Below are positions 1 to 64,000 of a stretch of 64,000 nucleotides of DNA, piece after piece (the stretch's first letter is position 1; every line of letters starts with the position of its first letter). The notes below the pieces were generated by a model. The model did not search any database, was not told the origin of the DNA, and saw only the letters and a list, made by a program, of their open reading frames with translations. The stretch is from a virus. Made by a program: the position numbers and the translations under genes. Location of the stretch: positions 186,001 through 250,000 of the IMG/VR virus record IMGVR_UViG_3300044796_000662; one strand, given 5' to 3'.

Positions 1-690
1 CGCCATGACCACACCGGGCAGTGTCTTGAAGTCCGAGACGTTCCAAAAGAACGGGATCGGACCAAGGGACGGGACCGAGTAGCGGTACTCCGCCATGACC
101 CTCGCCCCGGGCTTGAAGCGGGTCTTGAAGACAATCGCTCCGGTCGAGTAGTTGACAACGTAGTCAGTACCCTCCGTGAGCAGCCAGTTGCCGTTCTCGT
201 AGATCCGGAGCGTGCCCTTCGAAGGAGGGTTCTGAAGCTGACCCTCAGTCTCGATGCCGGTCTGAAAGAAGAGCAGAGGTTCTTGGGGGACCGTGATGAG
301 GGGGTCAATCGTGTACATGCCAGGCTCGGAGGCGTTCTTGGGCACGGACAAGATCTCGATGTAGTAGACCCCAGGCAGGATCGGCATCTGCTCTTGGTTG
401 TTCGCGAGGACAGCCTGATCCTCGCGAACCCACTCGATAGGATGCGCGGGCGTACCAAAGTAGAAGAGACCCACGTGGCTCTCGACCGTCCCCATGAAGT
501 TGTCGCCAGCTAGGGAGATCTTGTTGGCACTCGATCCCTTGACGATGATCCCGTACTGCGGACGCTCGTTGAAGCTGTACTTGTTCTGGATGTACGGAAC
601 GATCTTGCTGTAGATGGGGTGGCGCGAGAACGAGTCTTTCAACTCGTTGATGATGCGCCGCTTGAGAGCCCCAATGATGTAGTAGTACAC
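1..690 (-). CDS. Virion structural protein, partial (C-terminus beyond window)
   Basis: This frame is open from a GTG at 690 to the left window edge (230 codons), so the C-terminus is missing. The GTG has a GAGG five bases upstream that overlaps the stop of the actin-like gene. The protein starts YYYIIGALKRRIINELKDSF. It continues as a mostly beta-type sequence rich in Tyr, Gly and Pro, with segments such as FFQTGIETEGQL and DYVVNYSTGAIVFKTRF that read like an Ig or beta-sandwich domain of a virion protein. I recognise no catalytic motif. Its place at the end of a long structural operon supports a virion role, which is inference. Confidence 0.6.
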   Translation of the reverse strand, partial: MYYYIIGALKRRIINELKDSFSRHPIYSKIVPYIQNKYSFNERPQYGIIVKGSSANKISLAGDNFMGTVESHVGLFYFGTPAHPIEWVREDQAVLANNQEQMPILPGVYYIEILSVPKNASEPGMYTIDPLITVPQEPLLFFQTGIETEGQLQNPPSKGTLRIYENGNWLLTEGTDYVVNYSTGAIVFKTRFKPGARVMAEYRYSVPSLGPIPFFWNVSDFKTLPGVVMA

Positions 691-697
691 GTGGGCC

Positions 698-1711
698 TCA
701 GGCGTGTTCCTCCATCGCCAGGACCAGGAGGCCCTCTGCGACAGCGGTCATGGGGTCCTTCGCCATCCGGATCTCGCTGATCTCGATGGGGAAGCCCTTC
801 TTCTTGATCTCGGAGAACTCCGACTTGAAGACCTCCTCGAAACCGATGGCCTTGCACGTGCCGCCGGAAACGACGAACGGGATCGGCCCTGGCAGCTCAA
901 TGCTCGACTGCGCCTTGCGGAACTGGATGGCGATGTTCTCCAGGCAATGGCGGATGAGCGCGCGGATGTAGAGAGAGATCGCTTCGGCGTCCCGATCATC
1001 ATCCTTGTGGTTGATGAGGTCCACGCCCTTCTCCTTGATGGTGCACATGCGCGAGGCCGTAGACCCGGTCGCCTTGGCTGCGTGGGAGTCGATCCAGTCG
1101 CCGCCACGTGCAAGAGAAAACTCCAGACCCTTGATGGTCTGATAGGAGAGCGCCACGTTGCACATGCCCGAACCGAATGACACGGACAGGCCCGAGAATG
1201 TCTCGTCGGCGCACTGGCTGTAGATGATCGCCATCGCCTCGTTCATCGGGTGCGCCGTGAACCCGTGCTCGGTGATGATCTTGCGGAAGATCTCCGTGTG
1301 GTAGACGACGTCCTGGTCCGGCATGTCCACGGGCGCCGCGGGGACGCTGTAGAAGCAGTGCTCGTCCTTGCAAGACGGCTCTTCGAGTACACTCTTGACG
1401 AGGAGACTCAGGATCTGCTGCGCCTTGAGTTCCCCGGCCGCGATGACGCCGTTGCTCAGGGGACGACGCACTTCCCTCTTGAAGAGGTTGGCCATCGTCA
1501 GAGCTGAATCGCCGATGACGACGAGCTGGCCGTCGCCCATCTCGATGTAATCGACCTTCGAGAGCCGGAGCTGCTTCTTGGCCTCCGATTCGAGGTCGAT
1601 GAATGCGTCGCGGATGCGGTTGGTCGAGACCTTGTCGCCGACCTGGCGTGCCGAGACGATGTTCATGGTCCCAATGTCGAGACCAATGCCCTTCCTCTTG
1701 TCCGTGCTCAT
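698..1711 (-). CDS. Actin-like ATPase (ParM/MreB/Hsp70 superfamily)
   Basis: A 337-residue protein with the ASKHA-fold nucleotide-binding pattern. Phosphate-1 loop GIGLDIGTMNIVSA lies near residues 8-21, phosphate-2 loop VSFGSGMCNVALS near 178-190, and the adenosine-type motif PFVVSGGTCKAIGF near 280-293. Family members bind ATP, and many polymerise into filaments that move plasmids or position phage DNA. Length fits ParM or MreB. The ATG has AGAGGA upstream. It lies downstream of a Dps-like gene and 7 bases before a virion gene, rather than beside an obvious parS/ParR partner. Filament formation is inference; an Hsp70-like chaperone or a virion-associated ATPase remains possible. Confidence 0.75.
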   Translation of the reverse strand: MSTDKRKGIGLDIGTMNIVSARQVGDKVSTNRIRDAFIDLESEAKKQLRLSKVDYIEMGDGQLVVIGDSALTMANLFKREVRRPLSNGVIAAGELKAQQILSLLVKSVLEEPSCKDEHCFYSVPAAPVDMPDQDVVYHTEIFRKIITEHGFTAHPMNEAMAIIYSQCADETFSGLSVSFGSGMCNVALSYQTIKGLEFSLARGGDWIDSHAAKATGSTASRMCTIKEKGVDLINHKDDDRDAEAISLYIRALIRHCLENIAIQFRKAQSSIELPGPIPFVVSGGTCKAIGFEEVFKSEFSEIKKKGFPIEISEIRMAKDPMTAVAEGLLVLAMEEHA

Positions 1712-1754
1712 CTGGGTCCTCTTTCATCTGACCGGGCAACGTGCCCGGTGAACT

Positions 1755-2534
1755 TCATTTGATCTTCCAGTCGGAAGCAGTCTTCACGCTCTTCGAAGCA
1801 ACCCGGCCGCCCGCACGCTGCTTGAGCAGGTACACGAACGACTCGTTCACGTCAGCGATGCCCTGGAGAAGGTTGTCAATGCCGTGCGAGAGCATCCCCT
1901 TCTTTTCCAACAGCTCGTAGCCGATACGCAGAAGCACGAGGAACCGGAGCACACCCTTGAGCGAGATGAGAACGCACTGCTCGGGCGCGGCCTGCATAGG
2001 GGCGGCGTTGTACAGATCCTTGACGATGAGGAGCTGGTGCGTGCTCTGGATGACCGGGTTCACGAGCACGGGAGTGCCGGCGCCCACTGCGCGCTCTCCA
2101 AGGCTGTCGATGAGCGGCTGCGTCTCGTTGTAGAGGCGTTCGAAGAGCAGGTGATCGGCGTAGAAGGCCGTGCCCTGCGTCTGCCAGTGATGCGTCTGGT
2201 GGATGAAGGAGAGCGCGCGAAGGTAGGTGAGCAGTGCCGCAAGCTCCGCCATCGACTGCTCGCCGTAGTCGAGCAAGAAGTGCGCGAGCACGTTGGCCAC
2301 GTCCTCGTTCGCGGCTTCTTTGGCCACCATCGCGCGGACCTCGGCCAGAGAGTCCTTGTCGGGAATCGACGAGGCACCCTTCGGACGACCCACTGCCTTC
2401 GAACACGAGGCATCCGGAAGATAGGGGGGACCCATCTTCAGGTGGTCGTATGTCGTGGGGTCGTGCCAGACTGCGTAGATCGAGTCGGCGTGTTCCCCAG
2501 AGTACGGGTCGATGACGGCGCGTTTGCCGCTCAC
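1755..2534 (-). CDS. Dps-like ferritin-fold protein
   Basis: 259 residues, GTG start. Residues 101-150 carry the Dps signature: HHW, then GTAFYADH, then LIDSLGER. Spacing of H116, H128, D143 and E147 matches the four ferroxidase ligands of E. coli Dps (H51, H63, D78, E82) exactly, i.e. offsets 0, 12, 27 and 31. Dps proteins bind and oxidise iron at subunit interfaces and protect DNA from Fenton damage. The first ~80 residues (Pro and charge rich) have no Dps counterpart I recognise, and the C-terminal helices are divergent. A possible role in protecting packaged or replicating phage DNA is inference. It sits between an unknown gene and the actin-like gene. Confidence 0.72.
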   Translation of the reverse strand: MSGKRAVIDPYSGEHADSIYAVWHDPTTYDHLKMGPPYLPDASCSKAVGRPKGASSIPDKDSLAEVRAMVAKEAANEDVANVLAHFLLDYGEQSMAELAALLTYLRALSFIHQTHHWQTQGTAFYADHLLFERLYNETQPLIDSLGERAVGAGTPVLVNPVIQSTHQLLIVKDLYNAAPMQAAPEQCVLISLKGVLRFLVLLRIGYELLEKKGMLSHGIDNLLQGIADVNESFVYLLKQRAGGRVASKSVKTASDWKIK

Positions 2535-2539
2535 AGCGC

Positions 2540-3055
2540 TCAGCCCTTCTTCTTGTGGATGCCGTGCGTGAATTCGAGGCTGCCCATACCGCCCGCCGAG
2601 GTGGACTTGATGCGGTGCTCCAGCTCATAGGGGCCCATGCCCTCCTCGTTGAGCTTCTTGGCGTCCTTGGGGTCGTAGCCGTGGGCTTCGAGGATGGCCT
2701 CAAGCTCCTTGAGTTCCCCAGGATGCGCTGCGCCTTCCGCCTGCCAGTCGGCCTTCTTGCGCTTGTTTTGTGTCTTGCCGCCAGGCCCAGCACCCCCGGG
2801 GAGCGCCGCCTTGGCCTCCTCACGCAGGTCTTGACCGACACCCGAGGGCGTCTCGCGCTCCGGCTTGGCGGTGAACGTCTTGCCCGTGTACGGAGAGCGG
2901 ACGGTCAGCTTCTTCTCCTTGAGCCAGAACTCGTTGCCCGTGGGATCCACGTACTTCCAAAGCATGCCGCCCTGGCCCTGCTTCTTGTCACCCTTGGCGA
3001 GCTTCTCGGTAAGCTCACTGGCCTGCTTCTTGAGCTGCTCTTGGATGGGGTGCAT
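2540..3055 (-). CDS. Hypothetical charged protein
   Basis: 171 residues, unrecognised. The ATG has GAAGGA at a good distance. The N-terminal third is a Lys/Gln-rich helix. The next segment (GMLWKYVDPTGNEFWL and following) looks beta-type, and a Gly/Lys/Pro-rich linker precedes a C-terminal helical region with GYDPKDAKKLNEEGMGPYEL. No signal peptide or membrane segment. It ends six bases before the GTG of the Dps-like gene, so the two are probably translated from one message. A YTTATS motif lies in the gap upstream. Confidence 0.6.
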   Translation of the reverse strand: MHPIQEQLKKQASELTEKLAKGDKKQGQGGMLWKYVDPTGNEFWLKEKKLTVRSPYTGKTFTAKPERETPSGVGQDLREEAKAALPGGAGPGGKTQNKRKKADWQAEGAAHPGELKELEAILEAHGYDPKDAKKLNEEGMGPYELEHRIKSTSAGGMGSLEFTHGIHKKKG

Positions 3056-3081
3056 GGTCTTCCTTCTGTAACGGCCGAGGG

Positions 3082-3087
3082 GATAAG
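3082..3087 (-). promoter_or_regulatory. Candidate YTTATS element
   Basis: Coding strand reads TTCCTCTTATCCCC between the stop of one gene and the ATG at 3055. It is one of nine gap motifs with core YTTATS. Whether it is a promoter -10 or a processing site is unknown. Confidence 0.3.
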
Positions 3088-3094
3088 AGGAAGT

Positions 3095-3700
3095 TCAGGG
3101 CTTGGCCTTGCGCCGAAGCTCCCGAAGCTTGTCCGAAGCGCCCGAAAGGGTGCTATCCGACTCGGTTTTCTTGGCCTCGATGCGACTCTCGGTGTTTTCG
3201 GGCCTGATCGTCGCTGGGATGAACGTCGGAGTGTTGTCCTCGGGCACCGCCGCACGCACCAGCGGGCCGCCGTTGCCCTGGACCTGGACGATGGTCGTCG
3301 TCGAGGGACCCTGCGTGCGAAGAAGCTCCAAGATCGTGTCCAGCTTGACCGTGGCCCGCTGTTCAGCCGCCAGAGCGTCCTGGCGTTGCTTCTCAAGAGC
3401 TTCCCGCAGACGCTTGTTCTCTTCTTCGAGGGCCTGCTGGCGAGCCGCAAGCGAAGGGTCCGGAGCCGCTGCAACGGGCTCGGTTGAGCCCGGGGGGATG
3501 ATGACGTTTCGCTGGACGTAGGGACCCGACTGGATGAGGCAGATGTACTTCTGCCCGATAGCCCGCCAGAGATCCTTGGACTTGTTCGCTTTGTCCGCCG
3601 GGATCGTGACCGTATGGCCGTGGGGAACACCCACCCCCAAGTCCGTGATGAAGTGGATCCCGGCGACGAGGCCGAAGACGGTGACATCGCTCACGGCCAT
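3095..3700 (-). CDS. Hypothetical protein with central coiled coil
   Basis: 201 residues, unrecognised. The N-terminal domain (about 1-75) is beta-type, with GVGVPHGHTVTIPADKANKS and a conserved-looking IGQKYICLIQSGPYV. Residues about 85-130 form a charged heptad-like coiled coil (QQALEEENKRLREALEKQ). The C-terminus is Ser/Thr/Lys-rich. The ATG follows the previous stop by one base, with AAGGGT as ribosome site. A coiled coil after a small beta domain suits an oligomeric virion or assembly protein, but this is inference from shape and location. Confidence 0.6.
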   Translation of the reverse strand: MAVSDVTVFGLVAGIHFITDLGVGVPHGHTVTIPADKANKSKDLWRAIGQKYICLIQSGPYVQRNVIIPPGSTEPVAAAPDPSLAARQQALEEENKRLREALEKQRQDALAAEQRATVKLDTILELLRTQGPSTTTIVQVQGNGGPLVRAAVPEDNTPTFIPATIRPENTESRIEAKKTESDSTLSGASDKLRELRRKAKP

Positions 3701-3701
3701 G

Positions 3702-4211
3702 TCAACGACCCTTCTTGTTGTGGAGGGTCTGTCGGAGCTGGAGCATCACCTCACGGGTCATGCGCTCCTTGATGAACTTCTTGGCCTCTTGCTTGGCCTT
3801 CGTGATGAAGTCCACACGACCGCGGCCGGGGTGCCACCAGCTCCCGTTCTCCATCGAACGAGGCGTCGCCCAGCGGAAGATCATCTCGCCCGAGTCGAGG
3901 ACGATGGGGATCGGGACCTTCGCCTTCGTGAGCCACTTCATCTGCCTCTTCTCCTGTCCGAAGACGAGAGGCTTGAAACCGGGGTGACTGGTCGTGATGA
4001 CGAGGCTGTTCGGGAAGATCTTGATCCGGAGCGACTTCGACAGCGACTTGCGGGCGCGGTCCGAAAAGGTGGGAATGTTCTGGAACTTGGCCTTGAGGCG
4101 CCGGTTCAGCTCGGCCTTGAGCTTGCGCAGCACCCCTTCTGGGTTGACGTTGAGGTTCTCGCCGATGAGGGGTTTGGCGTAGACACCGCTGACACGCGTG
4201 GGGGCGCCCAT
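3702..4211 (-). CDS. Putative neck/head-tail joining protein
   Basis: 169 residues. I chose the ATG at 4211 because it overlaps the upstream stop as TGATG; an in-frame ATG at 4232 lies inside the previous gene. The basic N-terminal half contains VLRKLKAELNRRLKAKF. The C-terminal part carries RWATPRSMENGSWWHPGRGRV followed by a long helix. A W-HPG segment followed by an amphipathic helix is common in HK97 gp10-type tail-completion proteins. Position directly after a probable head-closure gene agrees. The family assignment is tentative. Confidence 0.45.
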   Translation of the reverse strand: MGAPTRVSGVYAKPLIGENLNVNPEGVLRKLKAELNRRLKAKFQNIPTFSDRARKSLSKSLRIKIFPNSLVITTSHPGFKPLVFGQEKRQMKWLTKAKVPIPIVLDSGEMIFRWATPRSMENGSWWHPGRGRVDFITKAKQEAKKFIKERMTREVMLQLRQTLHNKKGR

Positions 4212-5575
4212 CAGTATTCCGTGTTCTCCCAAGCGTCGGTCTCTCCACGGAGCTGGCGCTCTGCGGGGATGTTGGGCTTGTTCGTGATCTCCGAGCTGGC
4301 TTCCTGGTCAGGGCCCATCGGAGCGAACTCGACGGCCGGGAACCTGACAGGATTGTCCACGGGCACCTTGTTGCGGATGTCCTTCTCGTCGAAGTGACCC
4401 ACCGTGAAGTGCTGTTGCAGGATCATGCCTCGGCTTGTAGGCATCCGAACGGCGCCGATCGAGTATCGTTCACCGTTGATCTTCACGAAGAAGTCACGGT
4501 GTGCAAGGAGCGGCGTCGGTCCCGTCCAGGACTCGTACGTGTGCTCGACCGTGCGACCGCGATCCTTCTGTGTGATGCGCTTCTCAGAGTCATCCGGCGC
4601 GATGATGATGTCGTACGGTCCGTCGTAGCCGCCGATGATCCCCGTACCGAAGCAGAGGGGATCGTCATTGATTGGTTGCTTGTGGATGTCGTCCTGGAAA
4701 CAAGGGCACGGCGTGCCCACCTGCTTGCGCAAGAAGACCTTCACGCGCTCGCCCGCCTGCTCAAGCAGCCAGCGGTTTCGGCGTGCGGCCTCCTTCCAGA
4801 TGTAGTCGATCTTCTCCATCTCGTAGGAGTTCGTGGCCGTCGCGTACTCCAGCGGCGTCTCCATGACCTTCTGGGACTGGACAACGCTCGTGGCGTGGTT
4901 GACGGGGATGCCCACGGTCGTGACGAGATAGAAGACCCTCTGAACGAGGTCCGTGCGCACGAGCTGCTTCGTGTACCTGTACGAGCAGGTCACGACGCTC
5001 GTTGAAGAAGGGACCACCGTGGGCAAGTAGTTCTGCGTGCCCGTGTCGGGGTAGCGCCGGACGTCGATCTCGATCTCGCCCGTCTGACCATCGACACGCA
5101 GGACCGGAACGATCTGGCCATCGACGATGACCTGCACGTCCTCGGCAGAGTTGGCGTAGACCTCCTGCGAGGCTTCCTTGACGATGGGCCGAAGCAGCGT
5201 GCGGAAGACGTAACGAGGACCATAGCCGGCCATGCCCGTGCTCTGCTCGCCGAAGATGACCCACTGTTGAGGGGTGATCTGCTCGTCGGTAACGAGGACG
5301 TTGTTGGTCTGATCGCGCCAGTAGCGAGACCCGATGGGCAGGCTGTTCACGCGCTCGAACGGTCCGAACTCCGAGTCGAACGCACGGTAGATGTTGACCC
5401 CCAAGATGGAGAACCGACCGTTGAGGGTCAGGATCCCGGGGCTGTCCCACGTGAGGTCGAACACACCAGGCCGGTACCCACTCCTCACGAAGAAGTTGAG
5501 GGGTGAGACCGGCCACGGAGCCCGGACGTACTCCAGCTCACTGGGGTTCCGGTCGCGATTACTTGCATAAGGCAT
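4211..5575 (-). CDS. Probable head-closure/neck structural protein with Cys motif
   Basis: 454 residues. The N-terminal half is rich in beta structure. A helical stretch near 240-285 (ARRNRWLLEQAGERVKVFL) leads into a cysteine motif GTPCPCFQDD, with a further Cys about 17 residues on before FGTGIIGGYDGPY. The CxC-x(n)-C-GTG-GGY arrangement recurs in phage head-completion or neck proteins, where it probably binds metal. The C-terminal third is again beta-type. The ATG lies behind GGGGGAG. The gene overlaps the next by one base. Virion role is likely; the exact place in the particle is inference. Confidence 0.5.
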   Translation of the reverse strand: MPYASNRDRNPSELEYVRAPWPVSPLNFFVRSGYRPGVFDLTWDSPGILTLNGRFSILGVNIYRAFDSEFGPFERVNSLPIGSRYWRDQTNNVLVTDEQITPQQWVIFGEQSTGMAGYGPRYVFRTLLRPIVKEASQEVYANSAEDVQVIVDGQIVPVLRVDGQTGEIEIDVRRYPDTGTQNYLPTVVPSSTSVVTCSYRYTKQLVRTDLVQRVFYLVTTVGIPVNHATSVVQSQKVMETPLEYATATNSYEMEKIDYIWKEAARRNRWLLEQAGERVKVFLRKQVGTPCPCFQDDIHKQPINDDPLCFGTGIIGGYDGPYDIIIAPDDSEKRITQKDRGRTVEHTYESWTGPTPLLAHRDFFVKINGERYSIGAVRMPTSRGMILQQHFTVGHFDEKDIRNKVPVDNPVRFPAVEFAPMGPDQEASSEITNKPNIPAERQLRGETDAWENTEY

Positions 5576-5598
5576 GGAGGCTCCCCCAGATCAGCCCC

Positions 5599-5604
5599 CA
5601 TAAA
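5599..5604 (-). promoter_or_regulatory. Candidate YTTATS element
   Basis: Coding strand TTCCCTTTATGGGG, 24 bases upstream of the ATG at 5575, in the 37-base gap behind the preceding gene. Member of the nine-site motif set. Confidence 0.28.
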
Positions 5605-5612
5605 GGGAAGAA

Positions 5613-5909
5613 TCACTGCGGTGCTTGCGCACCTTCACCCTGGGCGTTGACGAAGCTGATCTGCCCTGTCTTGGCGTCCACCTCGACAGGTGTACCCGGG
5701 TTGAGCCCACGGTCGGTCAACTCCTTGGCGAAGAGACGCTGCTTCTCCTCGTCGAGCTGCCTGGCCGAGACGAGGATCTTGATCTTCTCGTGCTCCAAGT
5801 CGAGGAGCTGGTCGCCAAGCTGAGACCTGGCAGCCGAGACCTGTGCCATTCTTTTCAGCACATCTGGCGAGATCGGGTCGTTCGGGGTCAGCTTCTTCTC
5901 GGTGCTCAT
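5613..5909 (-). CDS. Hypothetical small helical protein
   Basis: 98 residues. The ATG at 5909 is preferred because GGAGG lies six bases upstream; further in-frame ATGs upstream (5915, 5930) lack such a site. Residues 20-65 form a charged helix (LGDQLLDLEHEKIKILVSAR) likely to be a coiled coil. They are followed by a short beta hairpin, PVEVDAKTGQISFVNAQ. No known family recognised. It sits between two structural genes, so an assembly or chaperone role is possible but unproven. Confidence 0.6.
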   Translation of the reverse strand: MSTEKKLTPNDPISPDVLKRMAQVSAARSQLGDQLLDLEHEKIKILVSARQLDEEKQRLFAKELTDRGLNPGTPVEVDAKTGQISFVNAQGEGAQAPQ

Positions 5910-5961
5910 CTTCATCCTCCGGTGGCGCACAAACGCGCGCCCGTCCTACAGGAGGGGATGG

Positions 5962-5967
5962 CATAAG
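5962..5967 (-). promoter_or_regulatory. Candidate YTTATS element
   Basis: Coding strand GTCCTCTTATGCCA in the 76-base gap upstream of the ATG at 5909. A small GC-rich hairpin (GGCGC...GCGCC) lies between it and the ribosome site. Confidence 0.32.
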
Positions 5968-5985
5968 AGGACTAGACAGCTTGGG

Positions 5986-6903
5986 TCAGAAGCCGACGAA
6001 CTTGCGAGGAGAGAGCACACCTCGGCCGGCGTACGGACCGAATGCCGAACGGATGCCGGTACCAAACTTGGGCTGCTGGACGCCCTTGATGTAGTTGACG
6101 GTCGCCTTGCCCTTTTCGAGCTGCGTCTGGAAGTGCTCACTGGCGGCTTGCTGAGCGCCTTCGTACTTGGCGGCCTTCTCCAGGTTGAGCGAGACACCGC
6201 CGATGCTGTAGTCGAACTCGTCGGCGATCCAGTTGATGCGCATGGCCTGGAGCGCGTAGTACGTCGCGCCCGTCAAGAGCATCGTCCTCCACTCGGGATG
6301 GAGCTGCACCATCTGAGCGATGTTGGCGAAGGGAGTCTTGGGGGGCGCCGCGATGATGTCGTCGAGCGCGTTGTACATGTACTCGACCAGCTCGTGGTCC
6401 TCCCAGATGAAGCCGAAGACCTTGCTGAACTGCGTAACCGTCTCTTCGTGGGCCGGCGGACGGAAGTGGTAGTTGCGGTCGGGGTTGTTGTCGCGGAGCA
6501 GGTTGCGCAAGCGGCGCATGAGTTCCCGCTCGTGGTGGTCCATCTCGCCACCCTCACCCCCACCGGGGCCGAACCCACCCGGTTGGACCCGGTCGATGAC
6601 CGCGAAGTTCATGACGACCTGTTGCAGCGGCCCTCCGACGACCTCACGGAAGGTCCAGCGGATGCGGTAGGCACCGATGTTGGCGTCAAGCGGGATGAGC
6701 AGGCTCGCGTAGTATTCCCCGACAGACGGGTTCACGGGCACACGCATGCTCGGACCGACGAGGACTTCGCTGCCGGTCGTGAAGTCGTAGAGGGCGTAGC
6801 TGATCTCGGCGGCGTTGACGGGCGTGCCGTTGACGTTCGTCAGGTAGATGTTGAGGTCGTTCCTGCCGAGGAGCTGACCCTTGTAGAATGCGGTGGTTGC
6901 CAT
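5986..6903 (-). CDS. Virion protein with N-terminal Ig-like domain
   Basis: 305 residues. Residues 1-105 form a beta sandwich (YALYDFTTGSEVLVGP ... GEYYASLLIP ... GAYRIRWTF) similar in pattern to the C-terminus of the giant repeat protein just upstream. A Gly-rich linker (GGFGPGGGEGGE) leads to a helical domain of about 180 residues with IWEDHELVEYMYNAL and LHPEWRTMLLTGATYYALQA. The last 60 residues include IGGVSLNLEKAAKYEGAQ. The helical domain resembles modules of phage structural proteins that anchor a fibre or adaptor. Start ATG is three bases after the giant gene's stop, so expression is coupled. Confidence 0.6.
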   Translation of the reverse strand: MATTAFYKGQLLGRNDLNIYLTNVNGTPVNAAEISYALYDFTTGSEVLVGPSMRVPVNPSVGEYYASLLIPLDANIGAYRIRWTFREVVGGPLQQVVMNFAVIDRVQPGGFGPGGGEGGEMDHHERELMRRLRNLLRDNNPDRNYHFRPPAHEETVTQFSKVFGFIWEDHELVEYMYNALDDIIAAPPKTPFANIAQMVQLHPEWRTMLLTGATYYALQAMRINWIADEFDYSIGGVSLNLEKAAKYEGAQQAASEHFQTQLEKGKATVNYIKGVQQPKFGTGIRSAFGPYAGRGVLSPRKFVGF

Positions 6904-6906
6904 GCT

Positions 6907-9900
6907 TCAGTCCCATCCGCGCTTGCGGCCTCGTGGCGTCTTGTCGTCGGGGAAGTGCGCCGAGACGGCGTCGAGCACCTCGAAGTAGTAGTCCTTCGTG
7001 AAGGACTGGCTAAAGAAGGTTTCTTGAACGGTCCAGCGGACCATCCAGATGCCCGGCTGGCCACCTTCGCCAACGACACCCGTGACGTAGAAGTGTCCCA
7101 CACCGGGGCCGTGCGCCGGCTCGCGAGCGTCGGGCCCGACCGGCATGAGGAACATGTCCTTCACCTGGTAGAGGGCGAACGTGACCTTGTAGGGTTCGAC
7201 CGGGTGACGGCGCTTGTCGTCGTCCTTCTCGTAGACGTAGAGCGGCAGATGGTGCGGCTCGAAGAACGTGGCCCAGTACGGGAACGCGACGAGCCGCGAG
7301 GTCGTGCGAGTCCTGAGGATGGGCGGCAGAACCGGGGCTTGGTAGTTGTAGCCCGCGATGATCGCGCTGATCGGCGGTAGCGAGACGTACTGCGCCGGCG
7401 GCTGGACGTAGATGAAGGCGTTCTGCGAGGGAACACCGTAGCCCGCGAAGATCGAATCTTGGGGCGGGAGGTCTGCAACCGGGGGGAGAGCCGCAGGAAT
7501 GATCTGCGCGTTCTGTGGTGGGAACCCGAAGCCCGCGAAGAGGTACTGCGGGGGCGGGAGGTCCGGAACGAGCGGGGCCGGGATCGTCGGGATGATCTGC
7601 GGTGCTTGCGCCGCCTGGCCGTAGCCGACCACCAGCTCCGGGATCACAGTGGGGTACGGAGCGCGAGCGTCGTACGCCTGGAAGAGCTGTGCGACCTGTG
7701 CAGGGAAGCCGAACCCAGGGATGACGTACTGAGGCGGCGGAAGATCCGGTACGAGCGGGGGCGGTACCGCAGGGATGATCTGAGCAACCTGTGCTGCCTG
7801 CCCGTAGCCTGCCAGCACGTAGTCCGTAGGCGGCAAGAGCGCAGCGGGGGCGGGCACGCCGATGTAGATGGCGGGGTTCTGCGCGGCCTGTCCGAAGCCT
7901 GCGAAGAGGCTGTCGAGCGGGGGCAGAGGGACGTAGTCTGCGGGGGCTGCCTTCGAGATGAAGGGCGCCTGAGCGGCCTGCCCGTAGCCCGCGAACAGGT
8001 AGTCCGTGGGCGGGAGCTGCACGTAGGGGGACGGCGGGGGCAGCGAGAAGACCACTGCGGACTGCGCGGCCGTTCCAGCACCACCCGTGAGAGCACCACC
8101 GGACGTCGCATAGAAGGCCGGCGGCGGATCACCCGAGCTGAGGAGCAGCGGCGGCGGGATGAGGTAGTACGCGTGCGGGGCGACGGGCGGAGCGATGATG
8201 ATCTGCGCGTTCTGCGCGGCCTGACCGTAGCCCTTGAGGACGTAGTCCTGAGGGGGGAGCTGAGCACTCGGCGGGAGAACGAAAGGTTGGAACAGCTCGG
8301 GGCTCTGCGCTGCCTGGCCGTGTCCTGCGAAGACTGCGTCCTCCGGAGGGAGCTGGGTGAACGGTGGCACGAGTGGCTGCGTGTAGACCACGGCCTTCTG
8401 AGGCGGGAACCCGAAGCCAGCGAAGATGGAGTCCAGCGGAGGCAGTGCAGCGCTCGGCGGGAGAACGAACGGCTGGTAGAGAGCGGCGTTCTGAGCCGGA
8501 CGTCCAAAGCCCGCGTAGATGCTCTGTGGGGGCGGCAGCACCTCGGTTGGAGGCAGCACGAACGGCTGGACGAGGGTCGGTGCCTGCGCCGCCTGACCGA
8601 AGCCCTTGAGGATGTAGTCGGTCGGAGGCAGTGCAGCGAACGGCGGGACGAGCGGCTGCGTGTAGATTGCCGGGTTCTGTGGCGGGTAGCCGAAGCCCGC
8701 GAAGATCGAGTCCTCGGGCGGCAGGACAGCCGAGGGCGGCAGCAACGTGGGCTGCACGAAGAACGGCGCTTCGGCGGGCTTGCCGTACCCCGCATAGATG
8801 TAGTCCTGCGGCGGGAGTACCTCGGTCGGAGGCAGGATCGTCGCCTGAACATGGAAGGGTGCTTCCGCGGCCTGGCCGTACCCGGCGAACACGTAGTCCT
8901 GCGGAGGCAGATTGGCGCTTGGGGGAAGCAACGTGGGCTGCACGAAAAAGGGCACTTCGGCGGCCTGCCCGTAGCCTGCAAAGATCGAATCCAGCGGGGG
9001 AAGAGCAGCCGAGGGCGGAAGAACGAACGGCTGGAACAGCGCTGCGACCTGTGCAGGCTTGCCGTAACCGGCGTAGATGCTCTGCGGCGGAGGCAGGGCA
9101 GCCGAGGGCGGTAGGACGAACGGCTGTACGAAGAACGGTGCCTGAGCAGCCTGACCATACCCAGCGTAGACGTAGTCTTGCGGAGGCAGGTTCGCAGCGG
9201 GCGGCGGAACCCCAATGATCTGGACCGCCACTTGTGCAGGCTTGCCGAAGCCTGCGAAGATCGAATCCTCGGGCGGCAGGGCCACGTACGGGGGCTGCGG
9301 TTGCAAAGTGAAGGGGATGTTCGAGAGGCTGGGGGTTCCGTAGCCCGCGAAGATCGAGTCCTCCGGGGGCAAGATCGCGCTGGGGGCCGGGAAGAGCGAA
9401 GGGTAGAAGACCTCGGCGATCTGCGCAGCTTGACCGTAGCCGGTGACCACGTAGTCCTGCGGAGGCAGCGTCGCGCTCGGAGCAACGAGCGGTTGGGAGA
9501 TGGTGAACGCGTTGAGCGAAGGCTTGCCGTACCCTGCAACGAGGAAGGTGGGAGGGGGCAGGAGTGCAGACGGCGGCAGGACAAACGGCTGGAAGAGCGC
9601 TGCGTTCTGTGCCGGTTGACCGAACCCGGCGAAGATGCTTTGGGGTGGGGGCAGATCCGGAACCCTGGGCGGCGGGATCGCAGGGAGGATCTGTGCGACT
9701 TGAGCCGGCTGACCATACCCAATGAAGATCGAGTCCTCCGGGGGCAGAACCGCGAAGGGTGGGATCTGCGCCGGAACAACGGACGGGGCTTGTGTTGCCT
9801 GACCGAAGCCCTTGAGGATGTAGTCTTGCGGCGGAAGCTGAACGTAGGGGGCGGGGGGCTGTACCAGGAGTTGGGCGACCTGCGAGGGTTGACCGTATCC

Positions 9901-12900
9901 AGCGAAGATCGAGTCGAGCGGCGGGAGCGTTGCCGAAGGTGGGATCTGCGCCGGGACGATGAACGGCACTTGTGCCGCCTGTCCGAAGCCCGTGTAGATG
10001 TAGTCGGTAGGCGGGAGGATCGCGCTCGGAGCAGGAACCCCAATGAACGTGGCCGCTGCCTGTGCAGCTTGACCAAAGCCAGCGTACACGGACGTGGGAG
10101 GGGGCAGAGCAGGAACAACTGGCGGCGGAATCGCAGGAATGATCTGCGCGGCCTGCGTCGGGAAGCCGAATCCCGCGAAGACGTAATCGGTCGGCGGGAG
10201 CTGTGCGCTCGGCGGGAGGATCGTCGGCTGGACGAAGAACGGTGCCTGCGAAGGCTGGCCGTACCCCGCATAGACAGAGTCGAGAGGAGGCAGGCTCGCA
10301 TTCGGCGGGAGTACGAAGGGCTGAACGAGCTGTGCGTTCTGAGCAGGCTGGCCGTACCCAGCGTACACGTAGTCCGTGGGAGGGAGCAGAGGTACGAATG
10401 GCGGCGGTGTTCCAACGAAGGTCGCTGGGGCCTGAGCTGCCTGACCGAAGCCCGCGTACACGTAGTCCGTGGGCGGAAGCAGCGGCACGAAGGGGGGCGG
10501 AACCGCAGGGATGATCTGCGCCGTCTGCGAAGGTTGGCCGTATCCCTTGAGGACGTAGTCAGTTGGCGGAAGCAGCGCGAGTTGAGGGAGGTTGAACGGC
10601 TGGTACAGCGCTGCGTTCTGCGGGGGTTGGCCGTATCCTGCCAACACATAGTCGGTGGGCGGTAGCTGCGCGTTCGGCGGAAGCACAAACGGTTGAACGA
10701 AGAACGGCGCTTCTGCGGGTTGACCGTACCCGGCCAGCACGTAGTCGGTCGGAGGAAGCACCGCGGACGGCGGCAAGACCACCGGCTGGACGAGAGATGC
10801 ATTCTGGGAGGGTTGGCCGTATCCCGTAAGAACCGCGTCAAGCGGAGGCAGGATCGCGCTCGGCGGGATCACGAACGGCTGCACGAGCTGCGCGTTTTGC
10901 GAGGGTTGGCCAGCACCCGTGTTGGTCTGCCCGCCGAACGCGCCCGTGATGCCGATGGGCTCCCCGTTCTCAATCGCCTGGAAGAGCGGCAAGTCCGCTA
11001 CTAGGGGCGGGAGGAACGAGTTGCCATAGACGTACCCCACGAGCGGATTGGCGCCCTGTCCGAGAGCGCCGCCCGAAGTGGCGTTGAACGTACCACCATC
11101 CGAGATGTACACGGTAGGCGGTTTGGTACGGTAACGCTCTGCCGGAGCCTCGATGTCGAACTCCGTGAAGGTGATGACAGGAGGTTGTGCGGCTTGGCCG
11201 GCACCTTGACCAAGAGCACCGCCTGAGGTGGGGTTGAAGGACCCACCGTCCGAGATGTACACGTGCGGCGGCTTCCCACGGCCACGCAGCGCCTCCGCGT
11301 CGATGTCCAACTCACTGTAGAGGGTAATGGGCGAAGGAGGCGGCCCCGGCTGGCCGTACCCAGTGTTGGTCTGCCCTCCGAACGCACCCGTGATGCCGTT
11401 GGGTTCACCGTTCTCAAGAGCCTGGAACGGAGGCAGGTCGGCACGGATCTGATTGAAGATCTGCTCCTGCGCGTTGAGGTTGATGGTCGTCGCAAGCCCC
11501 AGGGGCTTGAATGCGGCAACCGCAGCGCTCCAGTTGTAGCTCGACGTGAACGTACAGCCTGGCGAGTAGGTGCCAGGGGCGCCCGCGAGCTGGTCTTGCT
11601 CCATCGCTGCGCCGGAGTTGAAGTTGTACCTGGTGATCGCACCGCCCGTGGGCACGTAGCCGGTGCTAGACCCGTTCGTCTCGATGACCGTGAACAGGAG
11701 GTCCGTGCCTACCGTTGTCGTGATCGGCACTGACACGGAGGTGCTTGCAGTGGTGCCGATCGCGGTCGCCACATCAAGGGGATCCGACGTGTTCTGGACA
11801 CCGGAGTATTCCACCACACTGAGTTCGTAGTAGTTGGATCCACCCCAAGTCGCGGTGACGGCGTTGCTAGCGTGGGCAGCGATGTTCCAAGCGTAGTAGA
11901 TAGCGACGATACCCCCAGGACTGACCACTGCCGAGTGGTACACGTTGCCAGCGGTATCAGTGACCGAGATGGGACCACCAGTGGGCGAGAACACCGCCGC
12001 CACAAGCAGGTTGCCCGCTGTGTTCGAGCCGGTGAACGTAGCCGTGACGCTGGTACCTGGGGCGACGTTGTTGCTCGCCACCTGGACGTACGTGGGAGCC
12101 GTGATGCCGGGGTTTCCCGCGATGCTCAACGAACCAAACTGACCACTGATGTTGAGGTACCCCGTAAGGGTAACAACATCGAGTCCCTTCAAGATCGTTT
12201 GCTGCGTTGGGGGAAGCCCCCACGGCTGCATCGCGGGGGACAGGACATCCAAGGGGCTCGCGTAGATGGTCCCCTTCGCCGGCACGATAGAACCGGCCCC
12301 TGCGTGGAGAGCTATGCTGTAGGGCAGCACCTCGGGAGCCTTGAAGGGCGATGAGTGCGAGACGTACGCGACGCCTGGCGATTGACCGTACCCGGCCTTG
12401 ACGCCTGTTGTCGCCGGAAGCTGTGGCGACTCGCTAACCGAGGGTCTGGTGATTGTGTTGATGTTCGACAGACCCGCAAAGCTCTGTGCCTTGAAGGTCA
12501 CAATGCAAGAGACAACCGAACCGCCCGACGACGCGATCGTGGAAGTGCTGCTGTAGGCCCCGGTCGATGTGACTACACGATCGGCCACACCATTCCACGG
12601 ACCGTTGCCACCGAGACCTCTGGAAGTCCAAGTGGGGTCCAACGCTGAAAGGTTGTTACCCGCCCAAGCGAGCCAGTTGAACAGAAGCTCGGTGGCTTGG
12701 GTTGTTGTGGGGGTAGGACCCGTTGTGAAGCTCGTACCAGACGAACCCGTGTAGGTATCGACAGAAACGTCTGGACCAGCAAGCCCGCTGTACTCCAAGG
12801 CCCACACGTAGAAGCTCTGCATGCCTCCCGTGGTGTACGTGACCGTGATGTGCGTGGCGCCCGCGATCGTGATCTTCGAGTAGTAGACCCCCGTCTCGTA

Positions 12901-15186
12901 CGTGCTCGCGTCGTCGAACGTGGTGAGGGCCGGATAGTACGAGTTGCCCTTGTCGTCGGTAACCGAGACGAAGCTTGAAGGGTACTGCCCGCTCCAGGCG
13001 ACGATCACGGTGTTGCCCACCGTGGCCGCCACGGGGAGGATGGCCGTAACGGAGGTGACCGCGGTGTAAGCCACACCCGCTACAGGGGCCTTTTGAATGA
13101 ACGTTGGGTTCGCGTACCCCAAGCCCAGTTGCTGTGTGAGTGTGCCAACAGCACCCGTGACGTTAAGGCCACCGTAGATCGGTTGGAACGAGCCACCGCT
13201 TAGCGCGCCACCTGTCGTTGGCTCGAAGGTCCCGCCGTCTGCGAGCTGCACCGCGGTCAACGAAGGCAGATCAGCGGGAGCAGGTCGCAGACGGTTGTAG
13301 ACCGAGGACTGGATAGCCGAAGGGTTGTTCCAGTAGAAGTTCGCCGCGATCATACCCCAAGAGGCGTTGCCAGCGAGCGTAACTCCCGCGCTGTTGGTAC
13401 CGATCGTCGCACCGATGTCATCTTCAATGATCTGGTCGAAAATAGAAGTGACCAGGCGTTGCGTGTACCCAGAACCGGGCGTCGTCGTCGGTTGCGAGCC
13501 GCTCCACCCGGTAGCGATGATGGCGCCGAGCTTGCTGGTCGTGAAGTTGCCCGTGGATGGCGTGGAGGTGAACAACGAGTTCGTGCTCGTGTCCATCGCC
13601 GCGCCCGTATCGTAGGCGTTGATGCCCGAATACTCGGCCGCGATCACGGTCATCGCGTTGACGTTGGTCGTGGTGAAAGCGACGCTGACCTGATTGCCCG
13701 AGCCGCCCGTGATGCCGAAGGCAACGTAGACGGCCATCGACACGGCGCTGTAGCCGCTGCTCGCCGTGCCCGCCCAGCTCAAGACCTGTGTGTAGGAGTT
13801 CCCTTGGGTATCGGTCACGCCCGTGCCCGGGAAGCCGTTGGCCGGATAGACCATGCCGCACATGACGAAGACCACGATGGCGTTACCCGCGGTGTTCGCC
13901 GATCCGAAGGCTGCCGTCGTCGCTGGGCTTGCAACGCTACCGCCGGGCTCTTCGAGATACGCTCCCTGTTTGAACGTGACGGCCGGAACCGACACGGGAG
14001 TGCCCGACAGGACCATGGTCCCGAGGTTGCCCGTGACATTCAGGAGGCTGAATATGTTGGACGGAACGCCAAGCGTCGTCTGGCCACCAAAAGCACCCGT
14101 GATGCCCGTTTGATTGGCGTGCTGAAGGGTTTGGAACGGAGGCAGGTCCGGAACCACCGGAGGCAAGAAGATGTTGTCGATCTCGTATCCGATGGTGAGC
14201 GGAGGCGGCGGGGTAAACGGACCCGGCGCGACTTGACCGCCAAAGGCGCCCGTGATCCCGTTGTTGTGGCCCGTAGGGATCGCCTGAAACGGCGGCAACA
14301 ACATCACATCGGTCGTAGGCGCGGCCGAAGCTTCCAGGGCGTTGATGACCGATTCGTCCTGTGCTGCGTAGAACCCCGCCGCGACGATCCCCCAGGTCTG
14401 AGCGGTCATGGTCGCAATGGCCGTCACGGACCCCGCAGCACCAAAGACCGCGTACTCCAGAATGTCTGCGTATCCGCTCGTCTTCTGAATGAGCCTGAAC
14501 CCACCACCAGCTCCCGTCGCCGAACCAGTGTTGATCGTCGCTGCGAAGACAATGCACTGGCGGTGAGCGAGGTTGAAGGGCCCAGTGGTGGCGTTTGCCG
14601 TCGTACCCGTAGCCCCAGCGCCGTTGTCGTAAGCAGTGATACCCGCGACCTCGAAGCAGTAGATGGCGGGCGAGGTCATGCTGCCCGTAGCCGTAAAAGA
14701 CACCGCGTTGGAAGCCCCGCCCACCACATTGAAGGCCACGTAAACGGCCATCTGCGTGCTGTTGGGTGTGCTCGATACGGAGGCACCCGGGCAGGCGACG
14801 TATGTGTTGCCTTGAGTGTCCGTGACCGTGTTAAACGTGACGCCCGTGGAGTTCTGGTTGGCGAGGATAACGACGATCGCTCGTCCCGGCTTGACGGTGG
14901 CTCCGAATGTTGCTGTCTGCGTAGACTCCCCGACCGCCACCTGAATGTACTGCGGCGCTTGCGCCATCGAGTTGCTGAACAGCGTCCCGATCCTGCCAGA
15001 CACGTTCAGACCCGCGAGCACCCCTAGATTGGCACCCGTGTTGACCTGGCCACCAAAGGCGCCCGTGATGCCGTTGGACTCGCCGTTATCGATCATCTGA
15101 AGCGGCGGCAAGTCCGCCGTCAAAGGAGGCAGCGAGTGCGTGTGGAACAAAGAGGTGGGCCGCAACGGCGGCGCACCGAAGCCCAC
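6907..15186 (-). CDS. Giant multidomain repeat protein (candidate tail fibre/adhesin)
   Basis: About 2759 residues, the largest gene here. I prefer the GTG at 15186, which has GGAG seven bases upstream; an ATG at 15228 lacks a ribosome site. Order: short N-terminal segment; four beta domains of about 200 residues (near 14955-14340, 13985-13330, 13110-12470, 12095-11495), each with a VTDTxGNxY strand and an E-x-SG-type strand; GITGAFGGQ and SGGALGxG spacers; about 37 tandem repeats of roughly 31 residues (10920-7340); then an Ig-like domain near the C-terminus. No signal peptide, membrane segment or catalytic motif. The modular beta plus Pro-rich build suits a long fibre or surface adhesin. 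Function is inference. Confidence 0.7.
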   Translation of the reverse strand: MGFGAPPLRPTSLFHTHSLPPLTADLPPLQMIDNGESNGITGAFGGQVNTGANLGVLAGLNVSGRIGTLFSNSMAQAPQYIQVAVGESTQTATFGATVKPGRAIVVILANQNSTGVTFNTVTDTQGNTYVACPGASVSSTPNSTQMAVYVAFNVVGGASNAVSFTATGSMTSPAIYCFEVAGITAYDNGAGATGTTANATTGPFNLAHRQCIVFAATINTGSATGAGGGFRLIQKTSGYADILEYAVFGAAGSVTAIATMTAQTWGIVAAGFYAAQDESVINALEASAAPTTDVMLLPPFQAIPTGHNNGITGAFGGQVAPGPFTPPPPLTIGYEIDNIFLPPVVPDLPPFQTLQHANQTGITGAFGGQTTLGVPSNIFSLLNVTGNLGTMVLSGTPVSVPAVTFKQGAYLEEPGGSVASPATTAAFGSANTAGNAIVVFVMCGMVYPANGFPGTGVTDTQGNSYTQVLSWAGTASSGYSAVSMAVYVAFGITGGSGNQVSVAFTTTNVNAMTVIAAEYSGINAYDTGAAMDTSTNSLFTSTPSTGNFTTSKLGAIIATGWSGSQPTTTPGSGYTQRLVTSIFDQIIEDDIGATIGTNSAGVTLAGNASWGMIAANFYWNNPSAIQSSVYNRLRPAPADLPSLTAVQLADGGTFEPTTGGALSGGSFQPIYGGLNVTGAVGTLTQQLGLGYANPTFIQKAPVAGVAYTAVTSVTAILPVAATVGNTVIVAWSGQYPSSFVSVTDDKGNSYYPALTTFDDASTYETGVYYSKITIAGATHITVTYTTGGMQSFYVWALEYSGLAGPDVSVDTYTGSSGTSFTTGPTPTTTQATELLFNWLAWAGNNLSALDPTWTSRGLGGNGPWNGVADRVVTSTGAYSSTSTIASSGGSVVSCIVTFKAQSFAGLSNINTITRPSVSESPQLPATTGVKAGYGQSPGVAYVSHSSPFKAPEVLPYSIALHAGAGSIVPAKGTIYASPLDVLSPAMQPWGLPPTQQTILKGLDVVTLTGYLNISGQFGSLSIAGNPGITAPTYVQVASNNVAPGTSVTATFTGSNTAGNLLVAAVFSPTGGPISVTDTAGNVYHSAVVSPGGIVAIYYAWNIAAHASNAVTATWGGSNYYELSVVEYSGVQNTSDPLDVATAIGTTASTSVSVPITTTVGTDLLFTVIETNGSSTGYVPTGGAITRYNFNSGAAMEQDQLAGAPGTYSPGCTFTSSYNWSAAVAAFKPLGLATTINLNAQEQIFNQIRADLPPFQALENGEPNGITGAFGGQTNTGYGQPGPPPSPITLYSELDIDAEALRGRGKPPHVYISDGGSFNPTSGGALGQGAGQAAQPPVITFTEFDIEAPAERYRTKPPTVYISDGGTFNATSGGALGQGANPLVGYVYGNSFLPPLVADLPLFQAIENGEPIGITGAFGGQTNTGAGQPSQNAQLVQPFVIPPSAILPPLDAVLTGYGQPSQNASLVQPVVLPPSAVLPPTDYVLAGYGQPAEAPFFVQPFVLPPNAQLPPTDYVLAGYGQPPQNAALYQPFNLPQLALLPPTDYVLKGYGQPSQTAQIIPAVPPPFVPLLPPTDYVYAGFGQAAQAPATFVGTPPPFVPLLPPTDYVYAGYGQPAQNAQLVQPFVLPPNASLPPLDSVYAGYGQPSQAPFFVQPTILPPSAQLPPTDYVFAGFGFPTQAAQIIPAIPPPVVPALPPPTSVYAGFGQAAQAAATFIGVPAPSAILPPTDYIYTGFGQAAQVPFIVPAQIPPSATLPPLDSIFAGYGQPSQVAQLLVQPPAPYVQLPPQDYILKGFGQATQAPSVVPAQIPPFAVLPPEDSIFIGYGQPAQVAQILPAIPPPRVPDLPPPQSIFAGFGQPAQNAALFQPFVLPPSALLPPPTFLVAGYGKPSLNAFTISQPLVAPSATLPPQDYVVTGYGQAAQIAEVFYPSLFPAPSAILPPEDSIFAGYGTPSLSNIPFTLQPQPPYVALPPEDSIFAGFGKPAQVAVQIIGVPPPAANLPPQDYVYAGYGQAAQAPFFVQPFVLPPSAALPPPQSIYAGYGKPAQVAALFQPFVLPPSAALPPLDSIFAGYGQAAEVPFFVQPTLLPPSANLPPQDYVFAGYGQAAEAPFHVQATILPPTEVLPPQDYIYAGYGKPAEAPFFVQPTLLPPSAVLPPEDSIFAGFGYPPQNPAIYTQPLVPPFAALPPTDYILKGFGQAAQAPTLVQPFVLPPTEVLPPPQSIYAGFGRPAQNAALYQPFVLPPSAALPPLDSIFAGFGFPPQKAVVYTQPLVPPFTQLPPEDAVFAGHGQAAQSPELFQPFVLPPSAQLPPQDYVLKGYGQAAQNAQIIIAPPVAPHAYYLIPPPLLLSSGDPPPAFYATSGGALTGGAGTAAQSAVVFSLPPPSPYVQLPPTDYLFAGYGQAAQAPFISKAAPADYVPLPPLDSLFAGFGQAAQNPAIYIGVPAPAALLPPTDYVLAGYGQAAQVAQIIPAVPPPLVPDLPPPQYVIPGFGFPAQVAQLFQAYDARAPYPTVIPELVVGYGQAAQAPQIIPTIPAPLVPDLPPPQYLFAGFGFPPQNAQIIPAALPPVADLPPQDSIFAGYGVPSQNAFIYVQPPAQYVSLPPISAIIAGYNYQAPVLPPILRTRTTSRLVAFPYWATFFEPHHLPLYVYEKDDDKRRHPVEPYKVTFALYQVKDMFLMPVGPDAREPAHGPGVGHFYVTGVVGEGGQPGIWMVRWTVQETFFSQSFTKDYYFEVLDAVSAHFPDDKTPRGRKRGWD
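7340..10920 (-). repeat. About 37 coding tandem repeats of ~31 codons
   Basis: Consensus by eye is A-G-[YF]-G-Q-[PA]-[AS]-Q followed by a variable hydrophobic stretch, then PFVLPPSA, LPP, and D-[YS]-[VI]. Units vary between 29 and 33 residues. One unit near 8060-8190 is expanded with an SGGALTGG insert like those in the upstream spacers. Copies are divergent at DNA level, so amplification is old or unit sequence is selected. The opposite strand and shifted frames also stay open here because of codon bias and repeat structure; they are not genes. Confidence 0.85.
11495..14955 (-). repeat. Four homologous ~200-residue beta domains
   Basis: Within the giant gene four copies share PxxxQ at the start, a strand VTDTQGNTY or a close variant, an AVYVAF/YYAWNI strand, an EYSG-type strand and a final aromatic strand (WGIVAAGFY, WGMIAANFY, SCIVTFKA, WSAAVAAFK). 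They are separated by LPPFQ and GITGAFGGQ spacers. This points to internal duplication of an extracellular-type beta-sandwich. Confidence 0.75.
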
Positions 15187-15514
15187 GCCCGGACTCCGCG
15201 ATCGTCTCGAACGATACTTCGAACGCATGACGAGCGTGGACGGCCTTGTCGTAGGCTTCCTTCGCCATGTTGAGGGCGATCTCGACGTCCTGGAAGAGCG
15301 AGCGTCGGTTGGCTTCGGCCTTCGCTGCCGAGAAGTCTTCGTTGTTCCAGGTGTTGTCCGCCTGGCGCTGCACCGTCTCGACGAGGGCCTTGTCGAACTC
15401 GGGCACTTCCCCCTTCATGTACTGGAGGTAGTTGTGCAGGAGTCCGAGCACCTCAAGGGAAACACTCGGAGGGTCCTCGGGAGGACGATTGACGAGGTTG
15501 CTCATGGTGACCAT
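15086..15514 (-). CDS. Hypothetical helical protein overlapping the giant gene
   Basis: 142 residues, ATG at 15514 behind GAAGG. Residues 15-100 are helical and charged (LGLLHNYLQYMKGEVPEFDK ... AKAEANRRSLFQDVEIALNM). The last 45 residues become Ala-rich and low in charge, exactly where the gene overlaps the start of the giant protein in another frame by about 100 bases. The real C-terminus may therefore be shorter in related phages, or a frameshift may join the two frames. An octamer CGGTGTAG lies nine bases before the ATG. Function unknown. Confidence 0.55.
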   Translation of the reverse strand: MVTMSNLVNRPPEDPPSVSLEVLGLLHNYLQYMKGEVPEFDKALVETVQRQADNTWNNEDFSAAKAEANRRSLFQDVEIALNMAKEAYDKAVHARHAFEVSFETIAESGRGLRCAAVAAHLFVPHALAASFDGGLAAASDDR

Positions 15515-15523
15515 GCCCGCCTT

Positions 15524-15531
15524 CTACACCG
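15524..15531 (-). promoter_or_regulatory. Candidate CGGTGTAG element
   Basis: The octamer CGGTGTAG on the coding strand ends nine bases before the ATG at 15514. One of five copies seen, all upstream of start codons. Confidence 0.35.
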
Positions 15532-15548
15532 CGATGGGCCCAAGCGGC

Positions 15549-15878
15549 TCAAGTTTTCTTCGCCTGGGACAGCGCCTCGAACTCGCTCATGGGCCGCTCG
15601 AAGAAGCAGAGCCGTTTGGCCCCGCTCTCGTCCGCGAGGGAGACGCCGCGGATGTAGTGCTGGACGCCCTTGTCATCGGGCCACAGGGGAAGAGGGCACT
15701 CGTCTACCCAGAAGAGCGCTCCTGAGGCCAGAACGATGAGGTATTCCTCAGGCTCCGCCCCAACCGCCGTCGTCGTCGCCTTCGTCACGGTCTTGACCGG
15801 GATAGCGTCGGTGATGCCCTGGTCCGGAGTCGTGCCATTCGTCATCGTGCCGTTCGTCGTCTTCATCTTGGTGCTCAT
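15549..15878 (-). CDS. Hypothetical small protein
   Basis: 109 residues. The N-terminus is Thr-rich and low complexity (MKTTNGTMTNGTTPDQG). The second half is a compact beta-type sequence with EEYLIVLASGALFWVDECPL and IRGVSLADESG. The ATG at 15878 has no clear ribosome site, and the first 131 bases overlap the end of the preceding gene in another frame, so the true start could be downstream. No family recognised. Confidence 0.45.
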   Translation of the reverse strand: MSTKMKTTNGTMTNGTTPDQGITDAIPVKTVTKATTTAVGAEPEEYLIVLASGALFWVDECPLPLWPDDKGVQHYIRGVSLADESGAKRLCFFERPMSEFEALSQAKKT

Positions 15879-16350
15879 TTTCGAACTGCTCGTATTGCTC
15901 TCGACGGTAGATCTCGTCGAATCGAACCCAGACCCTCATCCACGGTTCCCGAGGGTTGTAGCGTAGGTAGCGCAGCCGTACCCCGCCACCACGGTACCCA
16001 TCATGGCAGTGACAGCCGCACTCGTGATGGCAGTGCGGCCGACAGATGGGACAGGGTACATGGACAAGATCTGCGAAGCCCGCAAGGATGCCTACACCAA
16101 TCGCTGGGAGCGGGACTGAAGCGATCAAGTCGCCGTGCCCCGAAACCCGGCTTCCAAGGAGGTGTATCTCCTTGACGACCTGCCCGTAGAAGGTCGCCGC
16201 TCCCGCAGCCGTGCCCCCAGCGAGAAACTGGTAGTCATAGGCAAGGGTTCCCACGCCGGCTGCGCGGCCGGTCATGAGGACCACATTTTGCGTGGAGCCC
16301 GTCAGGGTACCAACGCCACTGGCCTTGCCGGAGACGTTGAGGGTCGCCAT
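15748..16350 (-). CDS. Fibre-type repeat protein with His/Cys cluster
   Basis: 200 residues. Residues 1-85 are four or five copies of a short beta repeat (VSGKASGVGTLTG, MTGRAAGVGTLAY, LAGGTAAGAATFYG, LGSRVSGHGDLIAS), as seen in small phage tail-fibre proteins. A cysteine/histidine cluster near 98-115 (CPICRPHCHHECGCHCH) could bind several metal ions. The C-terminal 60 residues are acidic and His-rich (EHQDEDDERHDDEWHD) and overlap the next gene in a second frame. Probably a virion surface protein; the metal-binding idea rests only on residue composition. Confidence 0.55.
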   Translation of the reverse strand: MATLNVSGKASGVGTLTGSTQNVVLMTGRAAGVGTLAYDYQFLAGGTAAGAATFYGQVVKEIHLLGSRVSGHGDLIASVPLPAIGVGILAGFADLVHVPCPICRPHCHHECGCHCHDGYRGGGVRLRYLRYNPREPWMRVWVRFDEIYRREQYEQFENEHQDEDDERHDDEWHDSGPGHHRRYPGQDRDEGDDDGGWGGA

Positions 16351-16361
16351 CCGCTACCCCG

Positions 16362-16745
16362 TCAGGTTTCGGTGACGATGAGCTGTCCCGTGGGGAACAC
16401 GATCTGGTCGTTGACAAGAACGACGCGAGACGAACTCAGGGAGCTGAAGTAGAGAAGGTTGCCGCCCGACACGGAGTCAAGGAGGCCGAACGCTACAATC
16501 GTACCCCAAGAGCTGCTAGCGATGGGGAAAGAGACCGTCGTAGCGTTGTTCGTCTGCCCGTTGGTGGGAGAGACGAAGGTCACGGTCTGACGAGCGTAGC
16601 TGCCGCCCGTGACCTCAGTGCCCGAGGTGGTCGGTGTGGGGGACACCGTGTAGAGGGCCACGTAGATGGTCGTGGGCGCGACGAATACGCCGTTGAGCAG
16701 CACGTAGTTGAGGACGTTGTTGTCGAGGTACGTGCTCTTCGGCAT
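16362..16745 (-). CDS. Small phage tail-fibre/receptor-type protein (paralogue A)
   Basis: 127 residues. Its pattern is NNVLNYVLLNG, then IYVALYTVSPTPTTSGTEV, YARQTVTF, WGTIVAFGLLDS and LLYFSSL, typical of a widespread family of small tail or fibre-associated phage proteins. It is clearly homologous to the protein at 17641-18051 in every one of these segments. Beta-rich, no catalytic residues. It lies in a cluster of five short fibre-type genes (15748-18051) that may encode parts of one appendage. Confidence 0.65.
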   Translation of the reverse strand: MPKSTYLDNNVLNYVLLNGVFVAPTTIYVALYTVSPTPTTSGTEVTGGSYARQTVTFVSPTNGQTNNATTVSFPIASSSWGTIVAFGLLDSVSGGNLLYFSSLSSSRVVLVNDQIVFPTGQLIVTET

Positions 16746-16749
16746 GGTC

Positions 16750-17145
16750 TTACCGAGGGGGCTTCATAAACGAAGCAACGAGGCCCGGAGTGGGCGTGGA
16801 GAGATTGTTGACCACGTCGTAGTCCTGCGCCTGAATCTGCGGGACTGACGTGTACGTGAGAATCACCCGCCAGTACCCCACGCCGATCGGCCGAAACCGA
16901 ACATTGTAGAACCCAGCGCTGCCCGGGATCTCGTTGAAGTACACGTTGCCAGACGCGACCTGCGCGTCAGGGACAGTCGTGCCATCCACAAGGCCCCACG
17001 GCTGGATAGCGTTGTTGAAGAAGAGCTGAAGGGTGAGCTGGCTTGGCGTCAGACCCGAAAGGCGTGTGAAGCCGTCCGACTGGAAGAAGTCGGGCTGGTC
17101 GATCACCGTCGCGTTGTTCTGAACGATCCTGCCACGCGTGCTCAT
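16750..17145 (-). CDS. Small Ig-like structural protein
   Basis: 131 residues. The segment LTLQLFFNNAIQPWGLVDG ... GFYNVRFRPIGVGYWRVILTY has the strand order of the Ig-like domain found at the N-terminus of the 5986-6903 protein and the C-terminus of the giant protein. Start ATG is three bases after the stop of the 57-residue gene. Probably a small tail or fibre component. No enzymatic motif. Confidence 0.55.
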   Translation of the reverse strand: MSTRGRIVQNNATVIDQPDFFQSDGFTRLSGLTPSQLTLQLFFNNAIQPWGLVDGTTVPDAQVASGNVYFNEIPGSAGFYNVRFRPIGVGYWRVILTYTSVPQIQAQDYDVVNNLSTPTPGLVASFMKPPR

Positions 17146-17148
17146 GGC

Positions 17149-17322
17149 TCACGGCCTCCGCATAGGGCGGAACACAACGACTTCCTCGGGCGCCGGCTGG
17201 TTGGCCAGCTCGGGCGGCGGATGCTTGCGCTTGATGTTGGCCCCAAGAGAGAAGGCCATCGACGCCCGGGTGTCCGTGGAAGCAGTCGCGATGAGGTTGG
17301 CCGAGAGCTGAATCTCGGCCAT
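17149..17322 (-). CDS. Small fibre-cluster protein (57 residues)
   Basis: Short gene of 57 codons starting MAEIQLSANLIATASTDTRA and ending in a Pro/Arg-rich tail (RPMRRP). The ATG follows the upstream stop by one base (TGAGATG), and the stop lies three bases before the next ATG, so it fits the tightly packed cluster with no slack. The Ala/Thr/Ser-rich N-terminus resembles the neighbouring fibre-type repeats. Function unknown. Confidence 0.6.
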   Translation of the reverse strand: MAEIQLSANLIATASTDTRASMAFSLGANIKRKHPPPELANQPAPEEVVVFRPMRRP

Positions 17323-17323
17323 C

Positions 17324-17623
17324 TCAGGTCTTCCGGGTCGGGATGCTGAGCTGCTGCGGGAAGGTGGGCTGGGCGATGACCCGAAGAGGGGTCGCCGTAA
17401 GCACCACAGGCGGAAGCGGAGTCACGTGGTGCGCAACCGACATGAACACCGGCCCAAAGTAGGCTTCTGCCGAGATGTGTGCGATCTCCCCTGCCTTGTC
17501 GGAGAGAGACGCGCCCACGCTGGCGCTCGCAGAAACGGTGGAGTGGAGCGCGAAGTGCTCCGTGGCCCCCGCCGTAACGGTGGCCCCGGCGATGATGGTC
17601 GAGGCGATGAAGTAGGCGGTCAC
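17324..17623 (-). CDS. Small fibre-type protein
   Basis: 99 residues, GTG start behind AAGGG. Beta-repeat N-terminus (IIAGATVTAGATEHFALHST, then VSASASVGASLSDKAG) like other small phage fibre repeats. It is followed by a Pro/Val-rich C-terminus (VTPLPPVVLTATPLRVIAQ). It belongs to the fibre-type cluster 15748-18051 and lies directly downstream of the second tail-fibre paralogue. No catalytic features. Confidence 0.55.
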   Translation of the reverse strand: MTAYFIASTIIAGATVTAGATEHFALHSTVSASASVGASLSDKAGEIAHISAEAYFGPVFMSVAHHVTPLPPVVLTATPLRVIAQPTFPQQLSIPTRKT

Positions 17624-17640
17624 GTGCAGCCCTTACCCGG

Positions 17641-18051
17641 TCACTGCTCAGTGACGGAGAGCGAGGTACCCGCGAAGGAGACCGTGTCTCCGGAGCCGAC
17701 CGTCTTCGAAGACGTCAGGTTGCCGAAGTAGAGGATCGTCGAGTCAGGCGAGCCCGAGGCCGTCGCAGCGTTGCAGATGGCGCACGCCACGATGGTGCCC
17801 CATCCCGCGCCCGTCGCGGTCGGGAACGTGACCGTACCCGAGTTCGAGGTGCTGCCTCCCGAGGGAGCCGAGAACGTCACGGCCGTGCGGGCGTAGCCCG
17901 TACCCGAAGACGTGACCTCAGTGCCCGAGGTGGTCGGCGTCGGAGCGACCGTGTAGAGGGCCACGTAGACCGTCGAGGTGGACGTGTACGTACCGTTGGT
18001 CAGAAGCAACGCGAGCATCGCGTTGTCGAGGATCTGGGACTTGGCGGCCAT
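17641..18051 (-). CDS. Small phage tail-fibre/receptor-type protein (paralogue B)
   Basis: 136 residues, first gene of the small fibre cluster. It shares with 16362-16745 the segments VYVALYTVAPTPTTSGTEV, YARTAVTF, WGTIVACAICNA and ILYFGNL. The ATG has GAAGGA upstream, preceded by a YTTATS motif. The two paralogues lie about 900 bases apart with three other small genes between, so duplication was followed by insertion or rearrangement. A minor tail or receptor-binding accessory role is likely. Confidence 0.65.
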   Translation of the reverse strand: MAAKSQILDNAMLALLLTNGTYTSTSTVYVALYTVAPTPTTSGTEVTSSGTGYARTAVTFSAPSGGSTSNSGTVTFPTATGAGWGTIVACAICNAATASGSPDSTILYFGNLTSSKTVGSGDTVSFAGTSLSVTEQ

Positions 18052-18080
18052 GGTGGTTCCTTCTCTGAGCCAGCGAGCGG

Positions 18081-18086
18081 CATAAA
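18081..18086 (-). promoter_or_regulatory. Candidate YTTATS element
   Basis: Coding strand TTTCTTTTATGCCG, 30 bases upstream of the ATG at 18051, in a 113-base gap that otherwise holds no convincing gene. The only other thing there is a 19-codon TTG frame without a ribosome site. Confidence 0.33.
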
Positions 18087-18164
18087 AGAAAGCGGGCGCT
18101 GCCCAACGTCAGTGGTTGCGAAACTTCGACAGAAGAGCGAGGGTCTGGAGGAGCGACTTGGCGC

Positions 18165-18449
18165 TCAACTCATGTGACAGACCGACTTCAATGACTTAAT
18201 AGCGTTTGCGTAGGGCAGCGCTGCGACTTTTCCCTGGTTGTTGAACCAGGCGGTCTTCAGCTCTTCGATGTTGGAGACCGAAGTGTCGAAGACGAAGAAG
18301 ACGCGCCCGTTTTCTCTGTCCGTGCGCTTCATCTCCACCCCTGCGGTCTGGAGATACGCTGCGAAGTAGAGGTCCGGCGTGCGGAACGTGTTGTCCTCGC
18401 CGGGGGCGAACTTGTGGCCTGGTCTCTGCTGGCTCATCTGATTCCTCAT
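18165..18449 (-). CDS. DUF5659-like small protein
   Basis: 94 residues. TPDLYFAAYLQTAGVEM, GRVFFVFDTS, LKTAWFNNQGKV and a final YANAIKSLKSV match the layout of DUF5659, a short domain of unknown role found in bacteria and phages. I recall this pattern from memory, so it is uncertain. Start ATG at 18449 lies five bases after GGGGGAG, which is one arm of a perfect 11-bp hairpin; an ATG at 18437 behind GAGG is an alternative. This gene may be translated only when the hairpin opens. Confidence 0.55.
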   Translation of the reverse strand: MRNQMSQQRPGHKFAPGEDNTFRTPDLYFAAYLQTAGVEMKRTDRENGRVFFVFDTSVSNIEELKTAWFNNQGKVAALPYANAIKSLKSVCHMS

Positions 18450-18451
18450 CT

Positions 18452-18478
18452 TGGCTCCCCCAAGATCTGGGGGAGCCA
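18452..18478 (-). promoter_or_regulatory. Perfect 11-bp hairpin enclosing the ribosome site
   Basis: TGGCTCCCCCA, a five-base loop, then TGGGGGAGCCA on the coding strand. The 3' arm contains the GGGGGAG ribosome site of the ATG at 18449. No T-run follows, so a simple terminator is unlikely; hiding of the ribosome site is the better reading. Confidence 0.5.
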
Positions 18479-18533
18479 GGAAACGTCTTTCCGATCCGAA
18501 TCTGGGTATGAATCTTTGCGGCCCTGCGGCCGA

Positions 18534-20054
18534 TCAGGTGACGGTGAACGCGATCGGGGCCGACAGGCTCCAAACGAGCGAACCGCTGCTCGTGTCAGGC
18601 AGGAGCGCGTTGGGGTTGAGGATCTTGACGCTCGACGACGAGATGTACGACGTCACGAGGAAGGATCCGTTGTTGCGGGTCGGGTACTCCGAGCCGTTGA
18701 TCGTCAACTGCGAACCGACCGCAGCGGACGTCATGTTCGTGAGGCCCGTCACGGTGACGTAGGTCCCGTCGAAGGACGAGAGCGTCGCCGCCGCACCGTA
18801 GACGGTGTTTGCCAGCGTGGTGAACCGCAGCTCCACCGTGGAGCCCGCGACGCCGAGCGCCGTGCCCGCGGAAGCAGGAACCGCAGGGAACGGGTGACCG
18901 GGCGGGTTCACCAGGAGCAGCGAAGCCGGGATGACGATCGAGGTCGGGGTGACCGAACCCTGAGTGCCGCCCGTCAACGTGTGGTTGATGAGCTTCTGCG
19001 ACAGCGTGACGGACGGAGCCTTGAGGCCGGGTCCGGGGCTCACGCCGGTCACGATGACCTTCGTGGAGTCGAAGTACTCGGTGACGCCGAGACCGACGCC
19101 CGTGATGGTGATGTCACCCGCGTTCGGCGTGTTGTGCACGGCGCCCGTGATCTCGGGGAACGCGAACGTGTAGGCCGTGTGGCCGTCGTTCTGCACCACC
19201 TGGATCGCCGGACCGTAGGCCGGAAGCGGGATGAGACGCGGGTTGGGGTTGAAGGACGAGCGCAGGAAGCCCGCGAGGTTGCCGATCGCGAAGCTCTTCT
19301 GGGCCACGTCCGTCTCGTTGAACTGCGGCGCGATGAGGTTCGCGATGTTCTGAGCGGCCGGAGCAGCTCCGAGGGTCGAAGTGATGGTCGCGGCGCGAAC
19401 GTCGATCGCACCCGTTGCCGGGGGGACCTGAACAGGGTTCAGGGCCGTGATGATGGCCGTCGCCGAGGGCATCGTGAAGTTCGCACCGCTCGTAGAGAAG
19501 CCGAGCGTAGCGTTGGCCGTCGAACCGTTGCCGTTCGTGTCCAGCCCGATGTACGACCCTACGCCAGGGACAGTGCTCTGAAGAACGAGCAGGGTGCCCG
19601 TGCTGTCCTGAGTCGCCGTGACCCCGACCCCCGCCGTCTTGAGGGCTGCGTTCACAGCCGCCAGAAGCGTGGTCATGGTGGCGTAGACGCCGTTGGCAAT
19701 CGTGGCCGCCACGAACGACCCCGTGGAGGTGTTCTTGACGCGGAGCACGTTGTTCGGGCTGCCGCTGCTCACGATGGTGACAGAGAAGGACACCGCCGTG
19801 CCTTCGATGCCTGCCGGCACGCCACCCGCGCCGAACTTTCCGGCCGGGATGGGGATCGTGATCGCCGGAGCCCCGTCAGGGGTGTCCGACGAGTACACGC
19901 CGGCGAGGAAGTTGGTGATCGCCGTGGCGTTCGGACGCGAGATGTAGCGCGTCTGAGTGACGGGATCGACCGGGAAGTTGGACTGGCTGGTGGGCTCCAG
20001 GTCGGACAAAAAGACCGGACCCGGCAGATCTCCGCGAATGACTCCGACGCGCAT
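18534..20054 (-). CDS. Large beta-rich virion protein
   Basis: 506 residues, ATG with GGAG six bases away. Ser/Thr/Gly/Val-rich throughout, with many strands of the type AVSFSVTIVSSG, TSIVIPASLLLVN and TVELRFTTLANTV. A section near 100-190 (TIANGVYATMTTLLAAVNAAL) looks like a fibre or baseplate insertion module. No enzyme motif, signal or membrane segment. Composition and place between fibre-type genes argue for a major tail, fibre or appendage component. I cannot assign a family. Confidence 0.55.
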   Translation of the reverse strand: MRVGVIRGDLPGPVFLSDLEPTSQSNFPVDPVTQTRYISRPNATAITNFLAGVYSSDTPDGAPAITIPIPAGKFGAGGVPAGIEGTAVSFSVTIVSSGSPNNVLRVKNTSTGSFVAATIANGVYATMTTLLAAVNAALKTAGVGVTATQDSTGTLLVLQSTVPGVGSYIGLDTNGNGSTANATLGFSTSGANFTMPSATAIITALNPVQVPPATGAIDVRAATITSTLGAAPAAQNIANLIAPQFNETDVAQKSFAIGNLAGFLRSSFNPNPRLIPLPAYGPAIQVVQNDGHTAYTFAFPEITGAVHNTPNAGDITITGVGLGVTEYFDSTKVIVTGVSPGPGLKAPSVTLSQKLINHTLTGGTQGSVTPTSIVIPASLLLVNPPGHPFPAVPASAGTALGVAGSTVELRFTTLANTVYGAAATLSSFDGTYVTVTGLTNMTSAAVGSQLTINGSEYPTRNNGSFLVTSYISSSSVKILNPNALLPDTSSGSLVWSLSAPIAFTVT

Positions 20055-20071
20055 GTCAGGCTCCGTTTTCC

Positions 20072-20437
20072 TCAGGTGGTTGAACCAAGCTGACCCCGAA
20101 GGAGATCGAACTTGAGAAGTCGAAGGATCGCCCCGTAGTCCGAGTAGAACTGCGTGACCGCTTGGATGAACCGAAGCTGATCCGCCTTCCAGGTGAAGGT
20201 TGCCGTGCGCAAGTCGAGGCGCATGCGGCGAAGAAACTTGATGTATCGGTCACGACGATCGAGCTTGTCCAGCTCCGGCTCTGCTTCTGAGAGATGCTCG
20301 AAACGATGTTCGAGGTCGTGGATGAGCACCCGCACCTGCGCGCCCATGAGGAGGTTCCTTGGGCGCCAGCGGTTCTCGATCTGCATGAAGGCATCGCCTT
20401 CACGATCGATGAGCTGTCGGAGGAGCGGGAAGTCCAC
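20072..20437 (-). CDS. Hypothetical helical basic protein
   Basis: 121 residues, GTG start five bases after the previous stop and without a ribosome site, so translation probably depends on coupling. All-helical and rich in Arg, Leu and Asp (ELDKLDRRDRYIKFLRRMRL). It contrasts sharply with the beta-rich neighbours. Possibly a tail-assembly or adaptor protein; no family recognised. An overlapping frame (20056-20445) is also open but has a Ser/Arg composition typical of an out-of-frame reading. Confidence 0.55.
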   Translation of the reverse strand: MDFPLLRQLIDREGDAFMQIENRWRPRNLLMGAQVRVLIHDLEHRFEHLSEAEPELDKLDRRDRYIKFLRRMRLDLRTATFTWKADQLRFIQAVTQFYSDYGAILRLLKFDLLRGQLGSTT

Positions 20438-20444
20438 GTCATCA

Positions 20445-21062
20445 TCAGGTCAGGGTGAAGGTGTTGCTGTTCTGCTCGTTGGCGTTGACGACCACGGTGT
20501 TGCCGGCAACCGTTGCCTGCCCCGTGAAGAGGGCAGCGGGGATGGTGATGGAGGTAGCCGTCACCGTGCCGCCTCCCCCGATGATCGCGGCCTGCGTGAA
20601 GACAGCCGGCGAAGGGGTGGTGCCCGCCGAACCCTTGGCGAAGGTCACGGTCGTGGTGTCCGGAGAGACCGAAGTGAGGGTCGTCCCAGTGACCGTGACC
20701 GGGCTCGCGCCGTGGACACAGGCCGTGACCACCGGAGCCGCGATCGATGCGGACGTGATGGTCGTCACCGTGATCAGCCCCGCCTGCTGGAGCTTGTAGA
20801 TCTTGCCGGTGCCCGCAGACATCGTGATGCGGGGGGTCTGGTTGACGTTGATGTACCCCTGCGTGCCCGAGTACCCGTACGCCTTGCGGGTGTACGGGAC
20901 GTAGCAGGACTGCTTGTCAGCGCCCGCAGCGCCGTTGCGCTTGAATGCCTTCTTGTCGGCCTGGGACCCGAGGCGATAGACTTCCTTGTTGGGAAGCCCG
21001 TCGTCGATGTCATCGACCAGCAGGGCACCTACCACGGTCTGGTTGTGAATGAGACGCAGCAT
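20445..21062 (-). CDS. Beta-rich structural protein
   Basis: 205 residues, ATG behind GGGAG. Residues 1-80 contain charged and aromatic segments (LVDDIDDGLPNKEVYRLGSQ, AYGYSGTQGYINVNQ), and the remainder is a Thr/Val/Ala-rich repeat-like beta region (VTTITSASIAAPVVTACVHG, TSITIPAALFTGQATVAGNT). The TSITIPAALF segment resembles TSIVIPASLL in the 506-residue neighbour, suggesting a shared structural module. Likely tail or appendage component. Confidence 0.55.
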   Translation of the reverse strand: MLRLIHNQTVVGALLVDDIDDGLPNKEVYRLGSQADKKAFKRNGAAGADKQSCYVPYTRKAYGYSGTQGYINVNQTPRITMSAGTGKIYKLQQAGLITVTTITSASIAAPVVTACVHGASPVTVTGTTLTSVSPDTTTVTFAKGSAGTTPSPAVFTQAAIIGGGGTVTATSITIPAALFTGQATVAGNTVVVNANEQNSNTFTLT

Positions 21063-21101
21063 TGTCGCTCCCTACGGTGGTCCGTTCGATCTTGATCGAC
21101 G

Positions 21102-21107
21102 CATAAG
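21102..21107 (-). promoter_or_regulatory. Candidate YTTATS element
   Basis: Coding strand TTCCTTCTTATGCG, 39 bases upstream of the ATG at 21062. Confidence 0.33.
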
Positions 21108-21123
21108 AAGGAAAACGAGAGGA

Positions 21124-21151
21124 ACCCGGTGAGTTTGGATTACTACCGGGT
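21124..21151 (-). terminator. Possible weak terminator hairpin
   Basis: ACCCGGT ... ACCGGGT on the coding strand (7-bp stem, 14-base loop) followed by TCCTCTCGTTTTCC, just after the stop at 21159. The long loop and interrupted T-run make this a weak call. Confidence 0.3.
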
Positions 21152-21158
21152 GCGAGCT

Positions 21159-21818
21159 TTACCTCGGGTTGGCCAGTGTGCAGGTCGCCGAGAAGTTCAC
21201 CGCACCACCCCCGCCACGAACCCAGAGGCTCCCCTGGACGCCCCAGAGCGTCTGATAGCCCGCGAACCCGAGCTTCGGGCCGACTTCCACTTCGGGTCCA
21301 CCCGCCTCGGTCGAGACGTAGAGGGTGTTGGTCCCGTCGTTGTTGGTGATCTGGAAGTTCTGCATCAAGCGAGGCAGATCGATCTGAAGCGAGTTCGCCG
21401 AGGCCGCTCCGCTCGGGGCGTTGCCCTGGATGGTCACGATCCCGATGCCGTGGTTGGCGCTGTCGGGAAGTACGAGCGTGGGGGCGCCCACGAGCGTCTC
21501 GGACCCTCCGGTGACCTGCGCAAACTGGAGCCAGAACGAGCTGGTATCCGTGATGCCGAAGGTCGCCGGGTTGAACACGATGCGGATGTTCCGGCCGCCA
21601 TTGCTCGCCGTGCCGCCCATAGGCTGCGCATCCACCACATTGGGGTTGATGCCGGGGTCAAGGTAGCCGACATTCGAGGACGTCAGGAACGTCGTGAACG
21701 ATCCCGAGTCGAAGTTGGCCGCCCACTTGAGGCGATAGCCGGTGACGCCATATGCGAACGGCGTCTGGATGTCCACGTAGTTTGGACGCCTGCGGATCAT
21801 ACCGAAGAGCCGGTTCAT
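21159..21818 (-). CDS. Beta-sandwich virion protein
   Basis: 219 residues from the ATG at 21818, which overlaps the upstream stop and has GAAGGGA upstream; a GTG at 21821 is an alternative. The first 15 residues are basic. The rest is beta-rich, with SFWLQFAQVTGGSE, NHGIGIVTIQGNAP and a final ALWVRGGG-type strand. Asn, Gly and Thr content is high and no catalytic motif is visible. Probably a virion surface or fibre component. Confidence 0.55.
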   Translation of the reverse strand: MNRLFGMIRRRPNYVDIQTPFAYGVTGYRLKWAANFDSGSFTTFLTSSNVGYLDPGINPNVVDAQPMGGTASNGGRNIRIVFNPATFGITDTSSFWLQFAQVTGGSETLVGAPTLVLPDSANHGIGIVTIQGNAPSGAASANSLQIDLPRLMQNFQITNNDGTNTLYVSTEAGGPEVEVGPKLGFAGYQTLWGVQGSLWVRGGGGAVNFSATCTLANPR

Positions 21819-22246
21819 CACTTGGTCCCTTCTACAAGCGGATCATACGTTTGAGCGACCAGCTTCGCGGCGCTCTCCCCCAGGGTCTTTGAGGTCTCCA
21901 CCCGGGCGAACTCCCGGGCGTCCTTCCAGGTCCCAGTCTCGATGCCCTGGTAGTTGGCCTGGAGCTTGGGCTTGAACACATGGTCCCGCTCCCGACGCGC
22001 CATGACCTCACGGTGACGTGCGCGCCAAGCGTTCTCCTTCATGGCCTTGCTCTGCCAACCGCCAGACTCCCCGTCCTTCATGACGAACTGCACGCTGCTC
22101 GGATCGAAGAGGATCTGGCAGTGGGCGTCGCACTTGTTGCAGACGAGGTTCTTGGCACCCTTCTGGATGTCGTCGTAGTCGGCAAACGAGAGGCGAAGGT
22201 CGCCCGCGTCACCGCAGCCCAGGCATTGTGTCGTATAGACCGGCAT
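21818..22246 (-). CDS. FmdB-type zinc-ribbon protein
   Basis: 142 residues. The N-terminus has CLGCG, then about 24 residues later CNKCDAHC, matching the CxxC...CxxC zinc ribbon of FmdB-like proteins, which also begin M-P-x-Y. The C-terminal half is helical and Arg/Lys/Glu-rich (NAWRARHREVMARRERDHVF). FmdB-type proteins are poorly understood and often called regulatory. Here it lies in a virion operon beside a second zinc protein (SWIM), so nucleic-acid or assembly roles are both open. Confidence 0.6.
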   Translation of the reverse strand: MPVYTTQCLGCGDAGDLRLSFADYDDIQKGAKNLVCNKCDAHCQILFDPSSVQFVMKDGESGGWQSKAMKENAWRARHREVMARRERDHVFKPKLQANYQGIETGTWKDAREFARVETSKTLGESAAKLVAQTYDPLVEGTK

Positions 22247-22249
22247 CGT

Positions 22250-23143
22250 TCATTCCTTCGATTTGGGTTTGGATTTCGGGAGCTGCCACTTCTGAATCGT
22301 CCGTAGAACGGCCGCCACGTGCTTGCAGACGCGGTTCTGACCCTCAGGGTCCCGAATGACGGGCTCAGAGGCCGTTCCGCGGGGCTTGCCGTTGATGTAC
22401 CCCTCGCCCTTCGACCAGTGCTCCGGACCGAGCCACCGCCAGGCTGGGCACGAGCAGGCGAGGTGCAGGTCCATCTTCGTGACCTTCACGGCCTTGCCGC
22501 GCTCCGCCATGAGCTTGACGGCTCGGGGTCCGTTGCCGCAGTTCACGGCGAAGATCCAGCGCATGTTCGGGATGTCAGCGCGCTTGAGGTCCACGCTGCA
22601 CGAGTGCGAACGCTCGATGAACTTGGGGTTCAACCCCTCCTCGATGGCGTCCATCCGGGTTGCCACTCGGATGCCATGGCCGGTCTCTGCGGGAACAACC
22701 AGCTCGTGAGCTGTTCGGAGCAGATGAGCTTCGACCACATAAGCGACTGAGGCGTAGTGCTTGTGCTTCCGGTCATCACGGTAGGGGTAGTCCGTGACCG
22801 TGGGGTCGCCTTTCGGACGGCCGCCAGGACCCGTGTACGTGGGCTTGAAGTCCTCGTGATGCGGCCGATCCCCCTCGGGGTCATCCTGGGGCTTGGCCAG
22901 GTCGTCCGGACCGTCCTTGCGGTAGATGGACCCCGGCTCGGCCTTGTCGAACTCCCGGATGTCACCCTCAGGCTTGTTGAAGGTGCTCGTGCCCGGGATG
23001 TCCTTGTCCAGCGAGCGCCCCTTGTCAGAGGGACCGCCGCCTGGAAGACCCGACTCCGCCACGGACGGGGGCATCCGCTTCTGACCGTAGGCTGGTCGAG
23101 AAACGAGAGGCTGCGTCAACGTAGCGGAGCGGTCCTCTCCCAT
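22250..23143 (-). CDS. SWIM zinc-finger protein
   Basis: 297 residues. The C-terminal region holds LACSCPAWRW, then after about 38 residues NRVCKHVAAVL: the CxC-x(n)-CxH signature of a SWIM finger. SWIM domains bind DNA or protein. The insert between the ligand pairs (KGEGYINGKPRGTASEPV) is longer than usual. Residues 1-130 are disordered, Pro/Asp/Lys-rich, and contain EFDKAEPGSIYR, a motif shared with the 48430-50178 protein. The middle part (YVVEAHLLRTAHELVV) is helical. No ribosome site at the ATG; coupling from the previous gene is likely. Confidence 0.65.
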   Translation of the reverse strand: MGEDRSATLTQPLVSRPAYGQKRMPPSVAESGLPGGGPSDKGRSLDKDIPGTSTFNKPEGDIREFDKAEPGSIYRKDGPDDLAKPQDDPEGDRPHHEDFKPTYTGPGGRPKGDPTVTDYPYRDDRKHKHYASVAYVVEAHLLRTAHELVVPAETGHGIRVATRMDAIEEGLNPKFIERSHSCSVDLKRADIPNMRWIFAVNCGNGPRAVKLMAERGKAVKVTKMDLHLACSCPAWRWLGPEHWSKGEGYINGKPRGTASEPVIRDPEGQNRVCKHVAAVLRTIQKWQLPKSKPKSKE

Positions 23144-23146
23144 ACG

Positions 23147-24196
23147 TCACTTGTGCTGGTTCTTGACGACGTCCTTGTTCTTCTCCCAGTGATCCGCCGC
23201 CTCTTCGAGCTGCGCGTCCGTCATGGCAGGGTTCGCGTCCTTGAAACCCTTCATGACGTCCTCACGGGACGAAGCCTGCTGGTAGATGGCCGCCGCCACC
23301 TGAGCGCCGACTTGCTGCATCTGCTGCTGCGACTGTTGCTGCATCGGCTGGATCTGGTCCGCGATGACGTTGCGGAGCATGTTCGCGAGCGCGAGACGGC
23401 TCGGAGCCTTGCCCTCTTGGGGGTTGAGCAGGCCGGCAGCGACCTCACGAAAAACCGCAGCGGCCTTTGCTGCCGGAACCGAGGCGCGCTTGGTGTTGCC
23501 TTCGAGGGCGCCAAGCAGGGCCACGACGCGGTTCATCGGAACCTTGCCCGTACCTTCGGTCTGCGCCGCGAGGGCGAGGAACTGTTCAGCAGCTTGCTTC
23601 GGAGTCATCATCGGAGTGCCCTTTCCAGTTGAAATAGGGGTGTCACCCCCAGCGGTTTTCGCAGCACCAACATCGGTGCCCTCACTCATGTCCTTCGGCT
23701 CGCCCTCGACGAGGCGGCGAACCCCCACGGTCGGCTCCGTGCCGGCCCACTCCGAAGAGCGGCGCTTCAAATAGCGAAGGCGAACGTCCTGGAGCGCATC
23801 CTCCAGCTCGTCCGCCTTCTCCGGCTTGAGCGTGTCCTTGATCTCTTCGTAGTCGAGACGGGCGGCAGCGAGCGCGGATGCGTCGAGCGCCTTCTCCATC
23901 TTGAAGAGGGCATCGGGGATGCCGTGGATCAGGTGGGCGGCAACCTCGAAGAAGTGGTCCCGTTGAGGGGACTTCTCGATGAGATCGGTCGCCTCCTTGA
24001 CGTACTTCTTGAGCTGGGCGCAGCGCAAACGCGCATCCCCCAACTCCTCCAAGAGGTAGACCGTGATTCCGGCCGCGACCTTGTCAGCGGCGGCCTTGTC
24101 CACCCCGTGGGCGACGAGGTACGAGGCAAGACGGGCAGGCAACGTGGTGCTGCCTGCCGCTGTCTTGTTCATGCAACGCTCGATGTCGTAGGGCAC
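23147..24196 (-). CDS. Hypothetical helical virion/assembly protein
   Basis: 349 residues, GTG start behind GAGAGG. Mostly helical: an N-terminal segment LPARLASYLVAHGVDKAAAD, a charged middle (LRYLKRRSSEW), and a Gln-rich helix MQQQSQQQMQQVGAQVAAAI near 280. It ends DVVKNQHK. No known domain. The Gln-rich helix recalls the scaffold candidate at 29792-31153. The ribosome site lies in one arm of a 7-bp hairpin (24203-24223). Confidence 0.55.
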   Translation of the reverse strand: MPYDIERCMNKTAAGSTTLPARLASYLVAHGVDKAAADKVAAGITVYLLEELGDARLRCAQLKKYVKEATDLIEKSPQRDHFFEVAAHLIHGIPDALFKMEKALDASALAAARLDYEEIKDTLKPEKADELEDALQDVRLRYLKRRSSEWAGTEPTVGVRRLVEGEPKDMSEGTDVGAAKTAGGDTPISTGKGTPMMTPKQAAEQFLALAAQTEGTGKVPMNRVVALLGALEGNTKRASVPAAKAAAVFREVAAGLLNPQEGKAPSRLALANMLRNVIADQIQPMQQQSQQQMQQVGAQVAAAIYQQASSREDVMKGFKDANPAMTDAQLEEAADHWEKNKDVVKNQHK

Positions 24197-24202
24197 CGCA
24201 GA

Positions 24203-24223
24203 CCTCTCCCGTTCACGGAGAGG
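24203..24223 (-). promoter_or_regulatory. Hairpin enclosing ribosome site
   Basis: CCTCTCC ... GGAGAGG on the coding strand, 7-bp stem with a 7-base loop. The 3' arm is the GAGAGG ribosome site for the GTG at 24196. Confidence 0.4.
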
Positions 24224-24228
24224 GAGCT

Positions 24229-24234
24229 GATAAG
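24229..24234 (-). promoter_or_regulatory. Candidate YTTATS element
   Basis: Coding strand ACACCTTATCAGC, five bases after the stop of the upstream gene and immediately before the ribosome-site hairpin. Confidence 0.28.
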
Positions 24235-24239
24235 GTGTT

Positions 24240-25520
24240 TTACGATGCGGAAGCTTCGAACGCCTTCGGGAACTCCTGAAGCAGGAGCGCCTTCATGTCG
24301 TCCGTCTCGGCCGCGTAGACGGCCTTGAGGACGTCGTAGCGATCCTCGTAGTCCGCCTGGAGCCGCGCCAACTTCTTCTTGGGCGACAGGGTGAAGTCGT
24401 AGTTCTCCGGGAACTCCGGGCAGACCATCTTCGCGATGGCCCGGCGGGTGTCCAGATTGGCCGGGACGGGCGGGGGCGCTTCAGCCGAGGCCACGACAGC
24501 CTGCGGAGCCTGAGGCGCTGCCTGGCGCTGGTTCTGAGGCCGGCGCGGGCCGTTGGTCGTGGTGAAGCGCATCCCCTCCTGCTCGAAGGTCTCGACGCGA
24601 TCCTCCTGAACGTGACCGACCACGATGCCGTCCGACTCGTCGCCGATGGCCGTTCCGCCGCCGACGCTGTTCGTGAACTGCATCCCCTCGCCGTGCCCGT
24701 GGCGGTTGGACTGCACGCGGGCGACCACCTGACGGTGGGGCGGGCGAGGCTGCGACTGCATCGGAGGCGCCTCGCTCACGTACTGAGCGCGGAGGGCCTC
24801 CTTCTTGGCGATGTACTCCTCTTGCTGCTCGGGAGACATCCGCTGCATCATGTCTTCCTCGGTCTGGCCCACTCCGGGCACCACCTTGGCGTCACGTGCA
24901 ACACGAAGCGCGCGGGCGGCCTTCTCGCTCGTGAGGTCGAGCCGCTCCTTGGACTTCTCGCCGGCGGGCGTCGAGAGCTGGCGATCGAGTTCGATGCCGT
25001 CCTGGACCTCGACCTCCATGACCCCGCGTTGGGTCATGACCTTCGTCCCAGGCTGGACCACGTTCACGGGCGTCTGCCCGCGGACGAAGTTGCGGTTCTG
25101 CGTCTGCGTCTGCTGCGAGTGCGCCCGAACCTGCGTCACCTCACGCTCATCGGACACCGTGGTCGCAATGGCCATCCGCTGCTGAGGCTGGAGCGGGTTG
25201 CCGCCGTCACGGGGACGGACCTGGATGTTGGCCGACGTGCGGCGCTGGTAGTTCGGGTCGTTCGGGTCGTACTCCTCCGCGAGGACCATCCAGCCGGCCT
25301 TCACGGCTCCGCGAAGGAAGGGGAGAACGTACTCGGATCCTTCGACCTCGGCATGCGTGCCATCGAAGAGGATCTCCGTGCCCGACCGGACCTGCACCCC
25401 GGTCTGACCGAGAGTGAAAGGCCGCGTCGTCACGAAGAGCATCATCTGCCCGGCGCGGAACTGAAGGGCTCCTGGCTGCGGGGCGCCACGGTACTGATTG
25501 GGGTACGGGTTCGGGTTCAT
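24240..25520 (-). CDS. Hypothetical virion-associated protein with disordered middle
   Basis: 426 residues. The start is Pro/Asn/Tyr-rich (NPNPYPNQYRGAPQPGALQF). A compact beta domain follows at about 25-90 (MMLFVTTRPFTLGQTGVQVR ... VLPFLRGAVKAGWMVL). A long Gln/Arg-rich disordered middle comes next, and then a helical C-terminal domain (LSPKKKLARLQADYEDRYDV). Several Val/Glu-rich strands occur near 150-190. Not recognised. Length, composition and neighbours fit a structural or injected virion protein. Confidence 0.55.
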   Translation of the reverse strand: MNPNPYPNQYRGAPQPGALQFRAGQMMLFVTTRPFTLGQTGVQVRSGTEILFDGTHAEVEGSEYVLPFLRGAVKAGWMVLAEEYDPNDPNYQRRTSANIQVRPRDGGNPLQPQQRMAIATTVSDEREVTQVRAHSQQTQTQNRNFVRGQTPVNVVQPGTKVMTQRGVMEVEVQDGIELDRQLSTPAGEKSKERLDLTSEKAARALRVARDAKVVPGVGQTEEDMMQRMSPEQQEEYIAKKEALRAQYVSEAPPMQSQPRPPHRQVVARVQSNRHGHGEGMQFTNSVGGGTAIGDESDGIVVGHVQEDRVETFEQEGMRFTTTNGPRRPQNQRQAAPQAPQAVVASAEAPPPVPANLDTRRAIAKMVCPEFPENYDFTLSPKKKLARLQADYEDRYDVLKAVYAAETDDMKALLLQEFPKAFEASAS

Positions 25521-25575
25521 ATCTGCTCCTACGGGACGAAGAGGTCCCCGTATGGAGCAGTCAAAAAGTAGATCC

Positions 25576-26025
25576 TCAGTTCTGCGGGCTGTCCGGAACG
25601 TCTTCCTCGGCAGGAGGGACCTCTTTGGCCATCTCCTCCATGGTCTTTTCCCCTGACTCGAAGGCCAGCGGGGGCAGGTTGAGGATAGCCAGGGTGCTCT
25701 CCAGCGCGTTGACCTGGAACTTCGTGCTCTCGAACTCCGCCTGGAGGTGCTCCCCGATCACCTTGAGGGCCGCAGCGGCGCAGATCTCGGGAGTGGCGGC
25801 CGCCACCTCCCAGATCTTCTCCCGAGTCGGGACCACGTTGCCTTCGGTGTCGTGCTTGTCGAAGTCGTCGAAGGACATGAGCTTGACGGTCAAGCTCCAC
25901 TGATCGACCCCAGGAACGTCCGAGGGATCGTGCTCGAAGTGGATGTGGACCTTGGGGATCGCTCCCGTCGTGTCGCTGTTGGCGTAGCTCGTGAGGACGT
26001 GAGCGAGCTTGGAGAGCACCTTCAT
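25576..26025 (-). CDS. Hypothetical acidic protein
   Basis: 149 residues. A compact N-terminal domain has VHIHFEHDPSDVPGV and WSLTVKLMSFDDFDKHD. A helical middle follows (TPEICAAAALKVIGEHLQAE), then an acidic Pro-rich tail (VPPAEEDVPDSPQN). The octamer CGGTGTAG ends nine bases before the ATG, with AAGAGG between as the ribosome site. No family recognised. Confidence 0.55.
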   Translation of the reverse strand: MKVLSKLAHVLTSYANSDTTGAIPKVHIHFEHDPSDVPGVDQWSLTVKLMSFDDFDKHDTEGNVVPTREKIWEVAAATPEICAAAALKVIGEHLQAEFESTKFQVNALESTLAILNLPPLAFESGEKTMEEMAKEVPPAEEDVPDSPQN

Positions 26026-26034
26026 GGCCCTCTT

Positions 26035-26042
26035 CTACACCG
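26035..26042 (-). promoter_or_regulatory. Candidate CGGTGTAG element
   Basis: CGGTGTAG then nine bases (AAGAGGGCC) then the ATG at 26025. The same spacing occurs at 15514 and 26786. Confidence 0.35.
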
Positions 26043-26049
26043 GGTCCGT

Positions 26050-26412
26050 CTACTTTTTCTTCGCCCGCTCGGTCATTTCCTTGACGGTGCGGACGACCAT
26101 CGCGATGCGGCCCGCTGCCATCCGGGGAGTGTTCTCGATCTCGTGCTGCCAGATGCGGACTACAGCCCAGCCCTCTTTGCGCAGCTTGGCGTCCCTATCG
26201 TTGAGCCTCTTCCATAGAGCCGCAGTGGACTTCCTCTTGGGACCGTGCCACGGACAGTGCGACTCTTCGCAACCGTCCACGAAGACCGCGATCTTGCAGC
26301 TCGCGATGACGAACGAAGGCGTGGAGTTGAGGACGCGTTCGTTCGCACGAAAGCGGACACCGAACTCCCAGAGGGTCGCTCGGAGCAGCTTCTCCGCAGA
26401 CGTTGCCGACAT
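26050..26412 (-). CDS. Vsr-like endonuclease fold protein, catalytic Asp replaced
   Basis: 120 residues, close to the size of very-short-patch-repair endonuclease. Matching landmarks: LRATLWEFGVRFRAN, then STPSFVI, IAVFVDGCEESHCPWHG, RDAKLRKEGWAVVRIW. Vsr cuts beside T:G mismatches using a magnesium-bound Asp in the motif TPDF; here that position is Ser33. The downstream Cys/His cluster (C48, H52, C53, H56) and the GW-x-V-x-x-W strand are kept. Loss of the Asp suggests an inactive or altered enzyme, though another acidic residue could compensate. A free-standing nuclease relic near the homing endonuclease is a reasonable reading. Confidence 0.65.
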   Translation of the reverse strand: MSATSAEKLLRATLWEFGVRFRANERVLNSTPSFVIASCKIAVFVDGCEESHCPWHGPKRKSTAALWKRLNDRDAKLRKEGWAVVRIWQHEIENTPRMAAGRIAMVVRTVKEMTERAKKK

Positions 26413-26421
26413 CTTGCACTA

Positions 26422-26442
26422 CGTTTTTCGATAAGAAAAACG
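26422..26442 (-). promoter_or_regulatory. AT-rich hairpin carrying a YTTATS core
   Basis: CGTTTTTC, TTATC, GAAAAACG on the coding strand: an 8-bp perfect stem whose loop is the TTATC of the recurring motif, ten bases before the ATG at 26412. It could be a processing or control site; there is no T-run after it. Confidence 0.35.
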
Positions 26443-26486
26443 CGAGGCTATGGCGTACACGTAGCGAATGTGTGCGGTCGTCGCGC

Positions 26487-26786
26487 TCACTCGATGCAAG
26501 GTAGGGTCAGCTCGAATTGGCTCCCGCTCTGGTAGCCGATGTCCGTCCGCGTGTAGCACTCGATGAACTTGAGCTGGTAGAGCAGCTCGCCAAAATGCCC
26601 CACATCCAGGTGGACCCTCTCGGTCTGCCAGATGGCCGGCTTCGGGTCGTCCAGCGGACGGAACCAGTTGGTCCAGAGGAGCTTCTCCTCTTCGAACATG
26701 AAGAGCTGGAATCCGACAGGCTTGAGCCAGACCTTGGGCCTCAACTCGTGGTAGCCCATCGCGGCGAGCGCCTCAGGGAGCGTCAT
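26487..26786 (-). CDS. Hypothetical small protein
   Basis: 99 residues. Compact mixed alpha/beta sequence with MTLPEALAAMGYHELRPKVW, GFQLFMFEEEKLLWTNWFRP and YQLKFIECYTRTDIGY. Rich in aromatic residues, suggesting a well-folded single domain. No ribosome site is visible before the ATG; instead CGGTGTAG ends nine bases before it. It lies between the Vsr-like and ubiquitin-like genes in the accessory islet. Function unknown. Confidence 0.55.
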   Translation of the reverse strand: MTLPEALAAMGYHELRPKVWLKPVGFQLFMFEEEKLLWTNWFRPLDDPKPAIWQTERVHLDVGHFGELLYQLKFIECYTRTDIGYQSGSQFELTLPCIE

Positions 26787-26795
26787 GCCCAGGCA

Positions 26796-26803
26796 CTACA
26801 CCG
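26796..26803 (-). promoter_or_regulatory. Candidate CGGTGTAG element
   Basis: CGGTGTAG, then TGCCTGGGC, then the ATG at 26786, which has no Shine-Dalgarno match. Confidence 0.35.
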
Positions 26804-26804
26804 T

Positions 26805-27059
26805 CTACGCGCTACCCGTGATCGCGAGGCTGAAGATCATCCCGTCCTTGACCCGCACACTTTCGCTCGGAGCGAGGCAGCCATCCTGCTTGGGGCAGTG
26901 CCCGTGCTGGTAGACAATCGTGATGACCGCCCCAGGCAGCTTGGACCAGGCGATCATCTTCGGTCTGTCCTCGTAGGCGATCTCCACGACGTCCGCGTAG
27001 GACAACTCGGCAGCCGCGGTCTCCACCTTGCGCGTGTTCACAGTGATGATCGCCATCAT
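26805..27059 (-). CDS. Possible ubiquitin-like (beta-grasp) small protein
   Basis: 84 residues, ATG overlapping the previous stop with GGAGG six bases upstream. The pattern is IITVNTRKVETAAAE (beta hairpin), LSYADVVEIAY (helix), GAVITIVYQHG (strand), then LAPSESVRVKDGMIFSLAIT. This strand-strand-helix-strand order with an ESVxVKDGM(I/R)F ending resembles bacterial multiubiquitin-type beta-grasp domains. There is no C-terminal di-Gly (it ends GSA), and no E1/E2-like neighbour is seen, so conjugation is not implied. Assignment rests on remembered patterns and needs a profile search. Confidence 0.4.
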   Translation of the reverse strand: MMAIITVNTRKVETAAAELSYADVVEIAYEDRPKMIAWSKLPGAVITIVYQHGHCPKQDGCLAPSESVRVKDGMIFSLAITGSA

Positions 27060-28018
27060 CCGGACCCTCCCACAAAAGCCTTCGGGCGACCCACTGTGCG
27101 TGGATGCTCGATGCCGAACTCCTTGAGATAGCGGCTGACGGTGTTGTATCCGACGTTCAAACGTCGCCCGATCTCCCGAAGAGGCACTCCTTCGGTTGCT
27201 AGCTCTTGGAGTGCCTCTCTGGTGAGGGTCTTCCGGACCTGGTAATGCGGCCCCTGGAAGCCAAACGTCAACTTCTTAGACGTCATGCACTCCGGCATGT
27301 GCGGCTTGACAAGGGAGATGAAGAGGTGGGCCTGCTCCTCCCCGTCGAAAATGAAGTCGCCAGTAGTCTCTGTGTGCCACTCCCACCTGGGATACAGGCT
27401 GAACTTCGCGAAGATGTCGAACGCGATCTGACGGCTCTCAGGAGACAAGCCAAACGTGATGCGAGGCCACCAGCCGATGGACCCATCGTCCATGTACCAG
27501 ATAGCCAGGGCGAACGCGTCCACGTACTGGATGACCTCAGGGCGGAGTCTCTTCACGGTGCTAGTGCCGTAGAACAGATCGAACCACTGGTTGAGGAGCC
27601 GATGAGCAGCCGTCTCGAAACGCCACCCCTGAAAGTCCTTCCCCTTGAGAGTCCAGGTGACCGACTTCACTCCAGACTTCACCCAGGTACCCCACTCGGA
27701 GACCTTCCACTGAAGGTACTCCTTCTGATCGTTGCCATGGTTTTCGCGGAAACGGGTCGAGTGCGTCAGTCGTTGTAGACTACCATCGCCCAACATCGAG
27801 CCCACGAGAAACGATCGAAGGCGGCCTTCAATGGGTACCACCTCATGACGCTCGGTTCTCTGGACCGTCTCGATACAGAACCTCTTCCTCCAGGAACGAA
27901 CCCTCTTGAGAGTCACGTCAAGCCCGAGACGATCAACGATCTCGGCGTCAGTCAGTTTCTCTTCTCGATAGAGCCGGTGCAGTTCCTCTGCGGTAACAGG
28001 GCAAGGTATAGGTCGCAT
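27056..28018 (-). CDS. LAGLIDADG homing endonuclease with flanking HTH segments
   Basis: 320 residues. Two LAGLIDADG-type helices end in acidic catalytic residues: FLVGSMLGDGS (70-80, D78) and FALAIWYMDDGS (169-180, D177/D178). Residues 8-45 form an HTH (LHRLYREEKLTDAEIVDRLG). The C-terminus 265-312 is another HTH (VPLREIGRRLNVGYNTVSRY) plus a GRPK tail. Family enzymes make a site-specific double-strand break and promote their own spread. The gene is free-standing, not in an intron, and sits behind the terminator of the capsid gene. No ribosome site; CGGTGTAG lies upstream. Confidence 0.85.
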   Translation of the reverse strand: MRPIPCPVTAEELHRLYREEKLTDAEIVDRLGLDVTLKRVRSWRKRFCIETVQRTERHEVVPIEGRLRSFLVGSMLGDGSLQRLTHSTRFRENHGNDQKEYLQWKVSEWGTWVKSGVKSVTWTLKGKDFQGWRFETAAHRLLNQWFDLFYGTSTVKRLRPEVIQYVDAFALAIWYMDDGSIGWWPRITFGLSPESRQIAFDIFAKFSLYPRWEWHTETTGDFIFDGEEQAHLFISLVKPHMPECMTSKKLTFGFQGPHYQVRKTLTREALQELATEGVPLREIGRRLNVGYNTVSRYLKEFGIEHPRTVGRPKAFVGGSG

Positions 28019-28026
28019 GTTGGTAC

Positions 28027-28034
28027 CTACACCG
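28027..28034 (-). promoter_or_regulatory. Candidate CGGTGTAG element
   Basis: CGGTGTAG, eight bases, then the ATG at 28018 of the homing endonuclease. It lies just beyond the capsid terminator, where a fresh promoter would be expected. Confidence 0.38.
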
Positions 28035-28063
28035 ATCAGATAGGGACATTATGCAGAAAGCAC

Positions 28064-28103
28064 AAAAGCGAAAGGGCCACCTCTTTCGAGGTAGCCCTTT
28101 CGC
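28064..28103 (-). terminator. Rho-independent terminator after the capsid gene
   Basis: GCGAAAGGGC-T-ACCTC, loop GAAA, then GAGGT-G-GCCCTTTCGC, a 16-position stem with one mismatch, followed directly by TTTTGTG on the coding strand. It lies 30 bases past the major capsid stop. The best terminator in the window. Confidence 0.85.
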
Positions 28104-28133
28104 CTGGTTAGCTGCTTTTACAGCTAGTTACGC

Positions 28134-29015
28134 TTAGAAGCGTGTGACAACGAGGCGGGTCAACCCACGTGGGTTGAAGGCACCGATGCCCACATTTTCA
28201 AAGCACGAGAAGCCGATGGTGCGGGCCTTGGGGTCGTCGGCGCTGAGAACCGTCAGCTCCGTACGGACGGGGAAGCGTCCGAAGTTTTCCGGCTCGGCGC
28301 ACACGTAGACGAAGCCCACGGGCACGAGGCGGGAGATGATGATCTGAGCGCCCCAGAGGACCGCTTGCAGACCCGTCTTGAGCAGCGTCGCCTGGCTCTC
28401 GATGTCCAGGATGTCGCGGCCGAACTTGCGGATGTCCGCGTAGTCAACCGCGTTCATGTAGATACGGGCAACCCGGAGGTCGTTCCGCTCCACCTCTGCG
28501 AACGCGTCAGCGAGGACGCTCGGGCTGATCGGAGCAACCACCGACACGTCGGGGTTGGTCTGACCGGGGAGGGTGTCGAAGCCCGAGACAGCGATGCTGT
28601 CCAGAACCGCGAACACGCGCTCGTCCTCGGCGGCCTGAATCTGCGCCTTCGCGAGATCCTGGGCGCGCTCGATCAGGTCGAAGCGACGCTCCTTGATCTG
28701 CGTGAGCGGGATTTCCGGGTTCGAGGCGACCTCGAACAGCGGGAAGATCACGCGGCGCGGCTTCTGGATCGCGAGGATGTTCTCGCCTTCCTCGCCGACG
28801 ACGAAGGCCGTGACTTCCGGGTCCTTGTCGTAGATGGGGAGAGCGCCGTCAGGAAGCTGCTCGACCAGGAAGGTCTTGCGGCCGACTGCGGTGTAGTCGC
28901 GACGCAGCCGAAGCGGCTGGATCATCGACGCGGCCAGCTTGGAGCGACCGGCAGCGGTCTTGATGTACTCCGAGATGATCGCCTGCTTGGTCTCGTTGGA
29001 AACGGTGGGCATCAT
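28134..29015 (-). CDS. Major capsid protein, HK97-fold type
   Basis: 293 residues. Layout matches compact HK97-fold capsid proteins: a helical N-terminus (VSNETKQAIISEYIKTAAGR), an extended beta region (YTAVGRKTFLVEQLPDGALP), a long spine helix (RRFDLIERAQDLAKAQIQAA) ending in AEDERVFAVLDS, an A-domain-like IYMNAVDYADIRKFGRDILD, and a terminal strand FENVGIGAFNPRGLTRLVV. Gene order (portal, protease, scaffold candidate, decoration candidate, this gene) and the strong terminator right after it agree. No separate delta-domain extension is obvious, which fits an external scaffold. Confidence 0.8.
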   Translation of the reverse strand: MMPTVSNETKQAIISEYIKTAAGRSKLAASMIQPLRLRRDYTAVGRKTFLVEQLPDGALPIYDKDPEVTAFVVGEEGENILAIQKPRRVIFPLFEVASNPEIPLTQIKERRFDLIERAQDLAKAQIQAAEDERVFAVLDSIAVSGFDTLPGQTNPDVSVVAPISPSVLADAFAEVERNDLRVARIYMNAVDYADIRKFGRDILDIESQATLLKTGLQAVLWGAQIIISRLVPVGFVYVCAEPENFGRFPVRTELTVLSADDPKARTIGFSCFENVGIGAFNPRGLTRLVVTRF

Positions 29016-29055
29016 GGCTTTTCTGGGCTCCTCTTCTTGTCCTTGGGGATCTTCT

Positions 29056-29682
29056 TCAGATCCTCATGTCGATCACGAGGAGCGACGAGTTGGCGTCCGG
29101 GGCGACCTTGACGACGCCGATGAGCGTCGGAGCGGGGTTGCCGGACACGTTGTACTCATACGCGTCCGTGCTCAGGTTCGTGATGAGCCCGTTGACGGAA
29201 GCGTAAACCTTGTCACCGGGGTTGTAGGTGACGGCCTGGCCAGCGGTGACGCTGCCCTGGGTGATCTGACCCTTGGTCTCGTAGACCGAGAGGGCGACGC
29301 ACGAGCCCGTGCCGCAGACGTACGGACCACGGCCGCTGGCGACGCCAGGGGTGTTCTCGTACGCGTTGCCGATGGCGTCGTTCAGGAAGATGCCGAGAGG
29401 CTGGCAACCCGACGCGTAGGACGTCGTGTTGGGGCCCCCGTGGTAGCCGTTGCCGTAGTCGGGGCGCGTCATGGCGACGGTGCCGCCGAGGACGCCGACC
29501 TTGGTGATGGATGCGAGGGTGGAGGAGACCTGGCTGGTGACCTTGCAGGGGTTCGCTTGCGTGAACGCGTCCGGCGTCAGGAGGCCCAGGGAGTTCCTGG
29601 TCACGACGTGGAGGAGTTGAACGCGAGCCGAAGTCTCCTTGAAGTCACCCGAGCCCTGGCCGCCGATTGCGAAGGTCGTCAT
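29056..29682 (-). CDS. Putative capsid decoration/stabilisation protein
   Basis: 208 residues directly upstream of the capsid gene, where decoration proteins commonly lie. Gly/Thr/Ser/Val-rich and beta-type, with QITQGSVTAGQAVTYNPGDKV and VYASVNGLITN, a pattern like DUF2190-type decoration proteins. Four Cys (near 46, 93, 122 and 127) are unusual for a phage exterior protein and could form disulphides or bind metal. The ATG has AGGAG upstream. Preceded by a perfect 11-bp hairpin. Confidence 0.5.
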   Translation of the reverse strand: MTTFAIGGQGSGDFKETSARVQLLHVVTRNSLGLLTPDAFTQANPCKVTSQVSSTLASITKVGVLGGTVAMTRPDYGNGYHGGPNTTSYASGCQPLGIFLNDAIGNAYENTPGVASGRGPYVCGTGSCVALSVYETKGQITQGSVTAGQAVTYNPGDKVYASVNGLITNLSTDAYEYNVSGNPAPTLIGVVKVAPDANSSLLVIDMRI

Positions 29683-29746
29683 GTCGATCTCCTAGATGCG
29701 AACAGGCGTTGAGGTTGGGTGATCTGATTCGATCTTCATCTACTGA

Positions 29747-29779
29747 GTTGGGCCCAAGTAGTAAACTATTGGGCCCAAC
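29747..29779 (-). terminator. Perfect 11-bp hairpin in scaffold/capsid gap
   Basis: GTTGGGCCCAA, 11-base loop TAGTTTACTAC, TTGGGCCCAAC on the coding strand, 13 bases after the stop of the Gln-rich gene. No T-run follows, so it may be a processing, attenuation or mRNA-stabilising hairpin rather than a full terminator. Confidence 0.5.
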
Positions 29780-29791
29780 CAGGGAGTTGCT

Positions 29792-31153
29792 TCACTTGAT
29801 GCCGAAGTGCTCGCGGACGTCGGGAGCCGACGACCAGAGGTTCGACAGCTTGTCGATGTCCGAGGAGGCCGTCTTCACTGCCGGGGCGCTGGCGCCACCG
29901 ACCTTGGAGACACCCTGCGAGGGACGCGTGCCGACCGTGCGAGCGGCGGGCTGTGCGACCATGGATGCCTGCTTCTCCTGGCCCTGGCTCATCTGCTGAG
30001 CCTTCTCGGCGTCCTGCGACTCCTGAGTGGCGAAGAGCGTCTTGAGGACGTCGTCATCCGGTCCGAGCTGAACCTCGCCCATGTCCATGGTCGGGGGTTC
30101 GAGTTCGATGTCGCCGATGCCGGGACCCATGTCACCACCGGGGGCGGGGGCGAGCATCTGGTCGAGGAGGGCGTCATCGCCCGCCTGCACCTGGATCTGC
30201 TCCTGCTCCTGGATGGGGGCCTGCTCCTGTTGCTGGCCCTGACCCTGTTGCTGCATGAGGGCCTGGATTTGTTGCTGGACGGCTTGCTGCACCATCTGCT
30301 GCATCGACTGTTGGTCCATGCCCGCTTGTTGGACCTGGTCCTGTTGCTGCGCGACGGGTGCCGGCGCTGCCGCTTGCTGTTGCTGCGGCTGACCACCCTG
30401 GCCCTGGCCGCCCTGCTCCTGACCCTGGTCCTGAGCCTTCTTGCTCGCGACCGGGTTGTTCTTGCCCCACTGGCCGCCGGGGAAGTCGGCCTGCGAGCCC
30501 TGTTGCTGCTTCATGGCCTCTTGGACCATCTGCTGCACGGCGCCCATCATGGCCTGTTGGTCACCTTGCTGCATGGCCTGCATGCACTGCTCGGCAGCCG
30601 ACTGGTAGCTCGACGCTTGCTGTTGCTGGTCCTGCGCCTGAGCGACGGGAGCCGGCGCGGCAGCCTGTTGCTGCTGCGGCTGGCCCTGTCCACCCTGGCC
30701 CTGACCCTGCTCCTGATCCTGAGCGAGACGCTGGAAGGTCTCGATGAGGTCAGCGTCGGGGAGCGCCATGAGCGAGACCGCCTGGTCCTCGACCACGTTC
30801 TCGGCGACCTTGGGGCCGAGCATCTGGCGAGCGACCTTCACGCAGAGGTCGGCCTTCTTGACGAGAAGCTGCGTAGAGGCAGCCTTCGCAAGCTCCGGGT
30901 GGTTGAAGGTCTCGGGGCGGAAGTCGGCAAGACCGACCTCGTCGCGCTTGGTAGCGCCGCCCGAGTATTCCTTCTCCCACTCGTTGGGGGAGTGGACGTC
31001 CTCAGCCCAGCTCGACGGAGTACCGTTCATGTACTTGTCGGCGCGGGGGTTCTGGGACACGTGGTCCTGGTTCATGAGATAGGGGTCAGCGGTCTTGCCC
31101 ATGGCAGCCGTCCGCTGGATCTCGTTCCGGTTCCAAGTGGTGCGTTCACGCAT
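29792..31153 (-). CDS. Gln-rich protein, candidate head scaffold
   Basis: 453 residues from the ATG at 31153 (GGAG six bases upstream); an in-frame GTG at 31180 has no ribosome site. Residues 150-320 are extremely Gln-rich, with two near-copies of a QQQQAAAPAPVAQ block and helical MQQMVQQAVQQQIQALMQQ stretches. N- and C-terminal ends are charged; the C-terminus reads IDKLSNLWSSAPDVREHFG. Its place between prohead protease and the decoration/capsid pair, and the helical low-complexity build, suit an internal scaffold. Function is inferred from position. Confidence 0.5.
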   Translation of the reverse strand: MRERTTWNRNEIQRTAAMGKTADPYLMNQDHVSQNPRADKYMNGTPSSWAEDVHSPNEWEKEYSGGATKRDEVGLADFRPETFNHPELAKAASTQLLVKKADLCVKVARQMLGPKVAENVVEDQAVSLMALPDADLIETFQRLAQDQEQGQGQGGQGQPQQQQAAAPAPVAQAQDQQQQASSYQSAAEQCMQAMQQGDQQAMMGAVQQMVQEAMKQQQGSQADFPGGQWGKNNPVASKKAQDQGQEQGGQGQGGQPQQQQAAAPAPVAQQQDQVQQAGMDQQSMQQMVQQAVQQQIQALMQQQGQGQQQEQAPIQEQEQIQVQAGDDALLDQMLAPAPGGDMGPGIGDIELEPPTMDMGEVQLGPDDDVLKTLFATQESQDAEKAQQMSQGQEKQASMVAQPAARTVGTRPSQGVSKVGGASAPAVKTASSDIDKLSNLWSSAPDVREHFGIK

Positions 31154-31199
31154 GGGAGGCTCCAACCTTTTCTCGAACACTCAGGGTTTATAGATAGAT

Positions 31200-32711
31200 T
31201 CACGACCCCAAAGCGAAGAGGCGGCCCTTGTCGATCAGGGCAGACGCTTCATCTGGGCTGAGGTCACGGCCCACGAACTGACGGCAAGCCGCCAAATACG
31301 ATGCGATGTCGTTGTACGCGCCCATCCCGTTAACCGCCAAAACAGCGCGGTAAATGCGGGATTCTCCCGCCATAGAGGAGCGCTTCATCATGTCCATCAT
31401 CCGAGATACGGCGAGAAGCTCACGCCCAGAGAAGCTGCCGGTCTTCACCAGCGAACTCCACCCGCCGCTCTTGTACAGCACAAGTCCCAAAAGGATTTTC
31501 TTGGCTGCCTTTGGATTCTTCACAGTCGCGATCACACCACGAGCGATTCCATTCCACTCGGGGGTCTTGAGCGCGGACTTGATGATGGACTCGTTCTCGC
31601 GGTTCTCGTTGAGGTCAGCGGCGTTGCCGGACTCACTCTTCGAGATCTCACTGCGGACCTTCTTGATGGCCTCTTCGCGCACCGCGTCCGCGAGATCTTC
31701 AATCGCCTTTTGAATGGGCGTCTTCTCGCTCTTGCCGGCGTCAGCCTTGGGGGTCTCTTCCTTGGGGTCGTCCATCCCAAAGTCCTGCGCGAGGATCTTG
31801 CGAACCGCGGGCGGGATAGCGACCTTGAGCTGACCCTGGCTGCGAGCTGCCTTCTGGATTCCAACACCCGGCTGCGCGACGCGAGCGGGCTGCGAGAAGG
31901 CCACCTGCATCTTGCCGTTGATGTTCTCGATGTCCTCGGCAGAGAGGATGTTGCGGAGCACCGCGCCCGTGAAGGCGGGGTTGGCTACCCAGCTCGCCTC
32001 GATGAAGCGAACGGAGCCCGGCTCCTCATCCACGTGACCGCACAGCTCGGCGACCTTGCGCTTCTTGCCGAACGAATCGTAGAAGTCCGAGCCCTTGAAG
32101 TATTTGACGTGGGGGCAGAGCTGCGTCTCGTCGTAGGCGACGTTGCCGCACTTGGTGCAGAGCGTGAAGCCGACCTGGCAGCCCATCGAAAGCGTCGAGA
32201 GCTGGCCGCTGGAGATGGCCTCGATGAGGGGCTTGTGCTTCCGATCCGTCGCGACGAGGATGTCCACGTAGATCGAGTCACCGATGTCACGCGCAGCGCT
32301 GTCGATGATCTTGCCCTTCGACAGCTCGGGGATCTGGATGTGCTCGACGTAGTTCTCTCCGCCCGTGAAGGTGCGGAACGACGAGAGCAGGAGCTTCTTC
32401 TCCCAGCAGTCGTTGTTGTTGTTGATGTACTTGAGTGTGTTGGGGGTGACCTGCCAGTCGGCGAACTTGCGCTCGATCTGGAAGCCGTCCACGACCATAC
32501 GGCCAAGCGGCTGATCAACCTTCTCGGTCTCGACCGAGGCGATGATCGTGCAGTGCGAGAGGAGGTAGCGCTTCGGGTCGTACTTCTCCAGAACGACCTT
32601 GGCGGCGTTGCGGCTGTTGAACCCCGTGGCCTTCGCGCACACCGCGTCCCATCCAGCGAAGGTGATCGCGGGCTTGACGAGATTGGCGTTTGCGTACTTG
32701 TTGAAGGCCAT
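31200..32711 (-). CDS. Prohead protease (with C-terminal scaffold-like extension)
   Basis: 503 residues. The first ~250 contain ENYVEHIQIPEL (candidate catalytic H124), SIYVDILVATD and STLSMGCQVGFTLCTKCGN (candidate nucleophile S175), as in S78-type and T4 gp21-like prohead proteases. A CxxC at 185/188 and C199-P-H201 form an inserted zinc site known in some large-phage versions. Residues 300-503 are charged and helical (KAIEDLADAVREEAIKKVRS), possibly a tethered scaffold removed on maturation. It sits between portal and capsid genes as expected. Catalytic residue choice is by pattern only. Confidence 0.72.
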   Translation of the reverse strand: MAFNKYANANLVKPAITFAGWDAVCAKATGFNSRNAAKVVLEKYDPKRYLLSHCTIIASVETEKVDQPLGRMVVDGFQIERKFADWQVTPNTLKYINNNNDCWEKKLLLSSFRTFTGGENYVEHIQIPELSKGKIIDSAARDIGDSIYVDILVATDRKHKPLIEAISSGQLSTLSMGCQVGFTLCTKCGNVAYDETQLCPHVKYFKGSDFYDSFGKKRKVAELCGHVDEEPGSVRFIEASWVANPAFTGAVLRNILSAEDIENINGKMQVAFSQPARVAQPGVGIQKAARSQGQLKVAIPPAVRKILAQDFGMDDPKEETPKADAGKSEKTPIQKAIEDLADAVREEAIKKVRSEISKSESGNAADLNENRENESIIKSALKTPEWNGIARGVIATVKNPKAAKKILLGLVLYKSGGWSSLVKTGSFSGRELLAVSRMMDMMKRSSMAGESRIYRAVLAVNGMGAYNDIASYLAACRQFVGRDLSPDEASALIDKGRLFALGS

Positions 32712-32714
32712 TGT

Positions 32715-33026
32715 TCAACCCCTGCCGAAGCGCTCCTTCATCTGGTTCGCGATGATCTCGCAGGTCTCGCCCAGGCCACGAATGGCGGGCTCCACATGCA
32801 GAAGGACCATCGTAGGATCTTCGGTCCGGCCGACTCCGATGCTCTTCATCCCCTTGGAACGCTTGTCGGCTTCCTCTATCGCCTTGAGGATGGCGTCAAA
32901 GCCCTTCTGGATAACCTTGATGGCCTCGTGCTCGGCCTTCTTCTCCAGGATCGCCGAAGCCTCTTCCCACTGCGCGGGACTGGAGGCGACCTTCATGACA
33001 GTTTGGACTGCTTCGCGGTTCTTCAT
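32715..33026 (-). CDS. Hypothetical small helical protein
   Basis: 103 residues, helical and charged: MKNREAVQTVMKVASSPAQW, AEHEAIKVIQKGFDAILKAI, then GLGETCEIIANQMKERFG. Starts four bases after the upstream stop and ends four bases before the protease gene. No motif recognised. A head-assembly accessory is plausible from position alone. Confidence 0.55.
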   Translation of the reverse strand: MKNREAVQTVMKVASSPAQWEEASAILEKKAEHEAIKVIQKGFDAILKAIEEADKRSKGMKSIGVGRTEDPTMVLLHVEPAIRGLGETCEIIANQMKERFGRG

Positions 33027-33029
33027 CGC

Positions 33030-33641
33030 TCAGGTCCAGCCCATCTTCTTGAAGATCTTGCCGAGGGCGTCGTTGCCGTCTTGGACGGCCTTGTACGCTG
33101 CCTCGTAGTGCTTCTGCACCTCTTGGATCTCCGGGTGGAGTTCCTTGAGGTGGGCGTACTTGCGCAGAGTGATGTTGATCTCCTGAAGCGCCGTGAAGGC
33201 GTTCCACATCACCTTGCTCTGCATGCCGTAGAGCACGTTGGTTGCGGCACGAGCTTCCTCGCTCGCGGGTTCCTTACCCTCGGCGGCGAACCGACTGGCG
33301 ACTCGCTCTGCGATCGTCTTCTTGCTAGCTTCGCGGTCGTGCCAACCGGGCTTGATCTTGTACCCGAGAGAGGACATGTACTCGTCGTCCATGATCTTGG
33401 CGTGTGGGATCGCCAGAACACGGCGGCCTGGACCAAGCGAGCCGTCCTTCTTGACGGGGTAGTAGTAGTGCTCGTCAGGGAAGTCGTACTTGAGCCCCAC
33501 ATTCTTGTGAGGGAACTGGCTGACGGCCCTTCGCTGGTCTGTCGAGGACAGATCCTTGAACGCAACATAGGCATTCGCTCGGGCGTCACCCAGCAGCTTT
33601 GCCTCGTGAGGGCTCATGAAAGCAGAGTCCCAGTTCTTCAT
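33030..33641 (-). CDS. Hypothetical head-region protein
   Basis: 203 residues from the ATG at 33641, which overlaps the preceding stop as TGATG and has GGAG at five bases; two in-frame GTGs just upstream are less likely. The N-terminal half is mixed (AYVAFKDLSSTDQRRAVSQF, then HYYYPVKKDGSLGPGRRVLA). The C-terminal half is helical with KKTIAERVASRFAAEGKEP and LQEINITLRKYAHLKELHPE. No known family. Located in the portal-protease interval. Confidence 0.55.
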   Translation of the reverse strand: MKNWDSAFMSPHEAKLLGDARANAYVAFKDLSSTDQRRAVSQFPHKNVGLKYDFPDEHYYYPVKKDGSLGPGRRVLAIPHAKIMDDEYMSSLGYKIKPGWHDREASKKTIAERVASRFAAEGKEPASEEARAATNVLYGMQSKVMWNAFTALQEINITLRKYAHLKELHPEIQEVQKHYEAAYKAVQDGNDALGKIFKKMGWT

Positions 33642-34375
33642 CACCACTCCACCGGCTCCCCGTCAGGACCAACCAGGTCAGACTGCTTGAGGAGGAAGAG
33701 GTCCTTCGGGCAAGCGAACAGACGAGCGCGAGCGCCCTTGTCCATCTTGTAGGTCGTCTTGCGCATCGCGGTGCCGCACTTGGGGCACGCCGGCTTGCGA
33801 GTGTCGAGGTCACCCGACGTTGCACGGTACTGACGGTTGGACGCAGCCCAGTACGCCGCCGTCTTCGCCGTCTTGTAGACGTGCTGTGTGATCCGGAGAT
33901 CCGCGAGGTTGTTCGCGACGAGGTAGAACTTCTGCACCTCGTCACGAACCGCCATGTCCTGCGCGCCCTGCGAGGCGTAGCGCCTCCACAGCTCGTCGTA
34001 GGCAAGCACCTCACTGGCACCCTTGGCCCAGAGAAACGCCATGTCCTGGTGGAAGCCTCGCGGCAACTCGGTCGTCTTCCAGAGCTTCTGCCCTGCCACC
34101 TTGCGGTCCTGGATGACGTCCTCGGACACGTACGTCTGATCGAGCGTCGGAGGGAACCAGCCCTGGATGCGCGAATCGACGCGGATCACGTCGTCGGGGA
34201 AGACGCGCTCGTTGCCGTACGGGAACTGCACATCAATGACCCCAAGACCACGATGGACGGCAGTCACGCGGCCCAGGAACGGGGAGAGGCCGAAACCGCC
34301 CATCCCTGGCCAGTACCGCATGACTGAGTCGCCGGTCTTGAAATCCCGGGTGAGCTTCCAGTAGTCGATCGCCAC
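33641..34375 (-). CDS. Zinc-ribbon protein with SH3-like N-terminus
   Basis: 244 residues. Residues 14-65 read like a small SH3/KOW barrel (GDSVMRYWPGMGGFGLSPFL, GRVTAVHRGLGVIDVQFPYG). The middle is helical. Near 195-225, ACPKCGTAMRKTTYK followed by FACPKDLF forms an incomplete zinc ribbon (three Cys visible: CxxC and one more, with a possible fourth ligand elsewhere). A nucleic-acid-binding or capsid-assembly role is possible. Unrecognised family; zinc binding is inferred from the CxxC pattern. Confidence 0.55.
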   Translation of the reverse strand: MAIDYWKLTRDFKTGDSVMRYWPGMGGFGLSPFLGRVTAVHRGLGVIDVQFPYGNERVFPDDVIRVDSRIQGWFPPTLDQTYVSEDVIQDRKVAGQKLWKTTELPRGFHQDMAFLWAKGASEVLAYDELWRRYASQGAQDMAVRDEVQKFYLVANNLADLRITQHVYKTAKTAAYWAASNRQYRATSGDLDTRKPACPKCGTAMRKTTYKMDKGARARLFACPKDLFLLKQSDLVGPDGEPVEW

Positions 34376-34402
34376 GGGTTCCTCGCGACGGCCTTGCCGT
34401 GA

Positions 34403-34801
34403 TCAGGTGCCGGAGGTGAACGGTCCGTGCCCCGGAGCGAGCTTGCGGCCCGTCGAGTCCATGCCGTGCTGAACGACGCTGGACTGGTCCGGCATGTTGT
34501 AGCGCTCCATGTACGGCTCATCAGCGTCACGCTGGTGAACCTCCATGGGGTTCTTGAAGGTCTGCATGTAAGGCTCGTCCGCCTCACGCTTGATGACCTC
34601 GGCCTGTCGCTTCGTGAACGACTCCTTGCCGAACGACGCGAGTTCAACCGCGTCAGCGGTCTTGTCGAGATCGTTGACGACGGCCTTCGCGACTTCGAAG
34701 GGCATCCCCCACGACTCGTAGTTGGCCTGGATGGTCTGAGCCATCTTGTCGAGGCGGGTGAGGATTGCCTCGGCATCCTGAGCTGCGAACTTGGGCATCA
34801 T
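34403..34801 (-). CDS. Hypothetical protein with DEPYM repeats
   Basis: 132 residues from the ATG at 34801, which has GGAGA nine bases upstream; the long open frame further upstream overlaps the preceding gene in another frame and is Arg-rich noise. Helical N-terminus (AEAILTRLDKMAQTIQANYE). Two copies of a short motif, READEPYMQTF and RDADEPYMERY, lie 20 residues apart near 85-115. Short acidic-aromatic repeats like these often serve as docking sites; a related DEPY segment occurs near the C-terminus of the 48430-50178 protein. Confidence 0.55.
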   Translation of the reverse strand: MMPKFAAQDAEAILTRLDKMAQTIQANYESWGMPFEVAKAVVNDLDKTADAVELASFGKESFTKRQAEVIKREADEPYMQTFKNPMEVHQRDADEPYMERYNMPDQSSVVQHGMDSTGRKLAPGHGPFTSGT

Positions 34802-34832
34802 GGTGCGTTCTCTCCGTGCGGTCTGAGGTGGC

Positions 34833-35177
34833 TCAGCCGAGCTTCTTGATGGTCTCCAGGAGCGGGCGGTATGCCTCGCGCAGGTGCGGGTTCGCCGCAG
34901 CCATCTTGATGACGGCGGAGCGGAGCTGGGTGTAGGACGCATCCTTCTGCTGTCCCTGACCCTGCTCATCCTTCTTCTCGCCGTCTTCCTTCTTGCCCTT
35001 CTGGTGCTCCAGGAACTCGGGCGGGAGCTGGGCCTGCTTCTGTTGCTGACCCTGCGACTCCTCTTGCTGCTCCTGCTCGGCGACCTTCATGGACAGATCG
35101 ACGAGGTCGTAGGCGACCACGGGGTTGCTGGACGCATACTTCGACGCGAACTGGCGGATGATGGCCGAGGGCTTCAT
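34833..35177 (-). CDS. Possible nested in-frame C-terminal product
   Basis: Inside the large gene, an ATG at 35177 is preceded by AAGG at seven bases (AGGAG further up) and, 27 bases up, by CTCTTTATCACT, a YTTATS core like those found in true gaps. Starting there gives 114 residues, MKPSAIIRQFASKYASSNPV onward, with a Gln/Glu/Lys-rich middle and a helical end. In-frame nested products are known for scaffolds (lambda Nu3). Whether it is made is unproven. Confidence 0.35.
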   Translation of the reverse strand: MKPSAIIRQFASKYASSNPVVAYDLVDLSMKVAEQEQQEESQGQQQKQAQLPPEFLEHQKGKKEDGEKKDEQGQGQQKDASYTQLRSAVIKMAAANPHLREAYRPLLETIKKLG

Positions 35178-38100
35178 GGGGTGTCCTTCTCCTGCTGTGG
35201 AGTGATAAAGAGACTCTGACGCCATCTTGGCGCCCGTATCGACTGTGATTGGACCCTTGATGTTGCTGCGGTCGGGCAGAAGAGCGTACGGATCCGACTC
35301 TCCCGTGAGCCGCGCGAGCAGCATGTTGTAGATCGGCGGCTGAAGGCCAACCGAGTACCGGCCGTTCTCGTGATCACGGATGGCCAGTTCCAGAGCCGCT
35401 CGAACCTGCGTCTCACGGTAGATGCCGTTCATCGCAGTCGAGAGGACGGGGGTCTTGAGCCACTCGCGGGCCGCCTTGACCAGGGAGTCGAAGTCCTTCT
35501 CCCCAAGGTCACGCTGGTGCACCTGAGTCCAGGGCACATACGGCGTGTTGACGGCCTTGTCCTTGGGGTACGGTTCAACGCCCCAGTAGACAGCCGCCTT
35601 TGCACGCTCCGCTACGCGGATGGAAAGCGAGTCGCCCATCGCCCAATGGGGCTTACAAGTAGAAACTCCGCTCACTCGGGCTACGACGCGCGCCAGAGTG
35701 GAGGCGGTCTTCAGGGCCGAATCCTGGTCCTTCAAGCGGTCGTAGAGCTGTTTGCGGGCGTCCTTCACATCTCCCGGCTCCCCGCGCGCCTGACCGTAGC
35801 CTGCCGGTCGTGGTGGGGGCTGGGGCAGATCCGCAGGTACGCCCTCACCCTGGCGGTAGGGGTCGCTGACGCGGTCCTTGTGCTTCTTGACGGCCTTGTC
35901 GTAGTCGTCGCCCCACTTCTTGAGCTTGTCCTCGTACTCGTCGTACTCCTTCTCCTTGATGTAGGAGTTGACGAAGGGGTACTTCTCCGGGGCCAGCGTG
36001 CGGATCTTGTCGAGGACGCGGTTGCGGAAGTTCTGCTTCGCCGGGATCTGCCCGCGCATCTCCTTCGGGTAGCGCTTGTCGGCCTTGTCGAAGAACTCGT
36101 CAATGCGCTTGAGGCCCTTGACGATCGCGCCCGGTGACTCGTGCTCCGAGATCGCGCTGGGCGAGTCATGGGAGAGGAACTCCTTCTGCGCACGAAGGTA
36201 GTCGTTGGCCTGCGCGTAGCCGACCGCAAGCCGCTGCGCTGCCGGATCGTCCTTGAGCTGATCGAGGAGCTTACCGATCTGCTTCTCGCTGATTTCCTTC
36301 GGCGCGGGGCGCTTGGGTAGCGCCTTGTCTTCGCTCTCGTCGTACTCCTCGCCGCGGTCCCTCGCCTCTTGGGTGTGCTGCTCAATCAGCATCTCCCTCT
36401 TGCGTTGCCAGCGAGCGTACTTGTCGGCGTCATCCTCCATGAGGCCACGCTCGACAGCATCCTTGAAGACGTGCTTGGCCATCGTGGTTGCGCGAGCATC
36501 ACGATCCTCAGGCGTCTCGTTCGGGTGCTTGCGAAGCATGAAGTCGGCGATGTGCCCCAGAAGCTCATCGGGGGCGTTCGTCTTCTTCCGGAGCTTGTCC
36601 ACCTGCTTCTCTCGGGCAGCAAGGCTCATCCCCAGAACGAACATGCGGTGCTTCTGCATCGCATCGGCCTTCTCGCCTTCGGACAGCTTCTCGAAAGGCA
36701 CTTCCTCGCCGTAGCGGTTCAGTCCCTTGGCGGGCGGGCGGACCTTCTCCGGATCCGTCTCGTAGTGTCCCTCGACGGCCTTGATCAGGCTGTCGCCACT
36801 CTTCTCCCCCATCGCCATCGAATGCGTTTCCACGAGGTCACGCACATCGTCCGGGTGAAGCGGGGGATCAGACTCAAGCAGGCGCTCGGCAACATCCGCC
36901 GGCATCGTCTCGATGATCTGACGCTTGGCCTTGTCCTGCTCCTCAGGGGTGACCTCACGCCGACTTGGTTGCGGAGGCAGGTGGTGCATCTCCGCGGCCG
37001 CCGCGAGCAAGTCTCCTACGGTCTTGACGCCAGGGGGAAGGTCGGCATCCCGCAGCTCGGGGATCGACTTCTTGATGCTCTGGTACTCCAGCCTGCCACC
37101 CTGCTCCTTGAGACGCTCGCGCAGGTCGCTATGGGGGTTCGCCAGATCCTTCAAGGTTCGCGAGAGTTCGGGATTCGTGACCGCCTTCTCACGCAGACCC
37201 TTGAGGTTCTCGTTGATGGCTTTGGACCGCTGGAAGCGCTCCACCCAATCGGCCTGCGCACGTGGGGGGAGGCTCTCGAAGGGAACGTGCTTCTTTTTCT
37301 TCTCGTCCGGGTAGAGCATCTCCCCGGAGTCGTCGCGGACGGTGCTGGAGTCCTCGTCCGCCCAGTCCTGAAACTCGGGCGTCTTGTGCTTCTGTCCCTT
37401 GATGAACTCGGCGGTGGCCGCCTCTTCCTCGGAAGGCTTGACCTTCGGGCGCTCGGACTTCTCGTCCTTCTTCTTGCCCTTCGGCTTCTCTTCCGGCGGA
37501 GGCTCGGCGATGGTCTTGAGACCCTCGGCAAGCTGCTCCTCCGAAGGCTTTCCAGCCGGCGCGGGCTGCTCCTTCGCTGCCGGCATCGGCTGCGTCGGCA
37601 TGGGCTGCGTCTTCGGCGTCGGGCGAGGGACAGGGGGCTTGGCAGCGGGCGGAGCCCCTGGCTTGGCACCTGGGGCCTGTCCTGCGGGAGCCTGACCGGG
37701 AGCCGCCTGAGGAGGGGCCTTGGGCGTAGGACGTGGGACAGGGGGCCGCGCCGGCTTCGCTTCTGCGGCCGGAGGCTTGCCCTCTTCCTTCTTGGGTTCC
37801 GCCTTCGGCTCGGAGAGCTTGAGGGCGTTCATGAAGTCGCCAACGGTCTTGACGTTCTTCGGGAAGATGCCCCGCAGATGCTTGGCGATCTCCTCGCCGG
37901 GGCTCATCTTCTGGCGCAGACGTGCGAACGAAGCAGGGTCCGCCGAGTCGAACTGGTGAATGAACGTCCCCACGGCGGGGTCGTTCTTGGCCATCTCGCG
38001 AAGCTGCTTGCCGGACTCGGCGAGTTCGCCTTCCTTGGTCGGCTCAAGAGGGGGGCCGCCTGTCGGACCCTCACCCTTCGGCGCCTCTGCCGGCTTGCCC

Positions 38101-38876
38101 TCACCCTTCGCGGGTTCCGGCTTTTCGTTCTTCGGCTCGGCCTCGTCCTCTTCCTTCCAGCGCGCCTTGAGCTTCTCCTCGACCTTGTCAAGCTGCTTGG
38201 TCGCATTGATGGCCTGACGAAGGTCACCCATGGTCTTGAACGGCTTGAAGGCAGGATTCTTCTCGGTGTCGATGAGGGCCTTCGGCATCCGATCGAGCGG
38301 GATCTCGTTGCCCCACCCACGCAGCTCGCTCTTCGGGTCGATGAGCGACTTCGTGAAGGACTGGAGCGCCAGGTCGTCGTCGATGGCGTCCTTCAAGCCG
38401 TGAAGCGCCTGGAGCTTCTGCTCCTCCTTCTTGCGCTTCTCGTGCTTGGGCTCCCCCGACTCGGGCTTCTTGGCACCGGGCTCCCCAGGCTTCTCGACCT
38501 TGGGCTCTTCAGGCGCACCCCCCGCATCCTCCTCGCCTTCCTTCACGGGCTCGTAGTCGCGCCCGTTCTCGCTCTGGAGGAAGTCCTTCGTGACCTCGCG
38601 GGTCTGCCCCGTCTCCCGGTGACGGACCTTGACCTTCGGAGACTCCTCGGCCCACCGAGTGAAGGCCCGGCCGAGCACACGGGCCACTATCGAGGCGGCA
38701 GCGGCGTCCTTGTCGTGCTTCTCAGGCTCGTCGTCCACTTCGATCCGCTCACGCCGCAAGTCTTTGCGCGGCGGCTTGACCTTGGGCGAGGGACGAATGA
38801 GACGCTCGGTCTCTTCCGTCTCCCGCTCGAAGTGGTCCTTTGTTGAGCGGATCTCCACGCTCAGCCCACGCCACAA
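34833..38876 (-). CDS. Very large charged head-region protein
   Basis: 1347 residues by the TTG at 38876; a GTG at 38858 is an alternative and neither has a strong ribosome site. Lys/Glu/Pro-rich low-complexity linkers separate at least three related helical modules ending PFKTMGDLRQAI (~217), VKTVGDFMNAL (~345) and VKTVGDLLAAA (~620). A Pro/Ala-rich stretch lies near 390-440. The C-terminal 350 residues include AKAAVYWGVEPYPKD and NGRYSVGLQPPIYNMLLARL. It follows the portal gene by 12 bases. An injected internal head protein or large scaffold is possible. A strong internal start at 35177 may give a separate C-terminal product. Confidence 0.6.
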   Translation of the reverse strand: MWRGLSVEIRSTKDHFERETEETERLIRPSPKVKPPRKDLRRERIEVDDEPEKHDKDAAAASIVARVLGRAFTRWAEESPKVKVRHRETGQTREVTKDFLQSENGRDYEPVKEGEEDAGGAPEEPKVEKPGEPGAKKPESGEPKHEKRKKEEQKLQALHGLKDAIDDDLALQSFTKSLIDPKSELRGWGNEIPLDRMPKALIDTEKNPAFKPFKTMGDLRQAINATKQLDKVEEKLKARWKEEDEAEPKNEKPEPAKGEGKPAEAPKGEGPTGGPPLEPTKEGELAESGKQLREMAKNDPAVGTFIHQFDSADPASFARLRQKMSPGEEIAKHLRGIFPKNVKTVGDFMNALKLSEPKAEPKKEEGKPPAAEAKPARPPVPRPTPKAPPQAAPGQAPAGQAPGAKPGAPPAAKPPVPRPTPKTQPMPTQPMPAAKEQPAPAGKPSEEQLAEGLKTIAEPPPEEKPKGKKKDEKSERPKVKPSEEEAATAEFIKGQKHKTPEFQDWADEDSSTVRDDSGEMLYPDEKKKKHVPFESLPPRAQADWVERFQRSKAINENLKGLREKAVTNPELSRTLKDLANPHSDLRERLKEQGGRLEYQSIKKSIPELRDADLPPGVKTVGDLLAAAAEMHHLPPQPSRREVTPEEQDKAKRQIIETMPADVAERLLESDPPLHPDDVRDLVETHSMAMGEKSGDSLIKAVEGHYETDPEKVRPPAKGLNRYGEEVPFEKLSEGEKADAMQKHRMFVLGMSLAAREKQVDKLRKKTNAPDELLGHIADFMLRKHPNETPEDRDARATTMAKHVFKDAVERGLMEDDADKYARWQRKREMLIEQHTQEARDRGEEYDESEDKALPKRPAPKEISEKQIGKLLDQLKDDPAAQRLAVGYAQANDYLRAQKEFLSHDSPSAISEHESPGAIVKGLKRIDEFFDKADKRYPKEMRGQIPAKQNFRNRVLDKIRTLAPEKYPFVNSYIKEKEYDEYEDKLKKWGDDYDKAVKKHKDRVSDPYRQGEGVPADLPQPPPRPAGYGQARGEPGDVKDARKQLYDRLKDQDSALKTASTLARVVARVSGVSTCKPHWAMGDSLSIRVAERAKAAVYWGVEPYPKDKAVNTPYVPWTQVHQRDLGEKDFDSLVKAAREWLKTPVLSTAMNGIYRETQVRAALELAIRDHENGRYSVGLQPPIYNMLLARLTGESDPYALLPDRSNIKGPITVDTGAKMASESLYHSTAGEGHPMKPSAIIRQFASKYASSNPVVAYDLVDLSMKVAEQEQQEESQGQQQKQAQLPPEFLEHQKGKKEDGEKKDEQGQGQQKDASYTQLRSAVIKMAAANPHLREAYRPLLETIKKLG
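35204..35209 (-). promoter_or_regulatory. YTTATS core inside a gene
   Basis: Coding strand GTCTCTTTATCACT, the only one of the nine motif copies I found within a large gene, directly upstream of the internal ATG at 35177. Confidence 0.28.
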
Positions 38877-38888
38877 CTAGAAAACCAC

Positions 38889-40745
38889 TTACCCGCCGCC
38901 GAAGCGGTCGTTGGCGGCGTTGGGCTCTTCCTTGATCTTGAGGCCCAGGTAGTCGGTGATCTTGTCGGACAGGTCGGACTTCTCGGCAAGCGTCTGGCCG
39001 AGCGCCGAGTAAGCCGCACGGCTCATTTCGTTGAAGAGCGCGTCGTTGACCGTCCAGAGGTCGCGCTTGATCTTCGTCGCCGTGTCGTCCGGATCGATGT
39101 TGAACATCTCCAGGATGAGGTCGATCGAGATCGAGCCCTTCTGGTACAGGTTGTAGAGCGCGTCGAACGTGTCCTGGCTGTCGCGCAGCGGCAGACGCGT
39201 GAAGGAGAGCTTGGGGTAGAGGACGACTTCCTCGCCCCACTTGTCCTTCTCGACGAAGCCCTTGCGACGCGCAACCGGCTTGAACAGGTACTCCTCGACG
39301 TACTCCTGAAGGATCTCCCGAAGGAAGAGGTAGCGCTGGTTGATGACTTCGAGCTTGAGGCGGTCGCCCGAGTAGAGCGTTTCGCCAGAGAGCAGCGACT
39401 CAGTCACGCCAAGACCAGTGCGCAGACGGCGCTCGGTCTGCTCGTACTCCGTCGAGAGATCGAGAAGGCGGTCCTTGCTGCCCATCTCCTCCCAGTGGAC
39501 CTCGTAGTTGGCTACGATGGAGTAGTCGGGATCGACAAGCGACAGGTCCACCTGCTCACGGAGGTCGTCGGCGTCCGTGTCCGAGATGTCCTCAGCCCAC
39601 ACGATACGCTTGGGGGTCATCGCGCGGCTGGCGATCTGTGTCTGCGCCTGGCGAAGCTTCTCGCGGTAGTACAGGGTCCGGAGGCACCGATCGAGGATGC
39701 TCTGCCCAAGCTCCTCGCCGGCCTGCTTACGGCCCGAAAGCATGTAGACGAACGAACCCTCATCGGGGTCCGTGCCAAGCGGGATGAGGCGTCCAGAGCC
39801 GATGAACTCCCGGACTTCCTCGGGCATCTCAGCGGCCATCTCGGCGGCCACGGGATCGCCCATGTTCGCCTGCTCGATGAGCGCGCGGTCACGGTCCGAG
39901 GGGATCAGCTCGACGCGGATCTTGTCGGTGAAGCTGAAGGTGCTGATCTGCACCTGGTCGATCGGGAAGATGATGAGCCGGTCCCACCCCTTGTAGTTCT
40001 TGCGGTAGTGCTCCAGCTCTTCTTCTTCGCGGTTGTCCTTCTCCGTGTAGCCCTTCTCTTGCTGCTCGATCGTTTCGCCGTCCTCGGTCACAACCGAGCG
40101 GGTGACGACCTGCTCCTTGTACCCAACCTCGGGCGGGATGGGGACTTCGCTGTCCTCCGCGAAGATCGCTGTAGTTCCATCCAACCAGAGGTGGTGGACG
40201 CCCATGACGAGCTTCTGGAACAGCTTGAGGCGCTTCTCCATCTTCTGGAAGAAGCTCAGGATGTACCGACCGTAGTCCTCGGGGTCGTCGAACCCCTTGG
40301 GGCACGTACGAGGCTTGGGGGCCGCGAGGCGAACCTTGGAAAGGGGCAACTCCGTGTGCAGGTCGATCGACTGCGCGACGATCTCGTCGGTGTTGTAAAA
40401 GTGCCGATAGATCTCGCGCTTCTCGCGGATCGACTGCGGCAGTTCAAGGAAGTCCGTCGAGAGCTGCGGGGAGAAGAACGAGCTGGTCCCCGACATCATC
40501 GTGTCGGCGCTGCCTACCGGATCGATGCCGTAGGCCGCGATCTTCGTGCGGTTCGACTGGATGCCGAATGGATCGGTCTTCTGCTGGAACAGCTTCGCCA
40601 GACGGCGAGCCTCACGCTCACGCTCCGTGAGCGGCGCCATCTTGCTACCCTGAGGCCCAGCCGCGTAATGCTTCGTCTTGACAGACGGGGGCATCGGCGC
40701 CGAGTTGGCACGTACGTTCGAGACGTTCGTGAACTTAACGGGCAC
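38889..40745 (-). CDS. Portal protein
   Basis: 618 residues, GTG start with GGAG ten bases upstream. Typical portal features of large myovirus-type phages: REKREIYRHFYNTDEIVAQ near the N-terminus, a wing-region IIFPIDQVQISTFSF, YMLSGRKQAGEELGQS, a stem-type region QTQIASRAMTPKRIVWAEDI, and a helical C-terminal crown with LYNLYQKGSISIDLILEM and ATKIKRDLWTVNDALFNEM. It lies in the terminase-to-capsid block. Portal proteins form the dodecameric ring through which DNA enters the head and to which the tail attaches. Confidence 0.85.
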   Translation of the reverse strand: MPVKFTNVSNVRANSAPMPPSVKTKHYAAGPQGSKMAPLTEREREARRLAKLFQQKTDPFGIQSNRTKIAAYGIDPVGSADTMMSGTSSFFSPQLSTDFLELPQSIREKREIYRHFYNTDEIVAQSIDLHTELPLSKVRLAAPKPRTCPKGFDDPEDYGRYILSFFQKMEKRLKLFQKLVMGVHHLWLDGTTAIFAEDSEVPIPPEVGYKEQVVTRSVVTEDGETIEQQEKGYTEKDNREEEELEHYRKNYKGWDRLIIFPIDQVQISTFSFTDKIRVELIPSDRDRALIEQANMGDPVAAEMAAEMPEEVREFIGSGRLIPLGTDPDEGSFVYMLSGRKQAGEELGQSILDRCLRTLYYREKLRQAQTQIASRAMTPKRIVWAEDISDTDADDLREQVDLSLVDPDYSIVANYEVHWEEMGSKDRLLDLSTEYEQTERRLRTGLGVTESLLSGETLYSGDRLKLEVINQRYLFLREILQEYVEEYLFKPVARRKGFVEKDKWGEEVVLYPKLSFTRLPLRDSQDTFDALYNLYQKGSISIDLILEMFNIDPDDTATKIKRDLWTVNDALFNEMSRAAYSALGQTLAEKSDLSDKITDYLGLKIKEEPNAANDRFGGG

Positions 40746-41238
40746 CGCGGACGATCTCCTTCCCGTACAATTTCATAAAATCTTCAAGAGGTTTATCGTC
40801 CCCCTTGAGCGGATTTGGGTTGTGCAGCGGGTCCACACGCACGGGCCGGTCGGCCTTCGGCTGAGCTTGTGGCATGGATGGCCTGGGCTCCAACTCGGCA
40901 TGCTGGCGCTGAGCCGAGGACAGCACCCGGTCGGTTGTGCTTGTCCTTCTGAGCCCTTGCTGCACGGCAGCCGCCAGCCGAGTCCAACCGTTGGCGTACG
41001 CAAGGTACGCTGGAGTCGTACTGTTGGCTCCTCCTCGCCGCACCTGGGCATAGAGAACGCGGGACAGCTCAATGACCCGCTGAGCTGCGAGGTTCATCGT
41101 CTCGCGGAGGGATGAGATCTCCTCCACGATGTCCTCGGGGGTCATCGTCTGCGCGTTGCGCGCACCCGAGGCGACCCGAGAACGGTAGATGTCCTCAAAC
41201 TGGCCGCGTCTGATCCGATCTTCTGTGTCGTTCGGCAT
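40735..41238 (-). CDS. Hypothetical protein upstream of portal
   Basis: 167 residues from the ATG at 41238 with AAAGG at four bases. The open frame continues far upstream, but only as an out-of-frame reading of the paralogous structural gene. Helical core with PEDIVEEISSLRETMNLAAQ and RVIELSRVLYAQVRR. The C-terminus is Pro/Lys-rich and ends DFMKLYGKEIV, overlapping the portal start by 11 bases and supplying its ribosome site. Function unknown; tight coupling suggests a portal-related role. Confidence 0.55.
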   Translation of the reverse strand: MPNDTEDRIRRGQFEDIYRSRVASGARNAQTMTPEDIVEEISSLRETMNLAAQRVIELSRVLYAQVRRGGANSTTPAYLAYANGWTRLAAAVQQGLRRTSTTDRVLSSAQRQHAELEPRPSMPQAQPKADRPVRVDPLHNPNPLKGDDKPLEDFMKLYGKEIVRGAR

Positions 41239-41246
41239 GTTGCCTT

Positions 41247-41786
41247 TCAGAGCTTCGTCTGAACCCCCAAGTACGACTGGTTGTACTGGTTGGGTACCTG
41301 AGAGACGAGCCCGCAATACAACGCCGGCGCGCGAGGATCGCCGCTCAGAGTCAGCTCGTCTTCCTTGGTCCAGTACCCTCGAAGCGACATGTACAGGGGG
41401 TCGCTCGCGTTGTAGACGAGAGGGACAAGAGGACCCGAAAGCCTCGAAGCGTACGTGTACTGCTCGTAAGTGCGCGTCGAGATGATGGCCCGACCTGCCA
41501 TGAGAACGCCGTAGTCGTAGTAGAGGAACTGACCCGTCATGGCCGTAAGCTGATCGGCTGTCTCGTTCGACCCCCAGAGCATGAAACCGCCGAAAAGCCC
41601 GGAAGAATAGGTCAGAATCGGCGTGTCCGGATCCGTGTACACGTCCCACTGCACGCCCTGACCGCCAACCCAACCGCCCTCCAGCATCGCCTGAGAGACC
41701 GTCATGGCATAGGCGTCCCCCTTGGAGAACACGATGCAATCGCGGTCTCGTAGAAGGTCGATGCCTTGGAAGTCGATCTTGAGCAT
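41247..41786 (-). CDS. Structural protein, tandem paralogue 1
   Basis: 179 residues. Shares with the next two genes a fixed series of segments: a D-R-D/R-D-C start, GGWVGGQGVQWDVY, GGFMLWGSNETADQLTAM, YEQYTYASRLSGPLVPLVYN and MSLRGYWTKEDELTL. Beta-rich with many aromatic residues, no enzyme motif. The family looks like a virion component, perhaps a head-surface or portal-vertex protein given its position between terminase and portal. Closer in its ending to the third copy (42300-42827) than to the second. Confidence 0.6.
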   Translation of the reverse strand: MLKIDFQGIDLLRDRDCIVFSKGDAYAMTVSQAMLEGGWVGGQGVQWDVYTDPDTPILTYSSGLFGGFMLWGSNETADQLTAMTGQFLYYDYGVLMAGRAIISTRTYEQYTYASRLSGPLVPLVYNASDPLYMSLRGYWTKEDELTLSGDPRAPALYCGLVSQVPNQYNQSYLGVQTKL

Positions 41787-41787
41787 G

Positions 41788-42303
41788 TCAGGTCTGTGTG
41801 GATACGCCGAGATAGTTCAAGTTAAGACTCGGATTGGGGACCTGCATGACAGAACCCACAACGAACCCGAGGCCCGATTCATCCTGAATCGTGAAGAGCC
41901 CTCGCAGAGAGAAGAACAGGGGCGCACCTATTGTGTAGACGTTGGGGACCAGTGGCCCTGCCATGCGCGAGGCGAGGGTGTACTGCTCGTAGGTGCGGGT
42001 CGAGATGCTCCAGCCGCCGAAGCAGTAGGTAGCGAAGGAGTACATCGGCTGGTTCTCCGTGTACGAGATGTACTGGTCCGCCGACTCGTTCGAACCCCAG
42101 AGCAGGAACCCGCCTGGGAGTCCTGCGGAGAAGGTGACGGTGAACGTGTCCGCCGCGGGGTTGTCAGTCCACGTCACGCCCTGCCCGCCAGCCCACCCCT
42201 GAGTCCTGAGGTTGGAGTCGATCATGGGGGTGAACGACGGACCCTTCGCGAAGACGATGACGTCTCGGTCGCGAACATCGGGGTCGAACGGTGCGAGCGT
42301 CAT
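41788..42303 (-). CDS. Structural protein, tandem paralogue 2
   Basis: 171 residues from the ATG at 42303, which overlaps the previous stop as ATGA; upstream codons belong to the neighbour's coding sequence in another frame. Contains RDRDVIVFAKG, GGFLLWGSNESADQYISY, YEQYTLASRMAGPLVPNVY and FSLRGLFTIQDES. It is the most divergent of the three copies, lacking the WTKEDE form seen in the others. Virion role inferred. Confidence 0.6.
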   Translation of the reverse strand: MTLAPFDPDVRDRDVIVFAKGPSFTPMIDSNLRTQGWAGGQGVTWTDNPAADTFTVTFSAGLPGGFLLWGSNESADQYISYTENQPMYSFATYCFGGWSISTRTYEQYTLASRMAGPLVPNVYTIGAPLFFSLRGLFTIQDESGLGFVVGSVMQVPNPSLNLNYLGVSTQT

Positions 42304-42827
42304 ATGGAGACCTGGATGGTCATGTAACCGCCCGTTGATGCAGACGGGACCTGAGACACGAAGCCCGTGTACAGGAGGTTCGGAGCACGGGGATCGAGAC
42401 TGAGCGTCCACTCGTCTTCCTTGGTCCATAGACCACGGAGGGAGAACCGCAGCTTGTCGCTCGGGTTGTAGACGATGGGAACCAGTGGTCCCGACTGCCT
42501 TGAGGCATACGTGTAGACCTCGTATTGAGGCGTCACGATGATCCAGCTCCCGTAGCAGAGGACCCCGAACCTGTAGTAGGGTTGGTTCTCGGTCATCGCC
42601 GTGAACTGGTCGCTCGACTCGTTAGAGCCCCAGAGCAGGAACCCGGCCACGTAGCCGTTGGACTGCGTGACCATCAACTCGTCCTTCGAGGACGTGGTCC
42701 ACTGCGCGCCGATGCCACCCGGCCAGCCCGAGGTCACGAAGTTGTTGTCCACGGTGACCGTGATCGTTTCACCCTTGACGAGGGTGTAGCAGTCGCGAGT
42801 ACGCGGGATCTCGGTGTCCACCGCCAT
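42300..42827 (-). CDS. Structural protein, tandem paralogue 3
   Basis: 175 residues. Landmarks: RTRDCYTLVKGETITVTV, GGIGAQWTTSSKDEL, AGFLLWGSNESSDQFTAM, YEVYTYASRQSGPLVPIVYN, FSLRGLWTKEDEWTL. First of the three in transcription order. The array of three adjacent paralogues suggests they build related but distinct parts of the particle, or a hetero-oligomer. Confidence 0.6.
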   Translation of the reverse strand: MAVDTEIPRTRDCYTLVKGETITVTVDNNFVTSGWPGGIGAQWTTSSKDELMVTQSNGYVAGFLLWGSNESSDQFTAMTENQPYYRFGVLCYGSWIIVTPQYEVYTYASRQSGPLVPIVYNPSDKLRFSLRGLWTKEDEWTLSLDPRAPNLLYTGFVSQVPSASTGGYMTIQVSI

Positions 42828-42828
42828 G

Positions 42829-43080
42829 TCAGATCACCCGGTCCGACTTCTTCTCGTGGGGCAGCTTCGACCAGCCGGTAACGACCTTCGTGAGCAGGTC
42901 CATTTGCTGCATCGAGCCCAGTCCTAGCTGGTCCCAGGACCCGCCAAGCGTGCGGAAGACCACCCGGATCGCCGAGTAGTCGTCAGCCTTGACCTTGAAC
43001 CCGTCTGCGAACAGGTGGTCGATGAGCTGCCGGATCACCTTGTTGGCGAAGATGCGCGGAGGCTTGGGGCGGTCGTCCAC
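42829..43080 (-). CDS. Hypothetical small protein
   Basis: 83 residues, GTG start. KPPRIFANKVIRQLIDHLFA, ADDYSAIRVVFRTLGGSWDQ, then MQQMDLLTKVVTGWSKLP. Compact mixed fold, unrecognised. It sits between large terminase and the structural triplet and its stop is one base before the next ATG. Confidence 0.55.
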   Translation of the reverse strand: MDDRPKPPRIFANKVIRQLIDHLFADGFKVKADDYSAIRVVFRTLGGSWDQLGLGSMQQMDLLTKVVTGWSKLPHEKKSDRVI

Positions 43081-43104
43081 ACCAGGGCCTTCGCAAAAGA
43101 GCTT

Positions 43105-45129
43105 TCAGCGCACGCGACCGCGAACCCGTCCACCACCGCCGCCCCGGGGTCTCATCCGCTCTGTAAACACACCATGTTTACGGGCTCGGCCCATCTGGTA
43201 GGCCGCGAGCGTCGGTCCGACGTTCGCGTGTAGCCGGTCAGGGTGTGAGTTGTAAACATGCTTCATGTTGCCGAGGCGCTCGTGCGAGAGCCAGATGGCA
43301 CGGATGAGAGCGTCGCTCATGTCGTCGTGGTAGCCCGGGTGCTCAGGGGCGCTGACGACAGTGACGTTTCGGGAGAACTGCTCGGCCTGAAGAGTCAGAA
43401 GCTCGGCGATGAGGGGCGAGTGCTTGACCTGCGCCCCCGCCACTGCGGCAGGGTAGTCGTACAGGACCAGCTTGTGGTCCCACATGAGCGTCTTGACCGC
43501 CTGGTACATCTTCGAGGTCACGTCGCGCGTGAAGAATTCGGCCCGCATCTGCGTGAAGCCCTTCTTCATGAAGGTCTGCTCCATCGACATGCCCTGCCAC
43601 TGGTCGTAGAGCCCGTCCGTGATGTGGAATCGCTTGCTCAGCGACATGACCCAGTTGACGATCTCGTCGAAGTCCAGCCGGTCCACGTTCTGGAGCGTCC
43701 TGGCGTAGTCGGTTGGGTAGTTCGACCCGAGATGCGGGTTGCTCTCCCGCCAGTCCACGCCCGCCTGCCAATACTCGTGGTAGGCGAGAACGATCTTGTC
43801 CCCATCCGGGTATGTGATCGCGATGGCCGTACCGTCGTTGATGACACCGACGTCCATCCCGAGCTGGTGCGGGTAGCGCGGGGTGCCGATGGTCATGGGC
43901 ACGCGTCCAGGCTCGACGCAGTCCATGAGATCCTGCTCACGCTCGATCCAACCGCGAACACGGTCCGAGAAGTTCGCCCCGTGCTCTGTCGAGAAGGTGG
44001 CGGGGTCCTCGTGGTACTTGTCGCGGTAGTAGTCCGGCGAGATGGTCGGGTTGATCTCCCAGGTCGGGGCCTGGATGGCGAGCTTGTTGGCCGCAGCGTC
44101 GCCGCCGCGCATCGCCTGGTGGAACAGCTCATAGAACTTGCCCGCCTTGTTGAGCGGGGAGCTGATGCAGATGATCCGGCCCTCGTTCGGCCCGATGGGG
44201 TTCGAAGTGTTTTCCGGATCCTTCGGCGAGAAGGCCGCCTTGCTCGGCGAGATCGCGTCGTAGATCTCCTTGGCGCTCGACTGACCCTCGTCGATGAAGT
44301 GCGCCATCTCGTCGAGGATGATGACGATGTTACCGGCACCGCGGAGACCCTTGGCGACGCACGACTTGAACGTGACGCGCAGAGTGGCCTTACCGTTGAG
44401 GGACTGGAACTTACCGTCCTTGAAGCGCGTGATGACACCGAACCGCTCGATGTCGTAGGGCGTCCTGAACTTGATGTCCGAGAGGGTGCTGGACGCGATG
44501 TACGGCTTGAAGTAGTCGCAGCGCGCCAAGTGCGCGGTCACCTCGTTGAAGAGCAGTGACGCCTGGTCCTTGTCGGTAGCGACGGAGATGATCTGGATGC
44601 GGTTGCCGGGCGGCAGACCGTAGTAGCCCTGCGGGTGGTTCAGGTTGAGTAGACGGTAGACCTCGTAGCTGGCGAAGATGCCCGAGAGGGTCGTCTTGCC
44701 GCCACGGCGCCCGATCGCGAGGATCAGCTCCCGTCGCTCGTGGTCCTGCTCGCCGATGTTGCAGCGGCCTTCGTTGAAGAGGAACTGGAGGTATTCCTTC
44801 TCCGTGAAGTGGTACAGGACACGCGTCTTGAGCATGTCCGTGACTTCGATGGTCTTGTTCTTGTCGTCGAGCGGCAGATGGTAGTAGAGCTTCACGATGA
44901 AGCGCTGCACCGGATACAGGTGCATCGAGAGGCCCCAGTCGCTCTCGATGTACTCCAGAATGTTGAAGATGTGCGGCTGCTTAGCCCTCGGCTGGACAGT
45001 TTCGCCGCCGATCTCCGAGAGCAGACCAAAGGCTTGGTCGTCGAGGACTTCCTGAGCCTTGATCTTCGCCTGTTGGCCCGCAGCCCTGAGAAGAGCCGCG
45101 ATACCGCCACCGTTATTCGACGCTGCCAT
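43105..45129 (-). CDS. terL: Terminase large subunit
   Basis: 674 residues. ATPase domain: Walker A AIGRRGGKTT (138-147) and Walker B IVIILDEM (268-275, D273/E274), with a coupling-type CISSPLNKAG near 321. Nuclease domain: HQLGMDVGVINDGTAI (first acidic residue D426) and a late HDDMSDAL acidic pair near 611, as in RNase H-fold terminases. It pumps DNA through the portal and cuts it. The C-terminus is an Arg/Gly-rich tail (MRPRGGGGGRVRGRVR), an uncommon addition that may bind DNA. The preceding gene is the probable small subunit. Confidence 0.9.
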   Translation of the reverse strand: MAASNNGGGIAALLRAAGQQAKIKAQEVLDDQAFGLLSEIGGETVQPRAKQPHIFNILEYIESDWGLSMHLYPVQRFIVKLYYHLPLDDKNKTIEVTDMLKTRVLYHFTEKEYLQFLFNEGRCNIGEQDHERRELILAIGRRGGKTTLSGIFASYEVYRLLNLNHPQGYYGLPPGNRIQIISVATDKDQASLLFNEVTAHLARCDYFKPYIASSTLSDIKFRTPYDIERFGVITRFKDGKFQSLNGKATLRVTFKSCVAKGLRGAGNIVIILDEMAHFIDEGQSSAKEIYDAISPSKAAFSPKDPENTSNPIGPNEGRIICISSPLNKAGKFYELFHQAMRGGDAAANKLAIQAPTWEINPTISPDYYRDKYHEDPATFSTEHGANFSDRVRGWIEREQDLMDCVEPGRVPMTIGTPRYPHQLGMDVGVINDGTAIAITYPDGDKIVLAYHEYWQAGVDWRESNPHLGSNYPTDYARTLQNVDRLDFDEIVNWVMSLSKRFHITDGLYDQWQGMSMEQTFMKKGFTQMRAEFFTRDVTSKMYQAVKTLMWDHKLVLYDYPAAVAGAQVKHSPLIAELLTLQAEQFSRNVTVVSAPEHPGYHDDMSDALIRAIWLSHERLGNMKHVYNSHPDRLHANVGPTLAAYQMGRARKHGVFTERMRPRGGGGGRVRGRVR

Positions 45130-45132
45130 AGG

Positions 45133-45813
45133 TCACCGGACCAGTTCTGCTGCGTTCTCCTCCCACCCTTCCATCGACGTGGACAGGCGGTTGAAAAGCA
45201 GGTCGATCTGTTCCGGACGCATCCCGATCTCCACGCACATCTCACGGAAGTGACCGATGAGGAGACCGAACACCTTCTGGAACTTCTCGGATTTCAGGTT
45301 GATCACGTCCGCACCCATCTTCTTGATCTCCAGCTCGATGCCGGCGATCTTCGTGAGGGCGTCGATACGACGTGTGGACACCTGGGCTGTGTCCTTGCCC
45401 AGCTTCTCGTTCTCGATTCGCTGGAAGTGCAGCGCCGCCGCCTCTTTGGCGACTTCGTGCTTGATGATGCGGAGCATGTCTACGGCGTCAGAACGGGCTC
45501 CGATAGCCTTGACGACCGGGTCACTCTCGATGAACCCGACCTTCTCCTCGGTCATCGCCTGGTGGTATTCCAGGTCCGTCTGGTTGGGCTTGCGCGTGAT
45601 CTGACGAGGACGTCCCACGCGCCGGGTGATGTTGGGGCCACCGGCTGCATGCACAGGGAGCAAGGTGATGAGCTTGGCGGTGCGCTGGCGGTCATCCACC
45701 GGCTCATCGGTCTCCTCGATCTCCTCGGCCCCAAGCAACGAGGCTTCCTCGACCTCCGATGCCTCGTCCCCCTCAACTACGTCGTTGCGCTGTCCCTTGT
45801 TGTTCTCGCTCAT
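45133..45813 (-). CDS. Probable terminase small subunit
   Basis: 226 residues immediately upstream of terL. The N-terminal 60 residues are acidic and disordered. A basic ITRRVGRPRQITRKP segment resembles an AT-hook or nuclear-type DNA-binding tail. Residues 95-226 are helical and charged (RRIDALTKIAGIELEIKKMG, FQKVFGLLIGHFREMCVEIG), consistent with the oligomerising helices of small terminases. There is no clear HTH. Call rests on position plus the DNA-binding look of the middle segment. Confidence 0.5.
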   Translation of the reverse strand: MSENNKGQRNDVVEGDEASEVEEASLLGAEEIEETDEPVDDRQRTAKLITLLPVHAAGGPNITRRVGRPRQITRKPNQTDLEYHQAMTEEKVGFIESDPVVKAIGARSDAVDMLRIIKHEVAKEAAALHFQRIENEKLGKDTAQVSTRRIDALTKIAGIELEIKKMGADVINLKSEKFQKVFGLLIGHFREMCVEIGMRPEQIDLLFNRLSTSMEGWEENAAELVR

Positions 45814-46190
45814 GACTTCTTGCCTGCGGGTTTGCCGTCCCCGCCTCCTTGGGTCCGAATCAAGAACTGCGACAGGTTGTAGACCGTGTCGTAGCCCTTA
45901 TCTCTCGGGACTCCCTTGTCGATTGCGTGCTGTAGATCCTTGCCCGTCTCGACGTAGTTCAATACCCCAGCGTTATTGGGGGTCAGATTGAACACGTCAG
46001 CCGGCTGGATGTCTCGGCGGTTGATGATGGGGTGATCCATCATGTACTCGCCGTTTTCCTTGACGATCTCCTTGGAGATGCCCTTCGGGGCGTTGACGGG
46101 CTTCGTCAGACGCTTGGCGTGCTGACGCCCGCCTGGGGCTTGATCGGCCAGGCGTCGCTGAAACCTCGCCGCGACGCGAAGAGCGATCAT
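45810..46190 (-). CDS. Hypothetical basic protein
   Basis: 126 residues, ATG overlapping the upstream stop (ATGA). The N-terminus is basic and helical (LRVAARFQRRLADQAPGGRQ). The remainder has DHPIINRRDIQPADVFNLTP and GYDTVYNLSQFLIRTQGG, ending in a Lys-rich tail. Unrecognised. It overlaps the small terminase candidate by four bases, so the two are co-translated. Confidence 0.55.
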   Translation of the reverse strand: MIALRVAARFQRRLADQAPGGRQHAKRLTKPVNAPKGISKEIVKENGEYMMDHPIINRRDIQPADVFNLTPNNAGVLNYVETGKDLQHAIDKGVPRDKGYDTVYNLSQFLIRTQGGGDGKPAGKKS

Positions 46191-46432
46191 AGCCGGTTCA
46201 GGGCCTCGATTGCCTTGAGGGCATCCACGAGGATGTGCTCCTGGCGTTCCTTGACGAACACCTCGCGGGGCACCTCGTCAGCGAGGTGCCTCACGATGAT
46301 GGCGCCACCCTCAGTCTCGATCTCGATGTTCTTCTCCCAACCCTCGTCCAGATGGTGCTGCGAGAGCCACTTCGAGACCGGATGGTCCTCGTAGCTGACC
46401 TTCCACGCTGCGCTCTTGACGGAGACAGGCAT
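46187..46432 (-). CDS. Hypothetical small acidic protein
   Basis: 81 residues. MPVSVKSAAWKVSYEDHPVS, an EKNIEIETEGGAIIVRHLA beta hairpin, and a C-terminal helix QEHILVDALKAIEALNRL. One compact domain with no recognised family. Starts one base after the large cysteine-module gene ends. Confidence 0.55.
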   Translation of the reverse strand: MPVSVKSAAWKVSYEDHPVSKWLSQHHLDEGWEKNIEIETEGGAIIVRHLADEVPREVFVKERQEHILVDALKAIEALNRL

Positions 46433-46433
46433 G

Positions 46434-48437
46434 TCAGACCTTCACCTTCGCGCGGCCCATGACGATCTCGAACGAGGTGGCGGGCTTGGCCTCGTCAACC
46501 TCGACCGTCATGCCGCCGTTCTGGAGCTGGTACTCGGCGACCATCGAGAGCCCCGTGCCCTGCATCAGGCTGGGGAGGTTGGTCTCCGTGGCAGCGCCAG
46601 AGTTGAGCATCGCGTGCTGTTGCGCGGTCTTGTCCACGTACGGCGGCTCGTGGACGAGCGCCTTGCCGAGCTTCGAGCACGTGTTGTTCACGTTGTGGAC
46701 GCAACCCGTGCACTTGGGACCGATCTTGGCGTACTTGACCTGCTTGGACTTGTAGAGGCGCGAGACCTCTTCGCAGCCAGCGCCGTAGTCGGAGTACGGG
46801 GCCGGATCGATGTAGTAGATGCCTTGGAGACCCTGCTCGGCGAAGACCGCCTTGAGTTCCCCACGGGCAGCCTGGATCTCCTCAGCGGAGAAGGCCAGAC
46901 GCATCGTACGCACGAGATCCTCACCGTAGAGTCCCTCGTTGAGGTACTTGCGGGCGGCCGCGACGATCGGACGAACGACCGGCCTCTGAGGTTCACGGGC
47001 AGGTGCCCCGTGGAAGGCCCGGACGATGTCCAGACGACCCGATGCTTGGACGGGGGGCGCCTCACGCGCGACAGACTGGTAGATGCCCTTGAGCTGCTCG
47101 CGAGGAGTGTTGCCCCACGAAGAAGCAACCCTGCCATCGACCGGAGGCAAGCGGCCGGCGGTGCGAAGCTCCAGGATGACAGCGTTGACGGTCTGCGGCG
47201 TGTACAGGTCGCTCGCCTCGCGAATGAGGGGCTTGCCGTACAGCATGCAGCGGCCGATCTTGTTGTAGATGCACGACTCGCACTTCGAGCCCGTGACGAT
47301 GCCACGGATGCCGAGGTTGTGCTTCGCCACGAAGTCCGCGCCCTCGTGGCAGTCGTCGAACGAGTCCTGCGTCGAGTAGACTCGACCATAGAGACCCGCC
47401 TCACGGAAGTGTGGCTCCCAGACCGAACGCGTCCTCGCCAGGTCGTCCATCGAGAACCGAACTCGAAGGGACTCGCCGACTTCAGCGGACGTACGACCCT
47501 TGAGCATCTCGCGACGGATGAAGGCGACGATCGGCGTGGCCTTGTGGTCCAGCGCCATCTTCTCGTCGCGCTTGCGCGTCAAGTTGCTGGCCGCCACGAG
47601 CTGGTCACTGAGGCCCTCGGTCGAACCGCCAACAGGCTTGGGGAACTGGTTCTCGCCCACGCCACGATAGACGGCCTCACGCTTCGGAGTCTCCGCGAGC
47701 ACCGCCAGACGGATGCGCTCCTTGGGGGCTGCCGTTGAAGCCTGGATGACCTTGCCCTGCATCCGCTGGAGCTGCTCGACCTCGGCGGCGAGCTGCTCCG
47801 TGTACGGCACGTTGAGGACGACTTCCTTGTGGAAGACGGCGCAGTTGGTGGTGCTGCCGATCTTCTTCGCATGGATGCAGTTGTTGCACTGCGGCTTCGC
47901 GACGATGTACTTCGCATCAGACGCGTGCCGGCGCACGAAGAGCTGCGGCGTCTTGGGCGAGTTATGGCAGCTTGGGAAGTCCGAAGCCACGATGTAGACG
48001 CGCCCGAGAAGACCCCGCTCCTGGAGAGCCTGAGCGATGACGTCGCGGTTCGCTTGAAGCGTCTGTGCGTCGAACTTGGCGGTGAGCGTCCGACGAAGGG
48101 CGTTCAAGTCCGAAGACTGGATGAGGGCGTAGCGCGTGACCTTGGCCACGTCTTCGGCCTTCGCACGCAGGGGGCCATGCGCCATGGACAGGTCGCCCAT
48201 GGTGTGGACTTCACCCGCGCCGGGGAACGGCTTGACCGGCCCCGTGTTCGGGACGAGGTGGTTCGTCGAGGGGTCGTCCTCGTGAGCCCAGAGCGCCTGG
48301 AGGTCCGGTGCGATGTCCAAGTTCTGCTTGGGCAGCACGGACTCCTTCTGGTACTCCTTCTCGTCAACGTCGAGCCAATCGAGGTTGGCGACGCTGCCCT
48401 CCTTCAGGAAGTTGCTGAGGTCACCTAGATCAGCCAT
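46434..48437 (-). CDS. Protein with three cysteine modules (possible metal sites)
   Basis: 667 residues built from three copies of a ~110-residue unit. Each has a helical lead (FDAQTLQANRD, FSMDDLARTRS, FSAEEIQAARG), a hinge RGLLGRVY / AGLYGRVY / QGLQGIYY, then four Cys: C157, C184, C187, C199; C363, C386, C389, C397; C555, C576, C579, C587. Spacing C-x(20-26)-C-x2-C-x(7-11)-C would suit zinc or an Fe-S cluster. The N-terminus repeats LGDLSNF, also found in 50181-50564. No enzyme motif. Possible metal-binding virion or transcription-related protein; function unknown. Confidence 0.6.
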   Translation of the reverse strand: MADLGDLSNFLKEGSVANLDWLDVDEKEYQKESVLPKQNLDIAPDLQALWAHEDDPSTNHLVPNTGPVKPFPGAGEVHTMGDLSMAHGPLRAKAEDVAKVTRYALIQSSDLNALRRTLTAKFDAQTLQANRDVIAQALQERGLLGRVYIVASDFPSCHNSPKTPQLFVRRHASDAKYIVAKPQCNNCIHAKKIGSTTNCAVFHKEVVLNVPYTEQLAAEVEQLQRMQGKVIQASTAAPKERIRLAVLAETPKREAVYRGVGENQFPKPVGGSTEGLSDQLVAASNLTRKRDEKMALDHKATPIVAFIRREMLKGRTSAEVGESLRVRFSMDDLARTRSVWEPHFREAGLYGRVYSTQDSFDDCHEGADFVAKHNLGIRGIVTGSKCESCIYNKIGRCMLYGKPLIREASDLYTPQTVNAVILELRTAGRLPPVDGRVASSWGNTPREQLKGIYQSVAREAPPVQASGRLDIVRAFHGAPAREPQRPVVRPIVAAARKYLNEGLYGEDLVRTMRLAFSAEEIQAARGELKAVFAEQGLQGIYYIDPAPYSDYGAGCEEVSRLYKSKQVKYAKIGPKCTGCVHNVNNTCSKLGKALVHEPPYVDKTAQQHAMLNSGAATETNLPSLMQGTGLSMVAEYQLQNGGMTVEVDEAKPATSFEIVMGRAKVKV

Positions 48438-50178
48438 CGATCTCTCCGTTGGGCTTTGCGTAGGGCCCTTCGTTATCCCGCTGGCTCATCCAGTCAGGCC
48501 GCATGTTGTGGGTAGAGTCGTCCCACTTCGTGTAAGGCTCATCCATCTGCTCGTAGCGGTAAGCCGAACCTGGTTGCATGTCCTTGTCGAACTCGGTGGT
48601 TGCGGACCCACCATCGCCAGGGAGCTGCGTCGTAGCGAACTCGAACTCGCCGAAGTGGGACGGGCGAGGAATCAGCGGGCGAGGCGGAGAGGGCGGGCTG
48701 CTCTGCGGCAACTCGCTCTCAGCGACCCCTGAAAGCACCGGGTTCTCTGTCGGACCCTTGATGGTGTCGATGTCGTTGTCCTTCGGACCCGTGTAATAGT
48801 CCGAGCGGGCGACTCCCTGTTGCTCATCCCCAGGTAGGCTGGTCAGCGCGGGCGGGCCAACGAAAGTTCCGAGGATAGCTTGCAGTCGCTCTCGGGCCAT
48901 CTTGACCGACTTGTTGATGCTTTTCTCGACCGCGGGCGTCGAGTCGGGGTTCTCGTTGTCGTGAACCTTGCCGCCCGGGTCGTTGGGCAGACCGGACTCG
49001 GGGCCATAGACGCCCTTGTCGCCCATGCTGGGGCTCGACTGACCGTAGCCGCCCGCGCCCTGGCCGTGCGCATCGTTGCCGTTCCCTCGGCCGATGCCGA
49101 AGTCGTAGCCCTCAGTGCGTGTGTCGAAGCTCGTGTTCGAGTCGGGCATCGCGGACGTGCCGACAGGTGCCTGCTGCGGGGCAGCGTTGCGGCCGCCGTC
49201 GTACTGGTAGGCAGGCTGGCTTCCGTAATCCTGGCTCATGGGCTCGCCGCTGACGCCCTCATCCTTGCCCCAAGGGTCTTTCGGAAGGCCCGGCTCGCGC
49301 TGGTTGACCGCGCCGCCCCAGCCCGTTTGATCCGTGTCTGCGCGATCGAGGTGCTTGACGCGAGGGCCGCCGAGAGAATCGGGGTTCACCGAAGAGTTGG
49401 CGAGGATGTCGAAGACGATCTGAGCGGCCATGCGCTCGACCGGCGAACGGTAGTCGTAGCTCGACTGCTTGTGGTTCTTGTTCTGAGCCGGCGGCTTGGC
49501 CTTCTGCACGGTCTCAGCATCACCACCATCGGGCAGGTCGGAGGCAGGCTTGCCTTCCTCCTCGCCTTCCATCTGCTTGACCCACGAGGTGCTGGGCTTG
49601 CCCTTCTTCTCGACCTCGGCCTCGTCGTCCTCGATGTCTTCTTCGGGGTTGTCGAGGATCGATTCGGACTCGCCAATGAGGCGCTCGATGCTGACGAAGT
49701 CTTCCTTGGTCAGCTCGCCGAGCTTGGGCTTCCAGTGCGGGGCGTTGACCTCGTCGTGAATCGTGTCGGAGACAGCGGACAGTGCCTCGCAAGCGTCATA
49801 GAGGCGCTGGCGAAGGTCCGTGACCTTCATGATGTACCCACGGCCGCCGACCATACCGTCCGGAGAGACGGTGCTCGACTTGACGCGGTTGAAGAGGCGG
49901 TACGCTTGAAGTGCGTGCCCGAGGCTCACGCTCATCGCCCACAGCATCTTGGCGAGAGGCTTGAGCGCCTTGGGGTCGTACTTGTGGTCCGAGGGGATCT
50001 GGCGGTTCGCCGGTCCGTTGGGGCCTTCGATGGGCATTCCATCCGCACCGGGAGGCATCATCTGCCCCGGCTGCGCTCCGCCCTTGGGCGGCGGGGGCGG
50101 CGGTCCCTTAGCCACGCGGACGCCATCGGCCTTGGCAAGGGCCGCTCGAACGTGAGTGCGGAAGTCCTTGTCGCCCAT
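48430..50178 (-). CDS. Large disordered virion-associated protein
   Basis: 582 residues from the ATG at 50178 behind AAGGG; a TTG two codons up is the only alternative. Pro/Gly-rich N-terminus, a helical domain near 75-175 (LAKMLWAMSVSLGHALQAYR, VTDLRQRLYDACEALSAVSD), an acidic segment, then some 330 residues of Gly/Pro/Asp/Asn-rich disorder. Near the C-terminus EFDKDMQPGSAYR matches a motif in the SWIM protein, followed by MDEPYTKWDD. Possibly an internal or tail-associated protein; not recognised. Confidence 0.55.
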   Translation of the reverse strand: MGDKDFRTHVRAALAKADGVRVAKGPPPPPPKGGAQPGQMMPPGADGMPIEGPNGPANRQIPSDHKYDPKALKPLAKMLWAMSVSLGHALQAYRLFNRVKSSTVSPDGMVGGRGYIMKVTDLRQRLYDACEALSAVSDTIHDEVNAPHWKPKLGELTKEDFVSIERLIGESESILDNPEEDIEDDEAEVEKKGKPSTSWVKQMEGEEEGKPASDLPDGGDAETVQKAKPPAQNKNHKQSSYDYRSPVERMAAQIVFDILANSSVNPDSLGGPRVKHLDRADTDQTGWGGAVNQREPGLPKDPWGKDEGVSGEPMSQDYGSQPAYQYDGGRNAAPQQAPVGTSAMPDSNTSFDTRTEGYDFGIGRGNGNDAHGQGAGGYGQSSPSMGDKGVYGPESGLPNDPGGKVHDNENPDSTPAVEKSINKSVKMARERLQAILGTFVGPPALTSLPGDEQQGVARSDYYTGPKDNDIDTIKGPTENPVLSGVAESELPQSSPPSPPRPLIPRPSHFGEFEFATTQLPGDGGSATTEFDKDMQPGSAYRYEQMDEPYTKWDDSTHNMRPDWMSQRDNEGPYAKPNGEIDG

Positions 50179-50180
50179 GA

Positions 50181-50564
50181 TCAACCCTTGAGGGGCTCCC
50201 CGTTGTCGTCGAACAGGCGCTCGATGAAGAAGTCCCCGCCCTCGCGCTTGAGCGTCCAGAGATCCCTCTGGCTCTTGTGGATGAGCGTCTCGTTCGAGAC
50301 ACGCACGAAGTTCGACAGGTCACCGAGCGAAGCGACCTTCTTGCGGCCGGTTTTGTGGGCCGAGACGATGTGGGGTTCACGCTGGAAGAGCGCGTCGATA
50401 CCCGTGGCCTCCGAGCCCTGGATTTCCCCCAGCTCGAAGTTGGGCTTCGAACCGACCTCGATCTTCGTGAGGATGGAGCCCTTCGTGAAAGGGCCACTCT
50501 CGCTCGCGCCCGACAGGAAACCGTCGATGTCAGCACCGTTGCTCAGGTCTTCGATCTTCGCCAT
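50181..50564 (-). CDS. Hypothetical protein with LGDLSNF motif
   Basis: 127 residues. The segment KVASLGDLSNFVRVSNETLI shares LGDLSNF with the N-terminus of the cysteine-module protein two genes downstream. Remainder is mixed (GSILTKIEVGSKPNFELGEI, RDLWTLKREGGDFFIERLFD). The shared short motif suggests both bind the same partner. Family unknown. Confidence 0.55.
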   Translation of the reverse strand: MAKIEDLSNGADIDGFLSGASESGPFTKGSILTKIEVGSKPNFELGEIQGSEATGIDALFQREPHIVSAHKTGRKKVASLGDLSNFVRVSNETLIHKSQRDLWTLKREGGDFFIERLFDDNGEPLKG

Positions 50565-50571
50565 GGGTTCC

Positions 50572-51471
50572 TCAGGTGACAGTCAGAGTGACCGACAGGT
50601 CTTGGTAGGAGTTGCTAGAGAAGCCGCTGACCCGGAGCGTCTCCGTGTACGTGCCCGGCTGAAGGTTGCAGGACGTGGACACTGCGACCGACACGTTGAC
50701 CGCACCGCTCGAAGCGATGGTGCCAGACGACGGCGTGAAGCTGGTCAGCCAGGGCGACAGCCCAATGAGCTTCTGCACCTGGAAGTTGAGGATCGAACCC
50801 GCGGGCCCCGTGTTCTGCACCTGGAAGGTCTGTGCGGGGATGGGGACAGGCGGATTGCTGAACGCGATCCCGTTGAACGAGAGCGCCGTGGGAGACAGGG
50901 TGATCGTCGCTTGCGGTAGAACCGTGATCGTGACCGGGATGGTCTGGGGGTTGTTCGTCGCGTTCACGTCTTGGATGGTGACAGTCGCCGTGTAGGGGCT
51001 GTTGAGTGCAAGCAGGTCAGTCCCATCCACGGACACGTTGGTCATGCCCGAGGCGCCGAAGGCGATACCGCCCATGTTCGCCGGCGTCGCCTGCAAGTAG
51101 TCCGCTGACGTGGTCACGGAGGGGGACAGGAGCGAGCCGTACACGCCACTGTTCGTGACCGTGATGATCTGGGGCGTTCCGAACCCCTGCCCCTGCGTCG
51201 TCGTGAACGCAAGCGAAGTCGGCGCTGCCACGATGAGCGGAGCGAACGCCGATTGCAGCTCCGTGATGCTGTTGCCCATGGCCGTGACCACCGGGCCGGG
51301 CAACGGGATGTTGTCCCGAAGCAGCCCGAACGGGCTCACGATGTCCCGGACTTGAAAGGACACCACCGCCCTCGACACGTCAACGCGTGTCGTCCACCGC
51401 CACGTCCCCTGAGGAACCTGGATGGCGTACTGGTAGTCCTGAGTCTGTAGGTTGGACGCGAGGCTCGGCAC
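50572..51471 (-). CDS. BACON/Ig-like domain structural protein
   Basis: 299 residues, GTG start. After an N-terminal ~80-residue domain come two beta domains of the BACON type. The first has PTSLAFTTTQGQGFGTPQII and a closing TIPVTITVLP. The second has PTALSFNGIAFSNPPVPIPA, FQVQNTGPAGSILNFQVQ, SPWLTSFTPSSGTIASSGAV and LQPGTYTETLRVSG. BACON domains bind carbohydrate or mucin in bacteria and appear in phage appendages. A surface-binding role is inferred. Confidence 0.65.
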   Translation of the reverse strand: MPSLASNLQTQDYQYAIQVPQGTWRWTTRVDVSRAVVSFQVRDIVSPFGLLRDNIPLPGPVVTAMGNSITELQSAFAPLIVAAPTSLAFTTTQGQGFGTPQIITVTNSGVYGSLLSPSVTTSADYLQATPANMGGIAFGASGMTNVSVDGTDLLALNSPYTATVTIQDVNATNNPQTIPVTITVLPQATITLSPTALSFNGIAFSNPPVPIPAQTFQVQNTGPAGSILNFQVQKLIGLSPWLTSFTPSSGTIASSGAVNVSVAVSTSCNLQPGTYTETLRVSGFSSNSYQDLSVTLTVT

Positions 51472-51505
51472 TGTATGGACGCTCCGGTGCTCACGGAACG
51501 TGGCC

Positions 51506-51511
51506 GATAAA
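51506..51511 (-). promoter_or_regulatory. Candidate YTTATS element
   Basis: Coding strand GGTTTCTTTTATCGGC, 35 bases upstream of the GTG at 51471. It is the first copy of the motif in transcription order, and marks the passage from regulatory to structural genes. Confidence 0.35.
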
Positions 51512-51530
51512 AGAAACCGCGCCGGTTCGG

Positions 51531-51749
51531 CTAGTTGGGCCGGGTCGGAAAGACCTGTTTGGCCACAAAACGCGACAAACCGTCGAGGCGATGCATCGCC
51601 CGAAAAAGCCGGTGACGCACGCGACCCTGCGTCAGCCCCAGGGCGGCGGCTGCCGCCTTGATGGGGTAGGGCTCGTTCCGACTTCTCATCTCATCCAGGG
51701 TCCGAAGGATCTGGACGTCCATGTCGTCGATGATGTCAGAGGACTTCAT
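51531..51749 (-). CDS. Small HTH protein, paralogue of sigma-like C-terminus
   Basis: 72 residues from the ATG at 51749, overlapping the sigma-like gene by 14 bases. The segment ALGLTQGRVRHRLFRAMHRL matches RLGLTQGRVRHRFFKAVKTL in the C-terminal half of its neighbour, including a second helix-turn-helix. MDVQILRTLDEM also parallels VDILIGMWQTT there. It looks like a partial gene duplication now encoding a stand-alone DNA-binding domain. It could compete for, or modify, the same promoter or partner. Confidence 0.6.
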   Translation of the reverse strand: MKSSDIIDDMDVQILRTLDEMRSRNEPYPIKAAAAALGLTQGRVRHRLFRAMHRLDGLSRFVAKQVFPTRPN

Positions 51750-52371
51750 CACCGCCACGATTGGCCCACTGGGGGAGTTTGACCTCGCGGAGGATGTTGA
51801 AGCGCTTCGAGCTGATCGCGTTGAAGACCTTGTGGTACGGGATGAACTTCCCATCCTTGGCGGCGGCGTCCTTGAGGGTCTTGACCGCCTTGAAGAAGCG
51901 GTGTCTCACGCGCCCCTGTGTGAGCCCCAGGCGGCTGGCCACCTCACTCTGGCAGGTCGTCTGCCACATGCCGATGAGGATGTCCACGTCGATGTCCTTG
52001 AAGACTTCGGGCAGATCGCGCCGCAAGTCCTCTTCGGTCACGGGCGGGATGCTGAGCAGGAACTTGATGCGCTGCAAGCCTCGATCGAGTCGATAGCTGA
52101 TCGCAGCCTGCGTCACCCCGAAGATCTCGGCGATGTCCGCCTGACGCTTCTTCTGGATGTAGTAGAGCTGGATGAGATCCGCCTCCCTTTGGGGGATGCG
52201 ATTGAGCAGAGGCATGATGCGGTCTTCGTAGTCCCCGTCTTGGAGGATCTTCTCGACCGTATCGTCCTCGGGCTCTTGTACCGGCTCTTCGTCGCTGTAG
52301 GGATCGTCGTTGGTGGCAAAGCGGTTGGCGAGTTCGGACGGGTCAACCGGAATCACGTAGCCGATGGTCAT
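51736..52371 (-). CDS. Sigma-factor region 4-like transcription regulator
   Basis: 211 residues from the ATG at 52371 (AGGGA upstream). Residues about 50-115 read as sigma-70 region 4: LLNRIPQREADLIQLYYIQK, then the HTH KRQADIAEIFGVTQAAISYR and LDRGLQRIKFLL. Residues 140-185 carry a second HTH (CQSEVASRLGLTQGRVRHRF). Region 2 is absent, so it is not a complete sigma factor; phage proteins such as T4 gp55/gp33 show that reduced sigma-like proteins can redirect host RNA polymerase. Likely a middle or late gene activator. It precedes all structural genes in transcription order. Confidence 0.7.
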   Translation of the reverse strand: MTIGYVIPVDPSELANRFATNDDPYSDEEPVQEPEDDTVEKILQDGDYEDRIMPLLNRIPQREADLIQLYYIQKKRQADIAEIFGVTQAAISYRLDRGLQRIKFLLSIPPVTEEDLRRDLPEVFKDIDVDILIGMWQTTCQSEVASRLGLTQGRVRHRFFKAVKTLKDAAAKDGKFIPYHKVFNAISSKRFNILREVKLPQWANRGGDEVL

Positions 52372-52408
52372 GTGGGTTCCCTCACGCGCGGGCTGCGCGG
52401 TTGCGGCT

Positions 52409-54385
52409 TCACCGAGCGCGTTCGTTGAAGAACACGGCCAGGATAGGCTCGGCCTGTACATCCACATCTGTGAGTCGCTCAGCGGCGACCTTCTGATCTG
52501 GGTTTGGCACGACCTCCGTGAGGGGAACGTCCCGGAGGGTCATGATGTCGAGGTTCAAACGAACCTGTGCTTCAGCGTCCCGGAGGCACTGATAGCGGAG
52601 CTTAGTCAAGCCTGCCAGATTCGAGGCGTAGATGCCATCTATGGTTCCGTAGAGCTGGACCAACCCCAGAAGCACCTTCTGTGGAACGGTCGGAACCCCA
52701 GGCAGGTTGTCTGACGAATCCCCAAGCAGTGCGCGAAGAGTCACGATCTGTGACGGCCCCACACCCCACTCCTGCGTCAGTGCGTCGATGTCGTACAGCA
52801 CTTCCTTTCGCTTACCTTGTGCCGGCGTCAGTAGACGGTCGGTCTCTGTCACGAGCTGTAGAAGGTCACGGTCCGAGGAGAGGACCACGTTGTTCTGGCC
52901 CTTCAAGGTGCCACGCAGGAGGCTTGCGATGGCATCGTCGGCCTCCTCCCCCTCGTTGTAGAGCTGTGTAACCCCCAGAATCGGGAGCACCTCGCGCAGC
53001 CAGGCCACCTGGTCCCAGCGCACGCCCCCTGTCTCTTCTTCCGCGAAGCCGCTCGAACGGTTGGCCTTGTAATCGGCGTACTTGGCCTTGCGGGTTCGAT
53101 TCGAGCCATCCCAGACCACGTAGATGCTGGCCCCTGGGAACCGCTTGAGCAGGCTTGCGGTCGAGCGCAGAAAGCCGAAGAGCACGCCCGTGTGCCTCTG
53201 TTGCGTGTCCCGCATGTCCGACATGCCGGGCGCGTAGAAGCAGCGATAGGCGAGGTTGAAACCGTCGATGATGACGTTCTGGACTTCCACGCTGGTCTCC
53301 TCAATCTCGCGCTCGATCTCCGAGACGTCGTCTGACAGGTTGTCCAGGCTCTCTTGCAAGTCCTGCAACGTGAGCCACTTGAAGTACCGTCCCTCGATCT
53401 CCGAGAAGGGCGTCTCGACGAGGCTCTCGCGGACAAGGGGTACGAGACCGTCCCAACGCTGTGTGAGACCATCAAGCAGGATCGCTCGGTCCCCTTGCTC
53501 CTTGAGCTTGCTCGCATCGAGGGGGATGTAGAACGACCGAACGAGGTTGGAGCGATGCTCCAGCCCCTCAGCCCAGTCGTTCAGTTGCGTATAGACGTCG
53601 AGTCTCGGACGTATCCGGGTGATGAGCGTGGGCGCGGTAAGTGCTGTCTGGATGGTCGTGAAACTCTCGACCTTGGACACCCAAGACTGGAACTGGAGAT
53701 ACTCCTGGTAGTGCTTGTTCAGGCGCGCGAAGCCGACGAGCTTTGGGGCCTTGAGCAGATCGTAGAAGTCGTTGAACCAGTCACGGACGCCTGCGAAGCG
53801 GTCCATGGCCGGAGCCTTGGGCGCCTTGGAGACGAGCCGGAGGAAGCTCCGGGGCAGCGTGATGATCGAGTCCTTGGAGCGTAGAAGAACCCGTACCTGG
53901 ACCTTGTCCTCTTCGGGAATCTCCTCGATGACCTTCGCCTGGATCTGGCGATAGGCCCCTGAGGTGATGAGAACCGTGTCGTCGATACCGATCCCCTGGT
54001 CGGTCTCGACATGGATCTGCCGCTTCATCTTGTCGATGGCGGAGTTCTCGACGAAGGCTAGCTGCCGGACAGGACGCCCCCCGTTCTCGGGTCGGACGAT
54101 CTTCGTGAGCACCTTCTGGACGTACTTGGAGTTGTCCAGTCTGTTGTAAAGCGTATCGGGGTGCTTGTGCCGAATGAACGCGTAGCCATCGACGAGGTAG
54201 TGCACTACCCGGTCCTCACCGATCTGCGTGACCGCAGCCGGAATGAACACTTCGGCGCCCTTCACTGCGTAGGTGATGGAACGCCGGACGATGTCCGGGT
54301 CCTCCCCTTCGGCCTTGGAACTCAGTTCCAAGATGACCCACTGGTTGGGATCGCTCGTCACAACGACTACGCCCTCCTGGGCCAT
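52409..54385 (-). CDS. NusG-like antiterminator fused to FEN-type 5' nuclease
   Basis: 658 residues in one uninterrupted frame. Residues 15-125 form an NGN-type domain (QWVILELSSK, LVDGYAFIRH, SKYVQKVLTKIV, FVENSAIDKMKRQI). Residues 131-185 form a KOW barrel (GIGIDDTVLITSGAYRQIQA ... VQVRVLLRS). Residues 369-572 are a 5'-3' exonuclease: VIIDGFN (D374), YVVWDG (D426), EGEEADD (E480-D484), SSDRDLL (D505, D507), GDSSDNLPGVP (D556, D559) with an HhH. A helical linker of ~180 residues lies between. NusG/RfaH proteins hold RNA polymerase on DNA; FEN enzymes remove flaps and primers. The fusion is unusual. Overlaps the clamp-loader gene by 19 bases. Confidence 0.8.
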   Translation of the reverse strand: MAQEGVVVVTSDPNQWVILELSSKAEGEDPDIVRRSITYAVKGAEVFIPAAVTQIGEDRVVHYLVDGYAFIRHKHPDTLYNRLDNSKYVQKVLTKIVRPENGGRPVRQLAFVENSAIDKMKRQIHVETDQGIGIDDTVLITSGAYRQIQAKVIEEIPEEDKVQVRVLLRSKDSIITLPRSFLRLVSKAPKAPAMDRFAGVRDWFNDFYDLLKAPKLVGFARLNKHYQEYLQFQSWVSKVESFTTIQTALTAPTLITRIRPRLDVYTQLNDWAEGLEHRSNLVRSFYIPLDASKLKEQGDRAILLDGLTQRWDGLVPLVRESLVETPFSEIEGRYFKWLTLQDLQESLDNLSDDVSEIEREIEETSVEVQNVIIDGFNLAYRCFYAPGMSDMRDTQQRHTGVLFGFLRSTASLLKRFPGASIYVVWDGSNRTRKAKYADYKANRSSGFAEEETGGVRWDQVAWLREVLPILGVTQLYNEGEEADDAIASLLRGTLKGQNNVVLSSDRDLLQLVTETDRLLTPAQGKRKEVLYDIDALTQEWGVGPSQIVTLRALLGDSSDNLPGVPTVPQKVLLGLVQLYGTIDGIYASNLAGLTKLRYQCLRDAEAQVRLNLDIMTLRDVPLTEVVPNPDQKVAAERLTDVDVQAEPILAVFFNERAR

Positions 54386-55860
54386 GTGCGCTCGAATTCC
54401 CGTCGCCAGTCTTCCGGCGTCAGAATGCGATTCATCTCGTCCTCTGTTCCTTGATGGAAGGACAGCGGAACGTCAATGTTGCCTGGGTTGGAACGGCTCC
54501 GAGGCCGCCCCAACGGCACAGCCTTGTGGTCTTCGGAGGTGAGAGCGTAAGGGTCCCCTGAGCCGATAGCTCCGATGCCGTCCGCCCGCATCTTGCCGTT
54601 GCCCCCATTGGTTGCCGCGTGGACGATGGGGACTTGGGGTGCCGGAGAGGGGGAGGGTGGCGCCGCCGTTGTCACGGGAGACGGTGCAGACACCGGCTGT
54701 GACACCGCAGGAGGCGTTGAGGGGGTAGCTTGAACCGCTGCGGTCTGAACAGGGACCGAAGCGACGGCCATGGGTGCAGACACGGACAGCACAAGAGGCT
54801 GCGCCCCCATCTGTTGGGGAACGGCGCCGTTGGACTGCGCGAGGCTCACGATGTCGCAGACAAGGCTGATCCGCGACACTGCCCGATGCCGAAGGAAGTA
54901 TTCGGCCAGCTTGGTGCACCCCGTGGTGAACCGCTGGTAGACCTGCTCGGCCAGTTGCCGGTCCACGTACACGAAGTCGGCCGCCATGTTGTTGGCAAGC
55001 CGGAACGAGTTCATGGCCGCCTCGGCAAGACCTGCGGCCACCTGGTCAGCGGGCACTCGCTCGCATGCCTGGTCCACGAGTTCGAGAGCCTGCTTGGGGT
55101 TCCCGAGCGCAAGGAGGATCTGGTAGTACGTCGAGACGACACTGAGGTGTAGGTACTCTCGAACAGACTCGACCGTGACCGACCCCATCTGGGCGATCAT
55201 CTCCAGCTTGTTCAAGATGTCCCGGACGTGCCCGCCCGAGTGATCGATCACGATCAACACCGCGTCGTCTTGGTACTCGACCTTCTCGGTTTCGAGCACC
55301 ATTCGCATCCGCCCGAGCACGTCCTCACGAGTGACCTTACGGATCGGGTACGTCTCGCAGCGGCTCTGGATGGTCCCGCGGATGTTCTGAGGCTCGGTCG
55401 TACAGAAGATACCGAGGAGCTTCTTCTCCTCGATGGGCTTGAGCAGGACGTCCTGAGCCTCCTTGCTCATCCGGTGCGCCTCGTCGAAGAGGTAGATGCG
55501 GATGGGCGCCCCCATGGGCGGCATGTACGGGAGGTCTTCGAGCAGGTCACGGACGTTGGCAACGCCGCCGTTACTAGCCGCGTCGCGCTCCGTGAAGGCA
55601 CTGGGCTGGTCCTCCAGAATCGCGAGGCACTGCTCGCAGACGTTGCAGGGCTCCCACTCCTCACGGTTCAAGTTCTGACAGAGGGCCGCCCTCGCCAGCA
55701 CACGGGCAAGGGTGGTCTTGCCCTGCCCGTGACCGCCCGCGAAGATGTAGGACGTGTTCAGGATGGTCCCGTTCCTCAAGCGAGCCTTGATGAGCTGGAC
55801 GGATCCCTCCTGACCGAGCACCTCGGAGAACTTGCGCGGGCGGTACTTAGTGTCCCACAT
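54367..55860 (-). CDS. DnaX-like clamp loader ATPase
   Basis: 497 residues. MWDTKYRPRKFSEVLGQE start, Walker A GGHGQGKTT (42-50), zinc finger C61, C72, C75, C78, Walker B IYLFDEAH (122-129) and SRC motif (166-168), all in DnaX (tau/gamma) order. Residues 170-330 form the expected lid and collar helices. A Pro/Ala/Ser-rich linker (~350-420) ends in a short basic and acidic tail, shorter than tau. With the DnaN-like gene it implies a phage-encoded processivity system; delta and delta-prime partners are not seen. No ribosome site; CGGTGTAG lies 19 bases upstream. Confidence 0.85.
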   Translation of the reverse strand: MWDTKYRPRKFSEVLGQEGSVQLIKARLRNGTILNTSYIFAGGHGQGKTTLARVLARAALCQNLNREEWEPCNVCEQCLAILEDQPSAFTERDAASNGGVANVRDLLEDLPYMPPMGAPIRIYLFDEAHRMSKEAQDVLLKPIEEKKLLGIFCTTEPQNIRGTIQSRCETYPIRKVTREDVLGRMRMVLETEKVEYQDDAVLIVIDHSGGHVRDILNKLEMIAQMGSVTVESVREYLHLSVVSTYYQILLALGNPKQALELVDQACERVPADQVAAGLAEAAMNSFRLANNMAADFVYVDRQLAEQVYQRFTTGCTKLAEYFLRHRAVSRISLVCDIVSLAQSNGAVPQQMGAQPLVLSVSAPMAVASVPVQTAAVQATPSTPPAVSQPVSAPSPVTTAAPPSPSPAPQVPIVHAATNGGNGKMRADGIGAIGSGDPYALTSEDHKAVPLGRPRSRSNPGNIDVPLSFHQGTEDEMNRILTPEDWRREFERTWPRRA

Positions 55861-55879
55861 GGTGCTTGGTTCGTGTCAG

Positions 55880-55887
55880 CTACACCG
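55880..55887 (-). promoter_or_regulatory. Candidate CGGTGTAG element
   Basis: CGGTGTAG in the 28-base gap upstream of the clamp-loader ATG (55860), overlapping the palindrome 55885-55905. The distance to ATG is 19 bases, longer than the 8-9 in the other four. Confidence 0.3.
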
Positions 55888-55905
55888 TTCAGGAATCCTG
55901 AACGG
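55885..55905. promoter_or_regulatory. Near-perfect 21-base palindrome, possible operator
   Basis: CCGTTCAGGA, one base, TCCTGAACGG: two perfect 10-base half sites around the stop codon at 55889. The tight centre favours a protein-binding dyad over an RNA hairpin, though a stem of eight with a short loop is possible. Confidence 0.4.
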
Positions 55906-56380
55906 TTTCCTCTGCGATGCTGGCGCTGACGACGTCGTTGACCAAGTCCTCGATCTTGACGTCCTTGGCGATCGAAACGAAGCCGTTCAGCTCCTCATTC
56001 CAGGCGCCGTGACGCTGAAGGATGGACGAGAACTCCTGGACGTCCGGCTTGCGGATCTTCCAGGACATCTCCCCCGACTTCTCGTCTTCCTCGCCGTAGC
56101 AGCGCTCCAGGAGGTGGTCGATGAGAGCCGTCCTCTGTTCGACGCCCAGCTCGTTGAACTCGTCCAGAGCGACTTCGATCAGGAAGTCCACCTCCAGAAG
56201 GAACTGAAGAACGCCAGAGATCTTGCGGACCTTGCCCAGGACAGGGCGACCGGACTCCTTGGAGGCCGTGTCCACGTAGATGTACTTGACGCGGGCCGTG
56301 GCCAGCTCGGGGTGGTAGCTCGGGATGAGCTTCAACGCGATCTGCTCCACCGTGTCGGCAATTCCGTAAACCTTAGCCAT
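55889..56380 (-). CDS. Degenerate phage metallopeptidase-like protein
   Basis: 163 residues matching the size and landmarks of the putative phage metallopeptidase family: ARVKYIYVDTASKESGRPVL, GVLQFLLEVDFLIEVALDEF, RTALIDH, then WKIRKPDVQEFSSILQRHGAW. In active-looking relatives the motif is HELxH followed later by HDxxEF. Here these read H89-LLER-93 and K111-P112-D113, so the general-base Glu and two zinc His are missing. It is probably a non-catalytic binding protein. It lies between primase and clamp loader, so a replisome accessory role is conceivable. Confidence 0.6.
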   Translation of the reverse strand: MAKVYGIADTVEQIALKLIPSYHPELATARVKYIYVDTASKESGRPVLGKVRKISGVLQFLLEVDFLIEVALDEFNELGVEQRTALIDHLLERCYGEEDEKSGEMSWKIRKPDVQEFSSILQRHGAWNEELNGFVSIAKDVKIEDLVNDVVSASIAEETVQDS

Positions 56381-57101
56381 CGTTTCTCTCCATCAGGCGG
56401 TTGAAGGGCTCTACACCCTCCCGAATGAATTTGCCGAGATACTCTTCACCCCGAAGCTCCCAGAGGTCCCCTGGGTCCTTCGTCATCTTGCCGTTGGGCA
56501 TGGGCAACTTGGCCCAACGGATGCCCTCGATCTGGTACTCACGCCCATGCTCCTTGTAGAAGCTGGCGGCGGCCTTTTGGCCAGTGGTGTCATTATCATA
56601 CGCAAGCACGATACGCTTGCATGTTCTCCGCAGCGTGGCGAGAAAGGGCCCAACGACACGTGCGGTCATGGTCGCGACCACCGCTGGGGAATGCCTCTGG
56701 ACCGGGAACAGGTCGTTGGCCCCCTCAACGAGGGTCACCGATTCCGTGGCCCAAATGTGCGGCATCGCCTGCCCGAGTCCGAAGAGGATCGGCTCCCCGG
56801 TATCGAGCATGAAGTTCGAGTTGAACTTGCGGCTCCTGTCCACGGGGCGGAACTGCACCCCACGGATCTCCCCGAGCGCGTTGGTCAACGGATAGACGAA
56901 CACGTCGTCAAGAACCGTCCCCGAACCGTACTGTTTGAGGAACTTCGGATCGTAGTCCAACGGCGGAAGCGTCCGCTTCAAGTAGCCGATGTTGTACTCC
57001 CTGATCTGCTCGTCGGAACAGCCGCGGACGTTGAGCGCCTCGACCACCCGCTCTGTCATGAGCGAGCGGGCGTACTCGACTAGTTGATCAAGCCACGCCA
57101 T
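56373..57101 (-). CDS. DnaG-type primase catalytic domain (TOPRIM)
   Basis: 242 residues. The RNA polymerase-domain segment VFVYPLTNALGEIRGVQFRP (67-86) and SRKFNSNF (90-97) are followed by TOPRIM motifs VTLVEGANDLF (E126, D130) and IVLAYDNDTTGQKA (D169, D171), with a final KDPGDLWELRG. Primases make RNA primers for lagging-strand synthesis. There is no N-terminal CHC2 zinc finger and no C-terminal helicase domain, so those functions must come from another gene or the host. The ATG overlaps the upstream gene by 14 bases. Confidence 0.8.
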   Translation of the reverse strand: MAWLDQLVEYARSLMTERVVEALNVRGCSDEQIREYNIGYLKRTLPPLDYDPKFLKQYGSGTVLDDVFVYPLTNALGEIRGVQFRPVDRSRKFNSNFMLDTGEPILFGLGQAMPHIWATESVTLVEGANDLFPVQRHSPAVVATMTARVVGPFLATLRRTCKRIVLAYDNDTTGQKAAASFYKEHGREYQIEGIRWAKLPMPNGKMTKDPGDLWELRGEEYLGKFIREGVEPFNRLMERNDG

Positions 57102-57723
57102 CGCCGACCACCATGATTGCCCGATCCGCCCTCTGGATCATGAGCCCCAGGTAATCGCCCACGCGCGTATACAGGCCCGCGAACTCCGGGTGTGTCGAGA
57201 CCAACGCTGCCCCGGGGGGGAGGTCGGCCGTCATCACCTGCATGTCGTCCACGGTTGCCACGTATCCTTGCGCCTTCATCATCTGGGAGGCCCACTTGGG
57301 ATCGAAGTCTGGACCGCAGATGTCCGGGAGAACGCTCTCTGGGACAACCAGAAGAGCCGGTTCAAGACCCAACCCTCGTAGGCGGGTGACCGCCTCTGTT
57401 ACGCTGTTACACCGATTGCCCCACTGATTTTTCAGGGAAAAATCGAGCAGTGACATGTACAGCTCGATGACGAGCTGCTCCTCTTCGTCCACTGGAACCT
57501 CGGAGAAACCGTACCGAGCCGTCCCGCGAACAGAGCTTCGTCGCGTCTGTACGAACTGACGCGCTGCGTTCGTGGACAGAAGCGGCTCTACGTCATCGGG
57601 GACCTCAAGCTCATTCAGTGCCGGGCGCGAGGAGACCCCCGACCGGATGGAGGCTTGAAGTTTCTCCGGCATCCGCATGTTGCGCCGCTCGGGCACGAAG
57701 AGGCGCCCCAACACCGTTGCCAC
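57088..57723 (-). CDS. Hypothetical protein between primase and Cys-rich gene
   Basis: 211 residues, unrecognised. Mixed alpha/beta: basic N-terminus, VPVDEEEQLVIELYMSLLDF, LRGLGLEPALLVVPESVLPD, then LPPGAALVSTHPEFAGLYTR and LMIQRADRAIMVVGDG. The second half looks like an alpha/beta domain with alternating hydrophobic strands. No catalytic motif is evident. Overlap with primase suggests they are made together. Confidence 0.55.
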   Translation of the reverse strand: MATVLGRLFVPERRNMRMPEKLQASIRSGVSSRPALNELEVPDDVEPLLSTNAARQFVQTRRSSVRGTARYGFSEVPVDEEEQLVIELYMSLLDFSLKNQWGNRCNSVTEAVTRLRGLGLEPALLVVPESVLPDICGPDFDPKWASQMMKAQGYVATVDDMQVMTADLPPGAALVSTHPEFAGLYTRVGDYLGLMIQRADRAIMVVGDGVA

Positions 57724-57726
57724 GGG

Positions 57727-58293
57727 TCACTCCTCGACGATGGGCAGCGACGGCTTGGACTGAACAGGCTCCCACGGAGGTAGAAGCTTCTCCGGGTCCT
57801 CCGGCTGGCTCAAGGGTTCGACCTGGATGCGCAGGAGCTTGTACCAGAGGCGCTTCCACCAGGGGATGTCCGGCACCTGCATCTTGTTGATCGCCCATAG
57901 CAACCCGTAGACCTCGGGCATGTTGACCCTGAGCCAGTCCGGATCCTTGAGCTGTTGCGCGAAGTCGTTCCAGATCGTCTTCTTGTTGGCCTTGGGGTTG
58001 AAGTACGGGCAGCGCTGAGCGTCGATGGGCTCCTCGCAAATCGTACCCGGCCAGTCCTCGACGCTTGAGGCGCCGAGCATGCAAAGACCCATCGACGGCG
58101 TTCCAGGGGACGTCCCGATGCGGTTGTAGTTCTCGTTGACCTCGCCCGCGATGCGCTTGCGCACGTCCAGCGGGTGCCGATAGTTGTGCGTACAGAGGTG
58201 CGGGAGCCGGTGCTCCGCGAGCTTCACTCTGGCGGTCAGCTCTTCTACGAGCAGAAACCTGATCCGCGCTTCGATCTCGGTTGCATCTCTCAT
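57727..58293 (-). CDS. Cys-containing hypothetical protein
   Basis: 188 residues. Four Cys in the first half: PHLCTHNYRHPLD (C34), GLCMLG (C71), GTICEEPIDAQRCPYFNPKA (C85, C94). A helical second half contains LKDPDWLRVNMPEVYGLLWA and PWWKRLWYKLLRIQV. The four Cys could hold a zinc or Fe-S cluster; the leading C-x-H-N resembles the first Cys of the modules at 46434-48437. It lies next to the Rad50 C-half gene (4-base overlap). Function unknown. Confidence 0.55.
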   Translation of the reverse strand: MRDATEIEARIRFLLVEELTARVKLAEHRLPHLCTHNYRHPLDVRKRIAGEVNENYNRIGTSPGTPSMGLCMLGASSVEDWPGTICEEPIDAQRCPYFNPKANKKTIWNDFAQQLKDPDWLRVNMPEVYGLLWAINKMQVPDIPWWKRLWYKLLRIQVEPLSQPEDPEKLLPPWEPVQSKPSLPIVEE

Positions 58294-58985
58294 TTGGGTC
58301 CTCGGAGCCGTTTCAGGCCCAGTGACCAGGTTGTATCAGAAGATTGCTCTTCGAAGCCCTGGTAGGCAGACTTCGCGTGGTCCAAGAACGCCTGGTTGTG
58401 CGTGACGAGAAGGATCGGGATGTTCGTCGTTTCCGACAACTTCCTGAGGAACTGGCCGGTCTGATCCACGTAGTAGTCACTGACGGCCGACAGAGTCTCA
58501 TCCAGGAACAGGACAGGGAACTTCTTGAGGCGCATGAGCGCCAAGAGCCGCAGCGTCAAAGACGCGATGCTCGACACACCACCGCCCGTTGTTTCTAGCG
58601 GCGGTCCGACGATCTCGATGTCGTTCTGCGTGCGCTTGACGAGCAGGTCGATGGAGACCTTCCCTCGGGACTGACCGACCTCAGCCTGAAAGGAGAGGTC
58701 GATGTCGAAGAAGATGGACTTGAGCCCCTCGGTCACGATGGACTCGATGGCCTTCACCTGGTCCATGACCAGCTTGTCCATGAGCAGGCGAAGAAGCTCC
58801 CCTGTTTTGGAGAGCTTCTCCACCCGCTCGGACAACACCGTGATCTCCCTCGCCGTCTTGTCCCGCTGCTGGACAAGGGAGTCCCTCCGCGTCTGAACAC
58901 GGGTCGCGGAGGTCTTGAGTGCTTCAACCCTGGTCTTCCAGGCGTCGGTCACTCGTACGACGGCATGAACCGAGTCACCGTGCAT
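58290..58985 (-). CDS. SbcC/Rad50-like C-terminal half (signature + Walker B)
   Basis: 231 residues, ATG at 58985 with AGGAG at seven bases. A coiled coil of about 60 residues (RDSLVQQRDKTAREITVLSE) leads to the ATPase C-lobe: ETTGGGVSSIASLTLRL (signature, 131-147), PVLFLDETLSAVS (Walker B D162/E163 and D-loop, 157-169) and LLVTHNQAF (H196). It has no Walker A, which is on a separate protein (62422-63666). Such lobes must pair to form an active ATPase. The gene starts inside the end of the clamp gene (37-base overlap). This looks like a naturally divided Rad50/gp46. Confidence 0.8.
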   Translation of the reverse strand: MHGDSVHAVVRVTDAWKTRVEALKTSATRVQTRRDSLVQQRDKTAREITVLSERVEKLSKTGELLRLLMDKLVMDQVKAIESIVTEGLKSIFFDIDLSFQAEVGQSRGKVSIDLLVKRTQNDIEIVGPPLETTGGGVSSIASLTLRLLALMRLKKFPVLFLDETLSAVSDYYVDQTGQFLRKLSETTNIPILLVTHNQAFLDHAKSAYQGFEEQSSDTTWSLGLKRLRGPK

Positions 58986-60247
58986 GAGATTGCTCCTGCC
59001 GGAACCTGCCCTCCCTCGGGCAGTTCACCGGCCACCGTCTTGCCCTCGGCATCGAGGTAGAACCTGTCGATGGTCCGGAGGTAGGCGCCACCCTTGGGGC
59101 GCTTCTCGCTCGGGTCGATCGGGTAGACCCGAAGCTCGACGGTGCCACCCTCGGCGTCCTTGAACAGCGAGAGGAGCTGCTTGCGGTTGATGAACGGCTC
59201 CAGGGTACGGTCGGGCTCCGCCAGCGACGAGTCCTTGCCGACGCTGATGAACATGCTCTTGATGCCCTTGGCGTTACCCTCGGCCGCCTCCAACTGAAGA
59301 GTGTTGGAGTCCTTGTTCCAGAGGAGCCGCACCTTGTCGTGCTTGTCCCCCAGCTCCTCGCCCATGTAGCCGAGCGCGTCGATCATCTCGGCCTTGGGGA
59401 TCTTGAAGACGAACTTGTCGCCGCCGAGCCCGTAGTACGAGTGCTTGGCGTGCAGCTTCGTGGTGTGCGTCCAGCCGAAGACCCGGCTTTCCGACTCGTC
59501 GCAGACGAAGGTCTTCGTGTCCGTAGACTTGATGACCGCCGTCCCCTCGATCTTGCCGAGGAAGCTGAGAAGCAGACCGAGATGCTCGGCCTTGAGCGCG
59601 AAGCTCTTGCCCTTGAACGCCTCGCAGTCGAAGTAGAACGCCTGCGAACCGTTGGCAGCGTAGAGCACGCCGTCACCCTTCTCGTAGGGCTTGATCATCT
59701 GACCCTTGTTCTTCGGGTCCTCGACCTCCGCGTCCTTGTCGAACATCTGGATGGTCTTGTGCTGATCCTCGGCACGGGGATTGTTCTCCCCGTGGAAGTC
59801 CTTGGACAGACTGAGAGCCTTGCGAAGGACGGCGGCGGGGAACTTGCCGGTCTCCTTGGCGGCCTTCAGCTCCTTGTCGAAGGTAGCCAGCCACTTCGGG
59901 TCGAAGGCGGGGCGGGTGCCGCCGGCCCCACGCCCGGGGTCGTAGCTGACGCTGAACTGGTCGCCATCCCTCTTGGACTCGAAGCTGATCGGGCCCGAGA
60001 AATACTTGAACGCCCCGATCGATTCGTACGGGTAGGCGAAGACGCCCTCACCATCCGCGTCGAAGATGTCCATGCGTGCCCGAGCGACATGGTTCGCGTC
60101 GGCCGAGTACATGTACCCCTCGGTCGAGTTGCGGATGTAGAAGAGGAAGCCCGTGTCCCTCTCCTTGTTGCACGCCCTGGGGACCACCGTCTGAACGGCG
60201 TCGATCGCGGCGTTCAGGTGGGCGGCTTGCACTGAGAACTTGATCAT
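58949..60247 (-). CDS. DnaN-like DNA sliding clamp
   Basis: 432 residues from the ATG at 60247 (GAGG six bases upstream; two in-frame ATGs just before it are less good). It starts IKFSVQAAHLNAAIDAVQTV, as beta clamps do, and ends ISCTVTRFMPSYE, comparable to the C-terminal strand of DnaN. The middle shows three repeated beta-rich domains with inserts (MIKPYEKGDGVLYAANGSQA, GKSFALKAEHLGLLLSFLGK). At 432 residues it is somewhat longer than bacterial DnaN (~370). With the DnaX-like protein it would tether polymerase to DNA. Assignment is by N/C-terminal pattern and context. Confidence 0.6.
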   Translation of the reverse strand: MIKFSVQAAHLNAAIDAVQTVVPRACNKERDTGFLFYIRNSTEGYMYSADANHVARARMDIFDADGEGVFAYPYESIGAFKYFSGPISFESKRDGDQFSVSYDPGRGAGGTRPAFDPKWLATFDKELKAAKETGKFPAAVLRKALSLSKDFHGENNPRAEDQHKTIQMFDKDAEVEDPKNKGQMIKPYEKGDGVLYAANGSQAFYFDCEAFKGKSFALKAEHLGLLLSFLGKIEGTAVIKSTDTKTFVCDESESRVFGWTHTTKLHAKHSYYGLGGDKFVFKIPKAEMIDALGYMGEELGDKHDKVRLLWNKDSNTLQLEAAEGNAKGIKSMFISVGKDSSLAEPDRTLEPFINRKQLLSLFKDAEGGTVELRVYPIDPSEKRPKGGAYLRTIDRFYLDAEGKTVAGELPEGGQVPAGAISCTVTRFMPSYE

Positions 60248-60255
60248 GTTCATCC

Positions 60256-60528
60256 TCATTTCTTCTCGTAGGCCGAGAAGGCTGACTCGGTCTTCGTCAA
60301 GTCGGACTCGTACTCACCGAGCATCTGTTCGAGTTCCGCTTTGGCCTTGTCCCGCTCCCCCACGAGAGTCTTCGGGTCGTAGCCGGCGGCCTTGATCTCC
60401 TTGATCAGAGCCGCCAGTTCCTCTTTCTTGGCCTGAAGCTGGCCGCCGAACTGGGCCTTTTTGGTAGCCACAGCGTCCGTTCGCTTCTGAAGGTCGTCGA
60501 TCTTCTTCTTGATCTCGTCGGGCGTCAT
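60256..60528 (-). CDS. Small coiled-coil protein
   Basis: 90 residues, almost entirely one charged helix hairpin: TPDEIKKKIDDLQKRTDAVA, then AKKEELAALIKEIKAAGYDP, and AKAELEQMLGEYESDLTKTE. It lies inside the Rad50/Mre11 gene group and ends in an overlap with the clamp gene region. It could be the missing part of the Rad50 coiled coil or a clamp partner; both are inference. Confidence 0.55.
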   Translation of the reverse strand: MTPDEIKKKIDDLQKRTDAVATKKAQFGGQLQAKKEELAALIKEIKAAGYDPKTLVGERDKAKAELEQMLGEYESDLTKTESAFSAYEKK

Positions 60529-60546
60529 GTGTCTTCCTCTGTCGGC

Positions 60547-61434
60547 TTATTCGTCGATAGCGACATCCTCTACACCTGACGCTGGGGAAATCTGAGGACG
60601 ATTTTCAGAGGTCATTACCTGGCCTTCCGGGCACGCGAAGACGAACGGGCAGAAGCCGCAGGCACCCTTCTTCGCCCTGGCGGGGAACGCCTGTGCGGCA
60701 ATCGGCAGCCTCTTTCGCTGTTCGATCTCCTCGATGGTACGTATGACCGTCTCTTGCAGCTCGTCTACGGCGTCCCGCGTGGGGACTGACCAGTCCACAG
60801 CCTCGTCGGGCGGGAAGCGCCAGAAAACGAACGCCACCTGGTCGGGGAGCGACCCTGTCTTGCGGCGGTGAAGCATCGAGTACCAGTGGAGCTGCTCGAT
60901 GTCCACGTACTTGTCCCGGTGCCTTGAGCCCTTACCATCGAGGATGATGAGGTCCCCGAGGGGGTGCAGACGTCGCATCCGGAAGTCACAGCGTCCCCCG
61001 AGCATGTGCCCGCTGATCTCGGAGTCCAGCTTCACCTCTGCGGCCGCATCCGTACCGAGCAGCTTGAACTTGCGGATGATGGCAAGGCTGTTCGGGATCG
61101 CCTCTCGGATCTCCTGTATGACCTGGTCCAGAGAGTGCGGGCCGTTCTTCTTGAGCTTGGGATCCTTCCAGTTGAAGATCCCGCCGCCCTTGATCTCGTT
61201 ACGCATCGTCTCGGCAACGACAGAGGACACCCGACTGAGCATCTCTTTGGCGGGATCGGGGAGCTTCCACATCTTGTCGCGGTAGAAGTGCTCGACGATG
61301 ATGCCGATGCAAGACCCGTAGAGCATGTTCACCCGGTTCTCGGGCGTCGGCACCTTGGTCTTGTTGACGTACGAGTGCCAATACTGCCTGGGGCACTCCC
61401 TGTACTTCTTGAACCCGGAGTAGGAGAGGTACAT
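60547..61434 (-). CDS. Cas4/RecB-type PD-(D/E)XK nuclease with Fe-S cluster
   Basis: 295 residues. N-terminal YSGFKKYRECPRQYW supplies C14; C-terminal CGFCPFVFACPEG supplies C259, C262 and C268, the 1+3 Cys arrangement of Fe-S nucleases (Cas4, AddB). Nuclease core: EHF (48-50), GGRCDF (D150), LIILDGKGS (D166, K168) and the QLHWY motif (Q181, Y185). Such enzymes process DNA ends with 5' or 3' polarity. It overlaps the SbcD-like gene by one base (start and stop share it), so end resection by this cluster is a reasonable inference. Confidence 0.82.
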   Translation of the reverse strand: MYLSYSGFKKYRECPRQYWHSYVNKTKVPTPENRVNMLYGSCIGIIVEHFYRDKMWKLPDPAKEMLSRVSSVVAETMRNEIKGGGIFNWKDPKLKKNGPHSLDQVIQEIREAIPNSLAIIRKFKLLGTDAAAEVKLDSEISGHMLGGRCDFRMRRLHPLGDLIILDGKGSRHRDKYVDIEQLHWYSMLHRRKTGSLPDQVAFVFWRFPPDEAVDWSVPTRDAVDELQETVIRTIEEIEQRKRLPIAAQAFPARAKKGACGFCPFVFACPEGQVMTSENRPQISPASGVEDVAIDE

Positions 61435-62420
61435 TAGCCCACGCCCGTTTCTGCTCTTGCGCGTTCCAGGTAGTCGATGGCGAGCTGCTTGACGTCGGAA
61501 GCGAACGAGAGCCCCTGGATGTTGGCCTCGATGGTCTGCGACACGTCAAAGGACGCCTCGCTCTGCAACCGCTCAATGAACTGGTCGATGTTCTCGTGCT
61601 CGCGCTCTGCGCGTTCCTTGCGTTCGAGGTCGAACACTTCGGACGCCGGCGCGACGGACAGCAACAGAGGAGTAATCTCGGCACGCCCCGGCTCGAAGCC
61701 CAAGAGTGCCACCTTTGGGGATCGCTGAAGGTTCTCGTTGATGAGAGCCCCGCGGCTGACAGCACCGAGATTGACGAACTGCTTGCCCCCGAGCTGAACG
61801 ATCCCCTGATCCTTGTGCCAGTGCCCGAAGCACCACACATCTGGACCGTCCTTCGTGACAAGCTGGTCGTACCGGAAGACAGGCTCGTTGAAGAATTCGC
61901 GCACGTTCGGGGGCGGTTCCTCTCCTGCCAGCGAGTGCACGATGGCCACGAGGAAGTCATCACCCGGCTGCTTCTGAATGGCCCTCAGGTCGTCAGCGGT
62001 ACGGTTCGCACTGTAAGGCACCCCGACCACTCGCACGCGCATCCCGCCGTCCTCGAAGACCGTGCTCCGCAAGTGCCGAAAGACCCCCGTCTCGTAGAGA
62101 ACACCCAGAGGTTGACCGGCCACGCTGTCGAGTCGGTTGTAGGCGATGTCGTGGTTGCCCTCGACGCAATACGTGGGCACCCCATACGTGTTGTGCACGC
62201 TAGCCGTTTCCACAACGATCGCGTGGGGGTTGCGACTGGCAGCCTTGATGTGGAAGTAGTCGCCCCCATCGAGGACGGCCTTGACCTCATGCTCCTTGGA
62301 GAAAGCCCCGATCTGCCGGAGGTTGGACCAGATCTCCGCGGGGTAGTCCGCCTTCCAGGAGGAAGGGCTACGGTCGCAGAGATGGGTGTCTGTCCGGTAG
62401 AGCAGAGAGACGCGCGGCAT
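61434..62420 (-). CDS. SbcD/Mre11-like nuclease
   Basis: 328 residues. Calcineurin-like phosphoesterase motifs in order: RTDTHL (D11, H13), DGGDYFH (D54), VEGNHD (N89, H90, D91), AIVHS (H162), CFGHWHKD (H200, H202). These bind two manganese ions in Mre11. The C-terminal third is charged and helical (LERKERAEREHENIDQFIER), the region that contacts Rad50 in the family. It sits one base after the Rad50 N-half gene, as T4 gp47/gp46 or sbcCD genes are paired. Confidence 0.88.
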   Translation of the reverse strand: MPRVSLLYRTDTHLCDRSPSSWKADYPAEIWSNLRQIGAFSKEHEVKAVLDGGDYFHIKAASRNPHAIVVETASVHNTYGVPTYCVEGNHDIAYNRLDSVAGQPLGVLYETGVFRHLRSTVFEDGGMRVRVVGVPYSANRTADDLRAIQKQPGDDFLVAIVHSLAGEEPPPNVREFFNEPVFRYDQLVTKDGPDVWCFGHWHKDQGIVQLGGKQFVNLGAVSRGALINENLQRSPKVALLGFEPGRAEITPLLLSVAPASEVFDLERKERAEREHENIDQFIERLQSEASFDVSQTIEANIQGLSFASDVKQLAIDYLERARAETGVG

Positions 62421-62421
62421 A

Positions 62422-63666
62422 TCAGGCCAGCTTCCTCTCCTCGTGGCTGTGCCCGATCTTGACGGGCTGTGCGCACGAAGGACAGAAAGGCAGGGACTTG
62501 ATCTCTCCTACCAGTACCTTCTCGTCAGCGAGAGTCTTGTCGTAGTTGTTCTCCAGGTTCGAGATGGTCTCTTCGAGCGAGGCCATTCTCGACGCGAACG
62601 ACGAGAGCTGGAGGAGTCGATCCCTGGCCACCTTGAGGCCCGTGGGGTCCGGCGTCGTGACGTTCTCGACCCCCTTGAACTTGACCCACTGATCCTGCAA
62701 GCTCTGGAGCTTGTTCGTCCAGGTCGAGAGCTTCTCGAACTTGTCCGCGGCAGCGACGACAGGAGCGGCGATCGGCGTCGGGATGGTCTCGACACCCATG
62801 AGCGACTTCACAGCCGTCGCGCGATCGATCACATCGGACTGGTAGCGGGAGAGCTTCTCGAACTCACTGCGCTTGGCCAGCACTGCGTCGATGGTGGGGA
62901 CTGGCGTTTCGACAGCCTTCTTCAGGGTATCGACGCGGAAGCCGATCGCTCGCAGTTCCTCGATGTAGGAGTCGAGAGACTCGACTGCCTCCTGAACGAC
63001 GGTGATCTGCCCGAGCTTCTTCTCGACCGCGACGACTCCCGCCACGGCCTCGTCGAGGCCCTCGTACTCGTTGATCTGATGCGTTAGCTCGGTCATGTCC
63101 TTCTCCCGGACCTTCCTTGTGGAGACGGCCTCTTTGCGGTCCTTCTCGACGAACCTCATCGCGACGTTGATGCGGTCAAGATGGGCAACGTCGGAGAACA
63201 CGTCAGCGACAACTCCGCCCGACTGGTCGAGCAAGAAGATGTTGTCGAACTGGTCAGCGATCTGGAGCAGCTTGGCGTTGGGCCCGATCTGCACCATCCC
63301 GAAGTCCTTGGCGAGCTTGGGCCTCTCCAAGAAGTCCGGGGTCCCTCTGTTGGGGACCCCGTAGTCCTGACCGTTGAACGTGTAGCTGTTGCGCTTGTCC
63401 CCCTTCTCCCACTTGAGGTCGAAGCCCTCCGTGCGGAGGTGCACCGAGCAGTAGCATTCGCAGGTCTTGGACCCGCGCAGACGCCTATGACAGGCGACAC
63501 CATGACGGACGAACGAGGTCCCAGTCGCGCCCGTGAGGGCCGCGCGAACGGCCCTCACGATGGCGCTCTTGCCGATGTCGGACTTCCCGACGAGGGCGGT
63601 GAACCCGTCGATGTTGATCGAGACGTGCTCGATCGATTGGAAGTTCCGGACCTCTACGTCGATCAT
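62422..63666 (-). CDS. SbcC/Rad50-like N-terminal half (Walker A + zinc hook)
   Basis: 414 residues. Starts MIDVEVRNFQSIEHVSINID and has Walker A VGKSDIGKSAIV (26-37) as in Rad50 N-lobes. A CECYC cluster lies near 69-73. Residues about 190-390 are coiled coil (VREKDMTELTHQINEYEGLD, SLEETISNLENNYDKTLADE). It ends with a CxxC zinc hook, FCPSCAQPVKIG (C395, C398), 16 residues before the stop. No signature or Walker B follows: those are on 58290-58985, about 3.4 kb downstream. Dimerising through the hook and through the two lobes would rebuild a Rad50-like machine. Confidence 0.82.
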   Translation of the reverse strand: MIDVEVRNFQSIEHVSINIDGFTALVGKSDIGKSAIVRAVRAALTGATGTSFVRHGVACHRRLRGSKTCECYCSVHLRTEGFDLKWEKGDKRNSYTFNGQDYGVPNRGTPDFLERPKLAKDFGMVQIGPNAKLLQIADQFDNIFLLDQSGGVVADVFSDVAHLDRINVAMRFVEKDRKEAVSTRKVREKDMTELTHQINEYEGLDEAVAGVVAVEKKLGQITVVQEAVESLDSYIEELRAIGFRVDTLKKAVETPVPTIDAVLAKRSEFEKLSRYQSDVIDRATAVKSLMGVETIPTPIAAPVVAAADKFEKLSTWTNKLQSLQDQWVKFKGVENVTTPDPTGLKVARDRLLQLSSFASRMASLEETISNLENNYDKTLADEKVLVGEIKSLPFCPSCAQPVKIGHSHEERKLA

Positions 63667-63668
63667 GA

Positions 63669-64000
63669 TCAGGACTCGCCGGTTCCGCCGTCGATGTCCT
63701 CCGAACCGGGCACCTCATCGTCGCTGTCGAAGGCAGCGTCGTCGCCGAGGTCGGACTCGATCTCCGCGATGAGGGCGTCGTCCTCGCTCTGCTGCTCGGC
63801 AGGGTTGACCGCGGTCGCCGTCGAGAACATGGCCGCCGTGACCTTCGCTTGCAGCTCGGCCAGCAGCTTGGGGTTCTCCGTGAGAACCTTCTGGAAGGTC
63901 TCCTGACCGTGGTAGCGCTGACCGTCGTAGATCAACCAGCCAGCGGCCTCCTTCTTGATCTGCTTGAACCGGATGCCGTTCTCGATGATCGAGTACGTGT
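63669..64000 (-). CDS. Hypothetical acidic protein, partial (N-terminus beyond window)
   Basis: Open to the right edge; about 110 C-terminal residues are visible. RFKQIKKEAAGWLIYDGQRY is followed by a helical KVLTENPKLLAELQAKVTAA. The acidic tail (EDDALIAEIESDLGDDAAFD and beyond) ends GGTGES. The stop lies two bases before the Rad50 N-half ATG. An acidic tail is common in phage single-strand-binding and recombination mediator proteins, but too little is visible to assign it. Confidence 0.55.
   Translation of the reverse strand, partial: TYSIIENGIRFKQIKKEAAGWLIYDGQRYHGQETFQKVLTENPKLLAELQAKVTAAMFSTATAVNPAEQQSEDDALIAEIESDLGDDAAFDSDDEVPGSEDIDGGTGES

Follow-up and report, generated by a model that had tools for sequence, protein, structure and literature searches.

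A group of huge phages encodes a single protein in which a NusG-type transcription-factor module is joined to a flap endonuclease (FEN). The example described here lies in a 64,000-nucleotide window (positions 186001-250000 of a 362,937-base virus record), and the identity of its parts, a NusG-family NGN+KOW pair followed by a FEN 5' nuclease, is close to certain. The initial annotation had recognised the 658-codon frame and singled out its build as non-standard; the frame exists, and no such fusion was found in the annotated phages searched, but its strand needs correcting, as it is read on the minus strand and stops interrupt the plus strand across the same interval. The gene, its parts and its neighbours are listed in the Table.

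Table. The NGN-KOW-FEN fusion gene and neighbouring genes, in window coordinates.
Feature	Position	Strand	Evidence
Sigma-region-4-like gene, 211 aa	51736..52371	-	Sigma70_r4 7e-16
NGN-KOW-linker-FEN fusion gene, 658 aa	52409..54385	-	open frame; 34 other distinct huge-phage sequences with the same fusion
FEN / Pol I-type 5' nuclease domain, residues 368-654	52424..53284	-	Pfam; invariant acids; Foldseek to M. smegmatis FEN
Helical linker, residues 189-367	53285..53821	-	predicted helices (modest confidence); dN/dS
NusG-like NGN (~residues 14-128) + KOW (~137-186)	53822..54385	-	profile, TIGR00922, AlphaFold, Foldseek
Clamp loader (DnaX-like)	54367..55860	-	PHROG 5846 7e-57; DNA_pol3_delta2 1.6e-24
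Toprim primase-like gene, same cluster	56373..57101	-	Toprim_2 3.3e-7; PHROG 47 DNA primase 5.1e-15
Candidate sliding clamp	58949..60259	-	PHROG 947 polymerase processivity factor, E 0.012 (weak match)

Support for the NusG identity of residues 14-188 is modest from the single sequence and firm once the family is included. With the window sequence alone there are modest matches to the T. maritima NusG structure 2lq8 (1.9e-4), TIGR00922 (3.3e-4) and LoaP (1.9e-3), and the KOW match falls under the curated Pfam cut-off. A profile of the NGN-KOW family matches 2lq8 at 5.4e-12, TIGR00922 matches 25 of 25 family members (best 2.8e-11), and hhalign of the family against E. coli NusG gives 94.6%; the KOW matches of the family profile include uL24, a ribosomal protein in which KOW domains are also found. 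The AlphaFold model of this half (pLDDT 91.7) recovers the NusG/RfaH/Spt5 fold, and the best 50 Foldseek matches are all NusG, RfaH or Spt5/DSIF chains or complexes containing them. Their whole-length TM-scores are mostly only ~0.3-0.45, probably because the arrangement of NGN and KOW differs between structures, and the KOW alone superposes on the M. tuberculosis NusG C-terminal domain with 1.1 A rmsd. These approaches agree on the NGN+KOW pair first proposed for this region, and residues 1-190 do match NusG profiles. However, TIGR00922 scores of 20.5-23.8 bits lie under the curated equivalog cut-off of 135.7 bits, and the module is therefore a divergent paralogue, a member of the family and not NusG itself.

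The order NGN then KOW is that of the NusG, RfaH, LoaP and UpxY factors, from which the fusion differs by its added C-terminal helical arm and FEN nuclease. Residues W16, Y68 and F70 are invariant in all 29 sequences compared, down to ~20% identity and including stand-alone relatives, and they align with RfaH W4, Y54 and F56, which are implicated in binding the β' clamp helices (PMC2871177). The loop I164-F165-G166 with which NusG contacts Rho is lost in RfaH (PMC7593976), and here too I-F-G is absent, being replaced by L/F/M-R-S in all but one sequence, with S170 invariant and R169 present in 28 of 29.

The two Pfam models for the 5'-3' exonuclease family both match the C-terminal half and together cover residues 371-622: 5_3_exonuc_N at 1.1e-29 (103.7 bits; cut-off 34.3) and the C-terminal SAM-fold domain 5_3_exonuc at 4.1e-13 (50.1 bits; cut-off 40). 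The best match among solved structures is the FEN region of M. smegmatis Pol I (5e-30; Foldseek 2e-17), and identity to the mycobacterial and E. coli FENs is ~24-25%. A complete active site had been proposed, and none of the ten acids concerned (D374, D426, E480/E481, D483/D484, D505/D507 and D556/D559) varies among the 24 homologues aligned. In having the complete fold and acids the domain resembles Pol I-type FENs such as the N-domain of Taq or mycobacterial Pol I, ExoIX/Xni and T5 D15, but it is joined to a transcription-factor domain and not to a polymerase domain. T5 D15 may be needed for late gene expression, but the papers examined on this point do not state it and we do not count it as evidence here. 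In T4 a FEN-family RNase H gene lies near gene 33. A conserved ILxxFF near the C-terminus of the fusion was considered as a PCNA-type clamp-binding motif but is not claimed as one: judged by eye, its position is like that of the helix that ends Pol I FEN domains, and in some relatives the motif is eroded.

Structure prediction gives no confident mutual placement of the two halves (pTM 0.49). In relatives the linker between them varies from 98 to 201 aa and is 11-26% identical to that in the window; this poor conservation and variable length would fit a loose tether without specific geometry. In close pairs dN/dS is 0.03-0.07 for NGN-KOW, 0.13-0.21 for the linker and 0.07-0.11 for FEN, indicating purifying selection in all three, and the linker is therefore translated and kept, though loosely. 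A stop within the linker had been named as a sign of two separate genes; there is none in any fused homologue.

The fusion gene shares its first 19 nt with the clamp-loader gene, in keeping with its reported position after a clamp loader, and a sigma-like gene begins 37 nt downstream of the fusion stop codon. The initial annotation spoke of sigma-like genes in the plural, and it is the position directly downstream that stands: there is a single region-4-like gene, two stretches of its product match region 4, no region 2 was detected in it, and Sigma70_r2 has no match anywhere in the window's genome. In the fused clade the sigma-like proteins share a conserved C-terminal FNILREVKLPQW-type motif, and no clear clamp-binding motif was seen on their tails. 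A putative phage metallopeptidase gene (55889-56380, minus strand; PhageMetallopep 1.1e-24) lies between the primase-like and clamp-loader genes, and upstream of the replication cluster (60547-63666, minus strand) there are genes for a PD-(D/E)XK nuclease, a calcineurin-like phosphoesterase and an AAA/SMC-like ATPase, a set resembling SbcCD or T4 gp46-47.

Relatives were counted after removal of near-copies (>97% identical), which leaves 35 fused sequences including that of the window, three with separate adjacent NusG-like and FEN genes, and ten without FEN. The search for the same fusion in other phages, suggested at the outset, thus yielded 34 more distinct huge-phage sequences; those fused proteins that were aligned have lengths of about 567-673 aa and share 38-47% identity with that of the window. 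The locus survey used profiles for NGN-KOW, FEN, clamp loader and sigma; the alignment-based scans used N-terminal patterns only, so that relatives with a diverged NGN are sampled less. The clamp loader is upstream of NGN-KOW in every locus having that flank and a sigma-like gene is downstream in every surveyed relative (in L065 some 1.6 kb further on); wherever the flanks are present, the genes thus run clamp loader – NGN-KOW – [FEN] – sigma-like. The triad of clamp loader, NusG-like and sigma-region-4 genes recurs without FEN in distant huge phages (L002 and L091-L103), with NGN domains ~20-31% identical to the window's, and it is therefore wider and probably older than the fusion. One of these is LR745208.1 (L002; a 485-kb metagenomic phage, unannotated), in which the NGN-KOW domain stands alone.

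Several clamp-loader genes in these loci are themselves interrupted. Those at L055:5263-7989, L065:5218-7956 and L069:5198-8005 carry an in-frame insert of ~430 aa at Walker A (GxGK / TT), which begins with Cys and ends with HN before Thr and is an intein, probably with a homing-endonuclease domain. The LR745208.1 clamp loader (L002:13200-15086) has a shorter, mini-intein-like in-frame insert at another site (LFDE|C...N|CHRL), and the family-A polymerase of the same phage matches in three pieces within one 1763-aa frame, which suggests inteins there too.

In the NGN tree the fused forms cluster together (96/93), and two split forms, L030 and L050, branch from within them, the latter being the nearest sequence to the window's (100/96); L037, with separate genes and no linker, and the FEN-less clusters fall outside. 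The tree is midpoint-rooted and has long branches (L037, L092 and L096), which leave its deep order uncertain. The simplest account is of an ancestral clamp loader – NusG – sigma cluster that gained a FEN gene between NusG and sigma, followed by one fusion with a helical linker and later by two fissions, after which the linker stayed with NusG. The two genes of L050 are a clean coupled pair, the stop codon of the NusG half and the start codon of FEN sharing the sequence ATGA. The NusG and FEN frames of L030 diverge at a run of seven A residues (L030:3665-3702), which could reflect slippage or a homopolymer/sequencing error.

PF02739 occurs once per genome, in the fusion, in eight of eight fused genomes, these being metagenomic records that may be incomplete. 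A family-A DNA polymerase is present in nine of nine genomes tested, that of one relative matching only DNA_pol_A in Pfam with no FEN match, and the only detected phage FEN is therefore the one carried on the NusG domain. Pol III alpha was not found in the nine genomes. Nor was there a match to the largest (β') RNA polymerase subunit in these nine, where very divergent subunits could be missed, and we rejected a phage-encoded multisubunit enzyme as the partner of NGN on this basis.

We read the fusion as a phage NusG-family elongation or antitermination factor that acts on host RNA polymerase (RNAP) and carries the phage flap nuclease, an interpretation that we hold with belief and doubt about evenly balanced; tethering of the nuclease to RNAP, as a separate point, likewise stands at an even chance. 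Since the RNAP largest subunit was not found in these phages, NGN would dock on the β' clamp helices of the host enzyme. NGN-KOW would then provide RfaH/LoaP-like antipausing and antitermination without recruiting Rho, and the helical arm would keep the nuclease near the transcribing polymerase. At meeting points of replication and transcription, FEN would act there on primers, flaps or RNA:DNA ends, trimming them and thereby processing the breaks used for loading the sliding clamp. The putative function with the best support is the one also suggested in the initial annotation, a link between a transcription complex and the processing of primers, flaps or R-loops. More tentatively, the transcribing RNAP would bear the flap endonuclease as an accessory covalently joined to a NusG-type domain, with the transcription complex itself processing primers, flaps and R-loops. 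The task of the tethered FEN may be removal of primers or flaps at encounters, removal of R-loops, or processing of breaks for clamp loading.

The cluster of clamp loader, NusG, (FEN) and sigma may constitute a module for replication-coupled transcription following the logic of T4 late transcription. T4 couples its late transcription to replication through the clamp loader and sliding clamp, a sigma and a DNA nick with the role of an enhancer (PMC2988020), and these nick enhancers and clamp-activated transcription provide a precedent for processing breaks where clamps load. As in the T4 module (gp45 clamp, gp44/62 loader, gp33 and gp55; PMC2988020), clamp-loader and sigma-like functions are clustered here, and the phage appears to use host RNAP. 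However, T4 has no NusG-FEN fusion, and gp55 is of the region-2 type (PMC7892883) whereas the sigma-like protein here matches region 4 only. The likeness is one of logic, not of membership.

The fusion could instead be passive, two translationally coupled neighbouring genes having joined while their products, an antiterminator and an ordinary primer-removal nuclease, continue to act independently and the join mainly sets stoichiometry or co-localisation. The arrangement of the genes might promote a fusion even if their functions are not coupled, the two genes are separate and adjacent in L037, the linker evolves fast, and L050 (with its ATGA overlap) and L030 have apparently re-split, so that the covalent link is dispensable at least in those two lineages. 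We nevertheless regard this as a possible but rather doubtful account, given that 35 distinct sequences retain the fusion across a deep divergence (~38-47% identity to the window's) with the linker under purifying selection, and that only two splits are nested in the fused clade. It is unlikely, in our estimate, that the RNAP-borne FEN serves to clear R-loops or collisions, removing RNA or flaps around the polymerase, and not to support late transcription; FEN enzymes are established to cut 5' flaps and RNA primers, but no sequence feature separates the two roles, and since the proposal is a narrower form of our preferred reading the confidence in each overlaps. That NGN-KOW has lost its RNAP role and now acts as an adaptor through which the nuclease binds nucleic acid or the replisome is improbable: uL24 is among the KOW matches, the Rho-contact loop is replaced by a conserved RS pair and the upstream partner is a clamp loader, but the NGN fold is complete and its RNAP-contact positions do not vary, even in nuclease-free stand-alone relatives, and the constant downstream neighbour is a sigma-like gene. 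Misassembly or an accidental join between two genes can be dismissed, since numerous independent contigs contain this frame and nothing was found in favour of either.

Both halves of the protein belong to known families; what is new to us is their combination, together with the conserved cluster. We know of no DNA nuclease fused to a NusG-family protein. No named or annotated phage with the fusion was found, and only the unannotated LR745208.1 has NGN-KOW, standing alone; in bacterial species genomes no fusion was found and there was one FEN-only match; and the best 50 matches among predicted viral structures include FEN-type and NusG-type proteins, none with both as judged by aligned length and name. 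In the part of the open literature covered, we found neither a published NusG–flap endonuclease fusion in a phage nor a paper on NusG in 'huge phages'.

The fusion in huge phages suggests a previously undescribed physical link between the copying and the reading of a genome. The genomes concerned reach about 530 kb and appear to depend on host RNAP, and if the nuclease works while docked on that enzyme they would offer a direct test case for the coordination of transcription and replication. An RNAP-carried FEN, if true, would be a new way to couple transcription to DNA maintenance, and the clamp loader – NusG – sigma cluster, conserved even where the nuclease is missing, suggests that uncultured huge phages have a wider coupling system.

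Follow-up and report, generated by a model that had tools for sequence, protein, structure and literature searches.

Organization of the Locus

The window analyzed here is a 64,000-nucleotide stretch of a virus record (IMG/VR IMGVR_UViG_3300044796_000662, 362,937 bp), corresponding to bases 186001-250000 of that record. It carries an operon on the minus strand in the order recA, Rad50-N, Mre11, Cas4/AddB-type nuclease, K, DnaN clamp and Rad50-C (Table 1), in which the genes are packed tightly and some of them overlap. An earlier note, made from the sequence alone, had claimed that Rad50/SbcC is encoded here as two half-proteins around other genes, and the open reading frames agree with it in position, all on the minus strand, with SbcD/Mre11, a PDDEXK_1 nuclease, a 90-aa coiled-coil protein and a clamp between the halves. 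While this gene set was right, the note did not recognize K as a member of the conserved core, nor the occurrence of the system in bacterial chromosomes. The ORF preceding Rad50-N, which lay outside the range covered by the note and continues beyond the window, was identified as the C-terminal part of RecA. The 362,937-bp record yielded neither a second Rad50/SMC nor an intact Rad50.

Table 1. Genes of the split Rad50 operon in the window
Feature	Position	Strand	Description
RecA, C-terminal part	63669..64000	-	Phage RecA of 460 aa, continues beyond the window end; directly upstream of Rad50-N
Rad50-N half	62422..63666	-	414 aa; lobe I, five-helix arm, hook CPSC
Mre11/SbcD nuclease	61434..62420	-	Metallophos E 6e-12; Mre11_Sulfo E 1e-6
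Cas4/AddB-type PD-(D/E)xK nuclease	60547..61434	-	PDDEXK_1 E 1.5e-16
K, 90-aa coiled-coil protein	60256..60528	-	Homologues at phage and bacterial loci
DnaN-type sliding clamp	58949..60259	-	Profile against beta clamps E 1.9e-20 over the clamp length
Rad50-C half	58290..58985	-	231 aa; N-terminal helix and lobe II; assigned from Rad50 profile and AF2 model

Just downstream of the operon (54367-57101, minus strand) are genes for a DnaX-type clamp-loader-like protein, a PhageMetallopep-family protein (PF18894) and a Toprim primase-like protein, which makes the split-Rad50 cluster part of a replication region. Next to these, a 658-aa ORF (52409-54385, minus strand) combines an unrecognized N-terminal region with a FEN-like 5'-3' exonuclease domain in the C-terminal half. 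Outside the window, upstream of recA in the same genome, a RuvC-like resolvase ORF adjoins recA (L207, 1922-3001).

The Rad50-N Half

Walker A (GKSDIGKS, residues 27-34, positions 63588-63565) and the zinc hook (CPSC, residues 395-398, positions 62484-62473) are both on the N chain, where the earlier note had placed them, and the hook ends 16 residues short of the C-terminus. Walker A was found only in N at this locus; its G, G and K are invariant in relatives, and it is present in 76 of 78 N-halves. A CPxC motif lies near the chain end in 77 of these 78, at a median of 13 residues from the C-terminus, even though N ranges in length from 301 to 527 residues among the 78 locus pairs. Q139, C395, P396 and C398 are invariant across 32 N relatives. 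Q139 is likely the Q-loop glutamine of lobe I, an equivalence to the Rad50 Q-loop that rests on position and not on structure.

The window N alone matches AAA_23 with an E value of 2e-8. A profile of 33 N sequences matched Rad50 over positions 4-206 and, separately, crystal structures of the Rad50 zinc hook at 342-397, while the best single PDB match of the phage N profile is an OLD-family ATPase, over the first 44 residues only. Bacterial N matches Rad50 (PRK03918) over residues 3-453 of 878, up to the hook, with an E value of 4e-20, and half-matches the Pfam family Rad50_zn_hook (PF04423) with an E value of 0.0012, below the curated cut-off. The AF2 single-chain model of N (pLDDT 77.8) has five helices after lobe I, at residues 150-200, 204-253, 259-289, 301-330 and 342-391, about 210 residues in total. 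In fold comparison (Foldseek/VIA), 9a9j_A and 1f2u_A were matched with Z 10.3 and 10.2, and SMC, RecF and Rad50 half-heads tie at Z 10-11. The fold by itself therefore does not single out Rad50 for N, and the assignment rests on the hook and the context.

The Rad50-C Half

The signature (TGGGV, about 58592-58575), Walker B (VLFLDE, 58514-58497) and the H-loop (H196, 58400-58398) are confined to the C chain at the window locus, and the residues GGG, LFLDE and VTHN are present as the earlier assignment of these motifs to this protein requires. The start of C is uncertain, being either ATG at 58985 or GTG at 58952; the GTG start gives a 4-base overlap with the clamp stop, like the ATG of the C gene of the closest relative. 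Among 112 C-halves, the aspartate and glutamate of Walker B are present in all and the H-loop histidine in 109. The signature serine is present in none of the 112: the Gly-Gly pair is kept, the third position is G, A or S, the Glu/Gln is replaced, and no alignment register yields a serine-containing SGG signature. Without this serine, ATP-driven closure of the head may differ from that of canonical Rad50. C is nearly constant in length in the 78 locus pairs (median 211, with one outlier of 150 aa).

Using a profile of 64 C sequences, P. furiosus Rad50 (3qkr_B) was identified as the best solved relative, with an E value of 7.7e-13, ahead of cohesin SMC3 and ABC transporters. Bacterial C matches the last 90 residues of Rad50 (783-871/872). 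For the window C alone, the best NCBIfam match is SMC. The AF2 single-chain model of C (pLDDT 92.8) has one N-terminal helix at residues 4-91, against the five helices (150-391) in N, and the very unequal coil lengths proposed for the two lobes are thus reproduced in the models. Compared with known structures, C gave 1f2u_B as its top match (Z 13.8, rmsd 2.6, 143 residues). An origin of N and C in different families (RecF-like versus SMC-like), which according to the earlier note would have refuted the proposal, was rejected, since the family profile of C and the bacterial N and C choose Rad50.

Mre11, Nuclease, K and Clamp

All phosphoesterase residues of Mre11 are intact (D11, H13, D54, N89, H90, H162, H200 and H202), and the motifs D11, H13, G53-D54, G88-N89-H90-D91, H162, G199-H200 and H202 are conserved at 94-100% in 95 sequences. 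Judged by its sequence, the neighboring nuclease is a Cas4/AddB-type PD-(D/E)xK enzyme with four cysteines and a predicted Fe-S cluster, the cluster itself being inferred. The cysteines C14, C259, C262 and C268 are present in 100% of 72 relatives, and D150 and D166-x-K168 in 98-100% of them. The nuclease is an accessory of the huge phages and is absent from the bacterial operon. The clamp is likewise a huge-phage accessory. Single-sequence comparison with PHROG gave a weak match (E 0.012), whereas the family profile firmly matched DnaN structures (8dt6_A, E 1.9e-20, profile positions 2-354). It is the only clamp found in its own record, and is therefore presumably the replicative one, within a recombination-replication operon.

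K has a conserved helix-turn(GxDPxxL)-helix architecture. It accompanies N or C in most genomes, and adjoins N where N lies far from C (loci L090 and L092). Searches of Pfam, PHROGs and NCBIfam for homology of K to a known coil gave only weak coiled-coil matches. Where K is lost, N-halves are shorter (5 loci versus 73, p 0.003), a link that is suggestive only. C offers one arm helix against the five of N, and K is encoded next to C or N, which makes K a candidate to pack on the N arm. An arm subunit packing on the unpaired N arm is the most likely role of K, for which there is no direct evidence.

Conservation in Phages

When viral contigs were scanned with the N or C protein of the window alone, no relatives were found; these were retrieved only with alignments of distant relatives as the query. 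A scan with the C-half alignment gave 67 viral loci and a second scan gave 57, overlapping the first set, and the gene order at viral loci was read with home-made profile HMMs. The same split, which the earlier note had proposed to look for in related phages, is widespread: both halves are encoded as separate genes at more than 100 related loci, far beyond chance. The order N-Mre11-nuclease-K-clamp-C on one strand, sometimes with insertions, is found in most viral loci, including dozens of huge-phage contigs, and almost every huge-phage locus has the clamp gene between K and C. Smaller Bacillus phages have the order N-K-C-Mre11, with the nuclease and clamp not nearby, and the Microcystis phage Mvi-JY20 has N-Mre11-K-C.

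The huge-phage records are mostly fragments. Among 30 records chosen because N was absent or truncated in the vicinity of C, an N-half was found in 17, away from C in 13 cases; in three large records (193-274 kb), no N was found. In the Tunturiibacter phage Tunturi_5, C lies at 19 kb and N at 127 kb. An AAA_23 search of 50 related records found no intact Rad50, only N-half-type ORFs and some short or weak other matches, so that the complete Rad50 elsewhere that would have spoken against a split was seen neither in these records nor in the virus's own. The distance matrices of N and C correlate with a rho of 0.86, against a permutation maximum of 0.11 (78 locus pairs). Linked genes share their history, and the value therefore shows co-inheritance of N and C, not contact. 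RecA was found in 90 of 122 phage stretches (duplicates counted), directly upstream of N in most of those 90. The split is read as old and functional, not as a product of decay.

At some of these loci, genes of HNH-like or AP2-domain proteins are inserted between the Rad50 halves (L001, 6997-7728; L004 gp33, 8969-9541), in the manner of free-standing homing endonucleases. The huge phage LR745208 encodes two TnpB-like transposon proteins close to its Rad50-C gene (L001, 13681-15920, minus strand).

Occurrence in Bacterial Chromosomes

A scan of bacterial genomes yielded 24 loci. The order Mre11-N-K-C was found between recA and rny, amid housekeeping genes, in Aedoeadaptatus, Peptoniphilus, other Tissierellia and Thermoflavimicrobium (Bacillota). 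The split is thus not phage-specific, and a large group of Clostridia-like bacteria carries it. When 398 sampled genomes from a single phylum were searched with the C-half profile, 65 gave a match at E <= 1e-20; three of them are the fusions described below, which leaves about 62 with a separate C-half. The SbcC model TIGR00618 matches 165 of the 398, and 2 genomes match both this model and the C-half profile, where about 27 would be expected (Fisher p 3e-14). This test takes no account of common descent, closely related genomes not being independent, and TIGR00618 is incompletely sensitive, matching in 7 of 14 control genomes. Among 32 genomes checked separately, SbcC was found in only 4, all with the Bacillus-phage-like split order, and the split set there is therefore read as a prophage. 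Given this near-exclusion of intact SbcC, these bacteria appear to use the split set in place of SbcCD, with the chromosomal split genes replacing SbcC.

Fusions and Inteins

At the viral locus L056, Mre11 and N form one ORF of 772 aa, followed by K and C. Three bacterial genomes combine Mre11, lobe I and lobe II in one ORF of 684-700 aa (about 690), without coil, hook or K. Both lobes are in one chain only in these three genomes; otherwise there are two genes. Of the evidence presented here, the fusions speak most strongly for N and C working as one head with Mre11, and the coil-free ones suggest that some lineages can do without the arm.

Intein-like insertions were found within the P-loop of the Rad50-N gene, after ..SGK, at two loci (L029, 2656-4779; L030, 3382-5628) and before the GHWH motif of Mre11 at another (L048, 3545-5872, with a Mre11 ORF of 775 aa). 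A similarly long Mre11 ORF, of 744 aa, is present at L123.

Proposed Mechanism and Alternative Explanations

These data are best read as a split Rad50/SbcC, in which N and C in trans form one Rad50-type head on Mre11 that processes DNA ends before RecA acts, and we assign this reading a probability of roughly 0.88. The genes, the motifs, the fold of each half, the conserved separation, the co-inheritance, the fusions and the near-exclusion of intact SbcC are shown here, while the assembly, the ATPase and nuclease activities, the role of K and the hand-over to RecA are inferred. Structures of N and C were predicted as single chains only, and the N-C contact is inferred without experiment. Likewise, the partnership with Mre11 is observed as genetic linkage and fusion, and physical binding is inferred.

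P. furiosus Rad50 produced as two separate half-chains forms a working head (the constructs behind PDB 1f2t and 1f2u). The profile matches to 1f2t/1f2u show chains A and B, consistent with such a two-chain head. In the proposed complex, the N chain would provide lobe I and a long segmented arm with a zinc-hook half-site at its very end, and the C chain lobe II together with a short arm helix; of the descending arm, almost nothing is left in the split system. N and C would associate non-covalently into one ABC-type head that binds Mre11. Two such composite heads would dimerize on ATP over a Mre11 dimer and hold DNA ends for cutting by Mre11, as in Mre11-Rad50/SbcCD, with K most likely packing on the unpaired N arm. 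The processed DNA would presumably be passed to the RecA encoded next door. In the huge phages, the set has acquired the Cas4/AddB-type Fe-S nuclease and the gene of the replicative clamp, and probably forms with them a single operon for recombination-dependent replication.

A different explanation is that one half derives from a RecF/OLD-like ATPase and the other from an SMC/ABC-like protein, so that N and C would be independent proteins which share the operon but form no joint head. It draws on the 44-residue OLD match of the N profile, on the RecF and SMC heads that score as high as Rad50 in the fold comparison of N, and on the SMC match of the window C alone. However, neither half has a complete nucleotide site, with Walker A only in N and the signature and Walker B only in C. 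In addition, the halves share more than 100 loci or lie apart within one record, three genomes have them fused, and family-level profiles assign them to Rad50, all of which makes their independence improbable. Still harder to sustain is decay, in which a once-intact sbcC would have been broken by insertions into non-working pieces, with host SbcCD supplying the function. The HNH and AP2 gene insertions between the halves of some phages would fit, but the separate genes are kept, and their catalytic residues are invariant, even among distant relatives whose halves share as little as about 20% identity, the genes in the window overlap tightly, and bacteria that carry the split set chromosomally have no intact copy. 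Least credible is that the halves are joined into a one-chain Rad50 by protein trans-splicing or frameshifting. Inteins do occur in some relatives, but those seen are complete and interrupt the P-loop or Mre11 rather than flanking N or C; N stops a median of 13 residues past the hook without intein sequence, and the descending arm is missing from both chains. Frameshifting was rejected by gene order, since other genes or up to more than 100 kb lie between the halves.

The clamp could also be the platform on which the complex is built, with DnaN docking Mre11 and the Rad50 halves for replication-coupled end processing. The earlier note had suggested such docking, and with few exceptions the huge-phage loci do have the clamp gene between K and C. 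Nevertheless, no clamp-binding pentapeptide was found in N, Mre11 or K, and the one match in C is isolated and does not recur. The core occurs without a neighboring clamp in Bacillus phages and bacteria, and the clamp, as the only one in the record, is presumably replicative, so that its position may just reflect a replication operon. Docking of the complex on the clamp remains possible but unsupported, and a complex built on the clamp is unlikely.

A further reading, more tentative than the split Rad50 itself and which we consider somewhat short of an even chance, is that a three-chain Rad50 of N, K and C is an ancient alternative to SbcC. With the chain cut at the hook and K replacing the missing descending strand, the arm would have a free end able to open, and the phage cluster would be the machine that bacteria encode next to recA, supplemented by a nuclease and a clamp.

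Comparison with Known Systems

No description of a split Rad50/SbcC was found in the openly accessible literature, and the multi-chain Rad50, a variant of a known DNA-repair machine, appears to be undescribed. The usual picture of Rad50 and its SMC relatives is that of a single chain, in which the two ends meet as the ATPase and continuous arms close a ring. A natural and widespread multi-chain Rad50 with an arm strand nearly missing, a terminal hook and no signature serine offers a direct test of which of these features the Mre11-Rad50 mechanism needs, and the coil-free fusions of Mre11, lobe I and lobe II, with their roughly 690 residues, represent a naturally occurring minimal enzyme. Genes labelled 'ATPase', 'exonuclease', 'AAA domain' or hypothetical in public libraries could also be named on this basis and assigned a likely function, in bacteria that otherwise seem to be without SbcC.

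The split system resembles Mre11-Rad50/SbcCD (archaeal Rad50, E. coli and B. subtilis SbcC) in its ATPase half-domains, its hook motif, the Mre11 gene in the operon and the presence of all Mre11 catalytic motifs. It differs in its two-chain ATPase, the chain end at the hook, the nearly absent descending arm and the extra protein K, and its signature is GG(G/A/S)V instead of SGG(E/Q). The T4 gp46/gp47-type pairs, such as gp43/gp44 of Achromobacter phage JWF, likewise combine a phage Mre11 with a short Rad50 in recombination-dependent replication, but JWF gp43 is a single chain of 670 aa with both lobes.

Fusion of Mre11 ahead of Rad50 is also known from Mimivirus R555 and other proteins, according to the accessible parts of Yoshida et al. 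(Yoshida et al., 2011; PMC3175470). Those parts report two Mre11/Rad50 fusions in which one P-loop segment is missing, which may be an early hint of the split, and no description of a split second half, of K or of a chromosomal operon was found in them. In jumbo phages, SbcC/SbcD are nearly universal, and a split RNA polymerase beta/beta' and DNA Pol III alpha have been described, as far as a review was available (PMC7824862); the available portion contains no mention of a split SbcC. Like those enzymes, the system described here is a large enzyme made as several chains, but the Rad50 split is also found in bacterial chromosomes. A parallel in chain layout is found in the P. furiosus Rad50 crystal constructs (1f2t, 1f2u, 1ii8 and 3qkr), where separate N and C chains form one head; those constructs are man-made, whereas the split described here is natural.
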